Shown here: positions 1 to 64,000 of the stretch, in pieces
How positions within the stretch are numbered: the stretch's first letter is position 1
How the letters are laid out: every line of letters starts with the position of its first letter
Source: Mucilaginibacter ginsenosidivorans
GTDB taxonomy: Bacteria > Bacteroidota > Bacteroidia > Sphingobacteriales > Sphingobacteriaceae
Assembly (NCBI RefSeq): GCF_007971025.1
Contig: NZ_CP042436.1
Span: 4,712,001 to 4,776,000, forward strand
Reading direction: 5' to 3'
Length of the DNA: 64,000 nt
The notes under the pieces: model-generated
Database searches by the model: none
What the model saw: only the letters and a program-made list of their open reading frames with translations
What the model was told of the DNA's origin: nothing
Position numbers and translations under genes: made by a program

Positions 1-409
1 CCAGGGTAAGGGTCAAACCGGTATTGCGGGCGGTCTTATTTATAGCGCCTATCAATTCTTTATGGCATTTGGCAGGAAGCATCTCCAATTCTCCTATCGC
101 ATTCAGCCTGATGTTATTTTTCATAAAGTTGTCTATCTCTTTATGGATTGTGGCAACCATCAGTTCCATTATAGCCGATACTTCCAGCTTTGGCCTGTTC
201 CAGTTTTCGGATGAGAAAGTATACAAGGTGACATATTTAATACCCAGTTCGGCGGAGGCTTCAACCACATCGCGTACGGAAACTACCCCGTTGCGGTGGC
301 CAAATACCCTTAACTTTCCTTTGCCCTTTGCCCAACGCCCATTACCGTCCATGATGATAGCTATATGCTGAGGTAACCTGGAAAAATCTATCTGGTCCTT
401 ATATCCCAT
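1..409 (-). CDS. uppS: Isoprenyl (undecaprenyl) diphosphate synthase, 3' end cut by window edge
   Basis: Cis-prenyltransferase that builds undecaprenyl diphosphate, the lipid carrier for peptidoglycan and surface glycans. The first 136 residues are visible, read on the minus strand from the ATG at 409; no stop occurs before the window edge. The cis-prenyltransferase signature IIMDGNGRWA follows about 17 residues in, with the catalytic Asp of MDGNGRW, and the TLYTFSSENWNRP block follows near residue 65; both are diagnostic of the family. In many Bacteroidota uppS lies in a nadK-DUF6089-uppS-bamA block; here nadK and the DUF6089 gene lie upstream on the same strand with an exbD gene between. 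Identity is secure; the C-terminus cannot be assessed. Confidence 0.95.
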   Translation of the reverse strand, partial: MGYKDQIDFSRLPQHIAIIMDGNGRWAKGKGKLRVFGHRNGVVSVRDVVEASAELGIKYVTLYTFSSENWNRPKLEVSAIMELMVATIHKEIDNFMKNNIRLNAIGELEMLPAKCHKELIGAINKTARNTGLTLTL

Positions 410-622
410 TTTATCTGTTTCTTAAAAGCCGGCTGTGGCTAAAAAGATATACCCTAAATAAAAAAATTGGTCCGTCTGCTTCTAACAGCCGGGCCTACAA
501 CAAAGTAATCAATCACTTATGCCGCGTTTTTTTTCAGGGTACAAAGGTAAAACTTACTTTGTACTTTTTTAGTATGCGGGCAAAAAAGAAAAATGCCCGA
601 AAAAATGGTTATAACAAAGAAA

Positions 623-648
623 GCCGCCTACCTGTTATGGCCGGCGGC
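623..648 (-). terminator. Probable rho-independent terminator of the exbD gene
   Basis: GCCGCC (623-628) pairs with GGCGGC (643-648). On the minus strand the hairpin follows the exbD stop by about 20 bases and is followed by the T-rich tract CTTTCTTTGTT. The rest of 410-666 shows only AT-rich sequence with no gene. Confidence 0.5.
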
Positions 649-666
649 AGTGAAGGTTTAGGTGGT

Positions 667-1188
667 TTAGTAAGCGTTCTTCTGTTTTAACATGTCGATA
701 TCTTTTGGCGAAATATCGGCTATGGCATAAGAGGGCACACTGGCGATGTTAAGCTCGTCAAGCGTATTGACCAAATTATCATACAGGGAGTGTGAACTTG
801 GCTTAACAATCACGATGATGGTTTTCCCGGTTTTCTTCAGGATATCTTTACCTGCATTCGCGATGGCCATGCGTAACCCTGTTTTGCTATAGTTAACTAT
901 TGCAGGCTGCACAATAGGCTGATCGGGCAAACCAACATACCATACCGCCTGGTTATTTTTGCCGAGACAGATGGTCATGGTACGGCTTGCGGCATAACCA
1001 CCCGGAGGGGTATCTTTTACCGGCATGCTTACATCCATAGCCTTTGGCTTGATGAGTGATGTAGTAAGGATGAAAAATGTGATCAGCAGAAAAGCAAGAT
1101 CGACCATGGCTGTCAGGTCGATACGGGGAGGAAGCTTTTTCAGCGAGCTTCTTTTACCGTTTTTTTCGGAAGCAACTAACTCTGCCAT
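667..1188 (-). CDS. ExbD/TolR-type biopolymer transport protein
   Basis: Single-span inner-membrane protein of the ExbD/TolR family, which with ExbB/TolQ uses the proton gradient to energise TonB-dependent transport or envelope functions. The ATG at 1188 gives 173 residues; the reading frame stays open to 1320, but the extra codons run through a hairpin repeat and do not look like family sequence. After a basic N-terminus comes IDLTAMVDLAFLLITFFILT, a transmembrane helix carrying the conserved proton-path Asp, then a periplasmic domain. No exbB or tonB lies nearby, so this is an orphan copy placed between the DUF6089 gene and uppS. It could serve another ExbB elsewhere or a Tol-like or gliding system. 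Confidence 0.85.
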   Translation of the reverse strand: MAELVASEKNGKRSSLKKLPPRIDLTAMVDLAFLLITFFILTTSLIKPKAMDVSMPVKDTPPGGYAASRTMTICLGKNNQAVWYVGLPDQPIVQPAIVNYSKTGLRMAIANAGKDILKKTGKTIIVIVKPSSHSLYDNLVNTLDELNIASVPSYAIADISPKDIDMLKQKNAY

Positions 1189-1233
1189 AATTTTAAGTTT
1201 TAGGTGTACCGGACCTTTGGCGGGCCTTGCCCC

Positions 1234-1257
1234 GCCCCTCTCCAACCGGAGAGGGGC
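1234..1257. repeat. Intergenic hairpin repeat, CCCTCTCC/GGAGAGGG family, copy 1
   Basis: GCCCCTCTCC (1234-1243) and GGAGAGGGGC (1248-1257) form a perfect 10-bp stem with a 4-base loop. A related unit lies at 8735-8755. It sits just upstream of exbD, within a 210-base gap (1189-1398) that otherwise shows no gene. It resembles REP-like intergenic units common in Bacteroidota genomes. Confidence 0.6.
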
Positions 1258-1398
1258 CAAGATCTTTCCAACAACTAAAAAAGATCTTTTTGGGATAAGG
1301 CTACAAACCTCTGTATCCAAAATATATAACTAAAACGAATTATATTTTGAGTTTATTGTATTAAACAAAATATTTATTTGAATTTTATAAAAATACTG

Positions 1399-2184
1399 CT
1401 AATAATAGCACTTACTGGTTACGAAGGTGAAGGAGATACCTACGTTGATGAACATATAAGTATCCTTTGGGCGAAGGTCGCCGCGCTGGCTGCCGGGCGA
1501 GCCGATATAGGTGCCGGTGTTTTCGCCCGAGCGATCTGATAACGCCCTTGAAAGGTCGGAAGGCAATTTCGTGCGGTCGGGATATACGCCCGAAACATCA
1601 TCCAGGTAGTCGGTAGTTGGGTGCCGGTAACCGATATCGGCAATAAAGTTCCATTTGCCCGAAAAGTTATATTTTATCCCTACCCCGTAAGGTATGCTGA
1701 TAGCGGCACTTGAATATGGTTTGGACTGTCCTTCGGTCATTAGCGGCCGTAAATCATAATCATGGCCCTGGTATCTTGCTTTGGGGTTGTATCCCACTAT
1801 ACCAATGCCAACATATATAAAAGGTGTAAACCTGTTTTGTCCTGCCTCGGGTATATATTTAAACAGGTTGAATTCGCCCATCAGGCTTAATTCATTTAAT
1901 ACCGTCGAGAAACTAAGATTACGCTGCCTGAACTGCGGGTTTGACGAGGTGCTATCGGCGCCGGCTATCGTCCCGAAAGTGTATTTTAGTTTGGCCGACC
2001 AGTAACCGTCGAAATTACGAGCGACGAATCCGCCTAACGATATACCGCTTATCTTTAAAGGATTGTTTGGGTTCAGGTCGCCCATATAGCCTGCTGCACC
2101 CACATTGCCTCCCAATTCCCAGGTTTGAGCCTGTAAATTAACTGAAATGAAAAGCAGTAGTAAAAAGACTACAAATTTGGGCAT
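1399..2184 (-). CDS. DUF6089-type outer membrane beta-barrel protein
   Basis: 261 residues with a clear signal peptide (about residues 1-19, ending at LQAQ) followed by glycine- and aromatic-rich alternating strands typical of a small outer membrane barrel (GGNVGAAGYMGDLNP near the N-terminus, a terminal strand around FINVGISFTF). It matches the DUF6089 family, usually found between nadK and uppS in Bacteroidota, as here. The molecular role is not established; the genomic neighbourhood (carrier lipid synthesis, often bamA) suggests envelope assembly. The start follows nadK by 9 bases, and a -7 promoter box overlaps the nadK stop codon, so it may be transcribed both from nadK and on its own. 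Confidence 0.85.
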   Translation of the reverse strand: MPKFVVFLLLLFISVNLQAQTWELGGNVGAAGYMGDLNPNNPLKISGISLGGFVARNFDGYWSAKLKYTFGTIAGADSTSSNPQFRQRNLSFSTVLNELSLMGEFNLFKYIPEAGQNRFTPFIYVGIGIVGYNPKARYQGHDYDLRPLMTEGQSKPYSSAAISIPYGVGIKYNFSGKWNFIADIGYRHPTTDYLDDVSGVYPDRTKLPSDLSRALSDRSGENTGTYIGSPGSQRGDLRPKDTYMFINVGISFTFVTSKCYY

Positions 2185-2188
2185 CCGG

Positions 2189-2196
2189 CAAAATTA
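2189..2196 (-). promoter_or_regulatory. -7 promoter box (TAATTTTG) of the DUF6089 gene
   Basis: Minus strand TAATTTTG matches the Bacteroidota -7 consensus TAnnTTTG exactly. Its TAA is also the nadK stop codon and only four bases (CCGG) separate it from the ATG at 2184, so a transcript from it would be leaderless or nearly so. No convincing -33 TTTG was seen at the right distance. Confidence 0.5.
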
Positions 2197-3075
2197 GTAA
2201 TTGCGGGTATCCAATCCCCACAATAGTTTGTTCCTTAACGTGGATAAATAACTTTCATTACTCAAACGGATGAGGTTAAGGCTAAAATCTGCCTTTCGGA
2301 TGTGGAACTTCATCGTTTTTTCAATGATCGCCGTCCGGGAATCGCATGAAACCAGGAAATTGGCGCTGCGGCACTCAACTTCAAAAGTAAGCGTGCTGCT
2401 GTCTGGTAATACGATAGGACGCACATTAAGGTTATGGGGAGAGATGGGCGTAATGGCTATGCTGTTTGATGCGGGAAAGATGATAGGGCCGCCACAGCTT
2501 AAAGAATATGCCGTGGAGCCGGTAGATGTAGATATGATGATACCGTCTCCCCAATACGAATTCAGGAACTCGCCGTTCAGGGAAGCGTGTATGGTGATCA
2601 TGGCTGCATCGTCGCGCTTATGGAACGTAACATCATTGAGCGCGAAGTTGTCATTGCCAAATATCTTCTCGTCCGAATCTATCTGCAATAATTCACGCTT
2701 ATCGAGCGTAAACTCCTTGTGCATTACGGCATAAATGGCAGCCGCTATATCGCTTTTATTAACGCTGGCCAAAAAGCCAAGCCTGCCAAAGTTGATGCCG
2801 ATGACCGGTATGCCGGTATCATGTATTAGTGTAACCATATCCAGCAGGGTACCATCGCCACCGAGCGTTAAAAACACGTCGATAGCCTTCCTGATAAAAC
2901 CGTGGTCCTTTAAAACATGATATTTTGCATTAACTATCTTGCCGTCCAGGTAGTCGTAAAGCTGCTGATGCACATATATTTCGGCCTTATGCTGTGCCAG
3001 GCTGTCAAATACCTGCTGGATGTATGGAATTACCGCCAAGTCGTTAAATGGCCTGCCGTAGATAGCTATTCTCAT
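2194..3075 (-). CDS. nadK: NAD kinase
   Basis: Phosphorylates NAD to NADP in the cytoplasm. Starting at the ATG at 3075 the protein is 293 residues and begins MRIAIYGRPF, the normal family start; the open frame up to 3141 runs through a repeat and is not used. The diagnostic GGDGT motif (LTLGGDGTLLDMV, residues 70-82) and the downstream NDVTFHK (NE/D-type) motif are intact, as are the glycine-rich ligand loop (GDGIIISTSTGSTAYSLSCGGP) elements. It precedes the DUF6089 gene and follows the CBS-domain gene at 3179, on the same strand, with about 100 bases of repeat sequence between. Confidence 0.97.
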   Translation of the reverse strand: MRIAIYGRPFNDLAVIPYIQQVFDSLAQHKAEIYVHQQLYDYLDGKIVNAKYHVLKDHGFIRKAIDVFLTLGGDGTLLDMVTLIHDTGIPVIGINFGRLGFLASVNKSDIAAAIYAVMHKEFTLDKRELLQIDSDEKIFGNDNFALNDVTFHKRDDAAMITIHASLNGEFLNSYWGDGIIISTSTGSTAYSLSCGGPIIFPASNSIAITPISPHNLNVRPIVLPDSSTLTFEVECRSANFLVSCDSRTAIIEKTMKFHIRKADFSLNLIRLSNESYLSTLRNKLLWGLDTRNY

Positions 3076-3083
3076 TTGTTTAA

Positions 3084-3167
3084 GTCCATAGTTTATAGTC
3101 CATGGTCCATAGTTTTCGACAAAATTATAAAATTCTGCCATGGTCTACGGACTATCGACCATGGTCT
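3084..3167. repeat. Imperfect inverted intergenic repeat with GTCCATAG/CCATGG units
   Basis: Arm 3084-3112 contains repeated GTCCATA and CCATGG words; arm 3138-3167 is an imperfect inverse copy with two CCATGGTC words. A related sequence occurs upstream of ubiE at 7829-7860. It fills the gap between the CBS gene and nadK; on a transcript it would fold into a long hairpin. Confidence 0.5.
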
Positions 3168-3178
3168 GAAAAAAGCTT

Positions 3179-3841
3179 TTACAAATTAAGGTAATTCATC
3201 AGCGAATCGTACCGGTCCTTCGAGCCGTCGTTGTCGTCGCTATGATTAAAGGTAGCTTTTATGTTGTATTCGTAACGCATAAAGGTGGCTATAATGGCCG
3301 ATATATCTACTTTGTTTACCTTCAGCGTAACCTCCATTTTTGTAGAATCGGGGAAAGTACGTACGTAGGAGCTTAATATCTGGGCATTGTCCGACTCGAC
3401 GATCTGCGCCATGTGGGCCAGGGAATTGTTTTTGTTACTGATCTCGAGCACAATGATACCACCCGGCTCCGAAGAGGAGGTAAGGGTAGCAAAGTACTCG
3501 TTCATCATATTGATCGGGATCAGCCCCAGGTAGTTCTTTTTTGCGTCGAGCACAGGCACTACCGTCAGTTGCAGTTCATAAAACAACCTGATCACATCGT
3601 ATATGTGCTGATCTTCGAGCACATAGGGATTAACCAGCGACAATGCCAGGGCGCCAATAGGCGTTTGGTAATCGCTTTCTTCTACCAGGTCGTTTTCCGA
3701 CACCAAGCCCAGAAACTGCTCTTCATTAACTATCGGCAGGTGCCTCAGCCTGAATTCAACCATGCGGTCCATCACCTTCTGTATCGTATCAGAAGTGTGC
3801 ACCGGTGGTATCGCATCTGCTATTAGTTCAATTGCAAGCAT
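3179..3841 (-). CDS. CBS-domain pair protein with C-terminal ACT-like region
   Basis: 220 residues. The N-terminal half holds two CBS motifs (about residues 8-60 and 65-120, with RHLPIVNEEQFLGLVSENDL and TVVPVLDAKKNYLGLIP cores), which normally bind adenine nucleotides and act as energy or ligand sensors. From about residue 125 the sequence (PGGIIVLEISNKNNSLAHMAQ) resembles an ACT-like small-molecule domain. It starts one base after the alpha/beta hydrolase gene ends, so the two are co-transcribed. There is no attached enzyme domain, so the target is unknown. Confidence 0.85.
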   Translation of the reverse strand: MLAIELIADAIPPVHTSDTIQKVMDRMVEFRLRHLPIVNEEQFLGLVSENDLVEESDYQTPIGALALSLVNPYVLEDQHIYDVIRLFYELQLTVVPVLDAKKNYLGLIPINMMNEYFATLTSSSEPGGIIVLEISNKNNSLAHMAQIVESDNAQILSSYVRTFPDSTKMEVTLKVNKVDISAIIATFMRYEYNIKATFNHSDDNDGSKDRYDSLMNYLNL

Positions 3842-3842
3842 A

Positions 3843-4610
3843 TTAAGCCTTTACTTTATCACGATCTAAAAAAGCCCTTAAATGTTTATTAAATTCTTCC
3901 GGCTGTTCCATCATAGCCGCGTGGCCGCATTGGTCTATCCAGTGCAGTTCCGAATTTGGCAGCAGGTGGTTAAATTCTATCGCCACATCCGGCGGTGTTA
4001 TCTTATCGTTCCTGCCCCATATTAACGAAACGGGGATAGTTATCTTATGCAGCTCCTTAGCCATATTATGACGAATAGCCGATTTGGCCATCGCCAGTAT
4101 CCTTATTACGCGGTTACGGTCATTAATTGTTTTAAAAACATCGTCGACAAGCTCTTTTGTGGCCGTCTTCGGATCGTAAAAGGTATATTCTACTTTTTCT
4201 TTCACAAAATCATAGCTTTCGCGGCGGGGGAACGACCCTCCGAAAGCATTCTCATACAGCCCCGAACTGCCGGTTAACACAAGCGATTTCACAAACTCCA
4301 TGTGGTTGGTGCAGTAAATAAGCCCCACGTGCCCGCCCAGCGAATTACCCAGCAGGGTAAAGTCCTTCAGCCCCATGTAGGTTACAAACTTGTGTACATA
4401 CTTGGCCAGCGTTTTTACGCCGGTGGTAAGCAAAGGCAGGTCGTAAATAGGCAACATGGGTATAACAATACGGTAATCGTCCTTAAACTCGTCTATCACT
4501 TTTTCCCAATTGCTAAGGGCGCCCATTAAACCGTGCAATAGCAACAATACTTCGCCTTCGCCCTCATCGATATAACTGAAACCGTTTTCCTCTTTAAGCA
4601 CGAAATCCAT
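3843..4610 (-). CDS. Alpha/beta hydrolase
   Basis: 255-residue cytoplasmic serine hydrolase. The oxyanion-hole HGLMG (near residue 26), nucleophile elbow GNSLGG (near residue 92), acid in WGRNDK (near residue 200) and catalytic His in QCGHAAMMEQP (near residue 228) are all present, so it should be active. The subfamily resembles esterases or C-C hydrolases, but the substrate cannot be inferred from sequence. An AAAGG stretch lies just before the ATG at 4610. It is the first gene of a two-gene unit with the CBS protein. 4611-4738 is AT-rich with no gene. Confidence 0.88.
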   Translation of the reverse strand: MDFVLKEENGFSYIDEGEGEVLLLLHGLMGALSNWEKVIDEFKDDYRIVIPMLPIYDLPLLTTGVKTLAKYVHKFVTYMGLKDFTLLGNSLGGHVGLIYCTNHMEFVKSLVLTGSSGLYENAFGGSFPRRESYDFVKEKVEYTFYDPKTATKELVDDVFKTINDRNRVIRILAMAKSAIRHNMAKELHKITIPVSLIWGRNDKITPPDVAIEFNHLLPNSELHWIDQCGHAAMMEQPEEFNKHLRAFLDRDKVKA

Positions 4611-4738
4611 ATCCTTTGTAAAAGCTAAGTATATAATTTTGCTTATACCAAAATCAAATCTGGTATAATTATTAATTTATCCGCTATAAAAATAGTTTAT
4701 TGAAACTTAGTTGCAACAATAAATGCTATTTATTTTGC

Positions 4739-5185
4739 TCAATTTAACAATTCTTTAACAAGCTCCGAAATGGTTCTGCCATCAGCTTTACCGGCCAGTT
4801 CCTTGTTGGCCGCGCCCATTACTTTGCCCATATCTTTTACAGAAGCGGCCCCAACACGGGCAATCAATTCTTTCAAATAAGCTTCAACTTCGCTGCGTTC
4901 CATTTGTTTTGGCAGGTAGGCCTCTATCACCTCCATTTCCTCGGCTTCTATCTTATAAAGGTCTTCGCGGTTTTGTTGTTTGTATATATCTGCCGATTCC
5001 TTGCGCTGTTTGATAAGCTTTTGCAGTACTTTCATCTCTGTCTCCTGCGAGATAGCCTCCGAAGCGCCCTTTTCGGTACGGGCTAGCAGCAATGCCGATT
5101 TGATAGCGCGCAGGCCGCGCAAACGTGCTTCCTGCTTGCCAAGCATGGCCTGCTTTATATCCTGGTCTATTTGGTTAATGAGCAT
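4739..5185 (-). CDS. GatB/YqeY domain-containing protein
   Basis: 148 residues matching the stand-alone YqeY family, related to the tail domain of GatB (the amidotransferase that makes Gln-tRNA). Typical features are ARLRGLRAIKSALLLARTEK near the N-terminus, the RKESADIYKQQNREDL segment, and the C-terminal VGAASVKDMGKVMGAANKEL block. In GatB the tail contacts tRNA; the role of the free-standing protein is not settled. The SDR gene lies upstream on the same strand, separated by a long inverted repeat, so co-transcription is uncertain. Confidence 0.9.
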   Translation of the reverse strand: MLINQIDQDIKQAMLGKQEARLRGLRAIKSALLLARTEKGASEAISQETEMKVLQKLIKQRKESADIYKQQNREDLYKIEAEEMEVIEAYLPKQMERSEVEAYLKELIARVGAASVKDMGKVMGAANKELAGKADGRTISELVKELLN

Positions 5186-5225
5186 GGTAGTTATTGAATT
5201 ACTGAATTATTGATTTATTGAATTG

Positions 5226-5331
5226 GCCCGAAAGTCCGCATAAGTCGGAAAGTCCGGAAGATTTTTCCAAACTTAATACAATTTTATCTTAGATATATCT
5301 TCCGGACTTGCGGTCTTTCTGACTTGCGGGC
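5226..5331. repeat. Long imperfect inverted repeat between the SDR and yqeY genes
   Basis: Arms 5226-5262 and 5297-5331 share their outer blocks (GCCCG and AGTCCGGAAGAT, inverted) and are built from repeated AAGTCCG-like words. The right arm touches the SDR stop codon. A transcript would form a stem of about 35 bp, but there is no T-tract to make it a standard terminator. Confidence 0.6.
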
Positions 5332-6089
5332 TATTTTCTAAAAATATTTGTTGCCGTGGCCTGGGCGGTTGGCATAATGGTAAGCTCGTTGATATTTACA
5401 TGCGCCGGCCTTGACACTGCGAACCATATCGTTTCGGCCACATCCATGGCTACCAGCGGTTCAAAACCGTCATAAACTTTTTTGGCACGGGCCTCATCAC
5501 CTTTAAAACGGACAAGGGAGAATTCTGTTTCCACCGCGCCCGGGTGTACCGCCGTAACACGTATACCATGGGGCAACAGATCGATACGCATGCCTTTATT
5601 TAGTGCATCAACGGCATGTTTGCTGGCACAATACACGTTGCCGTTAGGATAAACTTCTTTACCGGCGATAGACCCCAGGTTGACGATATGCCCGAGTTTA
5701 TTCGTTATCATCCAGTTCGATACTACTTTGGTAACATATAACAGGCCCTTTACATTGGTATCCATCATCGTTTCCCAGTCGTCGTAACTGCCGTTTTGTA
5801 TAGGGTCCAGCCCCTGGCTAAGGCCCGCATTGTTCACGAGTACATTTACCTGTTTCCAATCATTGGGCAGCTCTTCCAACTTGCTGATCACGTCTTCGCG
5901 GTCGCGCACATCAAAAACAAGGGTTTTCACATGCACATTATATTCGGCAATAAGCTGCTTTGATACCGTCTCGAGCCTGTCGGCACGGCGACCGGTGAGG
6001 ATGAGGTCATAACGTTCACGGGCGAATACGTGGGCACAGGCTTCACCGATCCCAGCGGTTGCGCCTGTAATTAGTGCGATCTTAGACAT
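5331..6089 (-). CDS. Short-chain dehydrogenase/reductase (YdfG-like)
   Basis: NAD(P)-dependent classical SDR, 252 residues from the ATG at 6089 (MSKIALITGATAGIGE); an upstream in-frame start at 6122 would add 11 residues ahead of the usual family start and is less likely. Cofactor loop TGATAGIG (residues 8-15), NNAG structural motif, catalytic Ser in NLGSIAG and the YCASK (YxxxK) pair are all present. Closest to the YdfG group of 3-hydroxy acid or serine dehydrogenases, which are often broad in substrate. No neighbour points to a pathway. Confidence 0.88.
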   Translation of the reverse strand: MSKIALITGATAGIGEACAHVFARERYDLILTGRRADRLETVSKQLIAEYNVHVKTLVFDVRDREDVISKLEELPNDWKQVNVLVNNAGLSQGLDPIQNGSYDDWETMMDTNVKGLLYVTKVVSNWMITNKLGHIVNLGSIAGKEVYPNGNVYCASKHAVDALNKGMRIDLLPHGIRVTAVHPGAVETEFSLVRFKGDEARAKKVYDGFEPLVAMDVAETIWFAVSRPAHVNINELTIMPTAQATATNIFRK

Positions 6090-6301
6090 AGGTAAGTAGT
6101 AATCCGCTGCGAAATTAGCCATTTAATATCGATATTTTCAGTGCGAAAGTCCCCTTAAACTTTCCCGTCGTTAAGAAAATGATGTAAACGTCAGTATTCT
6201 TAACCATCGATTAAGATAATATTATCAACCGAAAAAACCTTATGCGCCAGGCGTATAGAGACTGCTGAAGTCCTTAGATATGTTGGCCCACACACTCCCT
6301 G

Positions 6302-7030
6302 CTACTCGAAGATCAGGCTGAATGTAACCGTATGCAGCGATAGTTTATTGATGGGTGTAGCGAAGGGATTATCCTCGGATATCAGCACATTACCAAACGA
6401 GTTGGATATTTTTATCTCGGGCGATAACTTGAAATATTCAAAATAAATGTCGCAGCCCAGGCCTATCTCGTACGAGCCAAAACCGCTTTTGTTGCGCACG
6501 ATAGCATCCAGCGGATCAATGTCGGGATTATTCTTTTTCGAACCGATAGCGGTGCTGTATTTGATGCCCGCTAGCATATAGGCCCTGAAATCCTGAATCC
6601 GTTCCGATTTAAGTTTGAATGATACGGGCAGATCGAGACTGGTGGATTGTACCGCCTTGCTTTGGTTTTGCGACGGTGTGGCGTAAGTGTAATTTAAGGT
6701 CCTGTCGGCAAAAACGAGCGAAGGTGTGGTGCGTATCTCCAAAAAATCGGTAAGACTGTAACGAGCCAAAAAGCCCACGGCAAACCCCGGCGCACCCGGC
6801 GAACTGATACTATTTACCGAGTCGGTAATATTGCGATTTACCCCGGGATCGAAATAAGGCTTGCGCCAGTCGGGCCGTTTATCAATTTTAAAATAACTGT
6901 TTACGTACTGGAAAGTAAACCCAAAACTATAATCCTGCAAATCGGCGTTGCCGCCCCATGCCGGCACCTGGGCAAAAGCAATTTTGCCAAACAGCAGCAC
7001 TATCACGAGTAGCAGGTACCTTTTTACCAT
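6302..7030 (-). CDS. porT: PorT-family type IX secretion protein
   Basis: 242 residues with a signal peptide (residues 1-20, ending IAFAQ) and an outer-membrane barrel-like body: NADLQDYSFGFTFQYVNSYFKI, DFLEIRTTPSLVFADR, and a terminal SLHTVTFSLIFE strand. The sequence and its place directly downstream of ubiE on the same strand (41-base gap) match PorT, an outer membrane component needed for type IX secretion and gliding in Bacteroidota. T9SS cargo genes occur in this window at 23017 and 42855. A weak hairpin followed by T residues on the minus strand near 6229-6257 may end the unit. 6090-6301 holds no gene. Confidence 0.82.
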   Translation of the reverse strand: MVKRYLLLVIVLLFGKIAFAQVPAWGGNADLQDYSFGFTFQYVNSYFKIDKRPDWRKPYFDPGVNRNITDSVNSISSPGAPGFAVGFLARYSLTDFLEIRTTPSLVFADRTLNYTYATPSQNQSKAVQSTSLDLPVSFKLKSERIQDFRAYMLAGIKYSTAIGSKKNNPDIDPLDAIVRNKSGFGSYEIGLGCDIYFEYFKLSPEIKISNSFGNVLISEDNPFATPINKLSLHTVTFSLIFE

Positions 7031-7071
7031 AATTGGTTAATTATTCGGTGTCCGATATTATCTTTTCAAAT

Positions 7072-7803
7072 TTATTTAACGCCTGTATATATCGAACAGA
7101 TACCAAACGCCAGCGGCCTGCATTTGGTATTTTTAAAACCCACCTTATCCATTAGCGCGGTAAAATTCTTCCCGTCCGGAAAGGCGGCAACCGATTCGGG
7201 CAGGTAGGTGTACGCCCTTGCGTCTTTTGAGAACAGTTTTCCTATGCCCGGCGTTATATAGTTGAAGTAAAAATTATACAACTGCTTTACCGGAAATGCT
7301 TTTGGTTTTGAAAACTCCAGCACCACAGCTTTACCACCTGGCTTCAGCACCCTGAAAATATCTGCCAGGCCCTTCTCCAAATTTTCAAAATTACGCACCC
7401 CGTAAGCTACCGTAACCGCATCAAATTCGCTGTCGGTAAAAGGTAAGCCTTCCGAATCGCCAAGTTTTACTTCAAAACAATCATTTAAGTTGCGTTTAGC
7501 TATTTTTTGTTCGGCAATATCCAGCATACCCCGCGAAATATCCACCCCTATGATCTTTTCAGGCTTCAGTATTTTCAGCGCCTCAAAGGCAAAATCGCCG
7601 GTACCGGTTGCCACATCCAGTATCAGTTTGGGGTGATCGTTCTTCAGTTCATTGATCGCCTTTTTGCGCCAGATAATATCGATACCCAGCGAAAGAAAAT
7701 GGTTCAGGAAATCGTAGGTTTTGGATATATTATTGAACATATCGGCCACCTGTTCTTTTTTGGTGCCCTGCTGGTCGGTATACGGCGTAACGGTTTTGCT
7801 CAT
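7072..7803 (-). CDS. ubiE: Demethylmenaquinone methyltransferase
   Basis: SAM-dependent class I methyltransferase (UbiE/MenG, also called menG) that performs the last step of menaquinone synthesis. 243 residues; motif I DVATGTGDFAFE, a second block GDSEGLPFTDSEFDAVTVAYGVRNFEN (split by normal family spacing), and KPGGKAVVLEFSKP are all canonical. Bacteroidota use menaquinone, so the menaquinone role is favoured over ubiquinone. Directly upstream of porT. A perfect -7 box ends seven bases before the ATG at 7803. Confidence 0.95.
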   Translation of the reverse strand: MSKTVTPYTDQQGTKKEQVADMFNNISKTYDFLNHFLSLGIDIIWRKKAINELKNDHPKLILDVATGTGDFAFEALKILKPEKIIGVDISRGMLDIAEQKIAKRNLNDCFEVKLGDSEGLPFTDSEFDAVTVAYGVRNFENLEKGLADIFRVLKPGGKAVVLEFSKPKAFPVKQLYNFYFNYITPGIGKLFSKDARAYTYLPESVAAFPDGKNFTALMDKVGFKNTKCRPLAFGICSIYTGVK

Positions 7804-7810
7804 TTGCGGG

Positions 7811-7818
7811 CAAAGATA
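7811..7818 (-). promoter_or_regulatory. -7 promoter box (TATCTTTG) of ubiE-porT
   Basis: Minus strand TATCTTTG fits TAnnTTTG exactly and lies 7 bases from the ATG, implying a very short or absent leader. No strong -33 TTTG was seen. Confidence 0.5.
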
Positions 7819-7828
7819 GTTATTTGGG

Positions 7829-7860
7829 TGTATGGTTTATGGTTAATAGATCATGGTCAA
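7829..7860. repeat. Copy of the CCATGGTC-like intergenic repeat
   Basis: TATGGTTTATGG and AGATCATGGTC words match the unit at 3084-3167. It lies between the divergently read ubiE and the gene at 8011; the rest of 7819-8010 shows no gene. Confidence 0.35.
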
Positions 7861-8010
7861 CTGGGTCACAGATATTAAATACAATCCTTGGTCGGTATCA
7901 TAACAAGGGTAAATTATTTTTTTTTGATGAAAACCAATGTTCATGCTGTTATAATTTCCCATTACCCCACGTAAATAAAATTAAGACTACTTTCGCCTCA
8001 AACCCTAACC

Positions 8011-8526
8011 ATGACAAAAAAACTTTTCTTATCCGCCTGTTTGTGCCTATCGTTATTTATCGCTCATGCACAACACATTGATACCGCTAAAACCGCCGAC
8101 TCTGTATACGTGCCACTCAAATATTGTGATATTCACAAACGCAGCCCAGTACTGGCTTGCCTGTTATCCGTTTACATTCCGGGCCTGGGGCAGGTTTATA
8201 ATAAACAGGGGCTGAAGGCGGGCATTGTGTTTGGCACTTTTGCTTTGTCATTTGGCGCCGCAGAGATATATCACAGCAGCCATACCATCAACCCATATAA
8301 TACTGCTCATCGGCCGAATGATGCGGTTACTGCCGCATTGCTGCTCCCAATGGCCGCAGCCTATATCTATGCGGTTATCGACGCACCGGTAACAGCAAAC
8401 TGGCTGAACAAAACTTATCACCTGGCCAAAAAGAAACGCAGCCTTGCCGCCTTCAACCTACAGCCGGGCATCATTAATTCATCGCCCGATCATTTTACAG
8501 TCGGTTTGAACCTTGTATTAAGGTGA
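8011..8526 (+). CDS. DUF5683-like small membrane protein
   Basis: 171 residues with a signal peptide (residues 1-20, ending IAHAQ). The central motif LLSVYIPGLGQVYNKQGLKAGIVFG resembles the PGLGQ(I/V)YN hallmark of the DUF5683 family, here split as SVYIPGLGQVYNKQG. Two hydrophobic segments follow (GIVFGTFALSFGAAE and AALLLPMAAAYIYAVIDA), then a basic tail. Function unknown. Single gene with no same-strand partner. A near-consensus -7 box TACTTTCG occurs 16 bases before the ATG. Confidence 0.7.
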   Translation: MTKKLFLSACLCLSLFIAHAQHIDTAKTADSVYVPLKYCDIHKRSPVLACLLSVYIPGLGQVYNKQGLKAGIVFGTFALSFGAAEIYHSSHTINPYNTAHRPNDAVTAALLLPMAAAYIYAVIDAPVTANWLNKTYHLAKKKRSLAAFNLQPGIINSSPDHFTVGLNLVLR

Positions 8527-8734
8527 TAGCCTCACCCTACTGTAAATGCGTCAAATAGTTACTATTTATGGTTTACACATTTCAAGCTACTTTTTATACA
8601 ACAAGCTCAAAATCAGTATGTTATATGTGTTAAGACATAAAAATATGTTAACCATGTTAACCCGGTCACATTCACTTGGCCGGCACCAGGAACCCATTCA
8701 GATTTAGGTGCTGCGTATACTGCCTCACCCTAAC

Positions 8735-8755
8735 TCCCTCTCCAGAGGAGAGGGA
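8735..8755. repeat. Intergenic hairpin repeat, CCCTCTCC/GGAGAGGG family, copy 2
   Basis: TCCCTCTCC (8735-8743) and GGAGAGGGA (8747-8755) form a perfect 9-bp stem with loop AGA, preceded by CCTCACCCTAACT. Same core as 1234-1257. It lies in the 252-base gap between convergent genes (8527-8778), which also contains a tandem ATGTTAACC pair near 8645-8662 and no gene. Confidence 0.6.
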
Positions 8756-8778
8756 CTTTTTATAGGGACAGGGGGCTT

Positions 8779-9267
8779 TTATTTTGCTAAGGCTAATAAC
8801 CCATGCATATCCAGGCGTTGGGTAAACATGGTCAGGTTGCCTTTATCATCTAAGGGCCATTGCTCTTTGGGCCTGTCCCAATACAGTTCGACACCATTGC
8901 CGTCGGGGTCGTCCAAATAAATAGCTTCTGACACGCCATGGTCGGATGCGCCGGTTATGGGGTATTTGGCATCAAGCAACCTTTGCAGTGCTACAGCAAG
9001 GTCTTTCCTATCGGGATATAATATAGCGGTGTGGAACAAACCAGGGGCAGTTGCAGGCGCGGGCGGTTGCCCTTTGCTGTGCCAGGTGTTTAGGCCGATA
9101 TGATGGTGATACCCGCCTGCCGAAATAAATGCGGCCTGGGTGCCATACATTACCATCAATTCAAAACCCAGCAGTCCGCAGTAAAAATCCATTGATCGTT
9201 GCAGGTCGCTTACTTTCAGGTGCACATGGCCTATGCGGGTATTGGCGGGGATGGCGTATTGTTCCAT
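8779..9267 (-). CDS. VOC-family (glyoxalase/extradiol dioxygenase-like) protein
   Basis: 162 residues forming one VOC unit: RIGHVHLKVSDLQRSMDFYC at the N-terminus, YHHHIGLNTWHSKG in the middle and DPDGNGVELYWDRP at the C-terminus. The first-strand His, the HHIGLN His and the Glu of GVELYWD are the usual metal ligands. It resembles one half of CatE-type catechol 2,3-dioxygenases, but a single domain of this kind can serve many reactions. No neighbouring pathway genes. 9268-9395 holds no gene. Confidence 0.82.
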   Translation of the reverse strand: MEQYAIPANTRIGHVHLKVSDLQRSMDFYCGLLGFELMVMYGTQAAFISAGGYHHHIGLNTWHSKGQPPAPATAPGLFHTAILYPDRKDLAVALQRLLDAKYPITGASDHGVSEAIYLDDPDGNGVELYWDRPKEQWPLDDKGNLTMFTQRLDMHGLLALAK

Positions 9268-9372
9268 GTTTTGATTGTTATATTGTCGGATTGCTTTATT
9301 GTTGAATATTGCAAAGTTCTGTATAAAGAATTAATATCGGTGTCACGCAGACTTCATACTAACAATACAACA

Positions 9373-9403
9373 TTTAGCAATTCAACAATATGTGATACCT
9401 TTG
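9373..9403 (+). promoter_or_regulatory. Promoter of engB with -7 box four bases before ATG
   Basis: TTTA (9373-9376, one mismatch to TTTG), 19-base spacer, then TACCTTTG (9396-9403), a perfect TAnnTTTG. CCCC separates it from the ATG at 9408, so the mRNA should be leaderless or start within the codon. Confidence 0.6.
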
Positions 9404-9407
9404 CCCC

Positions 9408-10037
9408 ATGATCGTCAAATCTGCCGAATTCATTTGCAGCAATACCCAAATATCAAAACTGCCGCCGCCGGTAAAGCCGGAGTATGCTTTTATCGGCCGC
9501 TCGAATGTAGGTAAATCGTCGCTCATCAATATGCTGACAGGCAAAAAGGGACTGGCCAAAACCTCCCAAACGCCTGGCAAAACGCAGCTGATCAACCATT
9601 TTCTGATCAATGATAACTGGTATATAGTCGACTTGCCCGGTTATGGTTACGCGCGTATCTCCAAAAGTAAAAAAGAAGATTGGAACAAGTTCATCCGTAC
9701 TTACCTGGATAAGCGCGAGAGCCTGCAATGCGTAATGGTGCTGATAGACAGCCGGCTTGAACCACAGAAAATAGACCTGGAGTTTTGCAACTGGCTCGGC
9801 GAAAAGGGTCTGCCGTTTGCGCTGGTGTTTACCAAAGCAGACAAACAATCCTCCATCAAAACCGACCAGAACATCGCCAAATTCAAAAAGGCGCTTTTAG
9901 CCACCTTTGACGAAGTACCATCCTATTTTGTCACTTCTGCCGAATTACACACCGGCCGCGACGAAGTGCTGGGGTTTATTGCAGAAATAAATCAGAACTT
10001 TGTGGTGCCTGATTTTAGTGCCGAATTTTATAAGTAA
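9408..10037 (+). CDS. engB: Ribosome biogenesis GTP-binding protein YihA/YsxC
   Basis: Essential GTPase for large ribosomal subunit assembly. 209 residues with all G motifs: G1 GRSNVGKS (residues 30-37), G2 TPGKTQ, G3 DLPGYG and G4 TKADK. Length is normal. The ATG at 9408 lies only four bases after a -7 box; the next Met (in INMLTG) would remove G1, so the start is firm. The UbiA-family gene begins one base after its stop, so the two are co-transcribed. Confidence 0.96.
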   Translation: MIVKSAEFICSNTQISKLPPPVKPEYAFIGRSNVGKSSLINMLTGKKGLAKTSQTPGKTQLINHFLINDNWYIVDLPGYGYARISKSKKEDWNKFIRTYLDKRESLQCVMVLIDSRLEPQKIDLEFCNWLGEKGLPFALVFTKADKQSSIKTDQNIAKFKKALLATFDEVPSYFVTSAELHTGRDEVLGFIAEINQNFVVPDFSAEFYK

Positions 10038-10038
10038 A

Positions 10039-10929
10039 ATGAAGAAATATTTTTCACTCGTACTGTTTGCGCATACCGTATTTGCACTGCCATTTGCGGT
10101 TATTGGCTTTTTTTTGGCGGTAACCACTACTGAGAATCATTTTAACTGGGTTAAGCTGGTGATGATGCTGCTTTGCATGGTATTTGCGCGTAACTCGGCT
10201 ATGGCCTTCAACCGTTACCTCGACCGTGATATCGACGCCATAAATCCCCGCACCAAACAACGGGACATACCGGCAGGCAGGATAAGCGCTTCATCAGCCT
10301 TAACATTTACCATCATCAATTGCGCATTGCTGGTTATTACCACTTTCTTCATCAACAGGCTTTGCTTTTACCTGTCGCCTGTTGCTTTGCTGGTAGTATT
10401 GGGGTATAGCGCTACCAAACGTTTTACGGCTTTATGCCACCTAGTGCTTGGCCTGGGTTTGTCCCTCGCCCCTATTGGTGCTTACCTGGTGGTTACTGGC
10501 AGCTTTGCATTGTTGCCGATATTCTACTCGCTGGCCGTACTTTGCTGGGTGAGCGGGTTCGACATCATCTATGCTTTACAGGACGAAGATTTTGACCGGG
10601 GACAGCATCTGCACTCGATACCCGCATGGCTGGGTAAGGCGAATGCGCTTAACCTTTCCACCTTTCTGCATATTCTTTCGGCAGCATTTATTATTGCACC
10701 TATATTTTTCACTACAGTAAGCTGGCCATATTACATCGGTATAGCCTTTTTCTGCTCCATGCTCATTTATCAGCATAAACTGGTAAAGCCTAACGACCTG
10801 AGCCGGGTGAACTTTGCCTTTATGACCACCAACGGCATAGCGAGCGTGGTGTTTGCTGTTTTCTTCTTGATAGATAGATTTTTGATCCTGCATGGTTCAG
10901 CAGCTTTTGATATTCACATCCACTTGTAG
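10039..10929 (+). CDS. UbiA-family polyprenyltransferase
   Basis: Integral membrane prenyltransferase of 296 residues, starting at the ATG at 10039 (MKKYFSLVLFAHTVFALPF); the frame is open further upstream but that part overlaps engB. The first Asp-rich motif NRYLDRDIDAINPRT (residues 58-72) and the second YALQDEDFDR motif bind Mg-diphosphate. About eight hydrophobic helices. It is closest to the 4-hydroxybenzoate or MqnP-type branch; since Bacteroidota make menaquinone, a role in the futalosine route (MqnP) is a reasonable inference but not proven here. Transcriptionally linked to engB. Confidence 0.85.
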   Translation: MKKYFSLVLFAHTVFALPFAVIGFFLAVTTTENHFNWVKLVMMLLCMVFARNSAMAFNRYLDRDIDAINPRTKQRDIPAGRISASSALTFTIINCALLVITTFFINRLCFYLSPVALLVVLGYSATKRFTALCHLVLGLGLSLAPIGAYLVVTGSFALLPIFYSLAVLCWVSGFDIIYALQDEDFDRGQHLHSIPAWLGKANALNLSTFLHILSAAFIIAPIFFTTVSWPYYIGIAFFCSMLIYQHKLVKPNDLSRVNFAFMTTNGIASVVFAVFFLIDRFLILHGSAAFDIHIHL

Positions 10930-10947
10930 AAAATCTAAATTGCTTGT

Positions 10948-11553
10948 ATGGACACATCCAAAGCGCTTACTATTTTTAGGGAGCATCTTAAACGGTATAT
11001 CGATTTTAACGAGGCCGAATGGATCCTGTTCAGCCAGCACCTTACCTTCAGCGCCTTAAAAAAGAAGCATTACTTTGCTGAATATGGAAAGGTTTGCGAC
11101 AGGGTGGGCTTTATTGTAAGCGGCGCCGTACGCTACTTTCATATGAAGGATGGGCAGGATATTACCGGCTACTTCAGCTTCGAAAACGAGTTTGTAAGTT
11201 CCTACAAAAGCTACCTCACCGGTCAGCCCGGCTACGTTTATGTACAAGCGCTGGAAGACACCAAACTCATTACCTTCACCCGCAGGGATATGGACCAGAT
11301 GCTGGCAAACCCTATGCTGGCCTACAAAATGGAACGCTTTGGCCGACTTGTAGCCGAACAATACCTTTGTTGTTACGAGGACCGCATGGTTTCGTTCATT
11401 ACTCAAACACCCGAAGAACGTTACCTTAACCTTTTAAATACAGGTCGCGAAATACTGCAACGCATGCCGCAGCACTACATAGCCAACTTTCTGGGGATTA
11501 CCCCTGTTTCGCTTTCGCGGATAAGGAGACGGGTGCTTGCAGCGGTGAAATAA
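10948..11553 (+). CDS. Crp/Fnr-family transcriptional regulator
   Basis: 201 residues. The first 115 form a cyclic-nucleotide-binding-like beta-roll (AEYGKVCDRVGFIVSGAVRYFH, then DITGYFSFENEFVSSYKSYLTG), followed by a long helix and a C-terminal winged helix-turn-helix (PQHYIANFLGITPVSLSRIRRR). The Arg/Glu pair needed for cAMP binding is not evident, as in the large Bacteroidota group of Crp-like proteins of unknown ligand. It lies 18 bases after the UbiA gene and before an epimerase on the same strand, which may be its target. Confidence 0.88.
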   Translation: MDTSKALTIFREHLKRYIDFNEAEWILFSQHLTFSALKKKHYFAEYGKVCDRVGFIVSGAVRYFHMKDGQDITGYFSFENEFVSSYKSYLTGQPGYVYVQALEDTKLITFTRRDMDQMLANPMLAYKMERFGRLVAEQYLCCYEDRMVSFITQTPEERYLNLLNTGREILQRMPQHYIANFLGITPVSLSRIRRRVLAAVK

Positions 11554-11642
11554 TATCGGATTTCGAATGTTCAATTTCGGATTTGGGCTTACCTGACATT
11601 AAATTCGAAATTGAAAACCCGATATTCGAAATCCTCCGAATT
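11553..11642. repeat. Dispersed intergenic repeat (TTTCGGATTTCGAATG family), copy 1, inverted pair
   Basis: Arm 11553-11584 contains GGATTTCGAATGTTCAATTT; arm 11601-11642 is a related inverted copy. Nearly identical units occur at 23544-23577 (31 of 32 bases) and, reversed, at 28407-28440. It fills the gap between the Crp-like regulator and the epimerase. Confidence 0.75.
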
Positions 11643-11711
11643 CTTATCTTTTGTTAACGTTTTGATTGACAAACCTGTTGCAACTTTGTATCAAACAAAA
11701 AAAAAAAGATC

Positions 11712-12641
11712 ATGCATACCATATTAGGAGCCGGAGGGCCGGTAGCGAACGCACTAACCCGCGAATTAGCAAACAACAAAGAGACCATTCGCCTGGTAAG
11801 CCGCAAACCGGTTGAATCAAAAGAGAAAAACATCAGCTGGAAAAAGGCCGATCTGCTCAATTACAACGAAATACTGGAAGCCTCGAAAGGGTCGGACGTG
11901 ATATACCTTACTGCCGGCCTGGTTTATGACATCAAGGTATGGCGGGCGCAATGGCCGGTTATCATGCAAAACTTTATCAACCTGGGTAAGGAAACCGGTG
12001 CAAGGCTTATATTCTTCGACAATGTGTATAGCTATGGACTGGTTAACGGTCCAATGCTGGAAACCACTCCTTACAATCCATGCAGCCAAAAAGGTGAAGT
12101 GCGTGCAAAAATAGCGACGCAATTAATGGATGAAACCAGGGCAGGGAACATCAATGCAACCATTGCCCGCGGGGCCGATTTTTACGGAACCGAAAGTATG
12201 AACAGCTTTTTTGATATGATGGTACTGGACAAGTACGCAAAAAAACAAAGCGCCCAATGGATAGGCAACCCCGGCAAACTGCACAACTTCAGCTACATAC
12301 CCGATATGGGCAGAGGCATGTATTTGCTGGGCCAAAACGCGGATACCGATAACCAGATATGGCACATGCCTACGGCTGCCCCTTTAACCGGCAAACAATT
12401 TATTGAATTAGCTGCAAAAATCTACGGCGTTAAGGCCAAATTCATGTCGATAAATAAGCTGATGATGCAGCTTTACGGCCTGTTCGACAAGAATGTAAAA
12501 AGCGCAGTAGAAATGAACTACCAATATGAGAATGATTATATTTTCAACTCGGATAAATTTGAAAAGGCATTCAGCTACCATCCCGAAACTTATGAGAATG
12601 GGATAAAATTGATGTCGGAAACGTTTTATCAACAAAAGTGA
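11712..12641 (+). CDS. NAD-dependent epimerase/dehydratase-family protein
   Basis: 309 residues, atypical SDR fold. The N-terminal HTILGAGGPVANALTREL provides a dinucleotide-binding glycine loop (GAGGPVA). The usual YxxxK is not in canonical form (FFDNVYSYG lies in the expected region), so it may be a binding or reductase-type protein rather than a sugar epimerase. Probably cytoplasmic. It follows the Crp-like regulator on the same strand, separated by a repeat. Its TGA stop abuts the convergent lipoprotein stop exactly, with no room for a terminator. Confidence 0.8.
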   Translation: MHTILGAGGPVANALTRELANNKETIRLVSRKPVESKEKNISWKKADLLNYNEILEASKGSDVIYLTAGLVYDIKVWRAQWPVIMQNFINLGKETGARLIFFDNVYSYGLVNGPMLETTPYNPCSQKGEVRAKIATQLMDETRAGNINATIARGADFYGTESMNSFFDMMVLDKYAKKQSAQWIGNPGKLHNFSYIPDMGRGMYLLGQNADTDNQIWHMPTAAPLTGKQFIELAAKIYGVKAKFMSINKLMMQLYGLFDKNVKSAVEMNYQYENDYIFNSDKFEKAFSYHPETYENGIKLMSETFYQQK

Positions 12642-14093
12642 TCAAAGGTTTTTTGTTGCCGTTTGTGATGGCAATATCAAGTCTGGGAATCCACCGGGGT
12701 TATAATAGGGCAATTTACTTTCGTTGAATCCCGGTGTTTTGAACATTCTGAAATTAAAGGGTTTGAAATTACTTAAAGGGACGTTAGGAATATTGGTCAG
12801 TTTCAGTATTTGCGGAAACTGGAACGACGTAAAGGCTGAAGGAGAGAAGATAATAGCAAAAACGTTATCAGTTACATCCGAAAAATTGGCGTAATAATAA
12901 TCAAGGGATCCCTGTGGCGTGAAGCTAAAAGAACTTATGTCACTGCTGTTTATTGTTGCAGTGGTGCCAAAAGGTGGTATGGCGTCCGGTGGCAGACTGT
13001 TAAAAGTCGAAAAGTAATTCCAGCCATTTTGATTATAAGAAACAAGACAATCGTAATCCTTCAGAAAAGCACCATCGGGATAAAAATAGGTCATATCTGA
13101 ATTTTGAGAATAGGCCATATCCAGGAGATAGTAGGCGAACGAGTTTGTGCTGCTTCGGCCATATAAGCTTAAGCTGATGTCTGTAGCTCCACTTATCGCC
13201 AGCGTTTTTTTGATCGAATTATTAAAGGTGCTATCCTTTAAACTCATCGTCGTGGCAGTCCTGGTAATATCGAGGGGGAAAAATCCATAGTGACCGTTAT
13301 TGTTGGCGTCTACATACTGCACGAATTCTTTTGTTGCTGCCGAGAAACCGTAATTGGATATGTTACCCACCTGCTGGGGTGTTTGAAAACTGAAGCCTAT
13401 TTCGTCGGTGCTGACGATCATCCTGGAAAATGAAGGAAAATTTGTAAAATTTAAGGTCTCATTATACCACTTGTCCGGATTCGTGTTGATACCTCTAAGG
13501 TCCCAAACCCCACCTTTAGGGATGCTCATATAACCGGTAATATAAGTTTGAATTGACGGGTCGGTTTTTACCTCGAAAACGCTGCAGCGGCTTTTCGGGT
13601 CGGGATGCGGTGACACAATGGGAATAATACTCTCGCCATTATATTTAACCGAGGTCAGCACATTGCCAGCCGAGTCAGTGACAATATAAATTATGTTGGT
13701 ATATATACTGTTGATGTTTGGATCTATCTGGAGGGTAACCAGGATATTACTCACTACTACATCCAAACTGGCCTCTACTTGTTTACCATTGCTTTCGTAA
13801 GCAACAGCTTTCAGCTTATAATTCCCATTGTTCACCGCAAATGTGTTCCATTTCAAGGCGTATGGCGCTGTGTTGGTTGTAGCGATCAGCGAATCGTTGG
13901 CATAAACTTCTATTTTATTTATCGATGGGCCGCCGGATGTTGTTAATTGGGCAGACAAAGTCCCTTTAACAGTGTCGCCGCTATGAAGTCCTGTAAAACT
14001 GATCGTCCCAACAGAAGGTCCGTCAGAGCCTTGTTTTTTACATGAGAAAATGAAAACGGAGATTAAAATAAATAAGTGTAGAACAAATTTCAT
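12642..14093 (-). CDS. Surface lipoprotein with Ig-like domain
   Basis: 483 residues from the ATG at 14093: lipoprotein signal peptide with lipobox FIFSC and CKK after the Cys, as in Bacteroidota outer membrane lipoproteins. Residues about 30-115 look like an Ig-like (Big_3/fibronectin-like) domain: GTISFTGLHSGDTVKG, then IEVYANDSLIATTNTAPYAL. The remaining 370 residues, rich in Ser, Thr, Asn and aromatic residues, match no family I recognise. The start at 14117 upstream would put eight residues before the signal peptide and is unlikely. Function unknown, possibly ligand binding at the surface. Confidence 0.78.
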   Translation of the reverse strand: MKFVLHLFILISVFIFSCKKQGSDGPSVGTISFTGLHSGDTVKGTLSAQLTTSGGPSINKIEVYANDSLIATTNTAPYALKWNTFAVNNGNYKLKAVAYESNGKQVEASLDVVVSNILVTLQIDPNINSIYTNIIYIVTDSAGNVLTSVKYNGESIIPIVSPHPDPKSRCSVFEVKTDPSIQTYITGYMSIPKGGVWDLRGINTNPDKWYNETLNFTNFPSFSRMIVSTDEIGFSFQTPQQVGNISNYGFSAATKEFVQYVDANNNGHYGFFPLDITRTATTMSLKDSTFNNSIKKTLAISGATDISLSLYGRSSTNSFAYYLLDMAYSQNSDMTYFYPDGAFLKDYDCLVSYNQNGWNYFSTFNSLPPDAIPPFGTTATINSSDISSFSFTPQGSLDYYYANFSDVTDNVFAIIFSPSAFTSFQFPQILKLTNIPNVPLSNFKPFNFRMFKTPGFNESKLPYYNPGGFPDLILPSQTATKNL

Positions 14094-14203
14094 TTGATAA
14101 GATCTGGTTGTAAACATTGCCGCAAGATACGCAAAACATCAATTTAATTACAACCCGCTGAACATTTTTTGGATTACCCGATTTTGCATTTGCTTTATCA
14201 TTT

Positions 14204-14234
14204 GTACATCTGCACATTTGCATATCTGCACATC
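14204..14234. repeat. Short tandem intergenic repeat with CATCTGCACAT units
   Basis: Two near-copies of a 16-base unit (ATCTGCACAT core) lie head to tail just upstream of the M3 peptidase ATG at 14243, inside the divergent gap 14094-14242. No clear promoter box was seen in the gap. Confidence 0.45.
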
Positions 14235-14242
14235 AAAAAATC

Positions 14243-15943
14243 ATGATATATAAGAAATCAAGAAAATACATTCCGGAAAACCTGGACATTAAATGGGAAA
14301 ACCTGGAACATCTTTTTAAAGAATTGACCGCCCGCCCTATCAATTCAGTTGAGGAACTGGAGCATTGGTTACAGGACCGGAGCGAACTGGAAGCTGCCAT
14401 TGAAGAGGATTTTGCCTGGCGCTACATCCGCATGACCTGCGATACGGCCAACGAGGAATTACTACAAAAATTTCAATACTTCGCCACCGAAATAGAGCCT
14501 AAAATTGCGCCATACAGCAACGAATTAAATAAAAAGCTGGTTGGCAGTGATTATGCCGATCAACTGGACAAAGAAAAATACTTCATTTACCTGCGTGGCG
14601 TAAAAAAGGCATTGGAATTGTTCAGGGAAGAAAATATCCCGATTTTTACCGAGATACAGGTTGAGCAGCAAAAATATCAGTCGATAACAGGTTCGATGTC
14701 GGTGCATATCGACGACAAGGAATTTACGCTGGAGCAGGCGGCGGTAAGTATGAAAGATACCGACCGCGGCAAAAGACAAGAGGCATGGGAAAAAATAACG
14801 GCGCGCCGCTTACAGGATAAGGATCAGTTGAACAGCCTATTTAATCATTTGCGGGCTTTAAGACACAAAGTAGCTTTAAATGCCGGTTTCGAAAATTTCA
14901 GGGACTACATGTTCCAGGCTTTGGGCAGGTTTGATTATACACCGCAGGATTGTTACGCGTTTCATGAGGCTATTCAGAAAGAGATCGTTCCCATACTGCA
15001 CGAACAGGCAGAAAAACGCAAAACCGCGTTGGGCCTGGATAAACTTGAGCCCTGGGACCTGGACGTAGATATATCCGGCAAGGCAGCATTGAAGCCCTTT
15101 AAAGATGGGAATGACCTGGTCGAAAAATCCATTCAGTGTTTCAGTAACATCAACCGGTACCTGGGCGAAAGGCTGGAGATAATGAAGGACAACCAGTTGT
15201 TTGATGTAGAGAGTCGCAAAGGCAAAGCGCCGGGAGGTTACAACTACCCGCTTGCCGAAACTGGCGCTCCTTTCATCTTTATGAATTCGGCAAATACTTT
15301 CCGCGACCTGACCACGATGGTGCACGAGGGAGGCCATGCGGTACATACCTTCCTTACTGCCGACCTGGAACTGAACGATTTTAAACATTGCCCGTCGGAA
15401 GTAGCAGAGCTGGCTTCCATGTCGATGGAACTGATATCGATGGATAACTGGAACGTTTATTTCGATAATGAAGAAGAATTGAAACGTGCTAAACGGGACC
15501 AACTGTTTGATGTACTAAAAACCTTACCCTGGGTTGCCGTGGTTGACCAATACCAGCATTGGATATATACCAACCCCGATCATACCGACGAAGAACGAAC
15601 TGAAGCCTGGCTACAGATATTTGAGAATTTCGGAGCAAACTTTGCCGACTGGAGCACACACCAGGAAGCGGAGGCTAACTTGTGGCAAAAACAGTTGCAT
15701 ATTTTTGAAGTGCCGTTTTATTATATCGAATATGGCATGGCGCAGCTTGGCGCAATAGCTGTTTGGAAAAACTACAAGGAAAACCCCGAAAAAGGGTTGC
15801 GGCAATATCTGGACGCTTTAAAGCTCGGCTATACAAAAACCATTAAGGATATTTATGAAACGGCCGGCATCCGGTTTGATTTCAGCGCGGGGTATGTGAA
15901 GGAGTTGGCCGGGTTTGTGAAGGCTGAGATGGATAAGTTATAA
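14243..15943 (+). CDS. M3-family oligoendopeptidase (PepF-like)
   Basis: Cytoplasmic zinc metallopeptidase that trims short peptides. 566 residues, no signal peptide. The zinc motif HEGGH begins at residue 361 (MVHEGGHAVHTF) and the third ligand Glu is in the SEVAELASMSMEL block about 28 residues later. The overall layout, a helical N-terminal half followed by the catalytic half, fits the M3B/PepF group. Divergent from the lipoprotein gene at 14093 and ends at a strong bidirectional terminator. Confidence 0.93.
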   Translation: MIYKKSRKYIPENLDIKWENLEHLFKELTARPINSVEELEHWLQDRSELEAAIEEDFAWRYIRMTCDTANEELLQKFQYFATEIEPKIAPYSNELNKKLVGSDYADQLDKEKYFIYLRGVKKALELFREENIPIFTEIQVEQQKYQSITGSMSVHIDDKEFTLEQAAVSMKDTDRGKRQEAWEKITARRLQDKDQLNSLFNHLRALRHKVALNAGFENFRDYMFQALGRFDYTPQDCYAFHEAIQKEIVPILHEQAEKRKTALGLDKLEPWDLDVDISGKAALKPFKDGNDLVEKSIQCFSNINRYLGERLEIMKDNQLFDVESRKGKAPGGYNYPLAETGAPFIFMNSANTFRDLTTMVHEGGHAVHTFLTADLELNDFKHCPSEVAELASMSMELISMDNWNVYFDNEEELKRAKRDQLFDVLKTLPWVAVVDQYQHWIYTNPDHTDEERTEAWLQIFENFGANFADWSTHQEAEANLWQKQLHIFEVPFYYIEYGMAQLGAIAVWKNYKENPEKGLRQYLDALKLGYTKTIKDIYETAGIRFDFSAGYVKELAGFVKAEMDKL

Positions 15944-15955
15944 CACTTTACAGAA

Positions 15956-15984
15956 AAGCCCCGGCACATAAACTGCCGGGGCTT
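15956..15984. terminator. Strong bidirectional terminator
   Basis: GCCCCGGCA (15958-15966) and TGCCGGGGC (15974-15982) form a perfect 9-bp stem, extended by two A-T pairs, with a 7-base loop. It lies between the convergent M3 peptidase and the lipoprotein ending at 16013, flanked by A-rich and T-rich sequence on the two sides. Confidence 0.8.
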
Positions 15985-16012
15985 AATATTATTTCCTGGG
16001 TAACAGAATAAT

Positions 16013-16513
16013 TTAACGTTGCACGTTGAATTTGCCGTTGGTTACTGACTTCCCAGGCTTAGCACCAGACCCGACATACGCTAACTCTCCTTTAAAGGAA
16101 CCTTGTATTGAAGACGCGCTTACAGCGGTTATCGTAACACTCAGCGTAGTTGATGAATTCTCATCCGGCAAATAAGTATCGCCATTACTTGTCGAGTACG
16201 CTATTGCCGGCCCGGTTCCAAAATCAGACCCGTCTATCGTGTAGGTTTTGCCCGCGGTTAAAGTACCATATACGCTTACCGAAATACTGCTGCCGTCCGC
16301 CGCATCGCCCTGTATCGCGGTAAAATTATTGCCGTTAGTTGAACCTGTTAGTACAATCGCAAACGAACTGAAGTCCGTTGCTTTACCGTCAATATCAGCA
16401 GTAACGGTGCTTTTTACCACCGGTGTTGTTTTTTTGTCTTTCTTACAAGACGATAATGACGCGACACTTAAAATCAGCATTAGTACCGATAAAGCGTAAG
16501 GCACCTTTTTCAT
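16013..16513 (-). CDS. Small SCKK lipoprotein, DUF6252-like, paralog A
   Basis: 166 residues from the ATG at 16513; the longer frame from 16522 begins with TTG and is not needed. Lipoprotein signal with lipobox SLSSC followed by KKDKK. The mature domain (about 130 residues) has the layout TADIDG near its start, TAGKTYTIDG in the middle, SSIQGSFKGEL, and a C-terminal K-S-VTNGKF block. The same layout occurs in the next gene and in the gene at 29725. Function unknown; probably an outer membrane-anchored beta-sandwich. Nine bases downstream of paralog B, so co-transcribed. Confidence 0.8.
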   Translation of the reverse strand: MKKVPYALSVLMLILSVASLSSCKKDKKTTPVVKSTVTADIDGKATDFSSFAIVLTGSTNGNNFTAIQGDAADGSSISVSVYGTLTAGKTYTIDGSDFGTGPAIAYSTSNGDTYLPDENSSTTLSVTITAVSASSIQGSFKGELAYVGSGAKPGKSVTNGKFNVQR

Positions 16514-16522
16514 ATTTTTCAA

Positions 16523-17026
16523 TTACGGATGGGTTTGAATGTTAACGTGGAATTTACCGTTAGTAATCGATTTTACAGGCATATCGCCGCTTGTCAATGC
16601 TACCTTACCTTTAAAAGTCCCGTCAATAGTGGTGGAGGTGACCGACGTAATGGTGATGCTTGGCAAATTAGATGCGTCATCATCGTCATTTAAATAATCG
16701 TCGGCAGTAGCTGAAGTTGCATATAAAAACAACGGTTTATCATTATCGCTGGCGGCGGCATCACTGTAGGTTTTACCGGCGGTTATGGCTCCGGCAACGG
16801 TGATAGACAAAGTTGCGCCGGCTGAAGTTGCTCCCTGTATAACAGTAAAAGTTTGGCCATCCACAGACCCTTGCAAGGCTACGGGCGAAACGCTAAAGTT
16901 AGTGGCAGAACCGTCGATGTCTGCGGTCAGGCTTACGGCCACGGTTGTCTTGTCTTTCTTACATGAGTTAAGAGTAACTACGCCAACAAGTGCAGTAAAC
17001 AGTAATAAGGCTTTGATTCTTTTCAT
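16523..17026 (-). CDS. Small SCKK lipoprotein, DUF6252-like, paralog B
   Basis: 167 residues from the ATG at 17026 (MKRIKALLLFTALVGVV, lipobox TLNSC, then KKDK). The frame is open to 17119, but that extension would put a charged 31-residue segment ahead of the signal peptide. The mature domain repeats the paralog A pattern: LTADIDGSATNF, ITAGKTYSD, TTIDGTFKGKVAL and KSITNGKFHV. First gene of the tandem pair. Function unknown; could bind a ligand or mineral at the cell surface, but nothing in the sequence fixes this. Confidence 0.8.
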   Translation of the reverse strand: MKRIKALLLFTALVGVVTLNSCKKDKTTVAVSLTADIDGSATNFSVSPVALQGSVDGQTFTVIQGATSAGATLSITVAGAITAGKTYSDAAASDNDKPLFLYATSATADDYLNDDDDASNLPSITITSVTSTTIDGTFKGKVALTSGDMPVKSITNGKFHVNIQTHP

Positions 17027-17370
17027 TTGTTTGTCAGTTTGTTTTATAAGATTTGTCATTTGTTCGCTCTGCTCAGTATCCTTCTCCGCAAACCCGATCA
17101 TTTCTTTTTTGACCTGCAATAAGGATAGGTTTTATACCGCCATTTATACGGTTCCTTTAATTGAAAGTTACAGCTCAGATCAAATTATTCTGCTTTTAAT
17201 TAAAGCTGGATGACCTTTTTATCTGTACGATTCAACTGTCTGCTAAAAGTAAAAATCAGCACTGCAATAATCCTTTTAATACACTTGTTATCAAACACAT
17301 AGCACCCTAAAAACCAGATAAAGGTGCCTTTTTTAAAACCTTTTATGTTTCAACAAGTTATTTAAAGACT
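17027..17370. other. Intergenic region (344 bases) between divergent genes
   Basis: Separates lipoprotein paralog B from the gene at 17371. It holds two self-complementary words, CTTTAATTGAAAG and CTTTTAATTAAAG (near 17154 and 17194), and a near-consensus -7 box TATGTTTC at 17344-17351, 19 bases before the ATG at 17371. No RNA gene or small ORF that I can support. Confidence 0.5.
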
Positions 17371-18033
17371 ATGAAGAAGCTACTTTTTTTATTTGCTATA
17401 CTGTTTTCAGCGACTACAGTATTTGCACAGGGATTTAAGCCGGTCAAGATGGATAGTCTTGTAACGGTTTCGATGCCTGCCAACTATAACGAGAAAGACA
17501 CTTTAGGTCAGCATATATATTCAGCCACAACCGATTTGGGTTATATCATTTCGATAGTTGAGCCCAATGCCAAAACCAACCAGCCGCTGAAAAAAGCTAA
17601 GGATCTGAACAAGGTCTTCGATAAGTATGTAACCGGTATTCAAAAGCAAACTGGTAACGGAAGTGCGCAAAACGTACGCGATACGACCATCGGAACGCTT
17701 AAGGGGAAAGCCTTTACGCTCATCACTGATGATGGCAGCGGCAATGTCCAATACCGGGATTTTGTACTCATCTACACTAAAGAAGCTACTTATACGCTTC
17801 AGTTTGGGTACCCGGATACAAGGAAAGAATTAGTAAAAGCCGAGGGCAAAGCTTATTTCGGTTCTATCAAACTTTCACCACAGTTGCAACGGAACGACCA
17901 ATATACAGATATTAATTCGACGGTGTCTGACGGAAACACCTATCGGATGATCGAGATAGGTGGCGGTATAATTGTGCTGTTCGTGATCGTTTGGCTTGTA
18001 TTTTTAAGGCGCCGAAGAGTATCGCTTGAATAA
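17371..18033 (+). CDS. Membrane-anchored periplasmic protein of unknown function
   Basis: 220 residues: signal peptide (residues 1-20, TTVFAQ cleavage), a periplasmic domain of about 165 residues with mixed strands (GFKPVKMDSLVTVSMPANYNEKD, then KGKAFTLITDDGSGNVQYRDFV), and a C-terminal transmembrane helix (IEIGGGIIVLFVIVWLVFL) with an RRRR stop-transfer tail. The layout is that of a sensor or anchored binding domain. I do not recognise a family. Followed directly by a good terminator, so it is a single-gene unit. Confidence 0.7.
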   Translation: MKKLLFLFAILFSATTVFAQGFKPVKMDSLVTVSMPANYNEKDTLGQHIYSATTDLGYIISIVEPNAKTNQPLKKAKDLNKVFDKYVTGIQKQTGNGSAQNVRDTTIGTLKGKAFTLITDDGSGNVQYRDFVLIYTKEATYTLQFGYPDTRKELVKAEGKAYFGSIKLSPQLQRNDQYTDINSTVSDGNTYRMIEIGGGIIVLFVIVWLVFLRRRRVSLE

Positions 18034-18057
18034 TTAAAAGAATATTAACATTTAAGG

Positions 18058-18080
18058 AAGGGGCTAAGGCCCCTTTTTTT
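18058..18080 (+). terminator. Rho-independent terminator
   Basis: AAGGGGC (18058-18064) pairs with GCCCCTT (18069-18075) around loop TAAG, followed by seven T residues. It ends the gene at 17371; the last T overlaps the stop codon region of the convergent PAP2 gene. Confidence 0.85.
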
Positions 18081-18744
18081 ATTTATACAGGCTTGCCAGC
18101 AGACCTTTTTGCCAGCCTGGTTTTTGGATAAAACCCCCGTTGTCGAGCCAGCGCAGCCAGATAACAGTTAACACAAAACCTATCACGGAACCGGCCACCA
18201 CATCTTCAAAAAAATGTTCGCTCAGGTACATGCGCGAATAGCCCACTAACACTGCTATCAGTAAAAAAACTATCGCCCAGCGTTTGTTCCTGCACCAGTA
18301 ACTAAATAACACGGCAAGTGTAAATGCAGTAACCGTATGGCCCGACGGAAAACTGTTAAAGCTTAGTATATATACACCCTTAACGAAATGGGCATGTTTC
18401 AGCTTATCGCCGAAATACAGTTGCGGGCGCGGCAGATCGAAAATATATTTAACGATCTGCGCTGAGAGCGATGTAACTGTATATGCGGTCGCCAGTATCA
18501 GGGCCTTGCGGTAGCTAAATAAAATCATGATGAGCACGGTGGCCACCGCTGTCCATCCATTACCAATGTCAGTAATGTAGGGTGCCAGGAAATCAGCTAC
18601 CGGGCTATTTAAGCCATTGACCGCAAAGTATATTTCCGACCTTGTAAAAGTGAGTTTGATAACCAGGCAAATAACTAAAATAACCAGGTAAGGTATAACC
18701 ATCCACCTGATCCTTCGTAAAACGGTTATCAAACTAATTTCCAC
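18079..18744 (-). CDS. PAP2-family phosphatase
   Basis: Membrane phosphatase of 221 residues with the three PAP2 motifs: KYIFDLPRPQ (KxxxxxxRP), FPSGHT (PSGH) and SRMYLSEHFFEDVVAG (SRxxxxxHxxxD). About six hydrophobic helices. Members dephosphorylate lipid phosphates such as undecaprenyl diphosphate or phosphatidate; which one cannot be told here. The start at 18744 is GTG; an internal ATG at 18702 would drop the basic LRRIRW stretch before the first helix. A divergent gap of 74 bases separates it from the permease. Confidence 0.9.
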   Translation of the reverse strand: MEISLITVLRRIRWMVIPYLVILVICLVIKLTFTRSEIYFAVNGLNSPVADFLAPYITDIGNGWTAVATVLIMILFSYRKALILATAYTVTSLSAQIVKYIFDLPRPQLYFGDKLKHAHFVKGVYILSFNSFPSGHTVTAFTLAVLFSYWCRNKRWAIVFLLIAVLVGYSRMYLSEHFFEDVVAGSVIGFVLTVIWLRWLDNGGFIQKPGWQKGLLASLYK

Positions 18745-18784
18745 GGCTGCAAGTTTAGCTATTTAATTCAATGTGAAAAAATAG

Positions 18785-18792
18785 TATGTTTG
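18785..18792 (+). promoter_or_regulatory. -7 promoter box (TATGTTTG) of the amino acid permease
   Basis: Perfect TAnnTTTG, 26 bases before the ATG at 18819. The -33 region is weak. Confidence 0.45.
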
Positions 18793-18818
18793 ATGTCAGC
18801 CAAACTCAATATAACTGA

Positions 18819-20543
18819 ATGTCTAAAAGCATATTTCGTAAAAAGACGATAGAGAGAATATTATCTGATGTCGCAAGTGGTTTTGGCGACGGCGAACATA
18901 CAGGAGACCCGCATTTAAAGAAAGAACTTCGTGTACGAGACCTGACCCTGATGGGGATAGCCGCCGTGGTGGGCGCAGGCATTTTTTCTACCATCGGCGA
19001 GGCATCGTTCCAGGGAGGGCCGGGGGTAAGTATATTGTTCGTAATAACCGCAATAACCTGCGGTTTTTCGGCTTTATGTTATGCCGAATTTGCGGCGCGT
19101 ATCCCGGTTGCAGGCAGTGCCTATACCTATGCATACGCTTCATTTGGCGAACTGATAGCCTGGATCATCGGCTGGGACCTTTTGATGGAATATGCGATCG
19201 GGAATATAGCGGTGGCCATATCATGGAGCGAATATTTTGTGAATTTACTGGAAGGCTTCCATATCCATTTGCCGCGGTATGTGACAACAGATTATCTTAC
19301 AGCGTACAATGCACATAAAGATATGGTGCAAATGACGGCAAGCCATCACCTGGCCGATATAACCGATAAAATAAAAATAGATGCGGCAGCCTGGAGTACG
19401 GCCCCCGGCATAGGTGGTTTAAAGTTCATAGCCAATTTACCTGCACTTGCGATAGTTGTTGCCATTACCTACCTGGTATACGTGGGAATAAGGGAGACCA
19501 GGAAGGCAACCAATGCCATGGTAATCCTGAAGATCGCCATAGTTATCGGCGTCATACTCATCGGTTTCTTTTACGTGACGCCGGCGAACTGGCACCCATT
19601 CATGCCCAATGGTTTTAAAGGGGTAATGAAGGGCGTATCAGGTGTTTTCTTTGCCTATATCGGTTTTGATGCGATATCCACAACAGCCGAGGAGTGTAAT
19701 AACCCTCAGCGCGATCTTCCGCGCGGCATGATTTATTCGCTCATCATTTGTACGGTGCTTTACATCCTTATTTCGCTGGTACTTACGGGGATGGTAAGCT
19801 ATAAAGACTTACAGGTTGGCGACCCGCTGGCGTTTGTATTTGCCCGGGTAGGGTTGCATAACATAAGTTATATCATATCCATCAGTGCCGTGGTAGCCAC
19901 GGCCAGCGTGTTGCTGATATTCCAGTTAGGACAGCCGCGTATATGGATGAGCATGAGCCGCGATGGCTTGCTGCCTAAAATATTCTCGAGGATACATCCC
20001 AAATATCACACGCCATCTTTTGCAACCATAGTGACCGGGTTTGTAGTTGCCGTGCCGGCATTATTCCTTAACCTTACGATAGTGACCGACCTGACCAGCA
20101 TAGGCACATTATTTGCCTTTGTATTGGTTTGCGGTGGGGTATTATTGCTTCCGAAAGAAGAAAAGCACCGAAGGGGGCGTTTCGAATTGCCGTATATCAA
20201 CGCCAAATGGATAGTGCCGGTACTCTTCATCGTGGCGGTATATTTTTTCCGGGATTTTATAATGGAAAAGTTTACCGGCGATAAGGTTCACGAGAATTTC
20301 CCATTTTTTATATTCCTATTGTTGTCCGCAGCTTTGGCTGTAGTGGCTTTCATCAAAAACTTATCACTGATCCCTGTTTTAGGTCTTTTAAGCTGCCTTT
20401 ACCTGATGACGGAAATGGGTTACACCAATTGGCTCAGGTTCCTGGTATGGCTTGTTGTGGGACTTATTATTTACTTTTCTTACAGTTACAAGAACAGCAC
20501 GATCGCAAAAGAACACATAGCGACAGGCAGCGACGAAAATTAA
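18819..20543 (+). CDS. APC-family amino acid permease
   Basis: 574-residue inner membrane transporter with about 12-14 hydrophobic helices. The first helix carries the APC substrate loop GAGIFSTIGEAS (near residue 48), and the TTAEECNNPQRDLPRGM segment after helix 6 is typical of the cationic amino acid transporter (YfnA/CAT-like) group. Length exceeds the minimal 460 residues because of a long loop between helices 3 and 4 (residues about 150-200) and C-terminal helices. Substrate specificity cannot be read from sequence. The SemiSWEET gene follows 35 bases later on the same strand. Confidence 0.9.
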   Translation: MSKSIFRKKTIERILSDVASGFGDGEHTGDPHLKKELRVRDLTLMGIAAVVGAGIFSTIGEASFQGGPGVSILFVITAITCGFSALCYAEFAARIPVAGSAYTYAYASFGELIAWIIGWDLLMEYAIGNIAVAISWSEYFVNLLEGFHIHLPRYVTTDYLTAYNAHKDMVQMTASHHLADITDKIKIDAAAWSTAPGIGGLKFIANLPALAIVVAITYLVYVGIRETRKATNAMVILKIAIVIGVILIGFFYVTPANWHPFMPNGFKGVMKGVSGVFFAYIGFDAISTTAEECNNPQRDLPRGMIYSLIICTVLYILISLVLTGMVSYKDLQVGDPLAFVFARVGLHNISYIISISAVVATASVLLIFQLGQPRIWMSMSRDGLLPKIFSRIHPKYHTPSFATIVTGFVVAVPALFLNLTIVTDLTSIGTLFAFVLVCGGVLLLPKEEKHRRGRFELPYINAKWIVPVLFIVAVYFFRDFIMEKFTGDKVHENFPFFIFLLLSAALAVVAFIKNLSLIPVLGLLSCLYLMTEMGYTNWLRFLVWLVVGLIIYFSYSYKNSTIAKEHIATGSDEN

Positions 20544-20578
20544 TCATTTACTAACAGTAATTGATTAATTTAGGCCAT

Positions 20579-20839
20579 ATGCACTTTGGCCTGGTAGATA
20601 TCATAGGTTTATTAGCTGCCTTTGGCACTACCGTCTCGTTTTTGCCACAGGCCATCAAAACCATTCAAACGAAAAATACATCGGGTATCTCGCTGGCCAT
20701 GTACAGCTTATTTACAGCGGGAACGATGCTCTGGCTGGCTTATGGCATTATGAGCGGAAGTCTGCCTGTAACGATAGCCAATGCCATCACGATGATATTT
20801 GCAAGTATCATCCTAATCTATAAGATCAGGTACAAATAA
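20579..20839 (+). CDS. SemiSWEET-type sugar transporter
   Basis: 86 residues from the ATG at 20579 (a TTG 18 bases earlier also keeps the frame). Three transmembrane helices with the PQ-loop motif SFLPQAIKTIQTKNTSGIS after helix 1 and a conserved Asn in helix 3 (TIANAITMIF). SemiSWEETs dimerise to move mono- or disaccharides down a gradient. Length is exactly that of the family. Likely co-transcribed with the upstream amino acid permease. Confidence 0.9.
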   Translation: MHFGLVDIIGLLAAFGTTVSFLPQAIKTIQTKNTSGISLAMYSLFTAGTMLWLAYGIMSGSLPVTIANAITMIFASIILIYKIRYK

Positions 20840-20872
20840 CGTCGTTTTATATCAGGTTCTTTCAACCGGGCA

Positions 20873-22819
20873 TTAATCTATCCGGTGCAGTTCCACCGTC
20901 TCCGGATCGGCCAGCATAAGCGGAACCTTTTCGATAGTAACGAAACTCAGGTCGAGACCAAAACCGCGCTCCTCGGACAAGCTGAAATGCTTAAGCTGCG
21001 CATAATAAGCCATAATAAACCGCTCGTAAAGCGAAAGGTGTTGTGACCGGGAAACGATCTTTTCAATCACCACAAACCTGAAATCTCCGACAATTTTATG
21101 CCGGTTCAACGATTTGTATTTGCTGGTAATATTCACCTCTCCCTTTTTCACAAGGTCTTCAACCACTTTACGGAACAATAGGTTTATCTGCTGTTCCACC
21201 CTGAATCCGAGTTTAAAATCGATACGGATAAGTTTATTGGGTACCAGGAAGTCGACTTCATATTCCCTCTTGTAAGGCTCGTCCACCACATCAACGTGTA
21301 CCAGCCAGTAAACATCCGCCCTTTTTGGCTGCTTCTGAAGGATCGAATAGACAATCTTCGATTCTATTTCCGAATTAAAGTTAGCGCTGGTAAGGTAAAC
21401 CAGTTGTGAGGCATACTTTGGTACTGATTCGTCATCACTTAGTTCCTTGATGATATTGTAATAGTCTTCTATGGCGATAAATTTCACAAAGCGGTTCCTG
21501 ATCTTACGCGCTATGTGCCATGTCCACATTACGGAGAACAGCACGGCACCCACCGATAAAGTAAACCAGCCGCCGTTGATAAATTTAACCAGGTTACCCG
21601 AAAGGAAAGTAATTTCAATGGCAAGATATACCGCCAAAAATGTGACAATGATATAGGTTGGGAATTTTCGCTTGGCAAGAAATTTCGACACCAATATCGT
21701 CGTCATCAGCATGGCTACCGTAATGCTCAAACCATACGCTGCGCCCATGCTTTCGGAATGTTTAAACAGCAATACTACCCCGATACAGCCGGCGCATAAC
21801 AGCCAGTTTACGCTTGGCACATACAATTGGCCTTTCTGTTCTGTCGGGTAATTGATCCTAACCTTTGGCCATAAGTTCAGTCGTACCGCCTCTGCTATCA
21901 GCGTGAACGATCCCGAAATGAGCGCCTGACTGGCTATGACAGCGGCTATAGTTGCAATGCCGATACCGTACAGCAGGAACCATTGCGGCATGATCTCATA
22001 AAAAGGATTATGCAGGTTCAGGTTGATGGTTTTGCCGTTACGTTGAAGCAGCCAAACTGCCTGGCCAAGATAGTTCAGCACAAGGCAGGTCTTCACATAT
22101 ATCCAGCTTATCTGGATGTTCTTGCGCCCGCAATGCCCAAGGTCTGAATAAAGGGCTTCGGCCCCTGTCGTACACAGGAAAACAGCGCCCAGTATCAAAA
22201 ACGCATCAAATGAATGATCTGTTAGAAGGTGAATGGCATAATATGGGTTCAACGCTTTTATAATCGAAGGCATTTGGATTATAAATGCCATTCCAAGCAC
22301 ACCCATCATGGTAAACCAGATAAACATCATTGGCCCGAATGCCTTACCGACAAGCGAAGTACCAAATTGCTGGATGATAAACAAGCCGGCAATAATGATG
22401 ATCACCACCGTCATAGTAGGCAAATGCGGGTAATAGCTTGTCAAGCCTTCCACCGCTGCCGAAATAGTGATCGGCGGCGTTATTATACCATCGGCAAGCA
22501 AAGCGCAGCCACCTACAACCGCGGGCACAATAAGCCATTTCGCTTTTCGCCTTACCAGCGAGAAAAGGGAGAAAATGCCACCTTCACCCTTATTGTCGGC
22601 CTGTAACGTTATTACAACGTACTTTAAGGTGGTTTGCAGGGTAAGCGTCCAGAACACGCAGGATACACCGCCTAAGATCAGCGTTTCTGAAATCGGGTTA
22701 GTACCAACTATTTCCTTGAACACATACAGCGGAGATGTACCTATGTCGCCGTAGATTATACCCAGACTGATCAGTAGCCCAGCGGCTGTCAGTTTGTGAA
22801 GATTCTTATGTTGAGACAC
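20873..22819 (-). CDS. kup: KUP-family potassium uptake protein
   Basis: 648-residue K+/H+ symporter: about 12 helices in residues 1-440, then a cytosolic domain of about 200 residues. The signature GIIYGDIGTSPLYV near residue 20 is diagnostic. The start codon is GTG at 22819, and an in-frame TAG lies directly before it, so no earlier start is possible. Convergent with the SemiSWEET gene. A hairpin lies in its leader region (22857-22880). Confidence 0.94.
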   Translation of the reverse strand: MSQHKNLHKLTAAGLLISLGIIYGDIGTSPLYVFKEIVGTNPISETLILGGVSCVFWTLTLQTTLKYVVITLQADNKGEGGIFSLFSLVRRKAKWLIVPAVVGGCALLADGIITPPITISAAVEGLTSYYPHLPTMTVVIIIIAGLFIIQQFGTSLVGKAFGPMMFIWFTMMGVLGMAFIIQMPSIIKALNPYYAIHLLTDHSFDAFLILGAVFLCTTGAEALYSDLGHCGRKNIQISWIYVKTCLVLNYLGQAVWLLQRNGKTINLNLHNPFYEIMPQWFLLYGIGIATIAAVIASQALISGSFTLIAEAVRLNLWPKVRINYPTEQKGQLYVPSVNWLLCAGCIGVVLLFKHSESMGAAYGLSITVAMLMTTILVSKFLAKRKFPTYIIVTFLAVYLAIEITFLSGNLVKFINGGWFTLSVGAVLFSVMWTWHIARKIRNRFVKFIAIEDYYNIIKELSDDESVPKYASQLVYLTSANFNSEIESKIVYSILQKQPKRADVYWLVHVDVVDEPYKREYEVDFLVPNKLIRIDFKLGFRVEQQINLLFRKVVEDLVKKGEVNITSKYKSLNRHKIVGDFRFVVIEKIVSRSQHLSLYERFIMAYYAQLKHFSLSEERGFGLDLSFVTIEKVPLMLADPETVELHRID

Positions 22820-22856
22820 CTATTATATCTAAATAAAACCTTATAATTACTGTGTA

Positions 22857-22880
22857 AGCCTAACAATTGGTGGTTAGGCT
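22857..22880 (-). promoter_or_regulatory. Hairpin in the kup leader
   Basis: AGCCTAAC (22857-22864) and GTTAGGCT (22873-22880) form a perfect 8-bp stem with an 8-base loop, 38 bases upstream of the kup GTG. No T-tract follows on the minus strand, so it is more likely an operator or leader structure than a terminator. Confidence 0.4.
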
Positions 22881-22968
22881 ATTGCCTCTCATAATTATTG
22901 CGCAAATATGAATGAATTAAATCTTTTTTTGTTAAATTTTGTTAAAATCTTTTATAATATTAAACCTC

Positions 22969-23001
22969 TTTGAATTCCTGAGTCCATTATTTATACTTTT
23001 G
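22969..23001 (+). promoter_or_regulatory. Promoter of the small T9SS cargo gene
   Basis: TTTG (22969-22972), 21-base spacer, TACTTTTG (22994-23001): both boxes match the Bacteroidota consensus. The ATG is at 23017. Confidence 0.65.
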
Positions 23002-23016
23002 TATGTGAATTAGCGT

Positions 23017-23514
23017 ATGAGGCAAAAATATACTTATAAGATTTCGTGGATAATAATGGTCGCTTGTGCGGTGTCCATAAATTTTGCCTATGCCTTTCAA
23101 AAAAGCGATACTACCATTCATTTCTTCAGGGGTAAGCTTGGTTCCAGCAAAAGCTCAGGCTATTTCAGGAATGGCTTGCATTTAACCCTGCCACCTCTCA
23201 AACCTGCCGCTGTTTCGGTACAAAAAGTGAACGTAGCCCGGCCCGACGAAAAACTGCTTACCGACGTCCAGGTATATCCAAACCCCATTACCGACCAGAT
23301 AAACGTTAAATGCAATGTTTCGCGCACTGCGCTGGTAACCGTCAAGGTAATGGATGTGCTTGGTAACGACCTGATCACCATCGTATCGCAAAGGATATCC
23401 TCAGGCGAACAGAACTTTTCATATCCCATCAATAACAAACTGCAGCGCGGCTTTTACTTTATCCGCGTGGTAGCCGGTACCGAATCGGTTATCAAAAGGA
23501 TCTCTGTTTTGTGA
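23017..23514 (+). CDS. Very small protein with T9SS type A sorting domain
   Basis: 165 residues. Signal peptide or anchor at residues 1-27 (SINFAYAF), then a short linker of about 55 residues, and from about residue 85 a T9SS C-terminal sorting domain: VQVYPNPITDQINVKCNV, VKVMDVLGNDL, and LQRGFYFIRVVAGTESVIKRISVL. There is almost no cargo domain between signal and sorting domain, unlike normal T9SS substrates of several hundred residues. It has its own good promoter. It may be a decayed remnant, or a small secreted peptide released when the sorting domain is cut off. Confidence 0.8.
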   Translation: MRQKYTYKISWIIMVACAVSINFAYAFQKSDTTIHFFRGKLGSSKSSGYFRNGLHLTLPPLKPAAVSVQKVNVARPDEKLLTDVQVYPNPITDQINVKCNVSRTALVTVKVMDVLGNDLITIVSQRISSGEQNFSYPINNKLQRGFYFIRVVAGTESVIKRISVL

Positions 23515-23543
23515 TCTGACCAAAGAAATTTTGCATTTCATTT

Positions 23544-23577
23544 GAATTTCGGATTTCGAATGTTCAATTTCGGATTT
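23544..23577. repeat. Dispersed intergenic repeat (TTTCGGATTTCGAATG family), copy 2
   Basis: 34-base unit with core TTTCGGATTTCGAATGTTCA. It matches the reversed copy at 28407-28440 in 32 of 34 bases and lies 13 bases before the FAH-family start. Confidence 0.75.
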
Positions 23578-23590
23578 CTATTGATCGCTT

Positions 23591-24202
23591 ATGAAAATAA
23601 TAGCCATCGGCCGTAATTATGCCGAACATGCCAAAGAATTAAATAATCCTGTTCCAATCGTCCCGGTAATTTTCATGAAGCCGGATACCGCGTTGCTGCG
23701 GGAAAACAAACCATTTTATCATCCCGAGTTTTCAGAAGATATTCATCACGAGATCGAGATCGTCCTGAAAGTATGTAAAGAAGGCAAACATATAAGCGAA
23801 AAATTTGCCGCAAATTATTACGATGAGATCGGCCTCGGTGTCGATTTTACGGCTCGTGACATCCAGCAAAGGCACAAGGAAAAAGGATTGCCCTGGGAGC
23901 TTGCCAAAGCTTTCGACAGTTCGGCCCCGGTAAGTAATTTTGTGCCAAAATCGCAGTTTTCCGACTTATACAATATTAATTTCAGCCTGGATATCAATGG
24001 CCAAACAAGGCAAAAAGGCAACACTAAAGACCTCCTGTTCTCTTTCGAACGGATCATTGCCTTCGTATCTCAATACATAACGTTAAAAAAAGGGGACCTT
24101 ATTTTTACCGGCACCCCCGAAGGCGTAGGTAAGGTAAATATCGGCGATCACCTCGAGGCGTATCTAGAAAATGATAAAATGCTTGATTTCTACGTTAAAT
24201 AA
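23591..24202 (+). CDS. Fumarylacetoacetate hydrolase-family protein
   Basis: 203 residues, the compact single-domain FAH fold used for acylpyruvate hydrolysis or oxaloacetate decarboxylation. Family marks: GRNYAEHAKELNNPVP at the N-terminus, IFMKPDTALL, the metal-binding HHEIEIVL (His/Glu/Glu), GLGVDFTARDIQ and the C-terminal FTGTPEGVG. All metal ligands are present. The M23 peptidase gene follows after two bases, so the pair is co-transcribed. The true substrate is not known. Confidence 0.92.
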   Translation: MKIIAIGRNYAEHAKELNNPVPIVPVIFMKPDTALLRENKPFYHPEFSEDIHHEIEIVLKVCKEGKHISEKFAANYYDEIGLGVDFTARDIQQRHKEKGLPWELAKAFDSSAPVSNFVPKSQFSDLYNINFSLDINGQTRQKGNTKDLLFSFERIIAFVSQYITLKKGDLIFTGTPEGVGKVNIGDHLEAYLENDKMLDFYVK

Positions 24203-24204
24203 GC

Positions 24205-25923
24205 ATGACAAACAAATTAGCCGCCCTGCTACTTCTACTGTTAACCTCTTGTCCCAACTGCTTTTCGCAGGACGTTGTACAAACTAAGCAATACCCCAAG
24301 AACTTCTTTCGCTATCCGCTCGACCTGCCGCCAAGCACTGCGGGCTCCTTTGGTGAGTTAAGGCCGAATCATTTTCATTCGGGATTGGATTTTAAAACTA
24401 ACGGGCGCACCGGCTACCCTGTCCATGCTGCGTATGATGGCTATATCTCGCGGCTTCGGGTGCAGTTTGGCGGTTTTGGCAACGCTATATACATTACCCA
24501 TCCAAACGGGTTTACTACCGTTTACGGCCATATCGAACGTTTTGCACCTGAGCTGGAACAGGCTGTCCGGGCCCAGCAATACCAGCAACAAAGTTTTGAG
24601 GTTGATTTCAATCCCCCACCCTATCAGTTACAGGTTTGCCAGGGCGATGTTATTGCTTTGTCGGGTAACGCAGGGGCATCTGAAGGGCCGCACCTGCATT
24701 TCGAGATCAGGGACACTCAGACGGAACAGACTATCAACCCGCAGCTTTTTGGGCTTGTGATTCCGGATAAAGTAGCTCCCACCCTGGGCACTGTCTGTGT
24801 CTATCATCTCGGCGGCAGCCCATTTGATGAAAATACGCCGAGGCAATTTTTTGCCGTAACAGGGGCATTGGGCCACTACCGGCTGGCAAAGCCTAAAGTA
24901 ATTGATGTTAGCGGGGAAACGGGATTTGGCATTACGGCAACTGATATGAACAGCACCTCCTTCAATCATAACGGTATCTATTCCATCGAATTAAAAGTAG
25001 ATGGGCAAACAGTTTATACCTTTGCCGTGGAACGTTTTGCCTTCGACCAAACACATGCCATCAACGCCTATATCGACTATCCCACGTTTCTCAGGTCGCA
25101 TCGTTTTATACAGAAATGTTTTATTTTGCCCGGCAGTAAAATATCGCTTTATCCGCAATCGGTTGATCGTGGTGTCGTCAATTTTGATGATAACGCAACG
25201 CACGATGTTGAATATGTGGTAAAGGATGTAGCCGGTAATACATCCTCGCTTAAGATCAAAGTAAGATCAGTTCCGGGCAAGAGTAACCAGCAGGCACCTG
25301 TTCAAAATACACTTTTCTTCCACTACGACAAACAAAACGAATTCACCAATGATAAGGTCCACGTGATCATCCCGCCCGGAAATTTGTATGATGATATGAC
25401 ATTTACCTATGCTACGCTGCCCGGCAAAAAGGGAATGTATTCGGACATACACCGCATTCATAACCGCTTTACGCCAATAAACGGAACATATGAACTTTGG
25501 ATAAAGCCGGATAACTCCATAGGTGACCTGGCGGCGAAAGCGATCATCGTCAATACAGATGGTGTGGTGGAAGGGGGCACTTACAGCGATGGCTACATCA
25601 AAGCTGAAGCCCGTACTTTTGGTGATTATTTTATCAAAGTGGATACCACTGCCCCGGCAATTCATCCGCTCAATATCAAAGAGGGTACTAATATGACACA
25701 AATGAAAAGGCTCTCTCTGAAGATCAGCGACAATCAGTCGGGTGTAAAAAGCTATGCTGGCAAGATAGATGGCAAATGGGTATTAATGGAATGGGATTAT
25801 AAAACCAAAGTATTAAGCTATAAATTTGACGACGGTTTCCCTCATGGCAAACATCAGTTCGAATTGACGGTTACCGACAACAAGGATAATACAGCAAATT
25901 ATACAGCAAACTTTTCGAGATAA
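24205..25923 (+). CDS. M23-family (LytM-type) peptidase
   Basis: Exported 572-residue protein with signal peptide (residues 1-22). The LytM/lysostaphin domain lies at about residues 45-175: NHFHSGLDFKTNGRTG holds the first His/Asp zinc ligands and HLHFEI (residues 163-168) the last, so the site is complete. The remaining 400 residues contain Ig-like strands (LSLKISDNQSGVKSYAGKIDG near residue 500) that may bind cell wall or another envelope component. It likely cleaves peptidoglycan cross-bridges. Between the FAH gene and bcp, separated by one or two bases each. Confidence 0.9.
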   Translation: MTNKLAALLLLLLTSCPNCFSQDVVQTKQYPKNFFRYPLDLPPSTAGSFGELRPNHFHSGLDFKTNGRTGYPVHAAYDGYISRLRVQFGGFGNAIYITHPNGFTTVYGHIERFAPELEQAVRAQQYQQQSFEVDFNPPPYQLQVCQGDVIALSGNAGASEGPHLHFEIRDTQTEQTINPQLFGLVIPDKVAPTLGTVCVYHLGGSPFDENTPRQFFAVTGALGHYRLAKPKVIDVSGETGFGITATDMNSTSFNHNGIYSIELKVDGQTVYTFAVERFAFDQTHAINAYIDYPTFLRSHRFIQKCFILPGSKISLYPQSVDRGVVNFDDNATHDVEYVVKDVAGNTSSLKIKVRSVPGKSNQQAPVQNTLFFHYDKQNEFTNDKVHVIIPPGNLYDDMTFTYATLPGKKGMYSDIHRIHNRFTPINGTYELWIKPDNSIGDLAAKAIIVNTDGVVEGGTYSDGYIKAEARTFGDYFIKVDTTAPAIHPLNIKEGTNMTQMKRLSLKISDNQSGVKSYAGKIDGKWVLMEWDYKTKVLSYKFDDGFPHGKHQFELTVTDNKDNTANYTANFSR

Positions 25924-25924
25924 T

Positions 25925-26398
25925 ATGAGTTCATTAAAGGAAGGCGATAAGGCCCCCAATTTTACAGCGAAAGACCAGGATGGCAAGACTGTTTCCCTTT
26001 CCGACTTTAAAGGCAAGGATGTGGTGTTATATTTTTATCCGCAGGACGATACGCCAACCTGTACAAAGGAAGCCTGTAATTTCAGGGATAATTATCAATC
26101 GCTGGTAAGTAAAGGGCTGGCAGTTATCGGGGTAAGTTTTGATACGGAAAAGAAGCACAAGAAATTTATAACCAAATACAATTTGCCGTTTCCGCTCCTT
26201 GCCGATCCAGACAAAAAAATAATCGAAGCCTACGGGGTTTGGGGCGAAAAAATGCTTTTTGGCAGGAACTATATGGGAACACTGAGGACAACTTTCATTA
26301 TCAATAAAAAAGGTATAATAATACATATTATCGATAAAGTTGACAGCGGGAACGCATCGCAGCAAGTGCTTGACCTTTTGCAGCAAATCAAAAAATAA
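25925..26398 (+). CDS. bcp: Thioredoxin-dependent peroxiredoxin (Bcp/PrxQ type)
   Basis: 157-residue cytoplasmic peroxidase that reduces hydrogen peroxide and organic peroxides with thioredoxin. The active-site segment YFYPQDDTPTCTKEAC carries peroxidatic Cys46 and resolving Cys51, the five-residue spacing of the atypical 2-Cys PrxQ group. The downstream GVWGEKMLFGRNYMGTLRTTF block is also typical. Begins one base after the M23 gene. trxA at 36673 could supply electrons. Confidence 0.95.
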   Translation: MSSLKEGDKAPNFTAKDQDGKTVSLSDFKGKDVVLYFYPQDDTPTCTKEACNFRDNYQSLVSKGLAVIGVSFDTEKKHKKFITKYNLPFPLLADPDKKIIEAYGVWGEKMLFGRNYMGTLRTTFIINKKGIIIHIIDKVDSGNASQQVLDLLQQIKK

Positions 26399-26441
26399 TA
26401 ATTATTTTCGCCGTAATACAGGCAAACAGATCAAATAATAC

Positions 26442-26996
26442 ATGGCGGTACAGGTTGAAGACGCAGAAATATTACGCAAATTCCAGGATGAGAAAACCCG
26501 GAACGAGGCATTTAACCTGCTGCTGAAAAAATACCAGCAAAAGCTTTACTGGCATATTCGCCGCATGGTTATCGACCATGACGATGCTGACGATATTGTG
26601 CAGGATACGTTCGTGAAGATATGGAAAAACCTCCCCGGCTTTCGGAGCGACGCCCAATTGTACACCTGGATGTACCGGATAGCGACCAATGAGTGCATCA
26701 CATTCCTGAATAAGAAAAAGCAAAGAAATAATATTCCATTGGACGACGTGGCTTACGAGCTTGCTGATACGCTGGCAGATTCGACTTATTTCAATGGTGA
26801 TAAAGCACAGTTGAAATTGCAGCAGGCTATACTGACATTGCCCGAAAAGCAACGGCTGGTGTTTAATATGAAGTATTACGACGATATGAAATATGAGGAA
26901 ATGTCTGACATGCTTGGGACAAGCGTGGGTGCGCTGAAGGCATCGTTCCACTTGGCGGTTAAAAAGATCGAATCATTTTTATTATCAAAGGATTAA
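26442..26996 (+). CDS. ECF-type RNA polymerase sigma factor
   Basis: 184 residues with region 2 (DHDDADDIVQDTFVKIWKNL, then LYTWMYRIATNECITFLNKK) and region 4 (LPEKQRLVFNMKYYDDMKYEEMSDML, then SVGALKASFHLAVKKIE). The first of three same-strand genes: a membrane protein likely to be its anti-sigma partner (27063) and a small periplasmic helical protein (27895). This sigma/anti-sigma/Spy-like order is typical of envelope-stress modules in Bacteroidota. Its own promoter was not identified. Confidence 0.92.
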   Translation: MAVQVEDAEILRKFQDEKTRNEAFNLLLKKYQQKLYWHIRRMVIDHDDADDIVQDTFVKIWKNLPGFRSDAQLYTWMYRIATNECITFLNKKKQRNNIPLDDVAYELADTLADSTYFNGDKAQLKLQQAILTLPEKQRLVFNMKYYDDMKYEEMSDMLGTSVGALKASFHLAVKKIESFLLSKD

Positions 26997-27062
26997 ATTT
27001 TTTCATAAATTTTTCATAATTAGTATTAAACCTTTTGGCAACGATTTCATCTATATATCGAT

Positions 27063-27893
27063 ATGAACAGGGATAGAGGAAATAGGGAATGGCTAAACGA
27101 TTATATGTCACTTAAACAGGTTAACCCCGAAAACCCGTTTACAGTACCTGAAGGCTATTTTGATAGCCTTGATGAACAGATATTGTCCAAAATTAAGGTT
27201 GAAGAATTAAGAAAAAGTATCCCTGAAACAGGGTTCACGGTACCAACAAATTATTTCGCCGAATTAACCGGTAACATTCAGGCTCGTATTAGTGTTGAAA
27301 AAGCTTTGGAAAAAGAAGCTTCTGCTTTTACCGTACCCGAAGGTTATTTTGACGAGCTGTCTGCCAATATACAGGCTCGTATCAACATAGAAGAAGCGTC
27401 GGGTAAAGAAACGGCCGGATTTGCCGTTCCCGATGGTTACTTTGACAACCTGGCCGGGCAAATCCAGAGCCGTATTTTTGTCGAAGATGCTTTAAGCGAA
27501 ACCGGGAGCTTCGCCGTGCCGATCGGGTATTTTAATGATCTTACAGAAAACATACTGAATAAAACCACCCGGGAGAAGAAAGAAAGAAAGGGTGTTGTCA
27601 TCAGGATGTTCTCGTCGGTTGCCGTTAAATACGCCACTGCTGCTTGCCTTGTGCTGGCCATCGGCGGTACCCTGCTTTTGAATCGTGGTACAAATGCAGT
27701 GGAGGAGCATAATAATTCGTTCCTGCATAAATCCCTGTCGGCTATATCGGTTGATGATATACAAAATTATCTCCAAACACATCTTGACGGGACCGATAAC
27801 GACAACCGCACCCTGCTTGACGAAAGCAAACAAATTGATGCCAATAACTTGAGTCGTGATTTGCAGGAAGCCTTAGATTCCACCAGCCAATAA
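27063..27893 (+). CDS. Probable anti-sigma factor with five tandem FxVPxGYF repeats
   Basis: 276 residues, no signal peptide. Five repeats of about 31 residues start at residues 26, 58, 89, 120 and 150, each opening F(T/A)VPxxYFxxL and continuing with an amphipathic helix (NIQARI-like). One transmembrane helix (about 186-206) follows, then a periplasmic tail of about 70 residues. Bacteroidota anti-sigma-like proteins often carry this VPxGYF motif once at the cytoplasmic N-terminus; five copies is unusual. Position 66 bases after the sigma gene suggests it holds the sigma factor at the membrane. The zinc-binding HxxxCxxC anti-sigma motif is absent. Confidence 0.75.
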   Translation: MNRDRGNREWLNDYMSLKQVNPENPFTVPEGYFDSLDEQILSKIKVEELRKSIPETGFTVPTNYFAELTGNIQARISVEKALEKEASAFTVPEGYFDELSANIQARINIEEASGKETAGFAVPDGYFDNLAGQIQSRIFVEDALSETGSFAVPIGYFNDLTENILNKTTREKKERKGVVIRMFSSVAVKYATAACLVLAIGGTLLLNRGTNAVEEHNNSFLHKSLSAISVDDIQNYLQTHLDGTDNDNRTLLDESKQIDANNLSRDLQEALDSTSQ

Positions 27894-27894
27894 T

Positions 27895-28386
27895 ATGTAT
27901 AAATCAGGCCGACATATTTTTTTAACATTATTATTACTGGTTATCGGTTACCAAAGTTTCGGGCAGTTACGCCCGGTGATCCGTCGTCCGCCTAATTTCC
28001 AGCAACGTGTTATCAGGCAACAGCAAATAAGCCGGGTGGAGGCCGTTAAAGAAAAATACATTGCGCGGCGGCTCAGCCTTACTGCTGAACAGTCGGCCAG
28101 GTTTTGGCCGATATACCGCCGTTACCGTGATGCTCTTACCGCGGTACGGGCCAAAAAGCATGCGAACGATTTGCAGCCTGACGGCACCGAGCAGATCAAC
28201 AACGAACTATTTTACGAAAGTGAACTGGTAAATATCCGTAAATTCTATACAGACGAATTCCTGAAAGTGCTGCCGCCCGAGAAAGTGAGCGAGATGTTCA
28301 AGGCTGAAAAAGAATTCACGAACGAACTCATCCGCCAGCTCCGCGAACGCCAGGCCACGGTGCCCAACAGTACCCCGCCCAGTTAG
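27895..28386 (+). CDS. Small periplasmic helical protein, Spy/CpxP-like
   Basis: 163 residues with a signal peptide (residues 1-24, GYQSFGQ). The mature part is basic and helical: VKEKYIARRLSLTAEQSARFWPIYRRYRD, then KVLPPEKVSEMFKAEKEFTNEL, with the spacing of the periplasmic metal or stress sensor family (Spy, CpxP, CnrX). One base after the anti-sigma gene stop, so part of the sigma operon. In such modules this protein usually senses envelope stress or acts as a chaperone; here that is inference from position and shape. Confidence 0.75.
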   Translation: MYKSGRHIFLTLLLLVIGYQSFGQLRPVIRRPPNFQQRVIRQQQISRVEAVKEKYIARRLSLTAEQSARFWPIYRRYRDALTAVRAKKHANDLQPDGTEQINNELFYESELVNIRKFYTDEFLKVLPPEKVSEMFKAEKEFTNELIRQLRERQATVPNSTPPS

Positions 28387-28406
28387 TCCGGTAACTCCTG
28401 AAAAAT

Positions 28407-28440
28407 AAATTCGAAATTGAGCATTCGAAATCCGAAATTC
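28407..28440. repeat. Dispersed intergenic repeat (TTTCGGATTTCGAATG family), copy 3 (reversed)
   Basis: Reverse complement of copy 2 with 32 of 34 bases identical. It ends five bases before the class III aminotransferase ATG at 28446. Confidence 0.75.
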
Positions 28441-28445
28441 GGCCC

Positions 28446-29636
28446 ATGCTTACCCTTCGACAACTTTTTTTAGCCAATAACGCACAAACTACCGACTTTC
28501 CGCTACTGCTCGAATTTGAGCGTGCCAAAGGTGTGTATATGTACGATGGCAACGGTAAAGCATACATCGATCTGATATCGGGCATCGGGGTCAGCAACCT
28601 CGGCCACGGTAATCCTCATGTTATAGGAGCTATAAAAGAGCAACTGGATAAATACATGCACCTGATGGTGTATGGCGAATATGTACAATCGCCCCAGGTT
28701 CGTTTCGCCGAAAGGCTCGTTTCACTGCTTCCACCTCATTTAAACTCAGTCTACTTTGTAAATTCAGGAACTGAGGCTGTTGAAGGCGCGATGAAGCTGG
28801 CTAAACGTTATACCGGCCGTAGCCGGATAGTTGCCTGCCATAATGCTTACCACGGCAGTACACACGGCGCCCTGAGCGTGATGGGCAACGAAGAATACAA
28901 ACAAGCTTACCGTCCATTATTACCGGGTATAGATCTCGTCAGGTTCAACGAGCCTGCCGATCTGCAAATGATAACGGAGGAAACCGCCTGCGTAATTATT
29001 GAAACTGTACAGGGCGAAGCTGGTATCCGTGTGCCGGATAAAGCCTATATGCTGGCTCTCCGCGAACGCTGCAGCCAAACCGGCGCGCTGCTGATACTGG
29101 ATGAGATACAGGCTGCCCTGGGCCGTACAGGCAAGTTATTCGCTTTTGAAGATTTCAATATTGTTCCCGATATATTGCTGATGGCTAAAGCCCTTGGGGG
29201 TGGTATGCCGGTAGGCGCTTTTATATCGTCGGATAAGATCATGGTGGCCCTGAAGGAAAATCCTATTCTCGGCCATATCACAACATTCGGTGGGCACCCG
29301 GTGTGTTGCGCAGCGGGCCTTGCCGCACTCGAGGTTTTGCTGAATGAAAACCTTATCGACTGGGTTGATGCAAAAGAGGCACTTTTCCGGCAGCTATTGG
29401 TGCACTCTGCCATCAGGGAAGTCAGGGGCAAGGGCCTTATGCTTGCTATGGAACTTGAAACCTTTGAATTCAATAAAAAAGTTATCGACCGCTGTATAGA
29501 AAATGGTGTTGTGGTAGATTGGTTCCTCCATTGCAGCAACTCGATGCGGATAGCACCGCCTTTGATCATTACAGAAGACGAGATCAGGAAAGCATGTGGT
29601 GTAATATTGGAAGCGATAGACAATTGTATAAAATAA
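28446..29636 (+). CDS. Class III PLP-dependent aminotransferase
   Basis: 396 residues of the acetylornithine/4-aminobutyrate aminotransferase family. PLP phosphate site NSGTEAVEGAMKLAK, substrate-side HNAYHGSTHGALSVMG, cofactor Asp in LILDEIQAALGRTGK, and the Schiff-base Lys248 in LMAKALGGGMPVG are intact. No arginine-synthesis or GABA genes are adjacent, so the amino donor and acceptor are not resolved. The ATG lies five bases after a dispersed repeat that leaves little space for a leader. Confidence 0.92.
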   Translation: MLTLRQLFLANNAQTTDFPLLLEFERAKGVYMYDGNGKAYIDLISGIGVSNLGHGNPHVIGAIKEQLDKYMHLMVYGEYVQSPQVRFAERLVSLLPPHLNSVYFVNSGTEAVEGAMKLAKRYTGRSRIVACHNAYHGSTHGALSVMGNEEYKQAYRPLLPGIDLVRFNEPADLQMITEETACVIIETVQGEAGIRVPDKAYMLALRERCSQTGALLILDEIQAALGRTGKLFAFEDFNIVPDILLMAKALGGGMPVGAFISSDKIMVALKENPILGHITTFGGHPVCCAAGLAALEVLLNENLIDWVDAKEALFRQLLVHSAIREVRGKGLMLAMELETFEFNKKVIDRCIENGVVVDWFLHCSNSMRIAPPLIITEDEIRKACGVILEAIDNCIK

Positions 29637-29673
29637 TAGTTTTACGACTCAAAATAAAATAGCTGATAAGGCT

Positions 29674-29704
29674 TTTGCAGATCAAACTAAAATTGCTATT
29701 ATTG
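29674..29704 (+). promoter_or_regulatory. Promoter of lipoprotein paralog C
   Basis: TTTG (29674-29677), 19-base spacer, TATTATTG (29697-29704, one mismatch to TAnnTTTG). ATG at 29725. Confidence 0.5.
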
Positions 29705-29724
29705 AGCTTTAAACTTTATCACGA

Positions 29725-30228
29725 ATGAAAACTGCAAAATTTTTCACGCTCATTGCAAGCATAGCAAGCATTATTTGCTTAAGTTCCTGTAAAAAAGAAA
29801 ACAAGACACCAAATGTTTTTATAACTGCTGATGTAAATGGCGTACCCACATCTTTTAGTACAAGTGCTGCTGCATTTACAGCAATGGTGAATGGTGAAAC
29901 AAATACAGCTTTTTACGGGAAATCCGCTGATGGAACGGAGTTTCACATAATAATAGGAAATGCTCTCACCAGTGGGACAACTTATACGGCCGATCAGGCT
30001 CATGCATATCAACAACCACAAATGATATTAGTGGTTACAGGAAATATTGACTATACCAATGATCTTTCCTTCCCAACAAACCCTGTAACCATTTCAGTTA
30101 CTACCAATAGTGCAACTGCCGTTTCGGGGACGTTTAACGGTGAGCTTATAGAGAACACGCATCATACAGGCGAGAAAAAATCATTAACTAATGGCAAGTT
30201 CTATTTGCTTTACAAACCATATCCATAA
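29725..30228 (+). CDS. Small SCKK lipoprotein, DUF6252-like, paralog C
   Basis: 167 residues with lipobox CLSSC followed by KKENK. The mature domain repeats the layout of the tandem genes at 16013 and 16523: ITADVNGVPTSF, LTSGTTYTAD, AVSGTFNGELIE and KSLTNGKFYLLY. It is more diverged and has more AT-rich codons than those two. Single-gene unit with its own promoter and a possible terminator downstream. Function unknown. Confidence 0.8.
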   Translation: MKTAKFFTLIASIASIICLSSCKKENKTPNVFITADVNGVPTSFSTSAAAFTAMVNGETNTAFYGKSADGTEFHIIIGNALTSGTTYTADQAHAYQQPQMILVVTGNIDYTNDLSFPTNPVTISVTTNSATAVSGTFNGELIENTHHTGEKKSLTNGKFYLLYKPYP

Positions 30229-30305
30229 GGCAATTCATGCACTGGCATTTTAACATCATTGTGTTGATGCAATTGCCGGTTTAAACAGGAATATTTTCGA
30301 AAAAA

Positions 30306-30334
30306 GCCGGCATTCTTTTAAACAGAATACCAGC
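30306..30334 (+). terminator. Possible terminator after lipoprotein paralog C
   Basis: GCCGGCATTCT (30306-30316) and AGAATACCAGC (30324-30334) pair in 9 of 11 positions, followed by TTCGAATTTTT. The mismatches on the plus strand lower confidence. Confidence 0.4.
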
Positions 30335-30434
30335 TTCGAATTTTTATAAGTCAGTTAATTATCTATTAAAATTAATGGATAATGATGAAATTCATATCCG
30401 CCGGAATTACTTCCGAACTATTACCTTAGTACCG

Positions 30435-31334
30435 ATGATCTTCGATTTTCGGTTAAGGGTATTTTACACTGTAGCACAACGGCTCAGCTTTACCAAAGCT
30501 GCGGGTGAACTGTTTATAACACAGCCTGCTGTTACCAAACATATAAGAGAGTTGGAGCACCAACTGAATGTCCAGTTATTCAAACGGAACGGCAATAACA
30601 TCACGCTTACCACCGCCGGGAAGATATTGCTTCAGTATGCTGAGAAAATATTCCAGACCTATGCTGAGATGGAGACGGAGCTGGCCCAATTGAACAACAT
30701 CGAGGCAGGAACGCTCCACATTGGCGCCAGTACGACCGTTGCGCAAACCATATTGCCCAGGCTGCTCGCGTTATTTAAAAAAAACTACCCCGCCGTTGCC
30801 TTCACTTTCACCCAGGCTAATACTGACCAGGTTACGCAACAGGTTCTTTCCGAAAAGATCGATATAGCCATAGTTGAAGGCGCGGCGCATTATCCGCAGA
30901 TAACCTATACACCCTTTGCGAAGGATGAGATCGTACTCGTTACCCGCGCAGGCAACCAATTGGCAAAAAAAGCGGAGATCACGCCCAAACAATTGCCTGC
31001 TATCCCGCTGGTACTCCGCGAAGCCGGGTCAGGTACGCTTGATGTGATATTTAACGCATTGGCAGGTGTACAGATCAGTCCGAAGGACCTGAATATAGAG
31101 ATACAACTTGAGAGTAGTATCGCAATTAAGGAATACCTTTTGTATTCCGAAACAGCCACTTTTCTATCGATACAGTCGGTTGTAAGCGAATTAAAATACA
31201 ACGAGTTGAGCATTATCGATATGAAGGGCCTGGATATTTTTCGCACCTTCGAGTTTATACAGCTACAGGGGAAATACACTAAACTCACAGAGCTTTTCAA
31301 GCGTTTCTGTGTATCCAACCATAACTTAAAGTAA
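30435..31334 (+). CDS. LysR-family transcriptional regulator
   Basis: 299 residues from the ATG at 30435, which gives the normal family start MIFDFRLRVFYTVAQRLSF; the longer frame from 30375 adds 20 residues of non-family sequence. The winged helix-turn-helix covers residues 5-65 (SFTKAAGELFITQPAVTKHIRELE), then a linker helix and a periplasmic-binding-protein-like effector domain (LHIGASTTVAQTILPRLL). The closest same-strand genes downstream are a flavin reductase and a ferredoxin; control of those is plausible but not shown. Confidence 0.93.
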   Translation: MIFDFRLRVFYTVAQRLSFTKAAGELFITQPAVTKHIRELEHQLNVQLFKRNGNNITLTTAGKILLQYAEKIFQTYAEMETELAQLNNIEAGTLHIGASTTVAQTILPRLLALFKKNYPAVAFTFTQANTDQVTQQVLSEKIDIAIVEGAAHYPQITYTPFAKDEIVLVTRAGNQLAKKAEITPKQLPAIPLVLREAGSGTLDVIFNALAGVQISPKDLNIEIQLESSIAIKEYLLYSETATFLSIQSVVSELKYNELSIIDMKGLDIFRTFEFIQLQGKYTKLTELFKRFCVSNHNLK

Positions 31335-31410
31335 TCTAATATTACTATTAAGCATTAGCTTTTGGTTATAATTGTCAGCATTTTTGTGTGGTGATCTAAA
31401 CACACAAAAC

Positions 31411-32421
31411 ATGGAGACCATAACTACTGATATTTGCATTATTGGCGCAGGGCCGGTTGGCTTATTCGCAGTTTTTGAAGCCGGCTTATTAAAAATGCGC
31501 TGCCATCTCGTCGATGTATTGCCGCAGGTTGGCGGGCAACTTTCCGAAATATACCCGCAAAAACCCATTTATGATATCCCTGGTTTTCCGACAGTGAACG
31601 CGCAGGAACTGGTTGATAACCTGATGGAGCAGATAGCTCCGTTCCATCCAACATTCTCCCTGGGCGAACGCGTCGAACAATTGCATCAACTGGATGATGA
31701 TTCCTTTATTATTCAAACTAACGAAGGCACAGAGGTCAATTGCAAAGCGGTTGTAATAGCAGGGGGACTGGGTTGCTTCGAACCACGTAAGCCGGCCATC
31801 GATCGCCTGGAGGAATTTGAGGGCAAGGGTGTTGCATACATGATCAGGAACCCCGAGGCTTATCGTAATAAACGGGTTGTATTATCCGGCGGCGGCGACT
31901 CGGCACTCGACTGGACCATCTTTTTAGCCAATATTGCATCAGAAGTAACCCTTGTGCACCGGGGAGATACTTTCCGTGGTGCGCCTGATTCTGCTGACAA
32001 GGTTTTTGACCTGGCAGCTAGCGGGCATATCAACCTGGTATTGCAATCGCACATTACAGGCATAAACGGGAATGGTCACTTACAGGAAATAAATATCATT
32101 GATCACGATAAAAATAAAGCGTCTATTGAAGCCGACCATTTGATACCGTTATATGGCCTTACGCCAAAACTGGGCCCAATTGCCGATTGGGGTTTGAATA
32201 TCGATAAATCGGCCATTGAAGTCAATACGTTTGACTATTCAACCAATGTACCGGGCATCTATGCCATTGGTGATATCAATACATACCCCGGTAAACTAAA
32301 ACTGATCCTCTGTGGTTTCCACGAAGCTGCGTTAATGGTCCAAAGCGCGTTCAAACATGTTTACCCCGAACAAAAACTGAGCTTTAAATATACAACTGTT
32401 TATGGCGTAACCGCCTTTTGA
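31411..32421 (+). CDS. Thioredoxin-reductase-like ferredoxin-NADP reductase
   Basis: 336 residues from the ATG at 31411 (METITTDICIIGAGPVGLFAVFEAG). FAD loop GAGPVG (residues 12-17), NADPH loop SGGGDSALDW near residue 157, and C-terminal GIYAIGDINTYPGKLKLILCGFHEAA match the YumC-type ferredoxin/flavodoxin-NADP reductases, which resemble thioredoxin reductase but lack its CxxC pair, as here. A [2Fe-2S] ferredoxin gene starts one base after its stop and is its obvious partner. A short inverted repeat (GTGTG/CACAC, about 31386-31405) precedes it. Confidence 0.92.
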   Translation: METITTDICIIGAGPVGLFAVFEAGLLKMRCHLVDVLPQVGGQLSEIYPQKPIYDIPGFPTVNAQELVDNLMEQIAPFHPTFSLGERVEQLHQLDDDSFIIQTNEGTEVNCKAVVIAGGLGCFEPRKPAIDRLEEFEGKGVAYMIRNPEAYRNKRVVLSGGGDSALDWTIFLANIASEVTLVHRGDTFRGAPDSADKVFDLAASGHINLVLQSHITGINGNGHLQEINIIDHDKNKASIEADHLIPLYGLTPKLGPIADWGLNIDKSAIEVNTFDYSTNVPGIYAIGDINTYPGKLKLILCGFHEAALMVQSAFKHVYPEQKLSFKYTTVYGVTAF

Positions 32422-32422
32422 T

Positions 32423-32740
32423 ATGATAACATTAACCATAGAAGACCGCGACGGCAGCCGCCGCCCGGTTGAAATACCCGAAGATATTAACCTGAGCCTT
32501 ATGGATGTTTTAAAAGCATCGGAGCATCATATACTTGCTACCTGCGGCGGTATGGCCCTTTGCGCCACCTGCCACGTACAGGTTGTAGAAGGACCGGAAT
32601 CTTACTTTCACCCCACCGATACCGAGCTCGACTTGCTTGATACCTTACCCGACGCCGGTCCGGACAGTCGGCTGGCCTGTCAGCTGCGCATTAAAGAGGA
32701 TATGGATGGGATGGTTTTCCGGATACGGGGAGAAGCGTAA
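32423..32740 (+). CDS. [2Fe-2S] ferredoxin, adrenodoxin type
   Basis: 105 residues. Cluster ligands are in CGGMALCATCHV (C-x5-C-x2-C) with a fourth Cys in SRLACQLRI about 35 residues later. This spacing is that of adrenodoxin/FdxB-like ferredoxins. It directly follows the flavin reductase, forming a two-gene electron-transfer unit (NADPH to FAD to Fe-S); the final acceptor is not in the window. Confidence 0.93.
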   Translation: MITLTIEDRDGSRRPVEIPEDINLSLMDVLKASEHHILATCGGMALCATCHVQVVEGPESYFHPTDTELDLLDTLPDAGPDSRLACQLRIKEDMDGMVFRIRGEA

Positions 32741-32783
32741 ATCTTCCGTTTGGGATTGGCGTTTTCCGGTTACTACAGAAAAA

Positions 32784-32807
32784 TAAAGAGAGTAAAAACC
32801 CTCTTTA
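32784..32807 (+). terminator. Weak AT-rich hairpin after the ferredoxin gene
   Basis: TAAAGAG (32784-32790) and CTCTTTA (32801-32807), 10-base loop, followed by TAATTAAC. A weak candidate terminator. 32808-32989 shows no gene. Confidence 0.35.
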
Positions 32808-32989
32808 TAATTAACTATTAACTGATCTTATCACCGGAATAAAGAACGCTAACTAACTATCCGGTATAACAGCCGCAAAGGTAGCACCAGCCAGTTTAAG
32901 AATATGTTAAGAAAAGGTAATGAATAACGTCTTATAAGGGTATGACAATTTGAAGATGCTTCCGACAGTCCTGATAAAAACGAATAAAA

Positions 32990-33017
32990 AAAGCCCAAAA
33001 CAAACGCTTTGGGCTTT
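32990..33017 (-). terminator. Terminator of the GMC operon
   Basis: AAAGCCCAAA (32990-32999) and TTTGGGCTTT (33008-33017) form a perfect 10-bp stem with an 8-base loop. On the minus strand seven or more T residues follow. It ends the subunit-3/GMC pair. Confidence 0.85.
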
Positions 33018-33038
33018 CTGCTTTAAACTCTCTGCCAA

Positions 33039-33716
33039 TCAGGCTTTACTATCAAAACTGATACATTCCTTTAATTCCTTTTCGGTGTAAGCCATATTGT
33101 ATTGTTTTAATACGTCGTCCGGTACGCCGTTCCATTGGTTTGGCGTATTGCCCATATAGCCAACATCCTTCACCCCTATTTCTGACGTATAAAAACCTGT
33201 AGCGGTAAGGTTGCGCATCAGGTTAAAAAATGATACGCCCTGGTGCATTTCGGGTTTCGCTTTCTTCGGCCAGGCTATCTCGTCCACCATTTCCATCTGC
33301 TGGGTATGGTTGCAATCCTTAAATGCCTTTTCATACCGCTTCAGGCATTGCATATCCAACCAGCGTAAACCGCCGCGCATGGGCACCTGGTGTTCGGGCA
33401 TGTCTTTTACGATAAACTCAATAAACTCCGGAACTTTTGCATCAGATGCACTGCCGCTTACATCATCCTTTGGAATAATAATGTCCCCCAAAATGGTAAT
33501 AGTGGCCATCTCGTTGTCCGTGAAAAATTTAGGCATTTCGCGCAGCTTTTTCGCCACTTCTTTTTCCTCGGCCATCCTGTCGGCCTGATCGGGCTCTTTG
33601 CCGCCGGCAGCAGCGCCCCCGGTTGTTTCTTTGGCAGGCTGTTTACAGGCTTCCACCAAAACCGATGTGGATATGCCGCCTACTACCAATGCTTTTAACG
33701 AATCTCTTCTGTTCAT
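33039..33716 (-). CDS. Gluconate 2-dehydrogenase subunit 3-family protein
   Basis: 225 residues. The N-terminus MNRRDSLKALVVGGIST carries a twin-arginine (RR) motif and is followed by a lipobox-like VEACK, suggesting Tat export and possible lipidation. The body matches the small subunit of membrane-bound sugar or gluconate dehydrogenases, which helps export and assembly of the GMC flavoprotein. It starts 12 bases after the GMC gene stop, so the two form an operon ended by a strong terminator. Confidence 0.88.
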   Translation of the reverse strand: MNRRDSLKALVVGGISTSVLVEACKQPAKETTGGAAAGGKEPDQADRMAEEKEVAKKLREMPKFFTDNEMATITILGDIIIPKDDVSGSASDAKVPEFIEFIVKDMPEHQVPMRGGLRWLDMQCLKRYEKAFKDCNHTQQMEMVDEIAWPKKAKPEMHQGVSFFNLMRNLTATGFYTSEIGVKDVGYMGNTPNQWNGVPDDVLKQYNMAYTEKELKECISFDSKA

Positions 33717-33727
33717 GATCCGGAGAA

Positions 33728-35473
33728 TTAAATATTTTGTTTCTTCAATTGGTCAACTATATACTCTGATGCGCGCATGCTCAGAGCCAGTATGGTCCAG
33801 GTGATATTTTTATCCGCCTGCGATACAAACTGGCCGCCGTCCACACAAAACAGGTTTTTTACATCATGTGCCTGGCTGTATTTGTTCAACGGCGACTTTT
33901 TCGGGTCATTACCCATACGAACCGTACCTGCTTCGTGGATGATATTTCCCGGGTTATGCAACCCGTAATTATTGTGCGGACCATCATCGCCGCCCCATGT
34001 CACAACAGCACCCATGCTATGTAATATTTCTTTAAAGGTTTCCTTCATGTGCTTAGCCTGGTTAACCTCGTAATCGCTCCATTTCGTGTGGAATCGTAAA
34101 ACTGGTATACCATATTTATCCACCACATCCGGGTCTATTTCACAATAACTGTCCTCACGCGCAATCCCCTCGCCACGGCCAGCCATTCCTACGTGTGCGC
34201 CAAAGAAATAACGATAATCCTCTTTCAGTGAAGCACCGTAACCGCCCGCCTCTTTTTGCTTGCCTTTGATCTTATAAGCACCGTTCAGATTCTCGATACC
34301 CCAGTTAAAACCGTATAAAGGCATACCAAAACCGCCGCCGTACTCAATATGGTAACCGCGCGGGAAATCGAGTTTATCCTTTTTATTATCAAGCCACCAC
34401 GGTGTATACACGTGCATGCCGCCTACGCCATCCTCATTATAACGCTTCCTGTCGAACAATTCGGGGATAATTCCTCCCATATCCGCGCCGGTCGAATCGT
34501 GCAGGTATTTACCTACAACGCCGCTCGAGTTGGCGATACCATTGGGGAAGCGGGGCGATTTGGAGTTCAGCATCAACCTCGCACTTTCGGCTGCACTGGC
34601 TGCCAGTATTACGGTACGCCCGTAAACCTGGTATTCCTGCATGTCGGTTTTATCAACGTATGATACACCACTGGCCAATCCGTCGCGATTGGTTAATACC
34701 TCGCGGGCCATGGCATTTACCACCAGGTCAACGTTCCCGGTTTCAACCGCCGGTTTTACAAGCACCGATGACGATGAAAAATCGCCGTATATCTTACAGC
34801 TTCTGCCACACTGCGCGCAGTAAAAGCAGGCTTCACGCGTTTTATTTATTTTTTTGGTCAAGATAGATAACCGGGAAGGTATTACGGGTATGTTGACATG
34901 CCCCGCCGCCTTTTTTATAAAAAGCTCGTGCAAACGGGGTTTGGGCGGTGGCAGAAAAATACCATCCGGATCGTTATACAATCCTTCGTTGGTACCAAAT
35001 ACACCTATCAACTGATCGATCTTATCATAATAGGGCTTCACGTCCTCATATCCTATCGGCCAGTCATCCCCTAATCCATCTATGCTGTATCTTTTAAAAT
35101 CATTTGGACCAAAACGTAACGATATACGCCCCCAGTGATTGGTACGTCCGCCCACCATACGGGCACGCCACCATTCCCAGTTACTGCCGTCCTTTTGGGT
35201 GTACGGCTCGCCGTCGATCTCCCATCCCCAGTAACAGCCGTCAAAATCGCCGAAGGGTCTGAACTTGGTACTTGCACCCCTGCGTGGCGAATCCCATGGG
35301 TTTTTTAACTGAGATGAATTTTCGCGCGGATCGTAATTCGGTCCGGCTTCAAGTAAACAAACCTTTAAACCTGCATTAGCAAGTACATACGCCGCCATGC
35401 CACCCCCTGCTCCCGAACCAACAATGATAGCGTCATACTTTTTGGATCGTTTCTTGATCTGTATATCGTCCAT
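33728..35473 (-). CDS. GMC-family FAD oxidoreductase
   Basis: 581 residues. FAD loop IIVGSGAGGGMAAYVLANAG (residues about 16-35) and the GMC block WEWWRARMVGGRTNHWGR (FAD-contacting) are clear; the C-terminal NHxGT-like HEAGTVRMG and TWTILALSMRASEYI also fit. A Cys cluster FYCAQCGRSC near residue 220 may bind an Fe-S cluster or metal, as seen in some gluconate/sugar dehydrogenase large subunits. No signal peptide of its own, so it likely travels with the Tat-tagged subunit 3. Probable substrate is a sugar or polyol, electrons going to a cytochrome or quinone. Promoter and palindrome lie upstream. Confidence 0.9.
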   Translation of the reverse strand: MDDIQIKKRSKKYDAIIVGSGAGGGMAAYVLANAGLKVCLLEAGPNYDPRENSSQLKNPWDSPRRGASTKFRPFGDFDGCYWGWEIDGEPYTQKDGSNWEWWRARMVGGRTNHWGRISLRFGPNDFKRYSIDGLGDDWPIGYEDVKPYYDKIDQLIGVFGTNEGLYNDPDGIFLPPPKPRLHELFIKKAAGHVNIPVIPSRLSILTKKINKTREACFYCAQCGRSCKIYGDFSSSSVLVKPAVETGNVDLVVNAMAREVLTNRDGLASGVSYVDKTDMQEYQVYGRTVILAASAAESARLMLNSKSPRFPNGIANSSGVVGKYLHDSTGADMGGIIPELFDRKRYNEDGVGGMHVYTPWWLDNKKDKLDFPRGYHIEYGGGFGMPLYGFNWGIENLNGAYKIKGKQKEAGGYGASLKEDYRYFFGAHVGMAGRGEGIAREDSYCEIDPDVVDKYGIPVLRFHTKWSDYEVNQAKHMKETFKEILHSMGAVVTWGGDDGPHNNYGLHNPGNIIHEAGTVRMGNDPKKSPLNKYSQAHDVKNLFCVDGGQFVSQADKNITWTILALSMRASEYIVDQLKKQNI

Positions 35474-35509
35474 ATTTTAGATTTTGAGAATTTACTGTTT
35501 ATAAAGGAT

Positions 35510-35539
35510 CAAAATGTAGTATCACAAATCTACATTTTG
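35510..35539. promoter_or_regulatory. Inverted repeat over the GMC promoter
   Basis: CAAAATGTAG (35510-35519) and CTACATTTTG (35530-35539) form a perfect 10-bp inverted repeat with a 10-base spacer. The -7 box of the GMC gene (35525-35532) lies in its right half, so a bound protein would block transcription. It could also fold at the 3' end of the DUF58 transcript, but no G/C-rich stem or T-tract supports that. Confidence 0.55.
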
Positions 35540-35554
35540 ATTTGCGTTTTCAAA
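35525..35554 (-). promoter_or_regulatory. Promoter of the GMC/subunit 3 operon
   Basis: Minus strand TTTG (35551-35554), 18-base spacer, TAGATTTG (35525-35532): both boxes match the Bacteroidota consensus. ATG at 35473. Confidence 0.65.
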
Positions 35555-35599
35555 ATTTCAAATCGAATCCTATTCTAATTGTTACCGTACACACCTTAT

Positions 35600-36520
35600 T
35601 TAAACCATGCTGTTTCGCTTTACCAGGTAGGCTTTCAGGATATTATTGTACCCATCGTGAATATTGGCATCTACCAGATCAATATGGTATTGAGCGCATT
35701 TCAGCTCCAATTGATGCCGGTAATTATCCAAATTGGCTTTATAAGCGTCGCGTATTTTACCAGGATGTATTTTCAATTCCTCCCCGCTTTCAATATCTAC
35801 AAAATGGTGCGGGCGGTTATCGAAATCAAAATCCACCTCCTTTTTCCGGTCGTTCACATTAAAGATCACCACCTCGTGCTTGTTGTATTTCAAATGCTGT
35901 ATCGCGGCAAACAGGGCGTTCAGTTTTTCTTCGGTGTAATTATTTTCAAGCATATCGCTGAAAATAATGATCATTGAGCGTGTGTGTATCTCCTCGGCTA
36001 CGTGGTGCAGCACATCGGTTATATTGGTTGTCGCGTTTGTTTTGGGCTGATTGTAAGCCTTCTCCAGTTCAGCATATAAATGAAACATATGCGACGATGT
36101 CGACCGGGCACGGCTCAGCATGTCTATCTTATCTGAAAACAGGCACAACCCAAACGCATCCCGTTGTCTTTTGAACAAGTACATTAGCGATGCTACGGCA
36201 TAAACAGAAAATTGAAGCTTATTTAGCCCTTTTTCGGGAAAGTTCATGGACGATGAAGTATCCAGTAACAGGTAGCACCGCAGGTTAGTTTCTTCTTCAA
36301 ATTGTTTTACAAACAGCTTATCTGTCCGGGCGAATAGTTTCCAGTCGATATTTTTAACCGATTCGCCATTGTTATATAACCGGTGCTCGGCAAATTCAAC
36401 CGAAAACCCATGAAAAGGACTCTGATGTAAACCCGTAATGAAACCTTCCACCACCTGGCGGGCCAATAACTCAAGATTGGCCAGGTGACGTATGTCCTGT
36501 TCTTCCTGTAATGAAGGCAT
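35600..36520 (-). CDS. DUF58 domain-containing protein
   Basis: 306-residue cytoplasmic protein. The DUF58 core RLYNNGESVKNIDWKLFARTDKLFVKQFEEE (split by normal spacing) is followed by a von Willebrand A-like fold whose metal site LLLDTSSSM (DxSxS) is intact. Such proteins usually sit with a MoxR ATPase and vWA/BatA genes and are linked to protein maturation or oxidative stress; none are adjacent here, so this gene stands alone. Same strand as GMC, but a promoter separates them. Confidence 0.88.
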   Translation of the reverse strand: MPSLQEEQDIRHLANLELLARQVVEGFITGLHQSPFHGFSVEFAEHRLYNNGESVKNIDWKLFARTDKLFVKQFEEETNLRCYLLLDTSSSMNFPEKGLNKLQFSVYAVASLMYLFKRQRDAFGLCLFSDKIDMLSRARSTSSHMFHLYAELEKAYNQPKTNATTNITDVLHHVAEEIHTRSMIIIFSDMLENNYTEEKLNALFAAIQHLKYNKHEVVIFNVNDRKKEVDFDFDNRPHHFVDIESGEELKIHPGKIRDAYKANLDNYRHQLELKCAQYHIDLVDANIHDGYNNILKAYLVKRNSMV

Positions 36521-36620
36521 ATCGCTAATGTAGGGTATGAGGGCTAAGATTACAAGGAAAAAACTTGATAAAGACGGTTTTATTATAAAGTGAAAGGATA
36601 AAGACTAATATTAAACAAAA

Positions 36621-36650
36621 AAGCCGATCCCGGATATCCGGGATCGGCTT
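36621..36650 (-). terminator. Perfect 30-bp palindrome, terminator of trxA
   Basis: AAGCCGATCCCGGAT and its exact inverse ATCCGGGATCGGCTT meet without spacer. Six A residues flank it on the left, giving a U-tract on the minus-strand transcript. It ends trxA. 36521-36620 holds no gene. Confidence 0.85.
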
Positions 36651-36672
36651 CATTATGCTGATTGATTTAAAT

Positions 36673-36993
36673 TTATGCTAACTGTTTGTCAAGCTTGCCT
36701 GCAAGTACAGATTTTGGAACAGCGCCGATCTGCTTGTCAACGATCTCACCTTTATTGAAGTACAATAAAGCCGGGATGTTGCGGATGCCGAACTTCATCG
36801 ATATACCGGGGTTATTATCCACATTCACTTTGCCTACAACAGCCTTGCCGCTGTATTCCTTTGAGATTTCCTCAACTACCGGGCCCACCATGCGACACGG
36901 ACCGCACCATTCTGCCCAAAAGTCAACTAAAACCGGTTTATCTGATTTAAGGACCAATTCCTCAAAGTTTGCATCAGTTATTTCTAAAGCCAT
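36673..36993 (-). CDS. trxA: Thioredoxin
   Basis: 106-residue cytoplasmic dithiol reductase. The active site WCGPC with Cys30 and Cys33 is intact, as are the Asp24 buried acid and the cis-Pro (IRNIPALLYF). Normal length. It can reduce the peroxiredoxin Bcp encoded at 25925. Single-gene unit with a good promoter, a palindrome just upstream of that promoter, and a perfect-palindrome terminator. Confidence 0.97.
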   Translation of the reverse strand: MALEITDANFEELVLKSDKPVLVDFWAEWCGPCRMVGPVVEEISKEYSGKAVVGKVNVDNNPGISMKFGIRNIPALLYFNKGEIVDKQIGAVPKSVLAGKLDKQLA

Positions 36994-37020
36994 ATCTCTT
37001 AATTTTAAAATTTTTGCTTA

Positions 37021-37051
37021 CAAATGTATACATTCAAATAGCTTGCCACAA
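37021..37051 (-). promoter_or_regulatory. Promoter of trxA
   Basis: Minus strand TTG (37049-37051), 20-base spacer, TACATTTG (37021-37028, perfect TAnnTTTG), 27 bases before the ATG at 36993. Confidence 0.6.
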
Positions 37052-37063
37052 CTGCCTTCCTGA

Positions 37064-37076
37064 CATTGTGACAATG
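37064..37076. promoter_or_regulatory. Palindrome upstream of the trxA promoter
   Basis: CATTGT-G-ACAATG is a perfect 6+1+6 palindrome 12 bases beyond the -33 box. Its position suits an activator or repressor site. No family assignment. The rest of 37077-37207 shows no gene. Confidence 0.4.
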
Positions 37077-37207
37077 CGATTATCCAACCCCGGTACCCTA
37101 ACTTTTGGGTGACAATAAAAATAGTGTTTAAACGCATTAAACGGCAATTTAATTATTAACACCGCTTGCAGTTATGGCATGTTATCAACATCGGGCCTAA
37201 CAAAAAG

Positions 37208-37921
37208 TCAGTCTTTTTTCCTGAATTCCAATAACTTAGCTTTAATGTATCGGATCAAATCATAATCGCTCGTCCTGCGCACCCACTCTGCTTTGGGATA
37301 ATATTTGTCCATAAACAAGCTCACCGAATCGCCCTGTAATCGGGTCACCTTTGTTACCAGGCTGCGGTTAAACCGGGTATGAACATAGTCGGCCTCTTCG
37401 TCGAGCAATAACTCCTTTTTTAACTTATAGCTTGGGTCGTGCTTATGGGTAACGGCGCTTAACAGCGTTAGCAGATTGATGCTTACGAATGTAAACGGCA
37501 CATCAGATGGCGGCGGAACAAAGGCGTCCGTTACTTTTTTAGGCTGATAATTGAAAATAGCAGCATAGTCTTTCCGCAGCGTAATAGAGTCTTTCTTATG
37601 GTTCCTTTCGGCTTTAACAGCCACTTCATTAAGCAGGATCGATACCTGCTTTAGCCTGACGATGATATTAGTTTGCTTCAGGTTTTTAATGGGATATAGG
37701 TACGTTTTATAGCCAATGGCAGATACCTTGACGGTATCCCCTATCCCGGAAACTGTTATGCTGAAATCGCCGTAATTATTACTGGAAACATGATTGCCCG
37801 AATGGGTGATGATAGTCGCTGTTAAGGGCTTACCCGTACTATCGGCCAGTACCCTGCCGTTGATCGTTTGAGCATTTGCACCGGCATAGAAAAATATTAA
37901 CAGGACAGTTAACCATCGCAT
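37208..37921 (-). CDS. Carboxypeptidase-regulatory-like domain protein
   Basis: 237 residues with a signal peptide (residues 1-17, AGANAQ). The first 90 mature residues form a CarboxypepD_reg-like (transthyretin-type) domain: INGRVLADSTGKPLTATIITHSG, then NYGDFSITVSGIGDTVKVSAIGYKTY. This domain is common at the N-terminus of SusC-like TonB receptors and on free surface proteins. The remaining 120 residues are basic and match no family I recognise. It lies downstream of dnaE with a separate ATG; partner unknown. Confidence 0.8.
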   Translation of the reverse strand: MRWLTVLLIFFYAGANAQTINGRVLADSTGKPLTATIITHSGNHVSSNNYGDFSITVSGIGDTVKVSAIGYKTYLYPIKNLKQTNIIVRLKQVSILLNEVAVKAERNHKKDSITLRKDYAAIFNYQPKKVTDAFVPPPSDVPFTFVSINLLTLLSAVTHKHDPSYKLKKELLLDEEADYVHTRFNRSLVTKVTRLQGDSVSLFMDKYYPKAEWVRRTSDYDLIRYIKAKLLEFRKKD

Positions 37922-38022
37922 ACCCTAAGTTAGCCTATTGACCAACTGGAGGATAATGGTTTAACATTATTTAACGGATGGGGCGTATAGCAGCAGATAT
38001 TGAAATGTTACTTCTCTGCCTT

Positions 38023-41000
38023 TTAATTCAACATAGGCTGCACGTGCGTCAAATTGTGAATTTCTTCCAGCAGGTCGTCGCTTGGGTTTACCTTAAATGA
38101 TTTGGAAGGCAATTCAACCAGTAGCGCTTCTTCAATATCCTTCACCATAAATCTTAAGGTGCAGTTCTTCACCGGGTATTTCTGGTTATTCGCCTCTACT
38201 ATTTGTTGCAGGCTGTCCATAAGGTCGTTATTTACAGAATTTAGTTCCAGGCATACCGTCATCGATTTGGCCATTTTATCCCTGATCTCGGTAAGCAATA
38301 CGATCGAATTGATCCGCATATCCCAGTTATCCTTTTGCCGGAATTTCTCCTCAATGCTCCCCCTCAATTGCAGAAAATAATCATTTACCAGCAAGTTCCT
38401 GAACTTAACATAATCATCGCCAAACAGGGCAAACTCGTACGAATCATTATAATCCTCCAGCACAAAGGTGCCGAACGGCTTCCCCGTTTTCGTCATTTTA
38501 TGCTGAACGTTAGATACCAGCCCGCCCACACACAACTCTCCTTTTTTACGCAGCTCTGCAAATGCGGATTTAATATCATCACCACCCTCACCTGACCGCG
38601 CTTTTTGAATGGTGACCAAATCCGTCACGGTGCTATTACAATAGCGCTGCAGCTCCAGCTTATAATTATCAAGCGGGTGCCCGGTAAGGTATATACCGAT
38701 GACATCCTTTTCGTATTTCAGTTTCTCTATCAATGGGAACTCTTCAGCCTCTGGCAGCGGAGGCTCTGGTATATAAGAGGCCACGCCACCACCAAACAAC
38801 GACGCCTGCGAACTGCTTTGGGTATTTTGATAATCATTGGCGTATTTTATCATCCGCTCTATCCCGTTCAGCAGGCCGTTCTCCGTCTTGGCGAAAAACT
38901 GCGCGCGGTTATATTTAAATTCATCAAAGGCACCGCTGTAAACCAGGTTTTCGTACGATTTTTTGTTAACCGCCCGCACATTGGAACGCCTGGCGAAATC
39001 GTAGATACTTTCGTAAGGTCCATTCGCCACGCGTTCGTCTATAATGCTCTCTATTGCCTTTTCGCCTACACCTTTTACACCCGTCAAGCCAAAGCGCACC
39101 TCGCCTTTTTTGTTGACCGCAAAGGCCATATCCGATTCGTTAATATCCGGACCCAGAACGGGGACACCCATCCTGCGGCATTCCTCCATAAAGAAGGATA
39201 TTTTATCGATACTATTTTGGTTATTCAATACCGCTGCCATGTATTCGGCAGGGTAATGCGCCTTAAGGTAAGCGGTTTGGTAAGCCACAAAGGCGTAACA
39301 GGTAGAATGGGATTTGTTGAACGCATATTGTGCAAAAGCCTTCCAGTCGTTCCAAATTTTGGTCAGTTTATCTTTTGGGTGCCCCTTCGCAGCGGCCCCA
39401 TCCATAAACTGGGCCTCCATTTTGTTCAAAACTTCTATCTGCTTTTTACCCATGGCCTTACGCAGCACGTCGGCGTCGCCTTTACTAAAGCCGGCCAGCT
39501 TCTGCGATAAAAGCATCACCTGTTCCTGGTAAACCGTAATACCGTAGGTTTCGCCCAGGTATTCCTCCATATCGTCAAGGTCGAAGGTGATCGGCTCCAG
39601 CCCATGCTTACGCTTGATAAAGTTCGGGATATACTCGATCGGCCCCGGACGGTAGAGCGCGTTCATGGCTATAAGGTCTTCAAACTTATCCGGCTTCAGG
39701 TCACGCAGGTACATCTGCATACCATCACTTTCAAACTGGAACGTACCGTTGGTATCACCCTTTTGATAAAGCTCGAACGTCTTCTCGTCCTCAAGCGATA
39801 TGTAATCTATGTCGATATCGACGCCATGATTTTGTTTGATGAGCCGCAGGGCATCTTTAATAATGGTCAGCGTCTTCAGGCCCAAAAAGTCCATCTTGAT
39901 AACCCCGGCGTCTTCTATCACACGACCGTCGAATTGGGTAACCAGCAGGTCCGAATCCTTTGCTGTCGCGACAGGAACTATATTGGTCAGGTCATCCGGC
40001 GCAATAATGATACCGGCAGCGTGAACACCTGTGTTTCTTACAGAGCCTTCCAGTTTCTCCGCTTCGCGCAATACGATACCCTTTAATCCGGGATCATTAT
40101 AAATTTCCTTCAGCTCAGGCACCTGGTCTATGGCGCCGCGCAGCGTGATGCCCAAAGTTTCAGGCACCAGTTTTTTTAGCGCGTTCACATCGGATAAGGG
40201 CATATCCAGCACGCGGCCCACATCCTGGATACTGGTGCGGGCAGCCATCGAACCGTAGGTGATGATCTGCGCTACCTGGTTCTTTCCGTATTTGTCAACT
40301 ACATAATCGATCACCTTTTGCCTGCCGGCATCGTCAAAATCCGTATCAATATCGGGCATCGACTTACGGTCGGGGTTCAAAAACCTTTCGAACAGGAGGT
40401 TATATTTTATTGGGTCGATGTTGGTGATACCTATGCAATAAGCTACTACAGAACCAGCAGCCGAACCACGGCCCGGTCCAATAAATACCCCCATATCGCG
40501 GCCTGCTTTGATAAAGTCGGATACGATAAGGAAATACCCTGCAAACCCCATTGTTTTGATGGTGAACAGCTCGAAATTGATACGTTCCTCCACATCCGGT
40601 GTTATATCCCGGTAACGCTCCTTAGCTCCTAAAAACGTCAGGTGCTTCAGGTATTCCCACTGGTTTAGTGTATCGGCATCAGCTGTCTTGTGTATTTTAA
40701 ATTCGTCGGGTATCACGAAGTTTGGCAGCATAATATCCCTTTTTAATTTCAGGACATCTATCTTATCCACTATCTCGTTTGTGTTATCCAGCGACTCAGG
40801 CAGATCGTGAAACAGCTTACCCATTTCGGCCTGGGTCTTAAAGTAGAACTGATCGTTGGGAAACCCGAAACGGTATCCCTTCCCGCCCTCTTCATCCGTT
40901 GCTATGGGCGTGCTTTGCATATCGCCGGTATTTACGCAAAGCAAAATGTCATGTGCGTTCGAGTCCTGCTGATCCACATAGTGCGAATCGTTTGAACAGA

Positions 41001-41607
41001 TCATCTTTACATTATGCTTCCTGGCATACTTCTGCAAAGTGTTGTTGATAACATCCTGCTCGGGTATATCATGCCGCTGTAGTTCTATATAGTAATCTTC
41101 ACCAAACAGGTCAAGCCACCACTTGAATTCATCTTCTGCTTCATCTTCCGTCTTTTTCAATATGGCCTGCGGAACGGATGCACCGATGCAGCAGGTAGTC
41201 GCGATCAACCCTTTGTGATATTTCAGGATAAGCTCTTTATCTATCCTCGGCCATTTGCTGTATAGCCCTTCGATATAACCCAACGAGCATAGTTTTACAA
41301 GATTGCGGTATCCTTCGGCATTTTTTGCCAGCAACAGCTGGTGATAGCGGACATCTTTTTTTTCCTTGGTGAATTGTTTTTTATGGCGATCATCAACCAC
41401 GTAAAACTCGCAGCCGACAATGGGTTTGATGTTGTGTTTGCCAGCCTCCGCAACAAACTTGAATACACCGAACATATTTCCATGATCCGTAATGGCCAGG
41501 GCCTTCATGCCATCGGCAGCCGCTTTTTTGTACAGCTTGGATATATCGGCGGCCCCGTCTAAAAGCGAGAACTGGGTATGTACGTGTAAGTGCGAAAAAT
41601 CTGGCAT
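38023..41607 (-). CDS. dnaE: DNA polymerase III alpha subunit
   Basis: Replicative polymerase catalytic subunit, 1194 residues, normal for DnaE. N-terminal PHP domain (HLHVHTQFSLLDGAADI, ITDHGNMFGVF), catalytic Asp pair in PDIDTDFDD (residues about 418-426), palm segment GRGSAAGSVVAYCIG just before, then HhH and OB-fold regions at the C-terminus. No intein or truncation seen. Start ATG at 41607. The divergent region upstream has a -7 box and two inverted near-DnaA boxes. Confidence 0.97.
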   Translation of the reverse strand: MPDFSHLHVHTQFSLLDGAADISKLYKKAAADGMKALAITDHGNMFGVFKFVAEAGKHNIKPIVGCEFYVVDDRHKKQFTKEKKDVRYHQLLLAKNAEGYRNLVKLCSLGYIEGLYSKWPRIDKELILKYHKGLIATTCCIGASVPQAILKKTEDEAEDEFKWWLDLFGEDYYIELQRHDIPEQDVINNTLQKYARKHNVKMICSNDSHYVDQQDSNAHDILLCVNTGDMQSTPIATDEEGGKGYRFGFPNDQFYFKTQAEMGKLFHDLPESLDNTNEIVDKIDVLKLKRDIMLPNFVIPDEFKIHKTADADTLNQWEYLKHLTFLGAKERYRDITPDVEERINFELFTIKTMGFAGYFLIVSDFIKAGRDMGVFIGPGRGSAAGSVVAYCIGITNIDPIKYNLLFERFLNPDRKSMPDIDTDFDDAGRQKVIDYVVDKYGKNQVAQIITYGSMAARTSIQDVGRVLDMPLSDVNALKKLVPETLGITLRGAIDQVPELKEIYNDPGLKGIVLREAEKLEGSVRNTGVHAAGIIIAPDDLTNIVPVATAKDSDLLVTQFDGRVIEDAGVIKMDFLGLKTLTIIKDALRLIKQNHGVDIDIDYISLEDEKTFELYQKGDTNGTFQFESDGMQMYLRDLKPDKFEDLIAMNALYRPGPIEYIPNFIKRKHGLEPITFDLDDMEEYLGETYGITVYQEQVMLLSQKLAGFSKGDADVLRKAMGKKQIEVLNKMEAQFMDGAAAKGHPKDKLTKIWNDWKAFAQYAFNKSHSTCYAFVAYQTAYLKAHYPAEYMAAVLNNQNSIDKISFFMEECRRMGVPVLGPDINESDMAFAVNKKGEVRFGLTGVKGVGEKAIESIIDERVANGPYESIYDFARRSNVRAVNKKSYENLVYSGAFDEFKYNRAQFFAKTENGLLNGIERMIKYANDYQNTQSSSQASLFGGGVASYIPEPPLPEAEEFPLIEKLKYEKDVIGIYLTGHPLDNYKLELQRYCNSTVTDLVTIQKARSGEGGDDIKSAFAELRKKGELCVGGLVSNVQHKMTKTGKPFGTFVLEDYNDSYEFALFGDDYVKFRNLLVNDYFLQLRGSIEEKFRQKDNWDMRINSIVLLTEIRDKMAKSMTVCLELNSVNNDLMDSLQQIVEANNQKYPVKNCTLRFMVKDIEEALLVELPSKSFKVNPSDDLLEEIHNLTHVQPMLN

Positions 41608-41630
41608 AACTAATCTGGATCAACTTTCCC

Positions 41631-41685
41631 TGTGGATTACAAATCTAAAAAAACGGGTGAAATTAAGCAGTATATTTAATCCACA
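41631..41685. promoter_or_regulatory. Inverted pair of near-DnaA boxes and dnaE -7 box
   Basis: TGTGGATTA (41631-41639) and its inverse TAATCCACA (41677-41685) each differ from the DnaA box TTATCCACA at one base. The minus-strand -7 box TAGATTTG of dnaE lies at 41640-41647 between them. Confidence 0.45.
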
Positions 41686-41714
41686 TTTGCGCCGATGTTA
41701 ACATTTCAGCCTTC

Positions 41715-42315
41715 ATGAAACCAAGCTTACTTGCCTTTCTTTTAATTACCATATTGCTATTAAATTTCGCATGCAAACCTTCGTTTCCGCCTTCGAATAG
41801 AATGTTTGTTATACAGCCGTTCGATGCATTTCCCGCCGATCAAGCTAATCTTATCTTTGAGAAACTCCGGAAGATCAATACTAAAACTTTGCTGAGAAAA
41901 ACTATTCCATTACCCCGCATTCGCATTTTACGCTCCGCGAAACCGCTACCGGGCCGACTCGCTCATCAACTATCTAAGTCGTCCTGGCGTCGCCGATACT
42001 GTCGTAATTGGTTTGACCGATAAAGATATCAGCACCAGAAAAGGCAGCATTAATGACTGGGGTATTATGGGTCTTGGATTTCAACCCGGGAATGCTTGTG
42101 TAATATCGACGTTTCGGTTGTCAAAAGAACGACGCATGGACCAATTCTATAAACTTGCTTTGCACGAATTGGGACACACTCAAGGCCTGCCGCATTGTAA
42201 TAAAAGAACATGTTTAATGCGCGATGCTGAAGGTGGCAATCATTTGGATGAGGAAACAGGCTTTTGCGAATCGTGCCGTTCATTTCTAAAAAGTAAGGGC
42301 TGGCTGTTAAAATAA
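41715..42315 (+). pseudogene. Archaemetzincin-type metallopeptidase, frameshifted
   Basis: Two overlapping frames together encode one protein. The first (from the ATG at 41715) gives a lipoprotein signal (lipobox NFACK) and about 60 residues; the second continues with FYAPRNRYRADSLINYLS and ends with HELGHTQGLPHCNKRTC, a later CESC pair and FLKSKGWLLK. HExxHxxGxxH plus Cys pairs is the archaemetzincin (M54) signature and is fully intact. The frames join if one A is removed from the A5 run at 41897-41901. The break may be a sequencing error, programmed slippage or a real mutation. It is flanked by a retropepsin-like gene downstream. Confidence 0.8.
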
Positions 42316-42330
42316 TCCTATTATTGCCCC

Positions 42331-42753
42331 ATGACAACCACTGTTCCCCTGCACATAATCGACCTTCACGAGGATGGCTTCCATCCGCTGGTGGAGGTTT
42401 CCATTTTTGGCAAGTCATTTACCCTTGTGTTGGATACCGGGGCCTCAAAAACTGCCTTTGATCATGGCGCCTTATTAAACGAAGACGCGAAATTGGAAGT
42501 AAGCGACAGGCTTTCAACCGGGTTGGGCACCAATGATATGGTATCGTCCACCGCCATCATCAGCGACATGCAAATCGGCGAATTACATATCGATGAATTT
42601 GAAGTGGCTGTACTCGACCTCTCCACCATCAATATTGCATACCGCCAATTAAACCACCCCGAGGTATTAGGCGTTTTGGGTGGCGATATCCTGATGAAAT
42701 ACAGAGCCGTAATAGATTATGGCGTAGGAACATTAACGCTCGCACATATCTGA
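42331..42753 (+). CDS. Retropepsin-like aspartic protease
   Basis: 140 residues, a single-domain clan AA aspartic protease. The catalytic motif LVLDTGASKTAFD (DTGAS) lies near residue 33, and the second hydrophobic-glycine element ADI-like LGVLGGDILMKYRAVIDY near residue 112 completes the flap/loop pattern. No signal peptide or membrane segment, so probably cytoplasmic and active as a dimer. Sixteen bases after the archaemetzincin frame, so possibly co-transcribed with it. Substrate unknown. Confidence 0.85.
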   Translation: MTTTVPLHIIDLHEDGFHPLVEVSIFGKSFTLVLDTGASKTAFDHGALLNEDAKLEVSDRLSTGLGTNDMVSSTAIISDMQIGELHIDEFEVAVLDLSTINIAYRQLNHPEVLGVLGGDILMKYRAVIDYGVGTLTLAHI

Positions 42754-42758
42754 TAACT

Positions 42759-42797
42759 AAAAGGGCCCCATCCTTTTATTTTGGACGGGGCCTTTTC
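42759..42797. terminator. Bidirectional terminator
   Basis: AAAAGGGCCCCATCC (42759-42773) pairs imperfectly with GGACGGGGCCTTTT (from 42783), giving a U-tract on both strands. It separates the convergent protease gene and the large surface protein gene. A second small hairpin TCCCC/GGGGA follows near 42806. Confidence 0.65.
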
Positions 42798-42854
42798 AAT
42801 ATATATCCCCTTAAGGGCGGGGATTGATTGTAAAACGCCTGCAAAGGCAATTAA

Positions 42855-45800
42855 TTATAACTTCACAAATTTCGCTTCGCCAACCAGGGTCCTGTCTTTG
42901 CTATTCAGCACACGCACCAGGTAAGTTCCCGTCAGCAGCCCGCTTATGTTCGACTGCCAGTCGGCCCCGGACGAAAGCACCTGCCGTACAATTACACCTG
43001 AACTGTTGGTCACCAGGATATTATACTTGTCAATATCCCTGGTTTTGGTGACGATGCACAAGTTGATGGAATTTTTGGCCGGGTTTGGGTAAACGCAAAC
43101 TACCCGGTTATCACGGTTTATAATATCTACTTTTTGTGTTTGCGACCAGGTAACATTGTTGTCAATATCAACCTGCTTCAGGCGGTAAAGATTTGTGCCG
43201 TATGAAGGATCTTTATCCAGGTAACTGTAATCACCTGCATCAGTTGACTTGAACCCTGTCAATACGTTAAAGGTTTTGCCGTTATCGGTACTTCTTTCAA
43301 CCGTAAACCGCGTATAATCAGCCTCGTTTTTTGTTTTCCATCGTAATTGCACCCGTGGTACAATGCCAGTTCTTTGAGCGTCAAAGCTCAACAATTTACA
43401 TTGTTTATTGGGGTCCTCGCTTATTACAAGGCTAAAGCGGCCCGCTCCAAAAGTGGTCGTATCCACAGTATTGATGGCAAAGCTATAAGTATTGGTTTTT
43501 CGCAGGTCGACGGAGTCCCTGGTATAGGCGTCCTTCAGCGCTATGGTATATAACTGTGTGATGCCCTGAATACTTTTCAATATTAAATTGTAATTACCAC
43601 TTGCCGTGGCCGAAACCTTCAATGGTATAATTCGTTTTTTTGACCAGGGCATCTGGTTAATACCCAAGGGCACCTGGTCGCTCGACATGCTTGCCAAACT
43701 AACCTTACCTGTCCCGTTTCTGTAGCGTGCATCCTCCATCAAATTATATTGTGGCTTCGTATTGAAGCTAAAGCTGATAAGTGTTTCGTCGGTATTTACC
43801 GAATCTGCCGCAATCTGCAAACGTATAGACTGTTTTTTATTTTCGACAGGTGGTTTTTTAGCCATAAATAAACTGATGGCTGCCGGTTGAGTATTCGTTT
43901 TTGATGCTTCGGTAAAAGTAAGCGTATTGGTGCCGCCGGGACTTGCCTGCACAAAAAACCCAACCCCGCTGGGGATAATATTGGTTGCATTATTGGTGCC
44001 GCCCACCCCGGGGGCGTAGTACCCGTAGTTGCCGCTTGAGGTTTGCCCAGTCGGATTCATAAGGGCAATGATTGGCGAGATGCCTGGCCCGTATATCGGC
44101 GCTGTCGCTGTCGAATCGCTAAATGTGTCCCAATCAATTGAACTTGCGTAAGGATTACCCACTAGATTAAACCCCTCTATGGCTGCATTGCCTGATGTTG
44201 CAGAATAAAGCAGTTCGGGCGTCCCTGTATACCAATGGCTCACTGTTATTGTCCCCTGGTTCAAAATACCCTTCGCGTTCAGGGTATCATCGGTAGCAGC
44301 CGCGCCGGGGGTTGTAAGCTGCGTCAATGTTTTTTGATTCCTGCTTCCCCTGAAATAAAACAGGTACCCATTGCCGACCGGCAGACTATACCCGGCACCG
44401 TCAACGTCCATAGTGTAATTCGGGCTCGCGCTCAGATCAGCTATCCCCCTGAAGTTCCCTCCCGTAAAGGTCGAGTTATTCGGCACCAGGTTCTCACGGA
44501 AAAGATAAAGGGTAGGATTGCCCGCTTTATCAAAATTACCGGCCGTTCCGGCTGTTCCGGTCAGGTAGGTGTTATCAAGTAAATAATTTACACTGTAAAC
44601 TTTGTTGCCGTGGCTGTCGGTTGCAGCATCGCCCATGGCGGTTGTATCCGTTACCGGCGATGAAACCAGGCGGTACGACCGGTAGGCATTTACGTACCGC
44701 TGCACATCAACAACACCGTTTATGGCGCAATCGGCGGGAATAGCTGCAACAGTTGCAGAACTACCGGCGTCAGAATTCAATGTCAATTTGCCATTCGCAT
44801 TTAGCTGCGAAAAATTGCTCATGGTTAATACACCCTGGCTCGATATGTGAAAGCTACCCGTATTCATATCATAAATGCCCCCGCCGGCAAACGCAAGGTT
44901 GGTAAACAACTGCGGGGCGACGGTAGTAAGTGCTTCCTCGGCTCCCGAATTAAAAGTGACAGTAGCTGTGCCGAAATTTGACGTGCCGGCATTATTAAAC
45001 GACGCACTGATAAACACAGGCCGCGTACCCGCATTAAAAGTGGACCCTGTACCAGTAGTATAGTTGCCGCCGACAAGTAACGCACAGTTATTGGTGGCAA
45101 AATCAACTACTTCAGTACCCGACGCCAAAGTAAAATTACCCGAGATGATCAATGTCCCCGTTGGCGAATCAGCATGCACGATCTTCGTGCCCGAGCCGGA
45201 AAAACCCAGGTTTTGATAAACTACAAAATCACTAAGCGGATCATTATCAACATAATTATCAACCGTCGAGCCGCTTACATTATTATATACTTCCTGGTTG
45301 GTGGTACCCGTATAGTTTACCGTCGAAGTCCCGCTACCGCCGGCTTGAACTACGTTGTAAAAATCAAATTTATTACCGACGTTCCCGCTTTGGCAATTCA
45401 AAGCCTGCGCATTTTGCAGGTTAAGCACCGGGCTGTCACTATTATTGAATAAGTCGATGGAAAATATTGAAGCCGGCTGGAACAAACCGGTAAAACTGGT
45501 TGCGCCTGCATCTGTCAATTTTATCTGGCCTCCAATCGTTAGCGTGCCTTGCGCCAGCGAAAATTGCGCATCATTATTGCTTAATATCTGTGTATTACCG
45601 GCATCATCGCGGCTTTGTGTGTTGATGCTTAGGTCGCCAGTAATATTCATCGTTATCGTCGAACCGCCTGCGGCCGATCCCAGCATAACTTTTGTAACAT
45701 TAACAACACCATCGGCGGTTGGGGCGGTATTGTCGCCCACGGCAACGCTGCCGCAATTAATAGTGCCATCGCCTTGGATATAGGTTTGTATAGCATTTAC

Positions 45801-47183
45801 CACGCTGGTATTACCCGAGTTGAGTACCCCCGCTGTAGTGTGCTTTTGAAGCACCTGGCCTGTAACCGTTAAAACAGATCCCGAATTAATCGTCAAACTA
45901 TTGGTAGTTGTGCTTGCACCGGTGATCAGCCTATCGCCAAAAGTTAGGGAAGCGATAAGGTTGGGAAGCGTTGCCGAGATTACCGGCGCATTGGTATAGT
46001 CATTATTCACGCCAATATTTACCTGGTCGGTCGATTGCGCGTCACCGGGGTAGTCCGGGGCCGGGCCGCCGCTTACCTGCCAGTTGGCTGCGTCAGCCCA
46101 ATTGCTACTAACGGCGCCGGTCCAGTCATAAACGGTTGTTGTTGCCGAAGTAACGGTTAAGGTTTGCGTCACATCAGGAGCGGCCAGGTAATGGCTATCT
46201 CCCGATTGCGAGGCAGTAATTGTTGCTGACCCTACGCCAACGATATGAATTTTGCCGGCAACAATGGTCGCCACTGCGGGGTTGCTACTTGTATAGGTTA
46301 CAGTTAAGCCCGAAGTAGCCGTGGCACCTGGGTCGAAGTCGGGAGTGCCCAAAGCTTTCGCACTAAGACTAAAATTAATGCTTTGTGTAAAACAAACAAG
46401 GTCTTTATATAGCTGGAAATTTATGAATGTGTTATAAACAATGCGATGCCCTTCATCCGTGTAGTGAATACCATCGCCGTAGCCTATTGCAGGATTGATC
46501 TCAAAATTTGATGACGATACACTTAGCAGCGTAAGGAAATTATTGACGATCGGCGTATTGTAGGTAGAATTCGACGGGTATTGCGTGCTTAAAAGGCCAT
46601 TGAACGTTCCAAGGTTTGCCTGCTGCGCCGGCGTTAAACCGCCCGACGACAAGCATACGCTGGCGCCGTCGAATGCTGTGCTGCACCCCGCATCGGTGGC
46701 AAGGTTACGGGGTTGTGTACCTGTTAAAATAAAGGGAACGCCCGCTGCCGTTAAAGCATTAGTTATAGTAGTGTAATTGGCCAAAACCTCCGAGTTTGCA
46801 TACCCGTTTCTTACATCGTTAGTGGGCAAGCTAATGATCACGAAAGTGGGATTTAAGCTAAGGGCCTTGGTTACGTTATATGAAGGATTTGATGGATACC
46901 CGTCTGCGGCATACGGGGCACCGGTCGGCAAGCAATCAAAAGTTGTATTTCCGGGGAAAGCTATGTCAATGACCGTGTCGCCGCGGCTATAAAAATGGAG
47001 GTCTTTTTGCAACCGGTAAACCCAGGCAGAATCCTGGACAGATGATTTCCAGCCATAGGCGCTTGACGACCCCATCACCACTATGGTACGTTTGGAGGTA
47101 TTAGTCAACTGGGCGTATCCGTTTTGGACCAAAGAAGTAAGAGCAATAAAAAGCGGAATAAATATCCTTTTTATTGATATCAT
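42855..47183 (-). CDS. Large secreted SGNH-hydrolase protein with T9SS sorting domain
   Basis: 1442 residues. Signal peptide 1-24 (NGYAQ). Residues about 33-270 form an SGNH/GDSL hydrolase: block I VVMGSSSAYG (G-S-S in place of GDS), block III LPTND, block V DGIHYTDEGH with the Asp/His pair. Next an Ig-like domain (SNPAVATIVAGKIHIVGVGSATI, about 275-350), then long stretches of Ser/Thr/Gly-rich beta-solenoid-like repeats to about residue 1300, and a T9SS type A sorting domain (VYPNPAKNSINL to the end). Likely a surface or released esterase acting on glycans. Homology of the middle region is unclear. Own leader of about 100 bases with a weak inverted repeat. Confidence 0.85.
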   Translation of the reverse strand: MISIKRIFIPLFIALTSLVQNGYAQLTNTSKRTIVVMGSSSAYGWKSSVQDSAWVYRLQKDLHFYSRGDTVIDIAFPGNTTFDCLPTGAPYAADGYPSNPSYNVTKALSLNPTFVIISLPTNDVRNGYANSEVLANYTTITNALTAAGVPFILTGTQPRNLATDAGCSTAFDGASVCLSSGGLTPAQQANLGTFNGLLSTQYPSNSTYNTPIVNNFLTLLSVSSSNFEINPAIGYGDGIHYTDEGHRIVYNTFINFQLYKDLVCFTQSINFSLSAKALGTPDFDPGATATSGLTVTYTSSNPAVATIVAGKIHIVGVGSATITASQSGDSHYLAAPDVTQTLTVTSATTTVYDWTGAVSSNWADAANWQVSGGPAPDYPGDAQSTDQVNIGVNNDYTNAPVISATLPNLIASLTFGDRLITGASTTTNSLTINSGSVLTVTGQVLQKHTTAGVLNSGNTSVVNAIQTYIQGDGTINCGSVAVGDNTAPTADGVVNVTKVMLGSAAGGSTITMNITGDLSINTQSRDDAGNTQILSNNDAQFSLAQGTLTIGGQIKLTDAGATSFTGLFQPASIFSIDLFNNSDSPVLNLQNAQALNCQSGNVGNKFDFYNVVQAGGSGTSTVNYTGTTNQEVYNNVSGSTVDNYVDNDPLSDFVVYQNLGFSGSGTKIVHADSPTGTLIISGNFTLASGTEVVDFATNNCALLVGGNYTTGTGSTFNAGTRPVFISASFNNAGTSNFGTATVTFNSGAEEALTTVAPQLFTNLAFAGGGIYDMNTGSFHISSQGVLTMSNFSQLNANGKLTLNSDAGSSATVAAIPADCAINGVVDVQRYVNAYRSYRLVSSPVTDTTAMGDAATDSHGNKVYSVNYLLDNTYLTGTAGTAGNFDKAGNPTLYLFRENLVPNNSTFTGGNFRGIADLSASPNYTMDVDGAGYSLPVGNGYLFYFRGSRNQKTLTQLTTPGAAATDDTLNAKGILNQGTITVSHWYTGTPELLYSATSGNAAIEGFNLVGNPYASSIDWDTFSDSTATAPIYGPGISPIIALMNPTGQTSSGNYGYYAPGVGGTNNATNIIPSGVGFFVQASPGGTNTLTFTEASKTNTQPAAISLFMAKKPPVENKKQSIRLQIAADSVNTDETLISFSFNTKPQYNLMEDARYRNGTGKVSLASMSSDQVPLGINQMPWSKKRIIPLKVSATASGNYNLILKSIQGITQLYTIALKDAYTRDSVDLRKTNTYSFAINTVDTTTFGAGRFSLVISEDPNKQCKLLSFDAQRTGIVPRVQLRWKTKNEADYTRFTVERSTDNGKTFNVLTGFKSTDAGDYSYLDKDPSYGTNLYRLKQVDIDNNVTWSQTQKVDIINRDNRVVCVYPNPAKNSINLCIVTKTRDIDKYNILVTNSSGVIVRQVLSSGADWQSNISGLLTGTYLVRVLNSKDRTLVGEAKFVKL

Positions 47184-47210
47184 GTGTTCATGTTTAGATC
47201 GGCAGAAGTT

Positions 47211-47273
47211 AATACAGAATTATTGAATAAGGAGATAGGTGAATCTATTTTCAATATTAATTATTTCTGTATT
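47211..47273. promoter_or_regulatory. Inverted repeat in the leader of the SGNH/T9SS gene
   Basis: AATACAGAA (47211-47219) and TTCTGTATT (47265-47273) are exact inverse copies, 45 bases apart, upstream of the ATG at 47183. The 361-base gap 47184-47545 also holds the gyrB terminator and no gene. Confidence 0.35.
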
Positions 47274-47491
47274 TTAACTTATCATGCTGTAAATGTATAA
47301 CTTATAGTTTAAACAAACAAATGCGAAGTTAACTTCTTGTCGTTATTCAGCGTATTTATTACACTATTCGATTTACTAATACTATGCCAAAAAGTAGTAT
47401 CCTATCGACCCTTATCCGTCGGAACATTGTATAACCTCCTGCATATCATAGCCGTGCCCGTTTCATATCAACCGCATTTTTTATAACAAAA

Positions 47492-47518
47492 GCCCCATTC
47501 GCTTTTAACGAACGAGGC
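47492..47518 (-). terminator. Terminator of gyrB
   Basis: GCCCCATTCG (47492-47501) pairs in 8 of 10 positions with CGAACGAGGC (47509-47518); TTTTG follows on the minus strand. It lies 28 bases after the gyrB stop. Confidence 0.6.
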
Positions 47519-47545
47519 CTTAAAAATCCATGATCAGGGAATTAA

Positions 47546-49540
<1,995 letters not shown>

Positions 49541-49548
49541 TTAACATA

Positions 49549-49556
49549 CAAAAGTA
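49549..49556 (-). promoter_or_regulatory. -7 promoter box (TACTTTTG) of gyrB
   Basis: Perfect TAnnTTTG on the minus strand, 44 bases before the ATG. No clear -33 box. Confidence 0.45.
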
Positions 49557-49584
49557 CGAAATCTAAGCCGGATTCGGGGCGTTC

Positions 49585-49593
49585 TGTGGATAA
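49585..49593. promoter_or_regulatory. Perfect DnaA box upstream of gyrB
   Basis: TGTGGATAA is the exact inverse of TTATCCACA, the E. coli-type high-affinity DnaA box. It lies 28 bases beyond the gyrB -7 box, about where a -33/upstream activator would sit. One perfect 9-mer is expected about every 130 kb of double-stranded DNA, so chance is possible. Confidence 0.5.
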
Positions 49594-49740
49594 ATATGTG
49601 TGATGTTCAAATGTGCTGATAATGGGTGTGCGGGATGCTTAGATAGCGTAGCTGCGACAATTTTGAAACCACGGCTGTACGTTTCGCCGCTTTGCCTTTC
49701 GCATATTTACACATCCGTTAGGATACTTGTTCCGAAAGTT

Positions 49741-49748
49741 TATCTTTG
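49741..49748 (+). promoter_or_regulatory. -7 promoter box (TATCTTTG) of the OmpH-like gene
   Basis: Perfect TAnnTTTG ending 21 bases before the ATG at 49770. The alternative TTG start at 49746 lies inside this box, which argues against it. Confidence 0.55.
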
Positions 49749-49769
49749 TCAAAATTTTTTAACAGTAAA

Positions 49770-50360
49770 ATGAAAATCAAGGCCTCCACTTTAACAAAAC
49801 TAAGCATCGCCATATTGGCTGCCGGCAGCCTGGCAGCATGTAACCAGAACAAGGGGACTGCATCAACCCAAAGTACGACTCCTGCACCGTCAAACTCGCT
49901 TGTCGTATTTGTAAATCAGGACTCTTTGATGGCCAAATATGACTATGCCAAGGATATGCGCAAACGCCTTGACGACAAGGGCGCGGCAGCTAAAAACGAC
50001 GTTGGCACCAAACAACAGGCAATACAGCGCGAAGTAGCCGAGTACCAAAAAAATGTTGGGAGCATGAGTGCAAATGAGCGTTCGATGACCGAACAACGTT
50101 TGCAGCGCGAGAGCCAAGAATTTCAGCAATACCAGCAAAATGCCGGTGCGCAATTTCAGAACGAAACTGCTGATGAAAGCAAAAAATTGTATGACAAGAT
50201 TTACACTTTCAGCAAGCAATATGCTAAAGATAATGGCTACAAAATTGTCCTCACTTTTCAAACCGGCAACACGCAACTGTTATATGGCGACAGCACCCTT
50301 GATGTGACAGGAGATTTCGTAAAGAAACTGAACGAAGCTTATTCCAAAGAAAAGAAATAA
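49770..50360 (+). CDS. OmpH/Skp-like lipoprotein
   Basis: 196 residues from the ATG at 49770. Lipobox SLAACN places it as a lipoprotein, unlike the soluble Skp chaperone. The mature part is a long charged coiled coil (residues about 55-150, with many Gln, Lys and Glu) flanked by short strands (NSLVVFVNQDSLMAKYDYAKDM and KIVLTFQTGNTQLLYGD), the jellyfish layout of OmpH. A role in carrying outer membrane proteins is likely, but lipid anchoring may fix it at a membrane. Ends at a strong terminator. Confidence 0.88.
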   Translation: MKIKASTLTKLSIAILAAGSLAACNQNKGTASTQSTTPAPSNSLVVFVNQDSLMAKYDYAKDMRKRLDDKGAAAKNDVGTKQQAIQREVAEYQKNVGSMSANERSMTEQRLQRESQEFQQYQQNAGAQFQNETADESKKLYDKIYTFSKQYAKDNGYKIVLTFQTGNTQLLYGDSTLDVTGDFVKKLNEAYSKEKK

Positions 50361-50382
50361 ATTATTTTCTGAATAATATGAT

Positions 50383-50411
50383 AAAAACCCTGGTTTTAAA
50401 CCGGGGTTTTT
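50383..50411 (+). terminator. Terminator of the OmpH-like gene
   Basis: AAAAACCCTGG (50383-50393) pairs with CCGGGGTTTTT (50401-50411) with one G-T pair, 7-base loop. Its last T is the first base of the next gene's -7 box. Confidence 0.85.
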
Positions 50412-50418
50412 AATTTTG
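50411..50418 (+). promoter_or_regulatory. -7 promoter box (TAATTTTG) of the deaminase gene
   Basis: Perfect TAnnTTTG beginning at the end of the preceding terminator and ending six bases before the ATG at 50425; implies a nearly leaderless message. No -33 box is visible because the terminator stem occupies that place. Confidence 0.45.
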
Positions 50419-50424
50419 TGCTAA

Positions 50425-50904
50425 ATGGAAATGAACGAGCATGAAAAGTTTATGCGGGTAGCTATAAAGTTGTCCGAACAAAACGTGAAAGAGGGAATCG
50501 GCGGGCCATTTGGTGCTGTAATTGTAAAAGATGGTCAGATCGTCGCCCAAAGTGCGAATAGAGTTGTACCGCAAAACGACCCAACTGCACATGCAGAAGT
50601 TTCGGCTATACGCCTTGCATGCAACAAATTAGGTACTTACGACTTAAGCGGCTGCACCATTTACACCAGTTGCGAACCTTGCCCTATGTGTCTCGGCGCA
50701 ATATACTGGGCGCGCATCGATGCTATTTACTATGCCAATACCAAAACCGACGCTGCCGATATAGGTTTTGATGATCATTTTATTTACAGGGAGATTGAAC
50801 TACCCATGAGCGAGCGTAAATTGAAAATAACACAGCTATTGCGTGACGAGGCGCTGCCTGCCTTCAAACTATGGCAGGCCTCCGAATCAAAAACAAGCTA
50901 TTGA
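50425..50904 (+). CDS. Nucleoside/guanine deaminase-family protein
   Basis: 159-residue zinc deaminase of the CDA fold. Metal ligands are in PTAHAEVSAIR (HAE) and TSCEPCPMCLGAIYWAR (PCxxC). The N-terminal segment NVKEGIGGPFGAVIVKDGQIVA and the C-terminal tail are closer to the guanine deaminase (GuaD) type than to the tRNA adenosine deaminase TadA, but the families are close. Single-gene unit. The actual substrate is not fixed by sequence alone. Confidence 0.85.
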   Translation: MEMNEHEKFMRVAIKLSEQNVKEGIGGPFGAVIVKDGQIVAQSANRVVPQNDPTAHAEVSAIRLACNKLGTYDLSGCTIYTSCEPCPMCLGAIYWARIDAIYYANTKTDAADIGFDDHFIYREIELPMSERKLKITQLLRDEALPAFKLWQASESKTSY

Positions 50905-50971
50905 CCGGTTAAAAAAAACGCCTTCCTTCCGGAAAGCGCTTAATTGTTCAATACATGCGTATTGTATTATT

Positions 50972-52918
50972 TTAACTAATCAGTACGCCTATTTCTTCTT
51001 CATCCCCGCTGATATTATCAAGGAATTCGAAATGAGAGTTCTTACTGATAAATTCAGGAACTATTTCCTTCATTTTATTTACCAGTGCCATATCATCATG
51101 ATGCTTGTTTAGCGTTAGCAACTCTTCTATATCTTCTACCACTTGTTTGTAAGGATAGGTGATCACCTTTGCAATCTTGATCTTCGGATGATGGGTCGGC
51201 ATTGTCAATTCGCCCATGTTCAGTAGCTCTTCGTAGAGCTTTTCGCCTGGTCTTAAACCTGTATAAACTATCCTGATATCCTTTTCGGGTTGAAGCCCTG
51301 CCAGTTTGATCATCTTTAATGCCAGGTCGGTTATACGCACCGGCTCACCCATGTCAAATATGAATATTTCGCCGCCGCTTCCCATAGTACCCGCTTCCAG
51401 TACTAACTGTACCGCTTCGGGAATGGTCATAAAATAACGGGTAATATCAGGATGTGTAACTGTAATCGGGCCGCCTTTTTGTATCTGCGCCCTGAAACGC
51501 GGTATAACCGAACCATTCGACCCCAGGACGTTACCAAAACGGGTTGTAACAAAACGCGTGGTTGGAACACCGAGCTTATTATTGGCCGGACTATCTTTTA
51601 ATGATTGGATGTATATCTCGGCAATGCGCTTGGTGGTCCCCATGATATTGGATGGGTTAACCGCCTTGTCGGTCGAGATCATTACAAACTTACCTATGCC
51701 GAACAACACTGACAGGTCAGCAACATGCTTGGTGCCAAGCACATTTGCCTGAACTGCTTCAGACGGGTTCTCTTCCATCATCGGCACATGCTTGTATGCG
51801 GCAGCGTGGAACACAACCTCAGGTTTGTAATCGTCAAACAATTTATACATGCGACGATAATTCCGGATATCAGCGATAAATATCTTGGTGCAGATATGCG
51901 GGAACTTCTCTTCAACCTCCAGTTTCATCTCATGTAATGGCGACTCGGCTTGGTCGCACAAAATCACCATCGCTGGTTTATAGCTCAATACCTGGTGAAC
52001 GATCTCCGATCCGATAGATCCGGCTGCACCGGTAACAAGTACACGTTTACCGCAAAGGTCTTCTGATATCCTGGTCGTTTCTATCTGGATAGGCTTACGC
52101 TGCAAAAGGTCTTCAATTTTAAGGTCCTGTATCTGCTGCAAGTTCAGTTTACCATATATCCACTGATCTGACGGAGGAACGGTCATTACCTGTATACCCA
52201 GCGCAAGACAATTCTCAAGAGCAGCCTTTTTCGTTTGCGCATCAAGGTCATGGTTCATGATGATGAGCTTATCTACGTTATGCTTTTCCTTAAGTTTTGC
52301 CAGCTTATCAATGTGGTAAACGCGTACCTGCTGAATTTCCTTATCGATCTTTTTACCTCCGTCGTCCACAAAACCAACTACAGAAAAATTAGTTTTTGCG
52401 CTTGCTTCAAGTGCCTGTTTCACCAATACCGCATTATGATCGGAACCGTAGATCAATACAATGGTTCTTTTTGCGTTACTATTGTAGTTAAGGTAGAAAA
52501 ATGCGCTTTTGGCCATGGTACGCAGCAGGATCAGCAAAGTACTTGATACCGAAAAATTAACAAGCAAAACCAGGTTGACGGTAACAAGGTTAACTTTTAT
52601 TAAATGTACCACCCAAACGTTGATCACCAATACGTAGATCAGGCTTGTTAAAAATGCAGAACTGAATATGCGCAGAACATCGCGCGTATTGGAATACCTG
52701 ATGAGCCCTGTATGCGTGCGCAACGCATACATTACCAGCGTTGAAATACCGCAATAGAGACCAGTGTAAATAAAGAAGTAGCCACGTAGAATATTGACAA
52801 ATTCAAAACGCTGGACGATAAAATAAGAAGTAGAAAAGGACCAGGTTACAATGATAAGGTCGACAAGCATTATCAACCATCTTGGAACCACCCTGGTAAA
52901 TAGTAAATATTTTTTCAT
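50972..52918 (-). CDS. PglF/WbpM-type membrane nucleotide-sugar 4,6-dehydratase
   Basis: 648 residues from the ATG at 52918: four N-terminal membrane helices (residues about 12-140), a first Rossmann-like region, and a C-terminal SDR catalytic domain with NAD loop VTGAAGSIGSEI near residue 292. The active site has T416-D417-K418 and then Met426 and Lys430, the MxxxK arrangement in which Met replaces the usual Tyr, as in PglF and WbpM. The enzyme turns UDP-GlcNAc into the 4-keto-6-deoxy sugar, first step of the bacillosamine or QuiNAc branches. Last gene of the minus-strand glycan cluster, with a 302-base gap and its own -7 box before it. Confidence 0.93.
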   Translation of the reverse strand: MKKYLLFTRVVPRWLIMLVDLIIVTWSFSTSYFIVQRFEFVNILRGYFFIYTGLYCGISTLVMYALRTHTGLIRYSNTRDVLRIFSSAFLTSLIYVLVINVWVVHLIKVNLVTVNLVLLVNFSVSSTLLILLRTMAKSAFFYLNYNSNAKRTIVLIYGSDHNAVLVKQALEASAKTNFSVVGFVDDGGKKIDKEIQQVRVYHIDKLAKLKEKHNVDKLIIMNHDLDAQTKKAALENCLALGIQVMTVPPSDQWIYGKLNLQQIQDLKIEDLLQRKPIQIETTRISEDLCGKRVLVTGAAGSIGSEIVHQVLSYKPAMVILCDQAESPLHEMKLEVEEKFPHICTKIFIADIRNYRRMYKLFDDYKPEVVFHAAAYKHVPMMEENPSEAVQANVLGTKHVADLSVLFGIGKFVMISTDKAVNPSNIMGTTKRIAEIYIQSLKDSPANNKLGVPTTRFVTTRFGNVLGSNGSVIPRFRAQIQKGGPITVTHPDITRYFMTIPEAVQLVLEAGTMGSGGEIFIFDMGEPVRITDLALKMIKLAGLQPEKDIRIVYTGLRPGEKLYEELLNMGELTMPTHHPKIKIAKVITYPYKQVVEDIEELLTLNKHHDDMALVNKMKEIVPEFISKNSHFEFLDNISGDEEEIGVLIS

Positions 52919-53220
52919 AAATAAACTAACAGAGGATGCGTAGTAAAAGTAACGTTTTTTTACCAAACAAAAAATAAATACACACCGCAAAACTATCGAC
53001 CAGGCACGGCGAGGTTTAACGGATTTTACGGCAGTAATGTTAACATACGCGTAAAATAAAAGTTTTTGTTTTTTTCCGCCCTAAAGGGCCAAAAACTTAA
53101 TATAAATACCACAAAGAACAAGTATCCAGAGACTTATTAAAAATAATATTTTTCAAAAGTAAATATAAATACTTATAAAAATGTTTAGTTCAAGGTAATA
53201 TTATTGTTGCCAATACCTTT
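52919..53220. other. Gap inside the glycan cluster (302 bases)
   Basis: Between the aminotransferase and the PglF-like gene. Contains a -7 box TAGTTTTG (minus strand, 52988-52995), a short hairpin GGCCCTTTAGGGC near 53080-53092, and AT-rich sequence. No gene seen. Confidence 0.5.
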
Positions 53221-54372
53221 TTAAGCCTCATTCGGTATCGTTTTTGCACAAAGGCTTTTCACATTTTTCACCACTCTTTCAAGGTCCGCACTACTAAGAT
53301 TGGAACCGGAAGGAAGGCACAGGCCATTATTAAACAAATCCTCGCTGACGCCATTGACATAAGACAGCGCGCCACTGAACACAGGCTGTAAATGCATTGG
53401 TTTCCATAACGGGCGGGATTCTATGTTTTCACTCACCAGCGACAACCTGATGTCTTCGCGCGTTATACCACGGGTCTTTGCCGGGTCCACTATAATTGTG
53501 GTGAGCCACCGGTTACTGAAAGCCCCGGCGGGCTCGGGTAAAAACCTGATCCCGGATATATCAGAAAGATTTTCGACATAATAGTCATATACTTTCCGGC
53601 GCTGCGCTATCCGTTCACCTAATACCTGCATTTGTCCGCGTCCTATTCCGGCGCAAACGTTGCTCATCCGGTAGTTATATCCAATTTGCGAATGCTGGTA
53701 ATGCGGGGCCGCGTCGCGCGCCTGGGTAGCCAGGAACCGGGCCTTGTCGATAAGGTCTGCGGAGTCAGATATCAGCGCCCCGCCGCCGCTCGTTGTGATG
53801 ATCTTGTTTCCGTTAAATGATAATATCCCCATCAGGCCGAAAGTACCGGCCGGCTTTCCGTTGATGGTCGACCCTAACGCTTCCGCCGCGTCCTCGATCA
53901 CCGGAATTCCATATTTCGCAGCTATCGCCGATATCTGTTCCATCTTTGCCGGCATGCCGTACAAGTGTACCGGTATTATAGCTTTTGCTTTTTTACCATT
54001 AGCAATTCCATCCTGTATCGCTTGCTCCAGCAATTCGGGCGACATATTCCAGGTTTCAGGCTCACTATCAATAAAAACAGGGTTTGCGCCCTGGTATGCA
54101 ATAGGGTTCGCCGAGGCAGAAAAGGTAAAACTTTGGCAAATCACATCGTCACCGGGCCCTATGCCGAGCATAATAAGCGCAAGGTGCAGTGCAGCTGTGC
54201 CCGAGCTTAACGCAGCTGCATGTTTTGCACCGGTAAACGATTGCAGGTCTTGCTCAAAACCGTTTACATGCGGCCCTAACGGGGCTATCCAGTTAGTATC
54301 AAATGCTTCCTTAACAAATTCGAATTCGCCGCCACCCATGTGCGGACTCGAAAGCCATATTTTTGGATTCAT
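53221..54372 (-). CDS. PglE/DegT-type sugar aminotransferase
   Basis: 383 residues from the ATG at 54372 (MNPKIWLSSPHMGGGEFEFV); the longer frame to 54402 runs into the ketosynthase gene. PLP enzyme of the DegT/DnrJ/EryC1/StrS family: SSGTAALHLALI cofactor site, PVIEDAAEALGS Asp, and Schiff-base Lys190 in SFNGNKIITTSGGG. Such enzymes put an amino group on the 4-keto sugar using glutamate; the PglE/PseC match fits the upstream-acting PglF-like dehydratase. Starts two bases after the ketosynthase stop. Confidence 0.93.
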   Translation of the reverse strand: MNPKIWLSSPHMGGGEFEFVKEAFDTNWIAPLGPHVNGFEQDLQSFTGAKHAAALSSGTAALHLALIMLGIGPGDDVICQSFTFSASANPIAYQGANPVFIDSEPETWNMSPELLEQAIQDGIANGKKAKAIIPVHLYGMPAKMEQISAIAAKYGIPVIEDAAEALGSTINGKPAGTFGLMGILSFNGNKIITTSGGGALISDSADLIDKARFLATQARDAAPHYQHSQIGYNYRMSNVCAGIGRGQMQVLGERIAQRRKVYDYYVENLSDISGIRFLPEPAGAFSNRWLTTIIVDPAKTRGITREDIRLSLVSENIESRPLWKPMHLQPVFSGALSYVNGVSEDLFNNGLCLPSGSNLSSADLERVVKNVKSLCAKTIPNEA

Positions 54373-54374
54373 AA

Positions 54375-55385
54375 TTATGATTTCAGGATTACACCGCCCC
54401 ATGAATAACCTACGCCAAATCCTGCCAATAAAATCTGCATATTCTTTTGTATCTTATTTTGAACGAATGCCTCTTTTAAAACGATCGGAATTGTTGACGA
54501 GACAGTGTTGCCACAATTTTCAATATGATATAAAAACTTCTCTTCTGCTATCCCTATTTTTTTTCTTAAATGATTTAGCATATACTTATTGGCCTGGTGA
54601 AAAACAAACAGGTCGACATTGTCAAATGACAGTTTATTCTTTTCCAGCGTTTGGTTCACTAACCCGGGTACCGACTCTATCGTAAAATTGAATATCTCAG
54701 AGCCATCCATATACAGGTAATTATCGTTGCGTTCACCATCAAAATCCGCTGCACTTTCGCGGGACAGTTCGGTTTTATATTTCGACCCGCTGTTTTTTAC
54801 GATCAGGTTGTCGGCCCCACGGCCGTCCGTTCCCAAAACAAACTCTTCTATCTCCAAACCATCCCCTTCATCACTAATGAGCGTAGCTGCTGCAGCGTCG
54901 CCAAAAATTGTACGATTTCCCCTATCTTTTTCGTGAATATACTTACTGTAAGTCTCCGAAGTTATCAGAAGAATATTTTTGGCGATGTTTGCCGCTATAA
55001 GCCCCTTTGCGAGACTCAATCCATAAACATATCCCGAACAACCAAGGTTAAAGTCTAACGCGCCGGCAGTGGCTGATATACCCAATCGGTCCTGTACGAT
55101 ACATGCCGTTGTCGGAAGCTGGTAATCAGGACTTTGTGTACATAATAAAATATAGTCTATATCAGACTTTGACACACCATATTCGTCGAACAGTTTTTGG
55201 GCAGCTTTTACAGCCATGTCTGATGTAAATTCATCCGGCGCCGCAATGTGTCTTTCACCTATTCCGGTCTTCGTTATTATTTTTTCTGCCGACCATTCAG
55301 GAAATTCTGCCGAAAGATCGTCGTTGCTCAACACTTTTTCAGGCAGATAGTAGGCTATATATTTAATTCTTGCTTTTTTGTACAC
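54375..55385 (-). CDS. 3-oxoacyl-ACP synthase III (KASIII-like), glycan cluster
   Basis: 336-residue condensing enzyme, start GTG at 55385 (a TAA lies two codons upstream; no other Met is near). The triad is complete: Cys116 (NLGCSGYVYG), His263 (VFHQANKYM) and Asn293 (ENCGNTVSS), with the 30-residue His-Asn spacing of FabH. It is embedded between a ketoreductase, an ACP and a sugar aminotransferase, not in a fatty-acid locus, so it likely builds a short acyl (for example acetoacetyl) chain on the adjacent ACP for sugar decoration. Confidence 0.9.
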   Translation of the reverse strand: MYKKARIKYIAYYLPEKVLSNDDLSAEFPEWSAEKIITKTGIGERHIAAPDEFTSDMAVKAAQKLFDEYGVSKSDIDYILLCTQSPDYQLPTTACIVQDRLGISATAGALDFNLGCSGYVYGLSLAKGLIAANIAKNILLITSETYSKYIHEKDRGNRTIFGDAAAATLISDEGDGLEIEEFVLGTDGRGADNLIVKNSGSKYKTELSRESAADFDGERNDNYLYMDGSEIFNFTIESVPGLVNQTLEKNKLSFDNVDLFVFHQANKYMLNHLRKKIGIAEEKFLYHIENCGNTVSSTIPIVLKEAFVQNKIQKNMQILLAGFGVGYSWGGVILKS

Positions 55386-55394
55386 CGCTTATGA

Positions 55395-56135
55395 TCAATT
55401 TAATGTAAATCCTCCGTCCATCACCAGGTCCGACCCTGTTATCCATGAGGAATTATCCGATAATAAAAAGGCAACATAGTTTGCCACATCAATGGTATTA
55501 CCATATCCAAGGGGGTATTTCTTCTCATCTTCTTTCATATCATCGCCTGCTATCGCTGAATCCGCTCCTTCGGTCATCGGCGTTTTTACGATACCAGGGC
55601 TCAATGAGTTTACCCTTATCTTCTGTCCGGCTAATTCAGTTGCAAGCACTTTTGCGAAAGCTGATAATGCCGCCTTTGAAGCCGCGTATGCAGCTGTTCC
55701 GGCCACACCCAACTTAGACGACACGGATGAAATATAAACCAGCGAAGATTGCCTTTCTATTTTCTTTTCTTTTAGAAGAGCTTGGGTCAATAATGCCTGG
55801 CTCACAAAGTTTACGCTCAGCACTTTGTTGATCTTTTCTTTTGACAGGAACTTTACCGGGCTATATTCGATAATGCCTGCGCAGAAGACCGCTCCATTCA
55901 GTTTCTCTATCTTTTCCACCAGTGCTTTAATATCTGCTTCAGCGTCCATGTCTGCTATTATGGCAAGGTGCATCTCCTTGTCACCAAGCAAAGCCGAGGT
56001 CTGATTTAACCTTTCGCGGTCCCGGCCGGTAATGATCACCCTGGCTCCAAGTTTTGAAAGTAAAATGGCAATATCTTTTCCTATACCCGACGAAGCGCCG
56101 GTAACTAAAATTTTTTTCCCCTGCAGATCAAGCAT
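55395..56135 (-). CDS. FabG-like 3-ketoacyl-ACP reductase/SDR, glycan cluster
   Basis: 246 residues from the ATG at 56135 (a TTG one codon earlier keeps frame). Classical SDR: TGASSGIGKDI (residues about 12-22), Ser in VYISSVSSKLG, and YAASK (YxxxK). The sequence SLSPGIVKTPM and C-terminal DGGFTLN match FabG-type reductases. Position between ACP and KASIII suggests it reduces the 3-keto group of an ACP-bound acyl chain to 3-hydroxy. A sugar 3-/4-ketoreductase is the alternative. Confidence 0.88.
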   Translation of the reverse strand: MLDLQGKKILVTGASSGIGKDIAILLSKLGARVIITGRDRERLNQTSALLGDKEMHLAIIADMDAEADIKALVEKIEKLNGAVFCAGIIEYSPVKFLSKEKINKVLSVNFVSQALLTQALLKEKKIERQSSLVYISSVSSKLGVAGTAAYAASKAALSAFAKVLATELAGQKIRVNSLSPGIVKTPMTEGADSAIAGDDMKEDEKKYPLGYGNTIDVANYVAFLLSDNSSWITGSDLVMDGGFTLN

Positions 56136-56149
56136 CAAGCCGTCGGTAT

Positions 56150-56386
56150 TTAGTAACTATTTTTCCCTTTTACGATATTAAAAAGGTCCTCAACTGTTTG
56201 GGCCTGTTTTATCTCGTTGCCGGTAAGTTTCACGGAATACTCTTCATCAACCATGGCGATCATCGATAACGCCGTCATTGAATCCCATTCGTCAAGGTCC
56301 TTAAACACGGTGTCTGCCCCAACGGAACCCGGAGCAACATCCTCCAGCTGTTTTTCGAAATTTTGAATGAAAGTATTTAGTTCCAT
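56150..56386 (-). CDS. Acyl carrier protein, glycan cluster
   Basis: 78 residues, four-helix ACP. The phosphopantetheine Ser36 is in DEWDSMTALSMIAMVDE; the surrounding acidic helix II is normal. It is a stand-alone ACP in a polysaccharide operon, so it is probably a dedicated carrier, distinct from the fatty-acid AcpP. Fourteen bases upstream of the reductase start and 15 bases after the acyltransferase stop. Confidence 0.92.
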   Translation of the reverse strand: MELNTFIQNFEKQLEDVAPGSVGADTVFKDLDEWDSMTALSMIAMVDEEYSVKLTGNEIKQAQTVEDLFNIVKGKNSY

Positions 56387-56401
56387 ATAATAGACTGTAA
56401 T

Positions 56402-57046
56402 TTACAAAGTAGATTTATAACCGGGTACACCAAAATAAAATTCATTATCGTTGATGTTTTTTATAATTAATGTCGCTGCGCCGACCTTGTTATTCGACCC
56501 AACCTTTTTATCCTGGACAATGGACGAATTTAACCCAAAAAAGTTGTTGTTACCGATGGTAACGTTGCCCGATATAGCCGAATTTGGATTAAAGACATTA
56601 CAGTCCCCCATCTTAACATCGTGGCCTACAGACGTTTTTAGGTTGAAAACGTTAAAATTACCAATGGAAATATTGTCGGTAAATATACAACCTGATGTTA
56701 TAATGTTGCCCTTTCCTATTATCAAATTTTTATCATAGATAATGCTATCATCCGCAATGATATTTGGATAGGATAAATTATTATTCGTTAAGCGGGTGGT
56801 AACCTTGCTGATGGACAGGGGATTACCAAGGGCGATCACAACATCAAGGGGGCGATTGTACTCATTGAGTTCTTTTAATGAGCCCAGGTAATTAAGGGGA
56901 ATACGGCTGGTGCCAAAACTAACGGAAGGGTTATCGTCAAAAAAACCTAACAGGTTCCATTGTTTCTTTGCTTCGTTCAGCTTCTGAATTAAAAGGTATA
57001 CTTCCCTTCCAAATCCACCTGCCCCAAAAATTGCTATATCTTTCAT
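56402..57046 (-). CDS. PglD/NeuD-type N-acyltransferase
   Basis: 214 residues: N-terminal Rossmann-like nucleotide-sugar domain (IAIFGAGGFGREVYLLI, residues 4-20), then a left-handed beta-helix of hexapeptide repeats. The catalytic His142 in SVGHDVKMGD is conserved as in PglD. PglD acetylates UDP-4-amino sugar using acetyl-CoA; here the neighbouring ACP suggests an acyl-ACP donor. Overlaps the sugar transferase gene by four bases (ATGA), so translation is coupled. Confidence 0.9.
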   Translation of the reverse strand: MKDIAIFGAGGFGREVYLLIQKLNEAKKQWNLLGFFDDNPSVSFGTSRIPLNYLGSLKELNEYNRPLDVVIALGNPLSISKVTTRLTNNNLSYPNIIADDSIIYDKNLIIGKGNIITSGCIFTDNISIGNFNVFNLKTSVGHDVKMGDCNVFNPNSAISGNVTIGNNNFFGLNSSIVQDKKVGSNNKVGAATLIIKNINDNEFYFGVPGYKSTL

Positions 57047-57666
57047 GATTGATTGTCAGACATCAAATTTCCCGTAAATCGTTCCATCGTGGCAGATGTT
57101 GCCGAACTGATCCCCTCGGATTTAAATATTTTTATAAGCGTCGACCACATTATTTTTACATCAAGTATAAAACTCACATGATCGACGTACCAAACGTCGT
57201 ATTTGAATTTTTGCTCCCAGCTAATGGCATTGCGGCCATTTACCTGCGCCCAGCCGGTAATACCCGGCCGCATTTCATGCCTTCTTTTCTGGAACTCATC
57301 GTACAAAGGTAAGTATTCTACCAATAACGGGCGCGGACCTATCAAACTCATATCGCCTTTCAGTACGTTAAGTAATTGTGGTATCTCGTCAACAGATGTT
57401 TTCCGGATGAATGAACCAATAGGCGTTAGCCTTACTGCGTCGGGAAGCAACCGTCCATTTGCATCCTTCCTGTCGTTCATGGTTTTAAATTTGATGACCT
57501 TGAATATATGACCGTATTTACCCGGTCTTGGCTGAACAAAGAAAGGGCGTCCGCCGTTGGCAATTGTCAAAAGAATAGTTGCCACCAAAAATACCGGGGA
57601 CAGTATAACGAATGCTATAAAAGCTATAAGCCACTCCAATATGATCTTGAAAAAGCTTTTATACAT
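57043..57666 (-). CDS. PglC-like initiating phosphoglycosyl transferase
   Basis: 207-residue small monotopic transferase. N-terminal membrane segment (residues about 8-35), FKVIKFKTMNDRKD, catalytic Asp-Glu dyad in KTSVDEIPQLLN (DE), GPRPLLVEY, and RPGITGWAQVNGRN all match PglC. It moves phospho-sugar from the UDP-sugar to undecaprenyl phosphate, beginning repeat-unit synthesis. Small length means no extra domain. Six bases after the GT4 stop. Confidence 0.94.
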   Translation of the reverse strand: MYKSFFKIILEWLIAFIAFVILSPVFLVATILLTIANGGRPFFVQPRPGKYGHIFKVIKFKTMNDRKDANGRLLPDAVRLTPIGSFIRKTSVDEIPQLLNVLKGDMSLIGPRPLLVEYLPLYDEFQKRRHEMRPGITGWAQVNGRNAISWEQKFKYDVWYVDHVSFILDVKIMWSTLIKIFKSEGISSATSATMERFTGNLMSDNQS

Positions 57667-57672
57667 ATTCGT

Positions 57673-58911
57673 TTACTTTTGGGCTATCTTTTCTATTTGT
57701 TCCAGGTAACGTGAGGCCAGTACTTCGCGGTCAAAATTTGCTTTTGCGTAATTATAGCCACTATTCCCTTCTCTTTTTATCCGGTCCGGGTCGGCCATAT
57801 ACTGCCTGATAATAGTATCGTATTGTTTTGTATTTTCAGGTTCCACATACGCCCCCGCCCCCGATGCTTCTACCAACTCGCGCGATACACCGTCAATCGC
57901 CATTATTATCGGTTTCCGGCACGACATGTAATCAAAGGTTTTGTTAGAATATACCGTTTTAAAAGTATCAACCTTTTTTAGCACAGAAGCTCCCATATCC
58001 GAGGCCAGTATGTATTTAAAAACATCTTTTTTGGGCACGGGATCCAAAAAAAGAACATTGGTAATGTGCTGTTCAGCCGCCATATTTTTAAGGCGTTCTT
58101 TTTCCATGCCCTGGCCTATCAACACAAACAGCACATTGGTATCCTGCAATGATTTACCCGCTTCTAAAACCTGCTCCAGGTGATTGGCAACACCATGCGC
58201 ACCGACATAGGTAATCACGAATTTGCCATCAAAATTATGCTCTTTACGAAAAGTTTCTGCATCAAAGGTCTGCAATAAGGTTTCGGACAAGCTAAAATCG
58301 GCGGCATTAGGGATCATCAACAGCTTATGTTCCGGTATATTTTTAACCTCTTTCAGTGTCTTATAAAATGCAGGAGTTAAAACATTGATCAATTTGGCTT
58401 TCCGGTAAATAAAAGCTTCAAACCAGTAAGCCAGGTTTATGATCACTTTATTAGTTAATACCCCCGTATCTATTGCCGACTCCGGCCAAAGATCCCTCAC
58501 CTCAAAAACCAGGGGAATTGATTTAAACCGGGAGAGGATATAACCGCTAAAACCAACAAACAACGGTGGCGAGGTGACAATAACTACATCAAACTTCCCT
58601 TTCGCCTTAAATAAGCCCGCCCATATAGATGAGAACATGAACGAGAAATAACCCCATAGCCTGCCCAAAAAGCTTTTATTGTAGGCTTCAGACACATGGC
58701 ACCGCCAAACCTTAACGTCGCCCTGCTGCTTTAATTTAAAATAAAGGCCCTTGTATTCGGGGAGCTTTTCCTTGCCGTTAGCATTCATCATCCCGGCCAG
58801 CACCGTAATGTTGTGACCTTTTTCGGCCCACATTTTTGTAATCTCGTTCCACCTGGAACCACCTGAATCGTTTTCTTCTAAATAATATTGATGTAGTAGT
58901 AGTATTTTCAT
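57673..58911 (-). CDS. GT4-family glycosyltransferase (WbuB-like)
   Basis: 412 residues from the ATG at 58911 (MKILLLHQYYLEENDSGGSR), which overlaps the heparinase-type stop by one base (TAATG). GT-B fold; donor side FVITYVGAHGVANHLEQVLEAG and the GT4 motif FDYMSCRKPIIMAIDGVSRELVE hold the EX7E-like acidic pair region. Close to WbuB-type fucosamine transferases. It probably adds the second sugar to the lipid-linked primer. Donor not certain. Confidence 0.87.
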   Translation of the reverse strand: MKILLLHQYYLEENDSGGSRWNEITKMWAEKGHNITVLAGMMNANGKEKLPEYKGLYFKLKQQGDVKVWRCHVSEAYNKSFLGRLWGYFSFMFSSIWAGLFKAKGKFDVVIVTSPPLFVGFSGYILSRFKSIPLVFEVRDLWPESAIDTGVLTNKVIINLAYWFEAFIYRKAKLINVLTPAFYKTLKEVKNIPEHKLLMIPNAADFSLSETLLQTFDAETFRKEHNFDGKFVITYVGAHGVANHLEQVLEAGKSLQDTNVLFVLIGQGMEKERLKNMAAEQHITNVLFLDPVPKKDVFKYILASDMGASVLKKVDTFKTVYSNKTFDYMSCRKPIIMAIDGVSRELVEASGAGAYVEPENTKQYDTIIRQYMADPDRIKREGNSGYNYAKANFDREVLASRYLEQIEKIAQK

Positions 58912-60794
58912 TAAATAACAGTTATACGTGTTGCCACCCGGTTTTCGTTCGTTGCAAACGCAATTTCGGTGCATTTTTCCTTTTTCCCGTAAAATGAGGA
59001 ATAATAGCCTGCGCCGACTGACGGCTTTAACGCCTCATGCAAAGCTGTCGACGATTCAAATTTAAGCATTCCCGGATAACAGGTGTGCCAAAGCTGGGTT
59101 AACATCATCTCCGGGGGTTTGTTATCGATAGTATCTTCTACCTCCCAAACAAAGGCTTTTTTGTGTACGGTTATTTTGCGGGTATGCCTTATGTTTTTAT
59201 TGATATACTGAAAGGCCTTTATTATTCCCTCAAAGAAAAAATGATCGTCCGTTTCACTGGTTTTTACCGACTCACATTGCGTCCAATAATACCATATAAA
59301 CCTTGCACCCTTCTCCATCTGGTCGTAATCGTCGAGCATAACAGTATTGTGCGAACGGCTGCCCATAAAATATTTCAGATCGGACTGGTCAGCATTATAT
59401 TTATAGCTGCCTGCATCATGCAGAATATTGATGCCTTTGTGCCAAACGTCCAGGTGCAGGTTATCTGCTTGCGACGGGCGATCCTTATGATTACCGCACC
59501 GTACAAAACTCATTGAATCGGCCGATCTGTAAATATGGTAGCCGCCTTTATTAAATGAACGATAGCCTGGCGGTACAGCTAACCGTTCGCTGCTTTCAAA
59601 CGGCTTCAGGCCATACCAGTCGCTGTCCTCAAAGTGGCCGTAAGGCCATTTCACTCCCAGCACATTACTCAGGGCCTCCAGTTGTGGCCGGTAATCACGG
59701 AAATGATTATCGCTCAATTTAAAAAACAGGGCGCCGTCGTTTGCTCCGTAATTTGGCAACCAGCCAGTGGTTTCGTCCATCGCCGCGGTTAAAAATTGCA
59801 GGCTTTTTTTTGCACGATCATAAACAACCTCATCAAAACGCTCGTTATTCAAGCCGGCGAGCCGGATGGCCCAGGTCATTAGCTGAACAACCACCCGGTG
59901 ATAATTCATAGAAAACTGCAGGAAAGTTCCGTCTTCATATACCTGGTAGGCAATTTCTTCTTCAAACCAGCGCTTACCATCCTTTTTCCATTTAGCGGCA
60001 CCCGGCAATTGCGGGAACAACAGGCCCACAATATATAAGGCCAGTGTCTCTGTAATGGCATGGTTGTTCCGTACTGCTATTCTCGAAAAATTGATATTGT
60101 CATATACATGCCGCGTTTGCCAAAAAATATAATGCTGTATCTCATCAAACAACTCATTGGTTAGTGTCGGCGAATTGCGGTAATAATACAAGGCAAATAT
60201 CCAGTTCATCATCCGGAGGGATATTTCCTGGCTGCACTTGAAATTAGGCCCTTGATTTATTGCGTTGGCATTTATCCAGTTTGATATCTCGTCGAAAACC
60301 TGTGCTGAACAATCGACGCCCGAGTGTTTGTCGAAGCGGATCAGGGTATATAAATGCGAGAAACGGGATGGTTCCCAAACGAATTTAATATCGCCTGCGG
60401 CCTGGTTGTAATCGTTTATGTCCGTCCAGTGCGCAGTGCCATTGTAGGAATAACCGGTATCTGGATTAGTTAGCCAGTCATAGTCTGCACCCAGCTCATA
60501 TTCCAGGCTCGAAAAAAATGTAAAGTTATAAGCCGATATTTGAGCGTGCTCCTTTTCAAGTTCCTTTGACAACGGGAGGGTAAAATCGATCTCGCCCTTA
60601 CTCCTAAAGAAAAAAGGAACATAATCGCGGCGCCATTCATCAAGCGAAAGAAAAGTTTCATGAGCGGGCCGCACCGGGAATGCCTTTTTATGTATTCCCG
60701 TCCTTTTTTTTAGTTCGAAGCCCAGCCGGAAGAATATATACCTCCAGCCCATATTGCCGATAAGCTGCCCGGCCCTTTGAACTTTTGCAAACAT
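58911..60794 (-). CDS. Heparinase II/III-family (alginate lyase-like) protein
   Basis: 627 residues, no signal peptide seen at the Met start (MFAKVQRAGQLIG). An N-terminal helical toroid (to about residue 370, with RNNHAITETLALYIV and FSMNYHRVVVQLMTWA) is followed by a beta-sandwich (GSRSHNTVMLDDYDQM). The Asn/His and Tyr of these blocks are the usual catalytic region. Cytoplasmic placement and operon context suggest editing or modification of the made glycan, or a structural role, not catabolism. Such genes recur beside bi-domain oxidoreductases and wecB in Bacteroidota capsule loci. Confidence 0.85.
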   Translation of the reverse strand: MFAKVQRAGQLIGNMGWRYIFFRLGFELKKRTGIHKKAFPVRPAHETFLSLDEWRRDYVPFFFRSKGEIDFTLPLSKELEKEHAQISAYNFTFFSSLEYELGADYDWLTNPDTGYSYNGTAHWTDINDYNQAAGDIKFVWEPSRFSHLYTLIRFDKHSGVDCSAQVFDEISNWINANAINQGPNFKCSQEISLRMMNWIFALYYYRNSPTLTNELFDEIQHYIFWQTRHVYDNINFSRIAVRNNHAITETLALYIVGLLFPQLPGAAKWKKDGKRWFEEEIAYQVYEDGTFLQFSMNYHRVVVQLMTWAIRLAGLNNERFDEVVYDRAKKSLQFLTAAMDETTGWLPNYGANDGALFFKLSDNHFRDYRPQLEALSNVLGVKWPYGHFEDSDWYGLKPFESSERLAVPPGYRSFNKGGYHIYRSADSMSFVRCGNHKDRPSQADNLHLDVWHKGINILHDAGSYKYNADQSDLKYFMGSRSHNTVMLDDYDQMEKGARFIWYYWTQCESVKTSETDDHFFFEGIIKAFQYINKNIRHTRKITVHKKAFVWEVEDTIDNKPPEMMLTQLWHTCYPGMLKFESSTALHEALKPSVGAGYYSSFYGKKEKCTEIAFATNENRVATRITVI

Positions 60795-60797
60795 TAC

Positions 60798-61898
60798 TTA
60801 ATTTTTCTGCAAAGATATATTAAGTAAGCTATCAACTATCCTTTCTGCGGCTTTACCATCCCAAAGTGGTGGAATACCGCCTTTTTTCCAGTTGCCGCTA
60901 AATAGTTTTTCGAACGCAGGCTTTATTGCGTCAGGGTTGGTGCCAATTAATTCGTTTGTTCCAATAGTTATTGTTTCCGGTCTTTCGGTGTTGTCACGCA
61001 GTGTTACGCATGGTACGCCCATTACCGTAGTTTCCTCCGTGATACCACCTGAATCAGTAACAACCAGTTTGGCGCGCTCAACCAGGTAATTAAACTCCAG
61101 GTAGCTCATAGGTTCAACAAAGTAAAGGTTCGGCGCACTGATGCCAAGCCCCTGCAGGTTTTTCGCGGTACGCGGGTGTACCGGGAAAATTATTGGCAGC
61201 CCTTTGCTATGTTCTATTATCTCGCTCATTAACAGCTTCAACTGCTGCTCCTGGTCAACATTAGCGGGGCGGTGCAAGGTAAGCACAAAGTAATTATGGT
61301 CTGTTAGCTTTGCTTCGTTCCAAACAGCAGGCCGTATAAACCTGCTTTTGTTTTTCAGTAGCGTGTCTATCATCGTGTTCCCCACGAAAAAAATCCGGTC
61401 ACCGGTTATACCGCTATTCCGCAGGCTTTCATTTGCCGTGGCTGACGTAGTGAAAAAATAGTTGGTTATGCTATCGGTCACCAGGCGGTTGATTTCCTCG
61501 GGCATGGTCCAATCGCCCGAACGGATGCCCGCTTCAACATGGGCTACCTTTACATGCAATTTTTGGGCAGTAATAGCGCATGCCATGGTTGAAGTAACGT
61601 CGCCTACAACCAGCACCAGGTCGGCAGGGTTAGTCATAAGGTCTTTTTCAAACCCTATCATTATTGCTGCGGTTTGCTCTGCCTGCGTCCCTCCACCCGC
61701 TTCCAGGTTGGCGTCAGGTTCAGGAATACCTAATTGTTCGAAGAAATCTCCCGACATCTTCTTATCATAATGTTGCCCGGTATGCACCAGGCGGTAGTTT
61801 ATATTATTGTTTTCGGCTTTTTTCTTTTTTATCGCATCAATAATTGGCGCTATTTTCATGAAGTTAGGACGGGCACCGGCTATAATGGTTATATTCAT
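60798..61898 (-). CDS. wecB: UDP-N-acetylglucosamine 2-epimerase (non-hydrolysing)
   Basis: 366 residues. Converts UDP-GlcNAc to UDP-ManNAc. Motifs: GARPNFMKIAPI at the N-terminus, GDVTSTMACA (Asp), VAHVEAGIRSGDWTMPEEINR (two Glu), LTLHRPANVD (His), and DSGGITEETTVMGVPC with TERPE near the C-terminus. All residues of the active site are present. UDP-ManNAc or its acid could be one of the repeat-unit sugars. Three bases after the heparinase-type gene's neighbour start; two bases after the PL6-type stop. Confidence 0.96.
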   Translation of the reverse strand: MNITIIAGARPNFMKIAPIIDAIKKKKAENNNINYRLVHTGQHYDKKMSGDFFEQLGIPEPDANLEAGGGTQAEQTAAIMIGFEKDLMTNPADLVLVVGDVTSTMACAITAQKLHVKVAHVEAGIRSGDWTMPEEINRLVTDSITNYFFTTSATANESLRNSGITGDRIFFVGNTMIDTLLKNKSRFIRPAVWNEAKLTDHNYFVLTLHRPANVDQEQQLKLLMSEIIEHSKGLPIIFPVHPRTAKNLQGLGISAPNLYFVEPMSYLEFNYLVERAKLVVTDSGGITEETTVMGVPCVTLRDNTERPETITIGTNELIGTNPDAIKPAFEKLFSGNWKKGGIPPLWDGKAAERIVDSLLNISLQKN

Positions 61899-61899
61899 A

Positions 61900-63147
61900 T
61901 TAGTTGTTTTGCTTCTGTGCCCGGTAAGCTCTTACCTTCCTCATGGCACTATCTTCATTTGTTGAGTTTAATCGCTTCAATCTGAACCTTGTAACCCCTA
62001 TCCCATCCGTTCTTATTACAGTACCTTCTGAATCGGTTTTAAAAACATTATCGATGTTATCGTCATCCACTTTGAACAAGTTGTCGGCGTAAACAAAGTT
62101 ATGATGTATGGTAACACCCTCGGGCGGACTTGGACAATTTTTTGTTTTTAATACCTGCATTTCAAATTTCCCCATAAATATGTTATCCGAAATGTCAACA
62201 CCATTCACCCTCTTGTAATTGCATGCATCGCCGCCCCGCATGAAAATAATGCTGCTGAAATCAGGGCTGTCAAATACATTGTTGGCTATAACGTGCCCTA
62301 TCCCGCTTATCCTTACACCGGCCTTCGTCATGAATTTGTTATTTTTGATCACGCTGGAATCTGAAAGCCGCAAAGAAACCCCTGAACGGCAATTGGTAAA
62401 TGTATTGCCTTCGATCAACACCCCATTCGATTTACAGCTTACAGTCTCTGAATCACCAAAATAGTTCATGAATTTATTATTGATGATCCTGCAATTCGAA
62501 CGGCTATTGCCCAGGCCAACCCTTATGGCTTCCAGCGCTTCACCCTTGCGTGCTTTTACATTTTGAAATGTACAGTTCGAGATGGTATTGTCCTCGCCAG
62601 TCCAGCTATGCGAGTTTACATGGATGATAGGCAACCGGTTTTGCTTACCCTGAAAGGTGCAATAATCTACGACGTTATTTCTGCCATATATCTCTACCCA
62701 GTAAAATTGCGTGGCCTTATCCTGGTCGTCAAAAACATTGGTGTAATTAAAATCGCAGTTCCGGATAACATCACCTAAAACAGCTCTTTTTTTGTCGCCC
62801 AACTGTAAAAGCGCTTCGTTCTCGCGGTAGTTTATATTGTTATTAATGAACGAAACATTCTGAACGGTAATATAGTTCCCTACGACTAAAATGGCACTAT
62901 TGCCATTTATTGTGGTTTTCCCGGCAACACCTGTTACTGTAAACGGGGATTCCGACGAACCGTAACCGTCAATAACTATTTTAGTATCGTTTAAAACAGC
63001 AGGTAAATTATAAGTGCCACCCGGTTTTGCTGTGATGTACAGATCGCGTGCGAGGCAGTTTGCCTGGCTTAAGATCACCGCCATTACGATAGCAAGGCTA
63101 CCAAAAATGGACTTGTTCAACCGGCCAATATTTCTTTTGTTTTTCAT
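61900..63147 (-). CDS. PL6-family (chondroitinase B/alginate lyase-like) protein
   Basis: 415 residues from the ATG at 63147, with a signal peptide (about 1-33, ending NCLARD). The mature part is a right-handed parallel beta-helix with repeated N-x-F/I turns (IIHVNSHSWTGEDNTISNCTF, NGVLIEGNTFTNC). By comparison with chondroitinase B the catalytic Lys (ETVSCKSNG) and Arg (GVSLRLSD) are present; the His that normally follows the Arg is Leu. Exported, so it may act on the finished polymer in the periplasm or outside. It lies between the oxidoreductase and wecB. Confidence 0.85.
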   Translation of the reverse strand: MKNKRNIGRLNKSIFGSLAIVMAVILSQANCLARDLYITAKPGGTYNLPAVLNDTKIVIDGYGSSESPFTVTGVAGKTTINGNSAILVVGNYITVQNVSFINNNINYRENEALLQLGDKKRAVLGDVIRNCDFNYTNVFDDQDKATQFYWVEIYGRNNVVDYCTFQGKQNRLPIIHVNSHSWTGEDNTISNCTFQNVKARKGEALEAIRVGLGNSRSNCRIINNKFMNYFGDSETVSCKSNGVLIEGNTFTNCRSGVSLRLSDSSVIKNNKFMTKAGVRISGIGHVIANNVFDSPDFSSIIFMRGGDACNYKRVNGVDISDNIFMGKFEMQVLKTKNCPSPPEGVTIHHNFVYADNLFKVDDDNIDNVFKTDSEGTVIRTDGIGVTRFRLKRLNSTNEDSAMRKVRAYRAQKQNN

Positions 63148-63157
63148 GGTTTTTAAT

Positions 63158-64000
63158 TTAATTGACAATAACCCAGGCCCTTTCCTTCAGGCTCTGTATA
63201 GCTGCAAACGAGGCCCTGGTAGTATTTATTATTTCATCGAACGGAATAAGTGGTGCACCACCGCTTTTTACCCTTTCGGCCAATAGTTTGAATTGTTCTT
63301 TATGGCCTTTATCAAGTGTTGTTTTTAATTTCGAGAACCCTTTGAAGCCATAACCCTGTGTAACACGGTAGTTGTCCATAATCGCGGTTCTTTCCTGTGT
63401 ATATACCTCAATTCGCTCTTTTGAATATTCCTTTGAACCATTTGCAAAATAGTTGATGACCCCCGTGCTTCCATTTTCATATTTCAGGAGTATAGTCGCG
63501 TTGTCGGTATTATCATGCGGGTCGGTTCCCATTGAATTCATCATTACAGCTTTCACTTTACTTCCTGTCAAAAACGTTATCAGGTCTATAAAATGACAGG
63601 CTTCGCCTATTATACGCCCGCCACCTACATTCATATCGTGTACCCAAACATTCGGTGGGATGTGCCCGGCGTTCATTGTGGCTATTATATTCATTTGTGT
63701 GTTCCCCACCAGCTGTTTTATTTTCTGGATGTGTGGCGAAAATCTGCGGTTAAAACCAACGGTTAGCGATTTTGTTCCATCATATGATGTAATAATTTCG
63801 TTAAGTTCCTCATTGTTCAAAGCCAGGGGTTTTTCTACAAACACATGTTTACCGGCTGCCAGGGCCTGCTTAACCATCGAAGCATGCTGATTGTGCCTTG
63901 TCGTGATCATAACCAACCCCACCGATTCGTCGGCTAATATTTCTCTATAATCGGTTGTGCTTTTATTGATATTATGTTTTTTTGCTAAAGCGGTGCCTGT
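63158..64000 (-). CDS. Gfo/Idh/MocA-family oxidoreductase, 5' end cut by window edge
   Basis: Reading frame is open to the window edge; the visible 280 residues lack the start. NAD-dependent sugar oxidoreductase: VGLVMITTRHNQHASMVKQAL and HVFVEKPLALNNEEL (the EKP Lys) from the Rossmann domain, then the alpha/beta domain with GGRIIGEACHFIDL. In many Bacteroidota capsule loci such a domain is fused behind a zinc alcohol dehydrogenase (a bi-domain protein) beside a heparinase-type gene; whether that is so here lies outside the window. Reaction on a nucleotide sugar likely, substrate unknown. Confidence 0.85.
   Translation of the reverse strand, partial: TGTALAKKHNINKSTTDYREILADESVGLVMITTRHNQHASMVKQALAAGKHVFVEKPLALNNEELNEIITSYDGTKSLTVGFNRRFSPHIQKIKQLVGNTQMNIIATMNAGHIPPNVWVHDMNVGGGRIIGEACHFIDLITFLTGSKVKAVMMNSMGTDPHDNTDNATILLKYENGSTGVINYFANGSKEYSKERIEVYTQERTAIMDNYRVTQGYGFKGFSKLKTTLDKGHKEQFKLLAERVKSGGAPLIPFDEIINTTRASFAAIQSLKERAWVIVN

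Follow-up and report, generated by a model that had tools for sequence, protein, structure and literature searches.

A tandem array of putative minimal sigma-binding motifs in a candidate membrane-bound anti-sigma factor of Mucilaginibacter ginsenosidivorans

The ECF anti-sigma factors that have been studied well are viewed as single domains, each of which holds one sigma factor. In CnrY, the partner of CnrH, and in other small membrane anti-sigmas, it is a very short cytoplasmic part that holds the ECF sigma. Within Bacteroidota, Reo and Dma are anti-sigma factors of Bacteroides that are tied to envelope stress and reach the outer membrane, Reo bearing a C-terminal beta-barrel (PMC9308784, PMC13088901), and in Phocaeicola vulgatus the deletion of cirZ, which encodes an anti-sigma factor, switches on both cirY, encoding the sigma, and spy (PMC13114119). 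This CirY-CirZ-Spy operon is the closest studied counterpart of the locus considered here, the two having in common an ECF sigma, an anti-sigma (in our case a proposed one), a co-transcribed Spy gene and their occurrence in Bacteroidota. The comparison with CirZ is one of operon plan alone, and the protein at the center of our locus, hereafter the array protein, stands apart in having five copies of a short unit, of which related Bacteroidales orthologs have one.

The locus lies in a 64,000-nucleotide window (the whole stretch of DNA analyzed) of the M. ginsenosidivorans genome and comprises the following features, numbered from the first base of the window:

26442..26996, forward strand: ECF sigma factor gene, 184 aa, the proposed partner (Pfam Sigma70_r2 and r4_2).
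26784..26801, forward strand: residues 115-120 (TYFNGD) of the sigma interdomain linker, the proposed unit docking site.
27028..27053, forward strand: ECF-promoter-like element AAACC-N16-ATCTA before the proposed anti-sigma gene.
27063..27893, forward strand: array protein, the proposed anti-sigma factor, 276 aa (open reading frame and translation).
27138..27233, forward strand: unit 1, residues 26-57, closest to the single-unit form (profile HMM, unit comparison).
27234..27326, forward strand: unit 2, residues 58-88 (profile HMM).
27327..27419, forward strand: unit 3, residues 89-119 (profile HMM).
27420..27509, forward strand: unit 4, residues 120-149 (profile HMM).
27510..27593, forward strand: unit 5, residues 150-177, membrane-adjacent (profile HMM).
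27624..27680, forward strand: predicted single transmembrane helix, about residues 188-206 (hydropathy).
27681..27890, forward strand: periplasmic tail, residues 207-276, without a known domain in a Pfam search.
27895..28386, forward strand: gene for a Spy/CpxP-like periplasmic protein (PF13801 match weak and below cut-off; neighborhood conserved).

By hydropathy, the array protein has an N-terminal part predicted to be cytoplasmic and then one transmembrane helix, its best hydrophobic 19-mer beginning at residue 188. It resembles Reo and Dma in being a Bacteroidota ECF anti-sigma candidate, but stops about 70 residues past this helix and thus has no part reaching the outer membrane. The units follow the consensus F[TA]VPxxYFxxLxxxIxx[RK][IT] and start at residues 26, 58, 89, 120 and 150 in the profile HMM search (spacings of 32, 31, 31 and 30), and a basic stretch lies between unit 5 and the hydrophobic helix. 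A first-pass annotation of this DNA had reported five units followed by one transmembrane helix, which we confirm, the array coordinates being exact (base 27138 for the start at F26, base 27593 for the end of residue 177); to the IxxRI-type helix with which it had every copy end, the fifth copy is an exception, ending in ILNKT, with KT rather than RI.

Neither the array protein nor five of its relatives gave a Pfam or NCBIfam match above cut-off, NF052375 ("antisigma") scoring about 20 bits in single-unit relatives against a cut-off of 100. Residues 1-187 contain neither Cys nor His, and the HxxxCxxC zinc motif is thus missing; both the lack of an anti-sigma domain family match and that of cytoplasmic Cys and His separate the protein from RsiW, RseA and other class I anti-sigmas. 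It departs from the CnrY type in that its putative binding element is repeated, and no relative was found in a PDB sequence search, either with the array protein or with the unit profile. The unit motif is likewise not described in the literature that we searched by its letters. Chance repeats are ruled out by the conservation of the units and by pattern counts: across the 5.35 Mb genome, the DNA pattern for FxVPxxYF was found at 12 sites and its reversed control at 5, and this array accounts for five of those 12 sites, all inside 400 bases. The DNA identity between units does not exceed 64% (best pair), which rules out that the array arose in this genome by recent tandem duplication of DNA, and a DNA repeat finder detected nothing in the array; on these two grounds we take it to be old and diverged.

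Relatives of the array protein were found in 66 of 100 related genomes. The triad of sigma, array and Spy-like genes, always on the same strand, is present in 77 of the 78 relatives scored (one locus per genome plus additional loci from another search), the lone exception, L092, sitting at a contig end; the array-protein gene directly follows that of the orthologous ECF sigma in 77 of the 78, and a Spy-like homolog comes after it in all 78. A unit-only profile searched against 296 genomes drawn from the phylum matched 68, including 59 of the 73 genomes listed for the class to which the window belongs. At 63 of these 68 loci the matched protein is encoded directly 3' of the orthologous sigma gene, and a Spy-like gene adjoins at 59 of the 63. 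Because this survey had no sigma anchor, the link between motif and sigma is not circular. The five matches apart from the orthologous sigma (L168, L174, L183, L187 and L188) were taken as chance or other proteins. Around the genome of L047, a Bacteroides locus with one unit, 41 genomes were sampled, most of which have one or two unit-bearing loci each.

Some loci have features of their own. In several Bacteroides-related genomes (L205, L209, L211 and L217) the single-unit operon adjoins an RNase Z-like gene in a conserved neighborhood. At L189, a gene that overlaps a sigma gene by 20 bases codes for a 450-residue protein in which residues 46 and 319 gave unit-like matches; it could be a relative of larger size, or the match could be due to chance.

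The context thus strongly supports an anti-sigma role for the array protein, which most likely holds a stress-response sigma in check, an activity that we infer from this setting. The anti-sigma identity given by the first-pass annotation is accordingly well supported by the ECF sigma operon across Bacteroidota and the transmembrane helix, as well as by the compact form of the sigma in the models presented below.

The sigma and array genes are separated by a further conserved element. In the stretch that leads from the stop codon of the sigma gene to the start of the array gene, AAACC-N16-ATC[TA]A is present in all 56 loci of the genus, and a related element, AAAC[CT] and [AG]TC[TA] set 15-17 bases apart, in 59 of 78 other loci against 1-2 expected from shuffles. 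ECF promoters have AAC at -35 and GTC at -10, which the element, as a sequence, resembles. If used by the partner sigma, as we propose, it would drive the array and Spy-like genes separately from that of the sigma and so form a homeostatic loop. In many loci the sigma stop codon shares bases with the -35-like box or abuts it; about 10 bases separate the end of the -10-like box from the ATG, such that the mRNA may be nearly leaderless. Searched genome-wide, the exact element returned this site and one other without evident link, and no regulon was found.

While the sigma ortholog and the operon stay constant, the number of units ranges from 1 to 8 between species; the homolog search and repeat count that the first-pass annotation had called for thus exclude a constant repeat number. 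Its remark that the motif usually occurs once is right for about half of the loci across the phylum (of 81 species-sampled loci, one unit is present in 40, two in 19, three in 10 and at least four in 12) and wrong for the genus, where the 56 complete loci have four (7 loci), five (12), six (23), seven (13) or eight units (1). A single unit is the rule in Bacteroidales and Flavobacterium, with two or three in many others. The sigma tree of the genus requires at least 24 changes in unit number; on the wider tree, arrays of four or more units were gained or lost in 5 changes, at least 3 of them forced by well-supported branches. Four to six units are also seen at L118, L156, L110 and L114, which belong to other families of the class and to sigma-tree branches separate from the window's genus. 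The inner units of L065, L085 and L067 are near-identical and recent (DNA identity 94-96%), which on sequence grounds looks like a sign of ongoing unit gain and loss in mid-array. At the other extreme, in L134 and L141, both outside the class, the cytoplasmic part measures 33-35 residues and amounts to one unit and the basic stretch before the membrane, making them candidates for a place among the smallest anti-sigma domains.

Despite this drift in number, the units themselves are tightly conserved. F1, V3, P4, Y7, F8, L11 and I15 are almost invariant whether a unit stands first, in the middle or last, and all seven are intact in 308 of the 325 units of the genus. Comparing related species pairs with equal unit numbers, we obtained a pN of 0.006-0.043 against a pS of 0.16-0.76 for the core codons, and a pN of 0.03-0.30 for the other codons. 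Core pN/pS is low in the units of every array position, also where the array is old and diverged, as it is in the window; functionless copies would not be expected to remain intact in this way as their number drifts.

The sigma and array genes share a frame, and we folded their read-through fusion, with stops rendered as Gly, using AlphaFold2, along with a second fusion from the single-unit L047, in which the two genes are likewise in frame. In the model of L047, which has a mean pLDDT of 78, a beta bridge joins F1 of the unit to sigma F117, and the residues that follow F1 have a pLDDT of about 90. For the window, the model is weak, with a mean pLDDT of 56 and a pTM of 0.46, but here too F26 of unit 1 bridges F117 (pLDDT about 80), with unit 2 intermediate and units 3-5 mostly at 30-54; helices of about 20 residues are joined by linkers of about 12. 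The modelled contact is read only from one DSSP bridge and the pLDDT values, and the choice of unit 1 in the window may have been set by the fusion and by single units aligning to unit 1. What the models do suggest is that one unit suffices for the sigma contact. Sigma L111, F117, G119, D120, Q123 and Q127, in and after the linker, are conserved in orthologs across Bacteroidota and not in the 22 other ECF sigmas of the genome. This absence of the conserved linker elsewhere, together with the lack of a close paralog of the partner sigma in the genome that might be a second ligand, led us to reject the sharing of the array by several sigma species.

Over both domains, the modelled sigmas superpose on RsiW-bound SigW (Z 17.1 and 16.5; rmsd 2.5-2.6), whose compact shape they share, and on CnrH of the CnrH-CnrY complex (Z 14.4 and 14.1), a comparison made on the sigma. 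To most RNAP-bound ECF sigmas the two-domain alignment is only at about 26 Å. AlphaFold2 could, however, favor this compact shape irrespective of the unit. Taken together, sequence and models give moderate support to a unit-sigma contact. The first-pass view of the units as sigma contacts gains from the purifying selection on each unit, from cytoplasmic parts that are nearly unit-only and from the fact that the linker contacted in the models is conserved in these sigmas alone.

We therefore propose, at a probability of roughly 0.6, that the units are complete minimal anti-sigma motifs of the partner sigma's membrane-bound anti-sigma, and that the array acts as a multivalent sigma trap. The array protein would be the membrane-bound anti-sigma of the ECF sigma encoded directly upstream. 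In each unit of about 31 residues, the extended F-x-V-P strand would pair with F-x-G-D of the sigma interdomain linker, and the YFxxLxxxI helix after it would pack on the sigma and help to keep it in a compact, RNAP-incompetent shape. Multiplication of the motif in the window's genus would have placed equivalent, flexibly linked sites on one tether. Upon envelope stress, loss of the anti-sigma, conceivably by proteolytic cleavage in analogy to other systems, would free the bound sigma, which, acting at the conserved promoter-like element, would transcribe the genes of the anti-sigma and the Spy protein. The expected effects of extra units are more sigma per molecule, a higher titration threshold and several sigmas released per cleavage. 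A fuller version, to which we give even odds, is that the equivalent motifs of a single tethered molecule keep several copies of the same sigma in store, that one proteolytic event frees them as a packet, and that this gain evolves by the addition and loss of units (1 to 8). Binding of several sigmas at once, which the first-pass annotation had raised along with a possible graded release, would be compatible with the data and is favored, on the sole ground that every copy is intact.

The main rival to the multivalent trap is a single sigma per protein, with equivalent units of which one or two are engaged and the extras either raising local concentration and rebinding, for a tighter hold, or standing by as spares rather than as capacity. 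One-unit orthologs that keep the operon in about half of the sampled loci fit this well, as does the docking of a single unit per sigma in the model, but the linkers between the modelled helices would leave room for neighbors and the core is kept in all units; we consider it possible though doubtful. An improbable reading is that the unit does not bind sigma at all and is a membrane-proximal interaction or protease-recognition motif, with the sigma held elsewhere on the protein. The link of unit and sigma being known from sequence and models, a second ligand is conceivable; yet the cytoplasmic part of L134 and L141 barely exceeds the unit, the motif is tied to the orthologous sigma, and the modelled contact falls on the linker conserved only in these sigmas.

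Neutral expansion by recombination, with extra units tolerated to no effect, would accord with the many changes in number on the genus sigma tree and with the recent near-copies in some arrays (DNA identity up to 96%), but the strong purifying selection on core codons at every unit position, old arrays included, makes it very unlikely. Scarcely credible is a role of the units as a spacer or ruler setting the distance from the membrane of one sigma-binding unit, an option raised in the first-pass annotation: unit length is fairly regular, but unit number and total length are labile, and ligand-type residues, beyond what spacing would need, are kept in every unit. The model also has no confident, rigid superhelix, a weak argument given the very low confidence of units 3-5.

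ECF anti-sigma factors are an already known kind of protein; what appears new is the motif, not found in the families and literature searched, and its occurrence as an array of one to eight. If our reading holds, it would define a very small anti-sigma motif of 20-30 residues, widespread in Bacteroidota, missing from Pfam, NCBIfam and, by sequence, the PDB, and possibly of use in synthetic circuits. With one to eight units against a constant sigma and operon, these proteins offer a natural series for the effect of extra regulatory binding sites, and their natural variants make it directly testable how stoichiometry affects threshold, noise and burst size.
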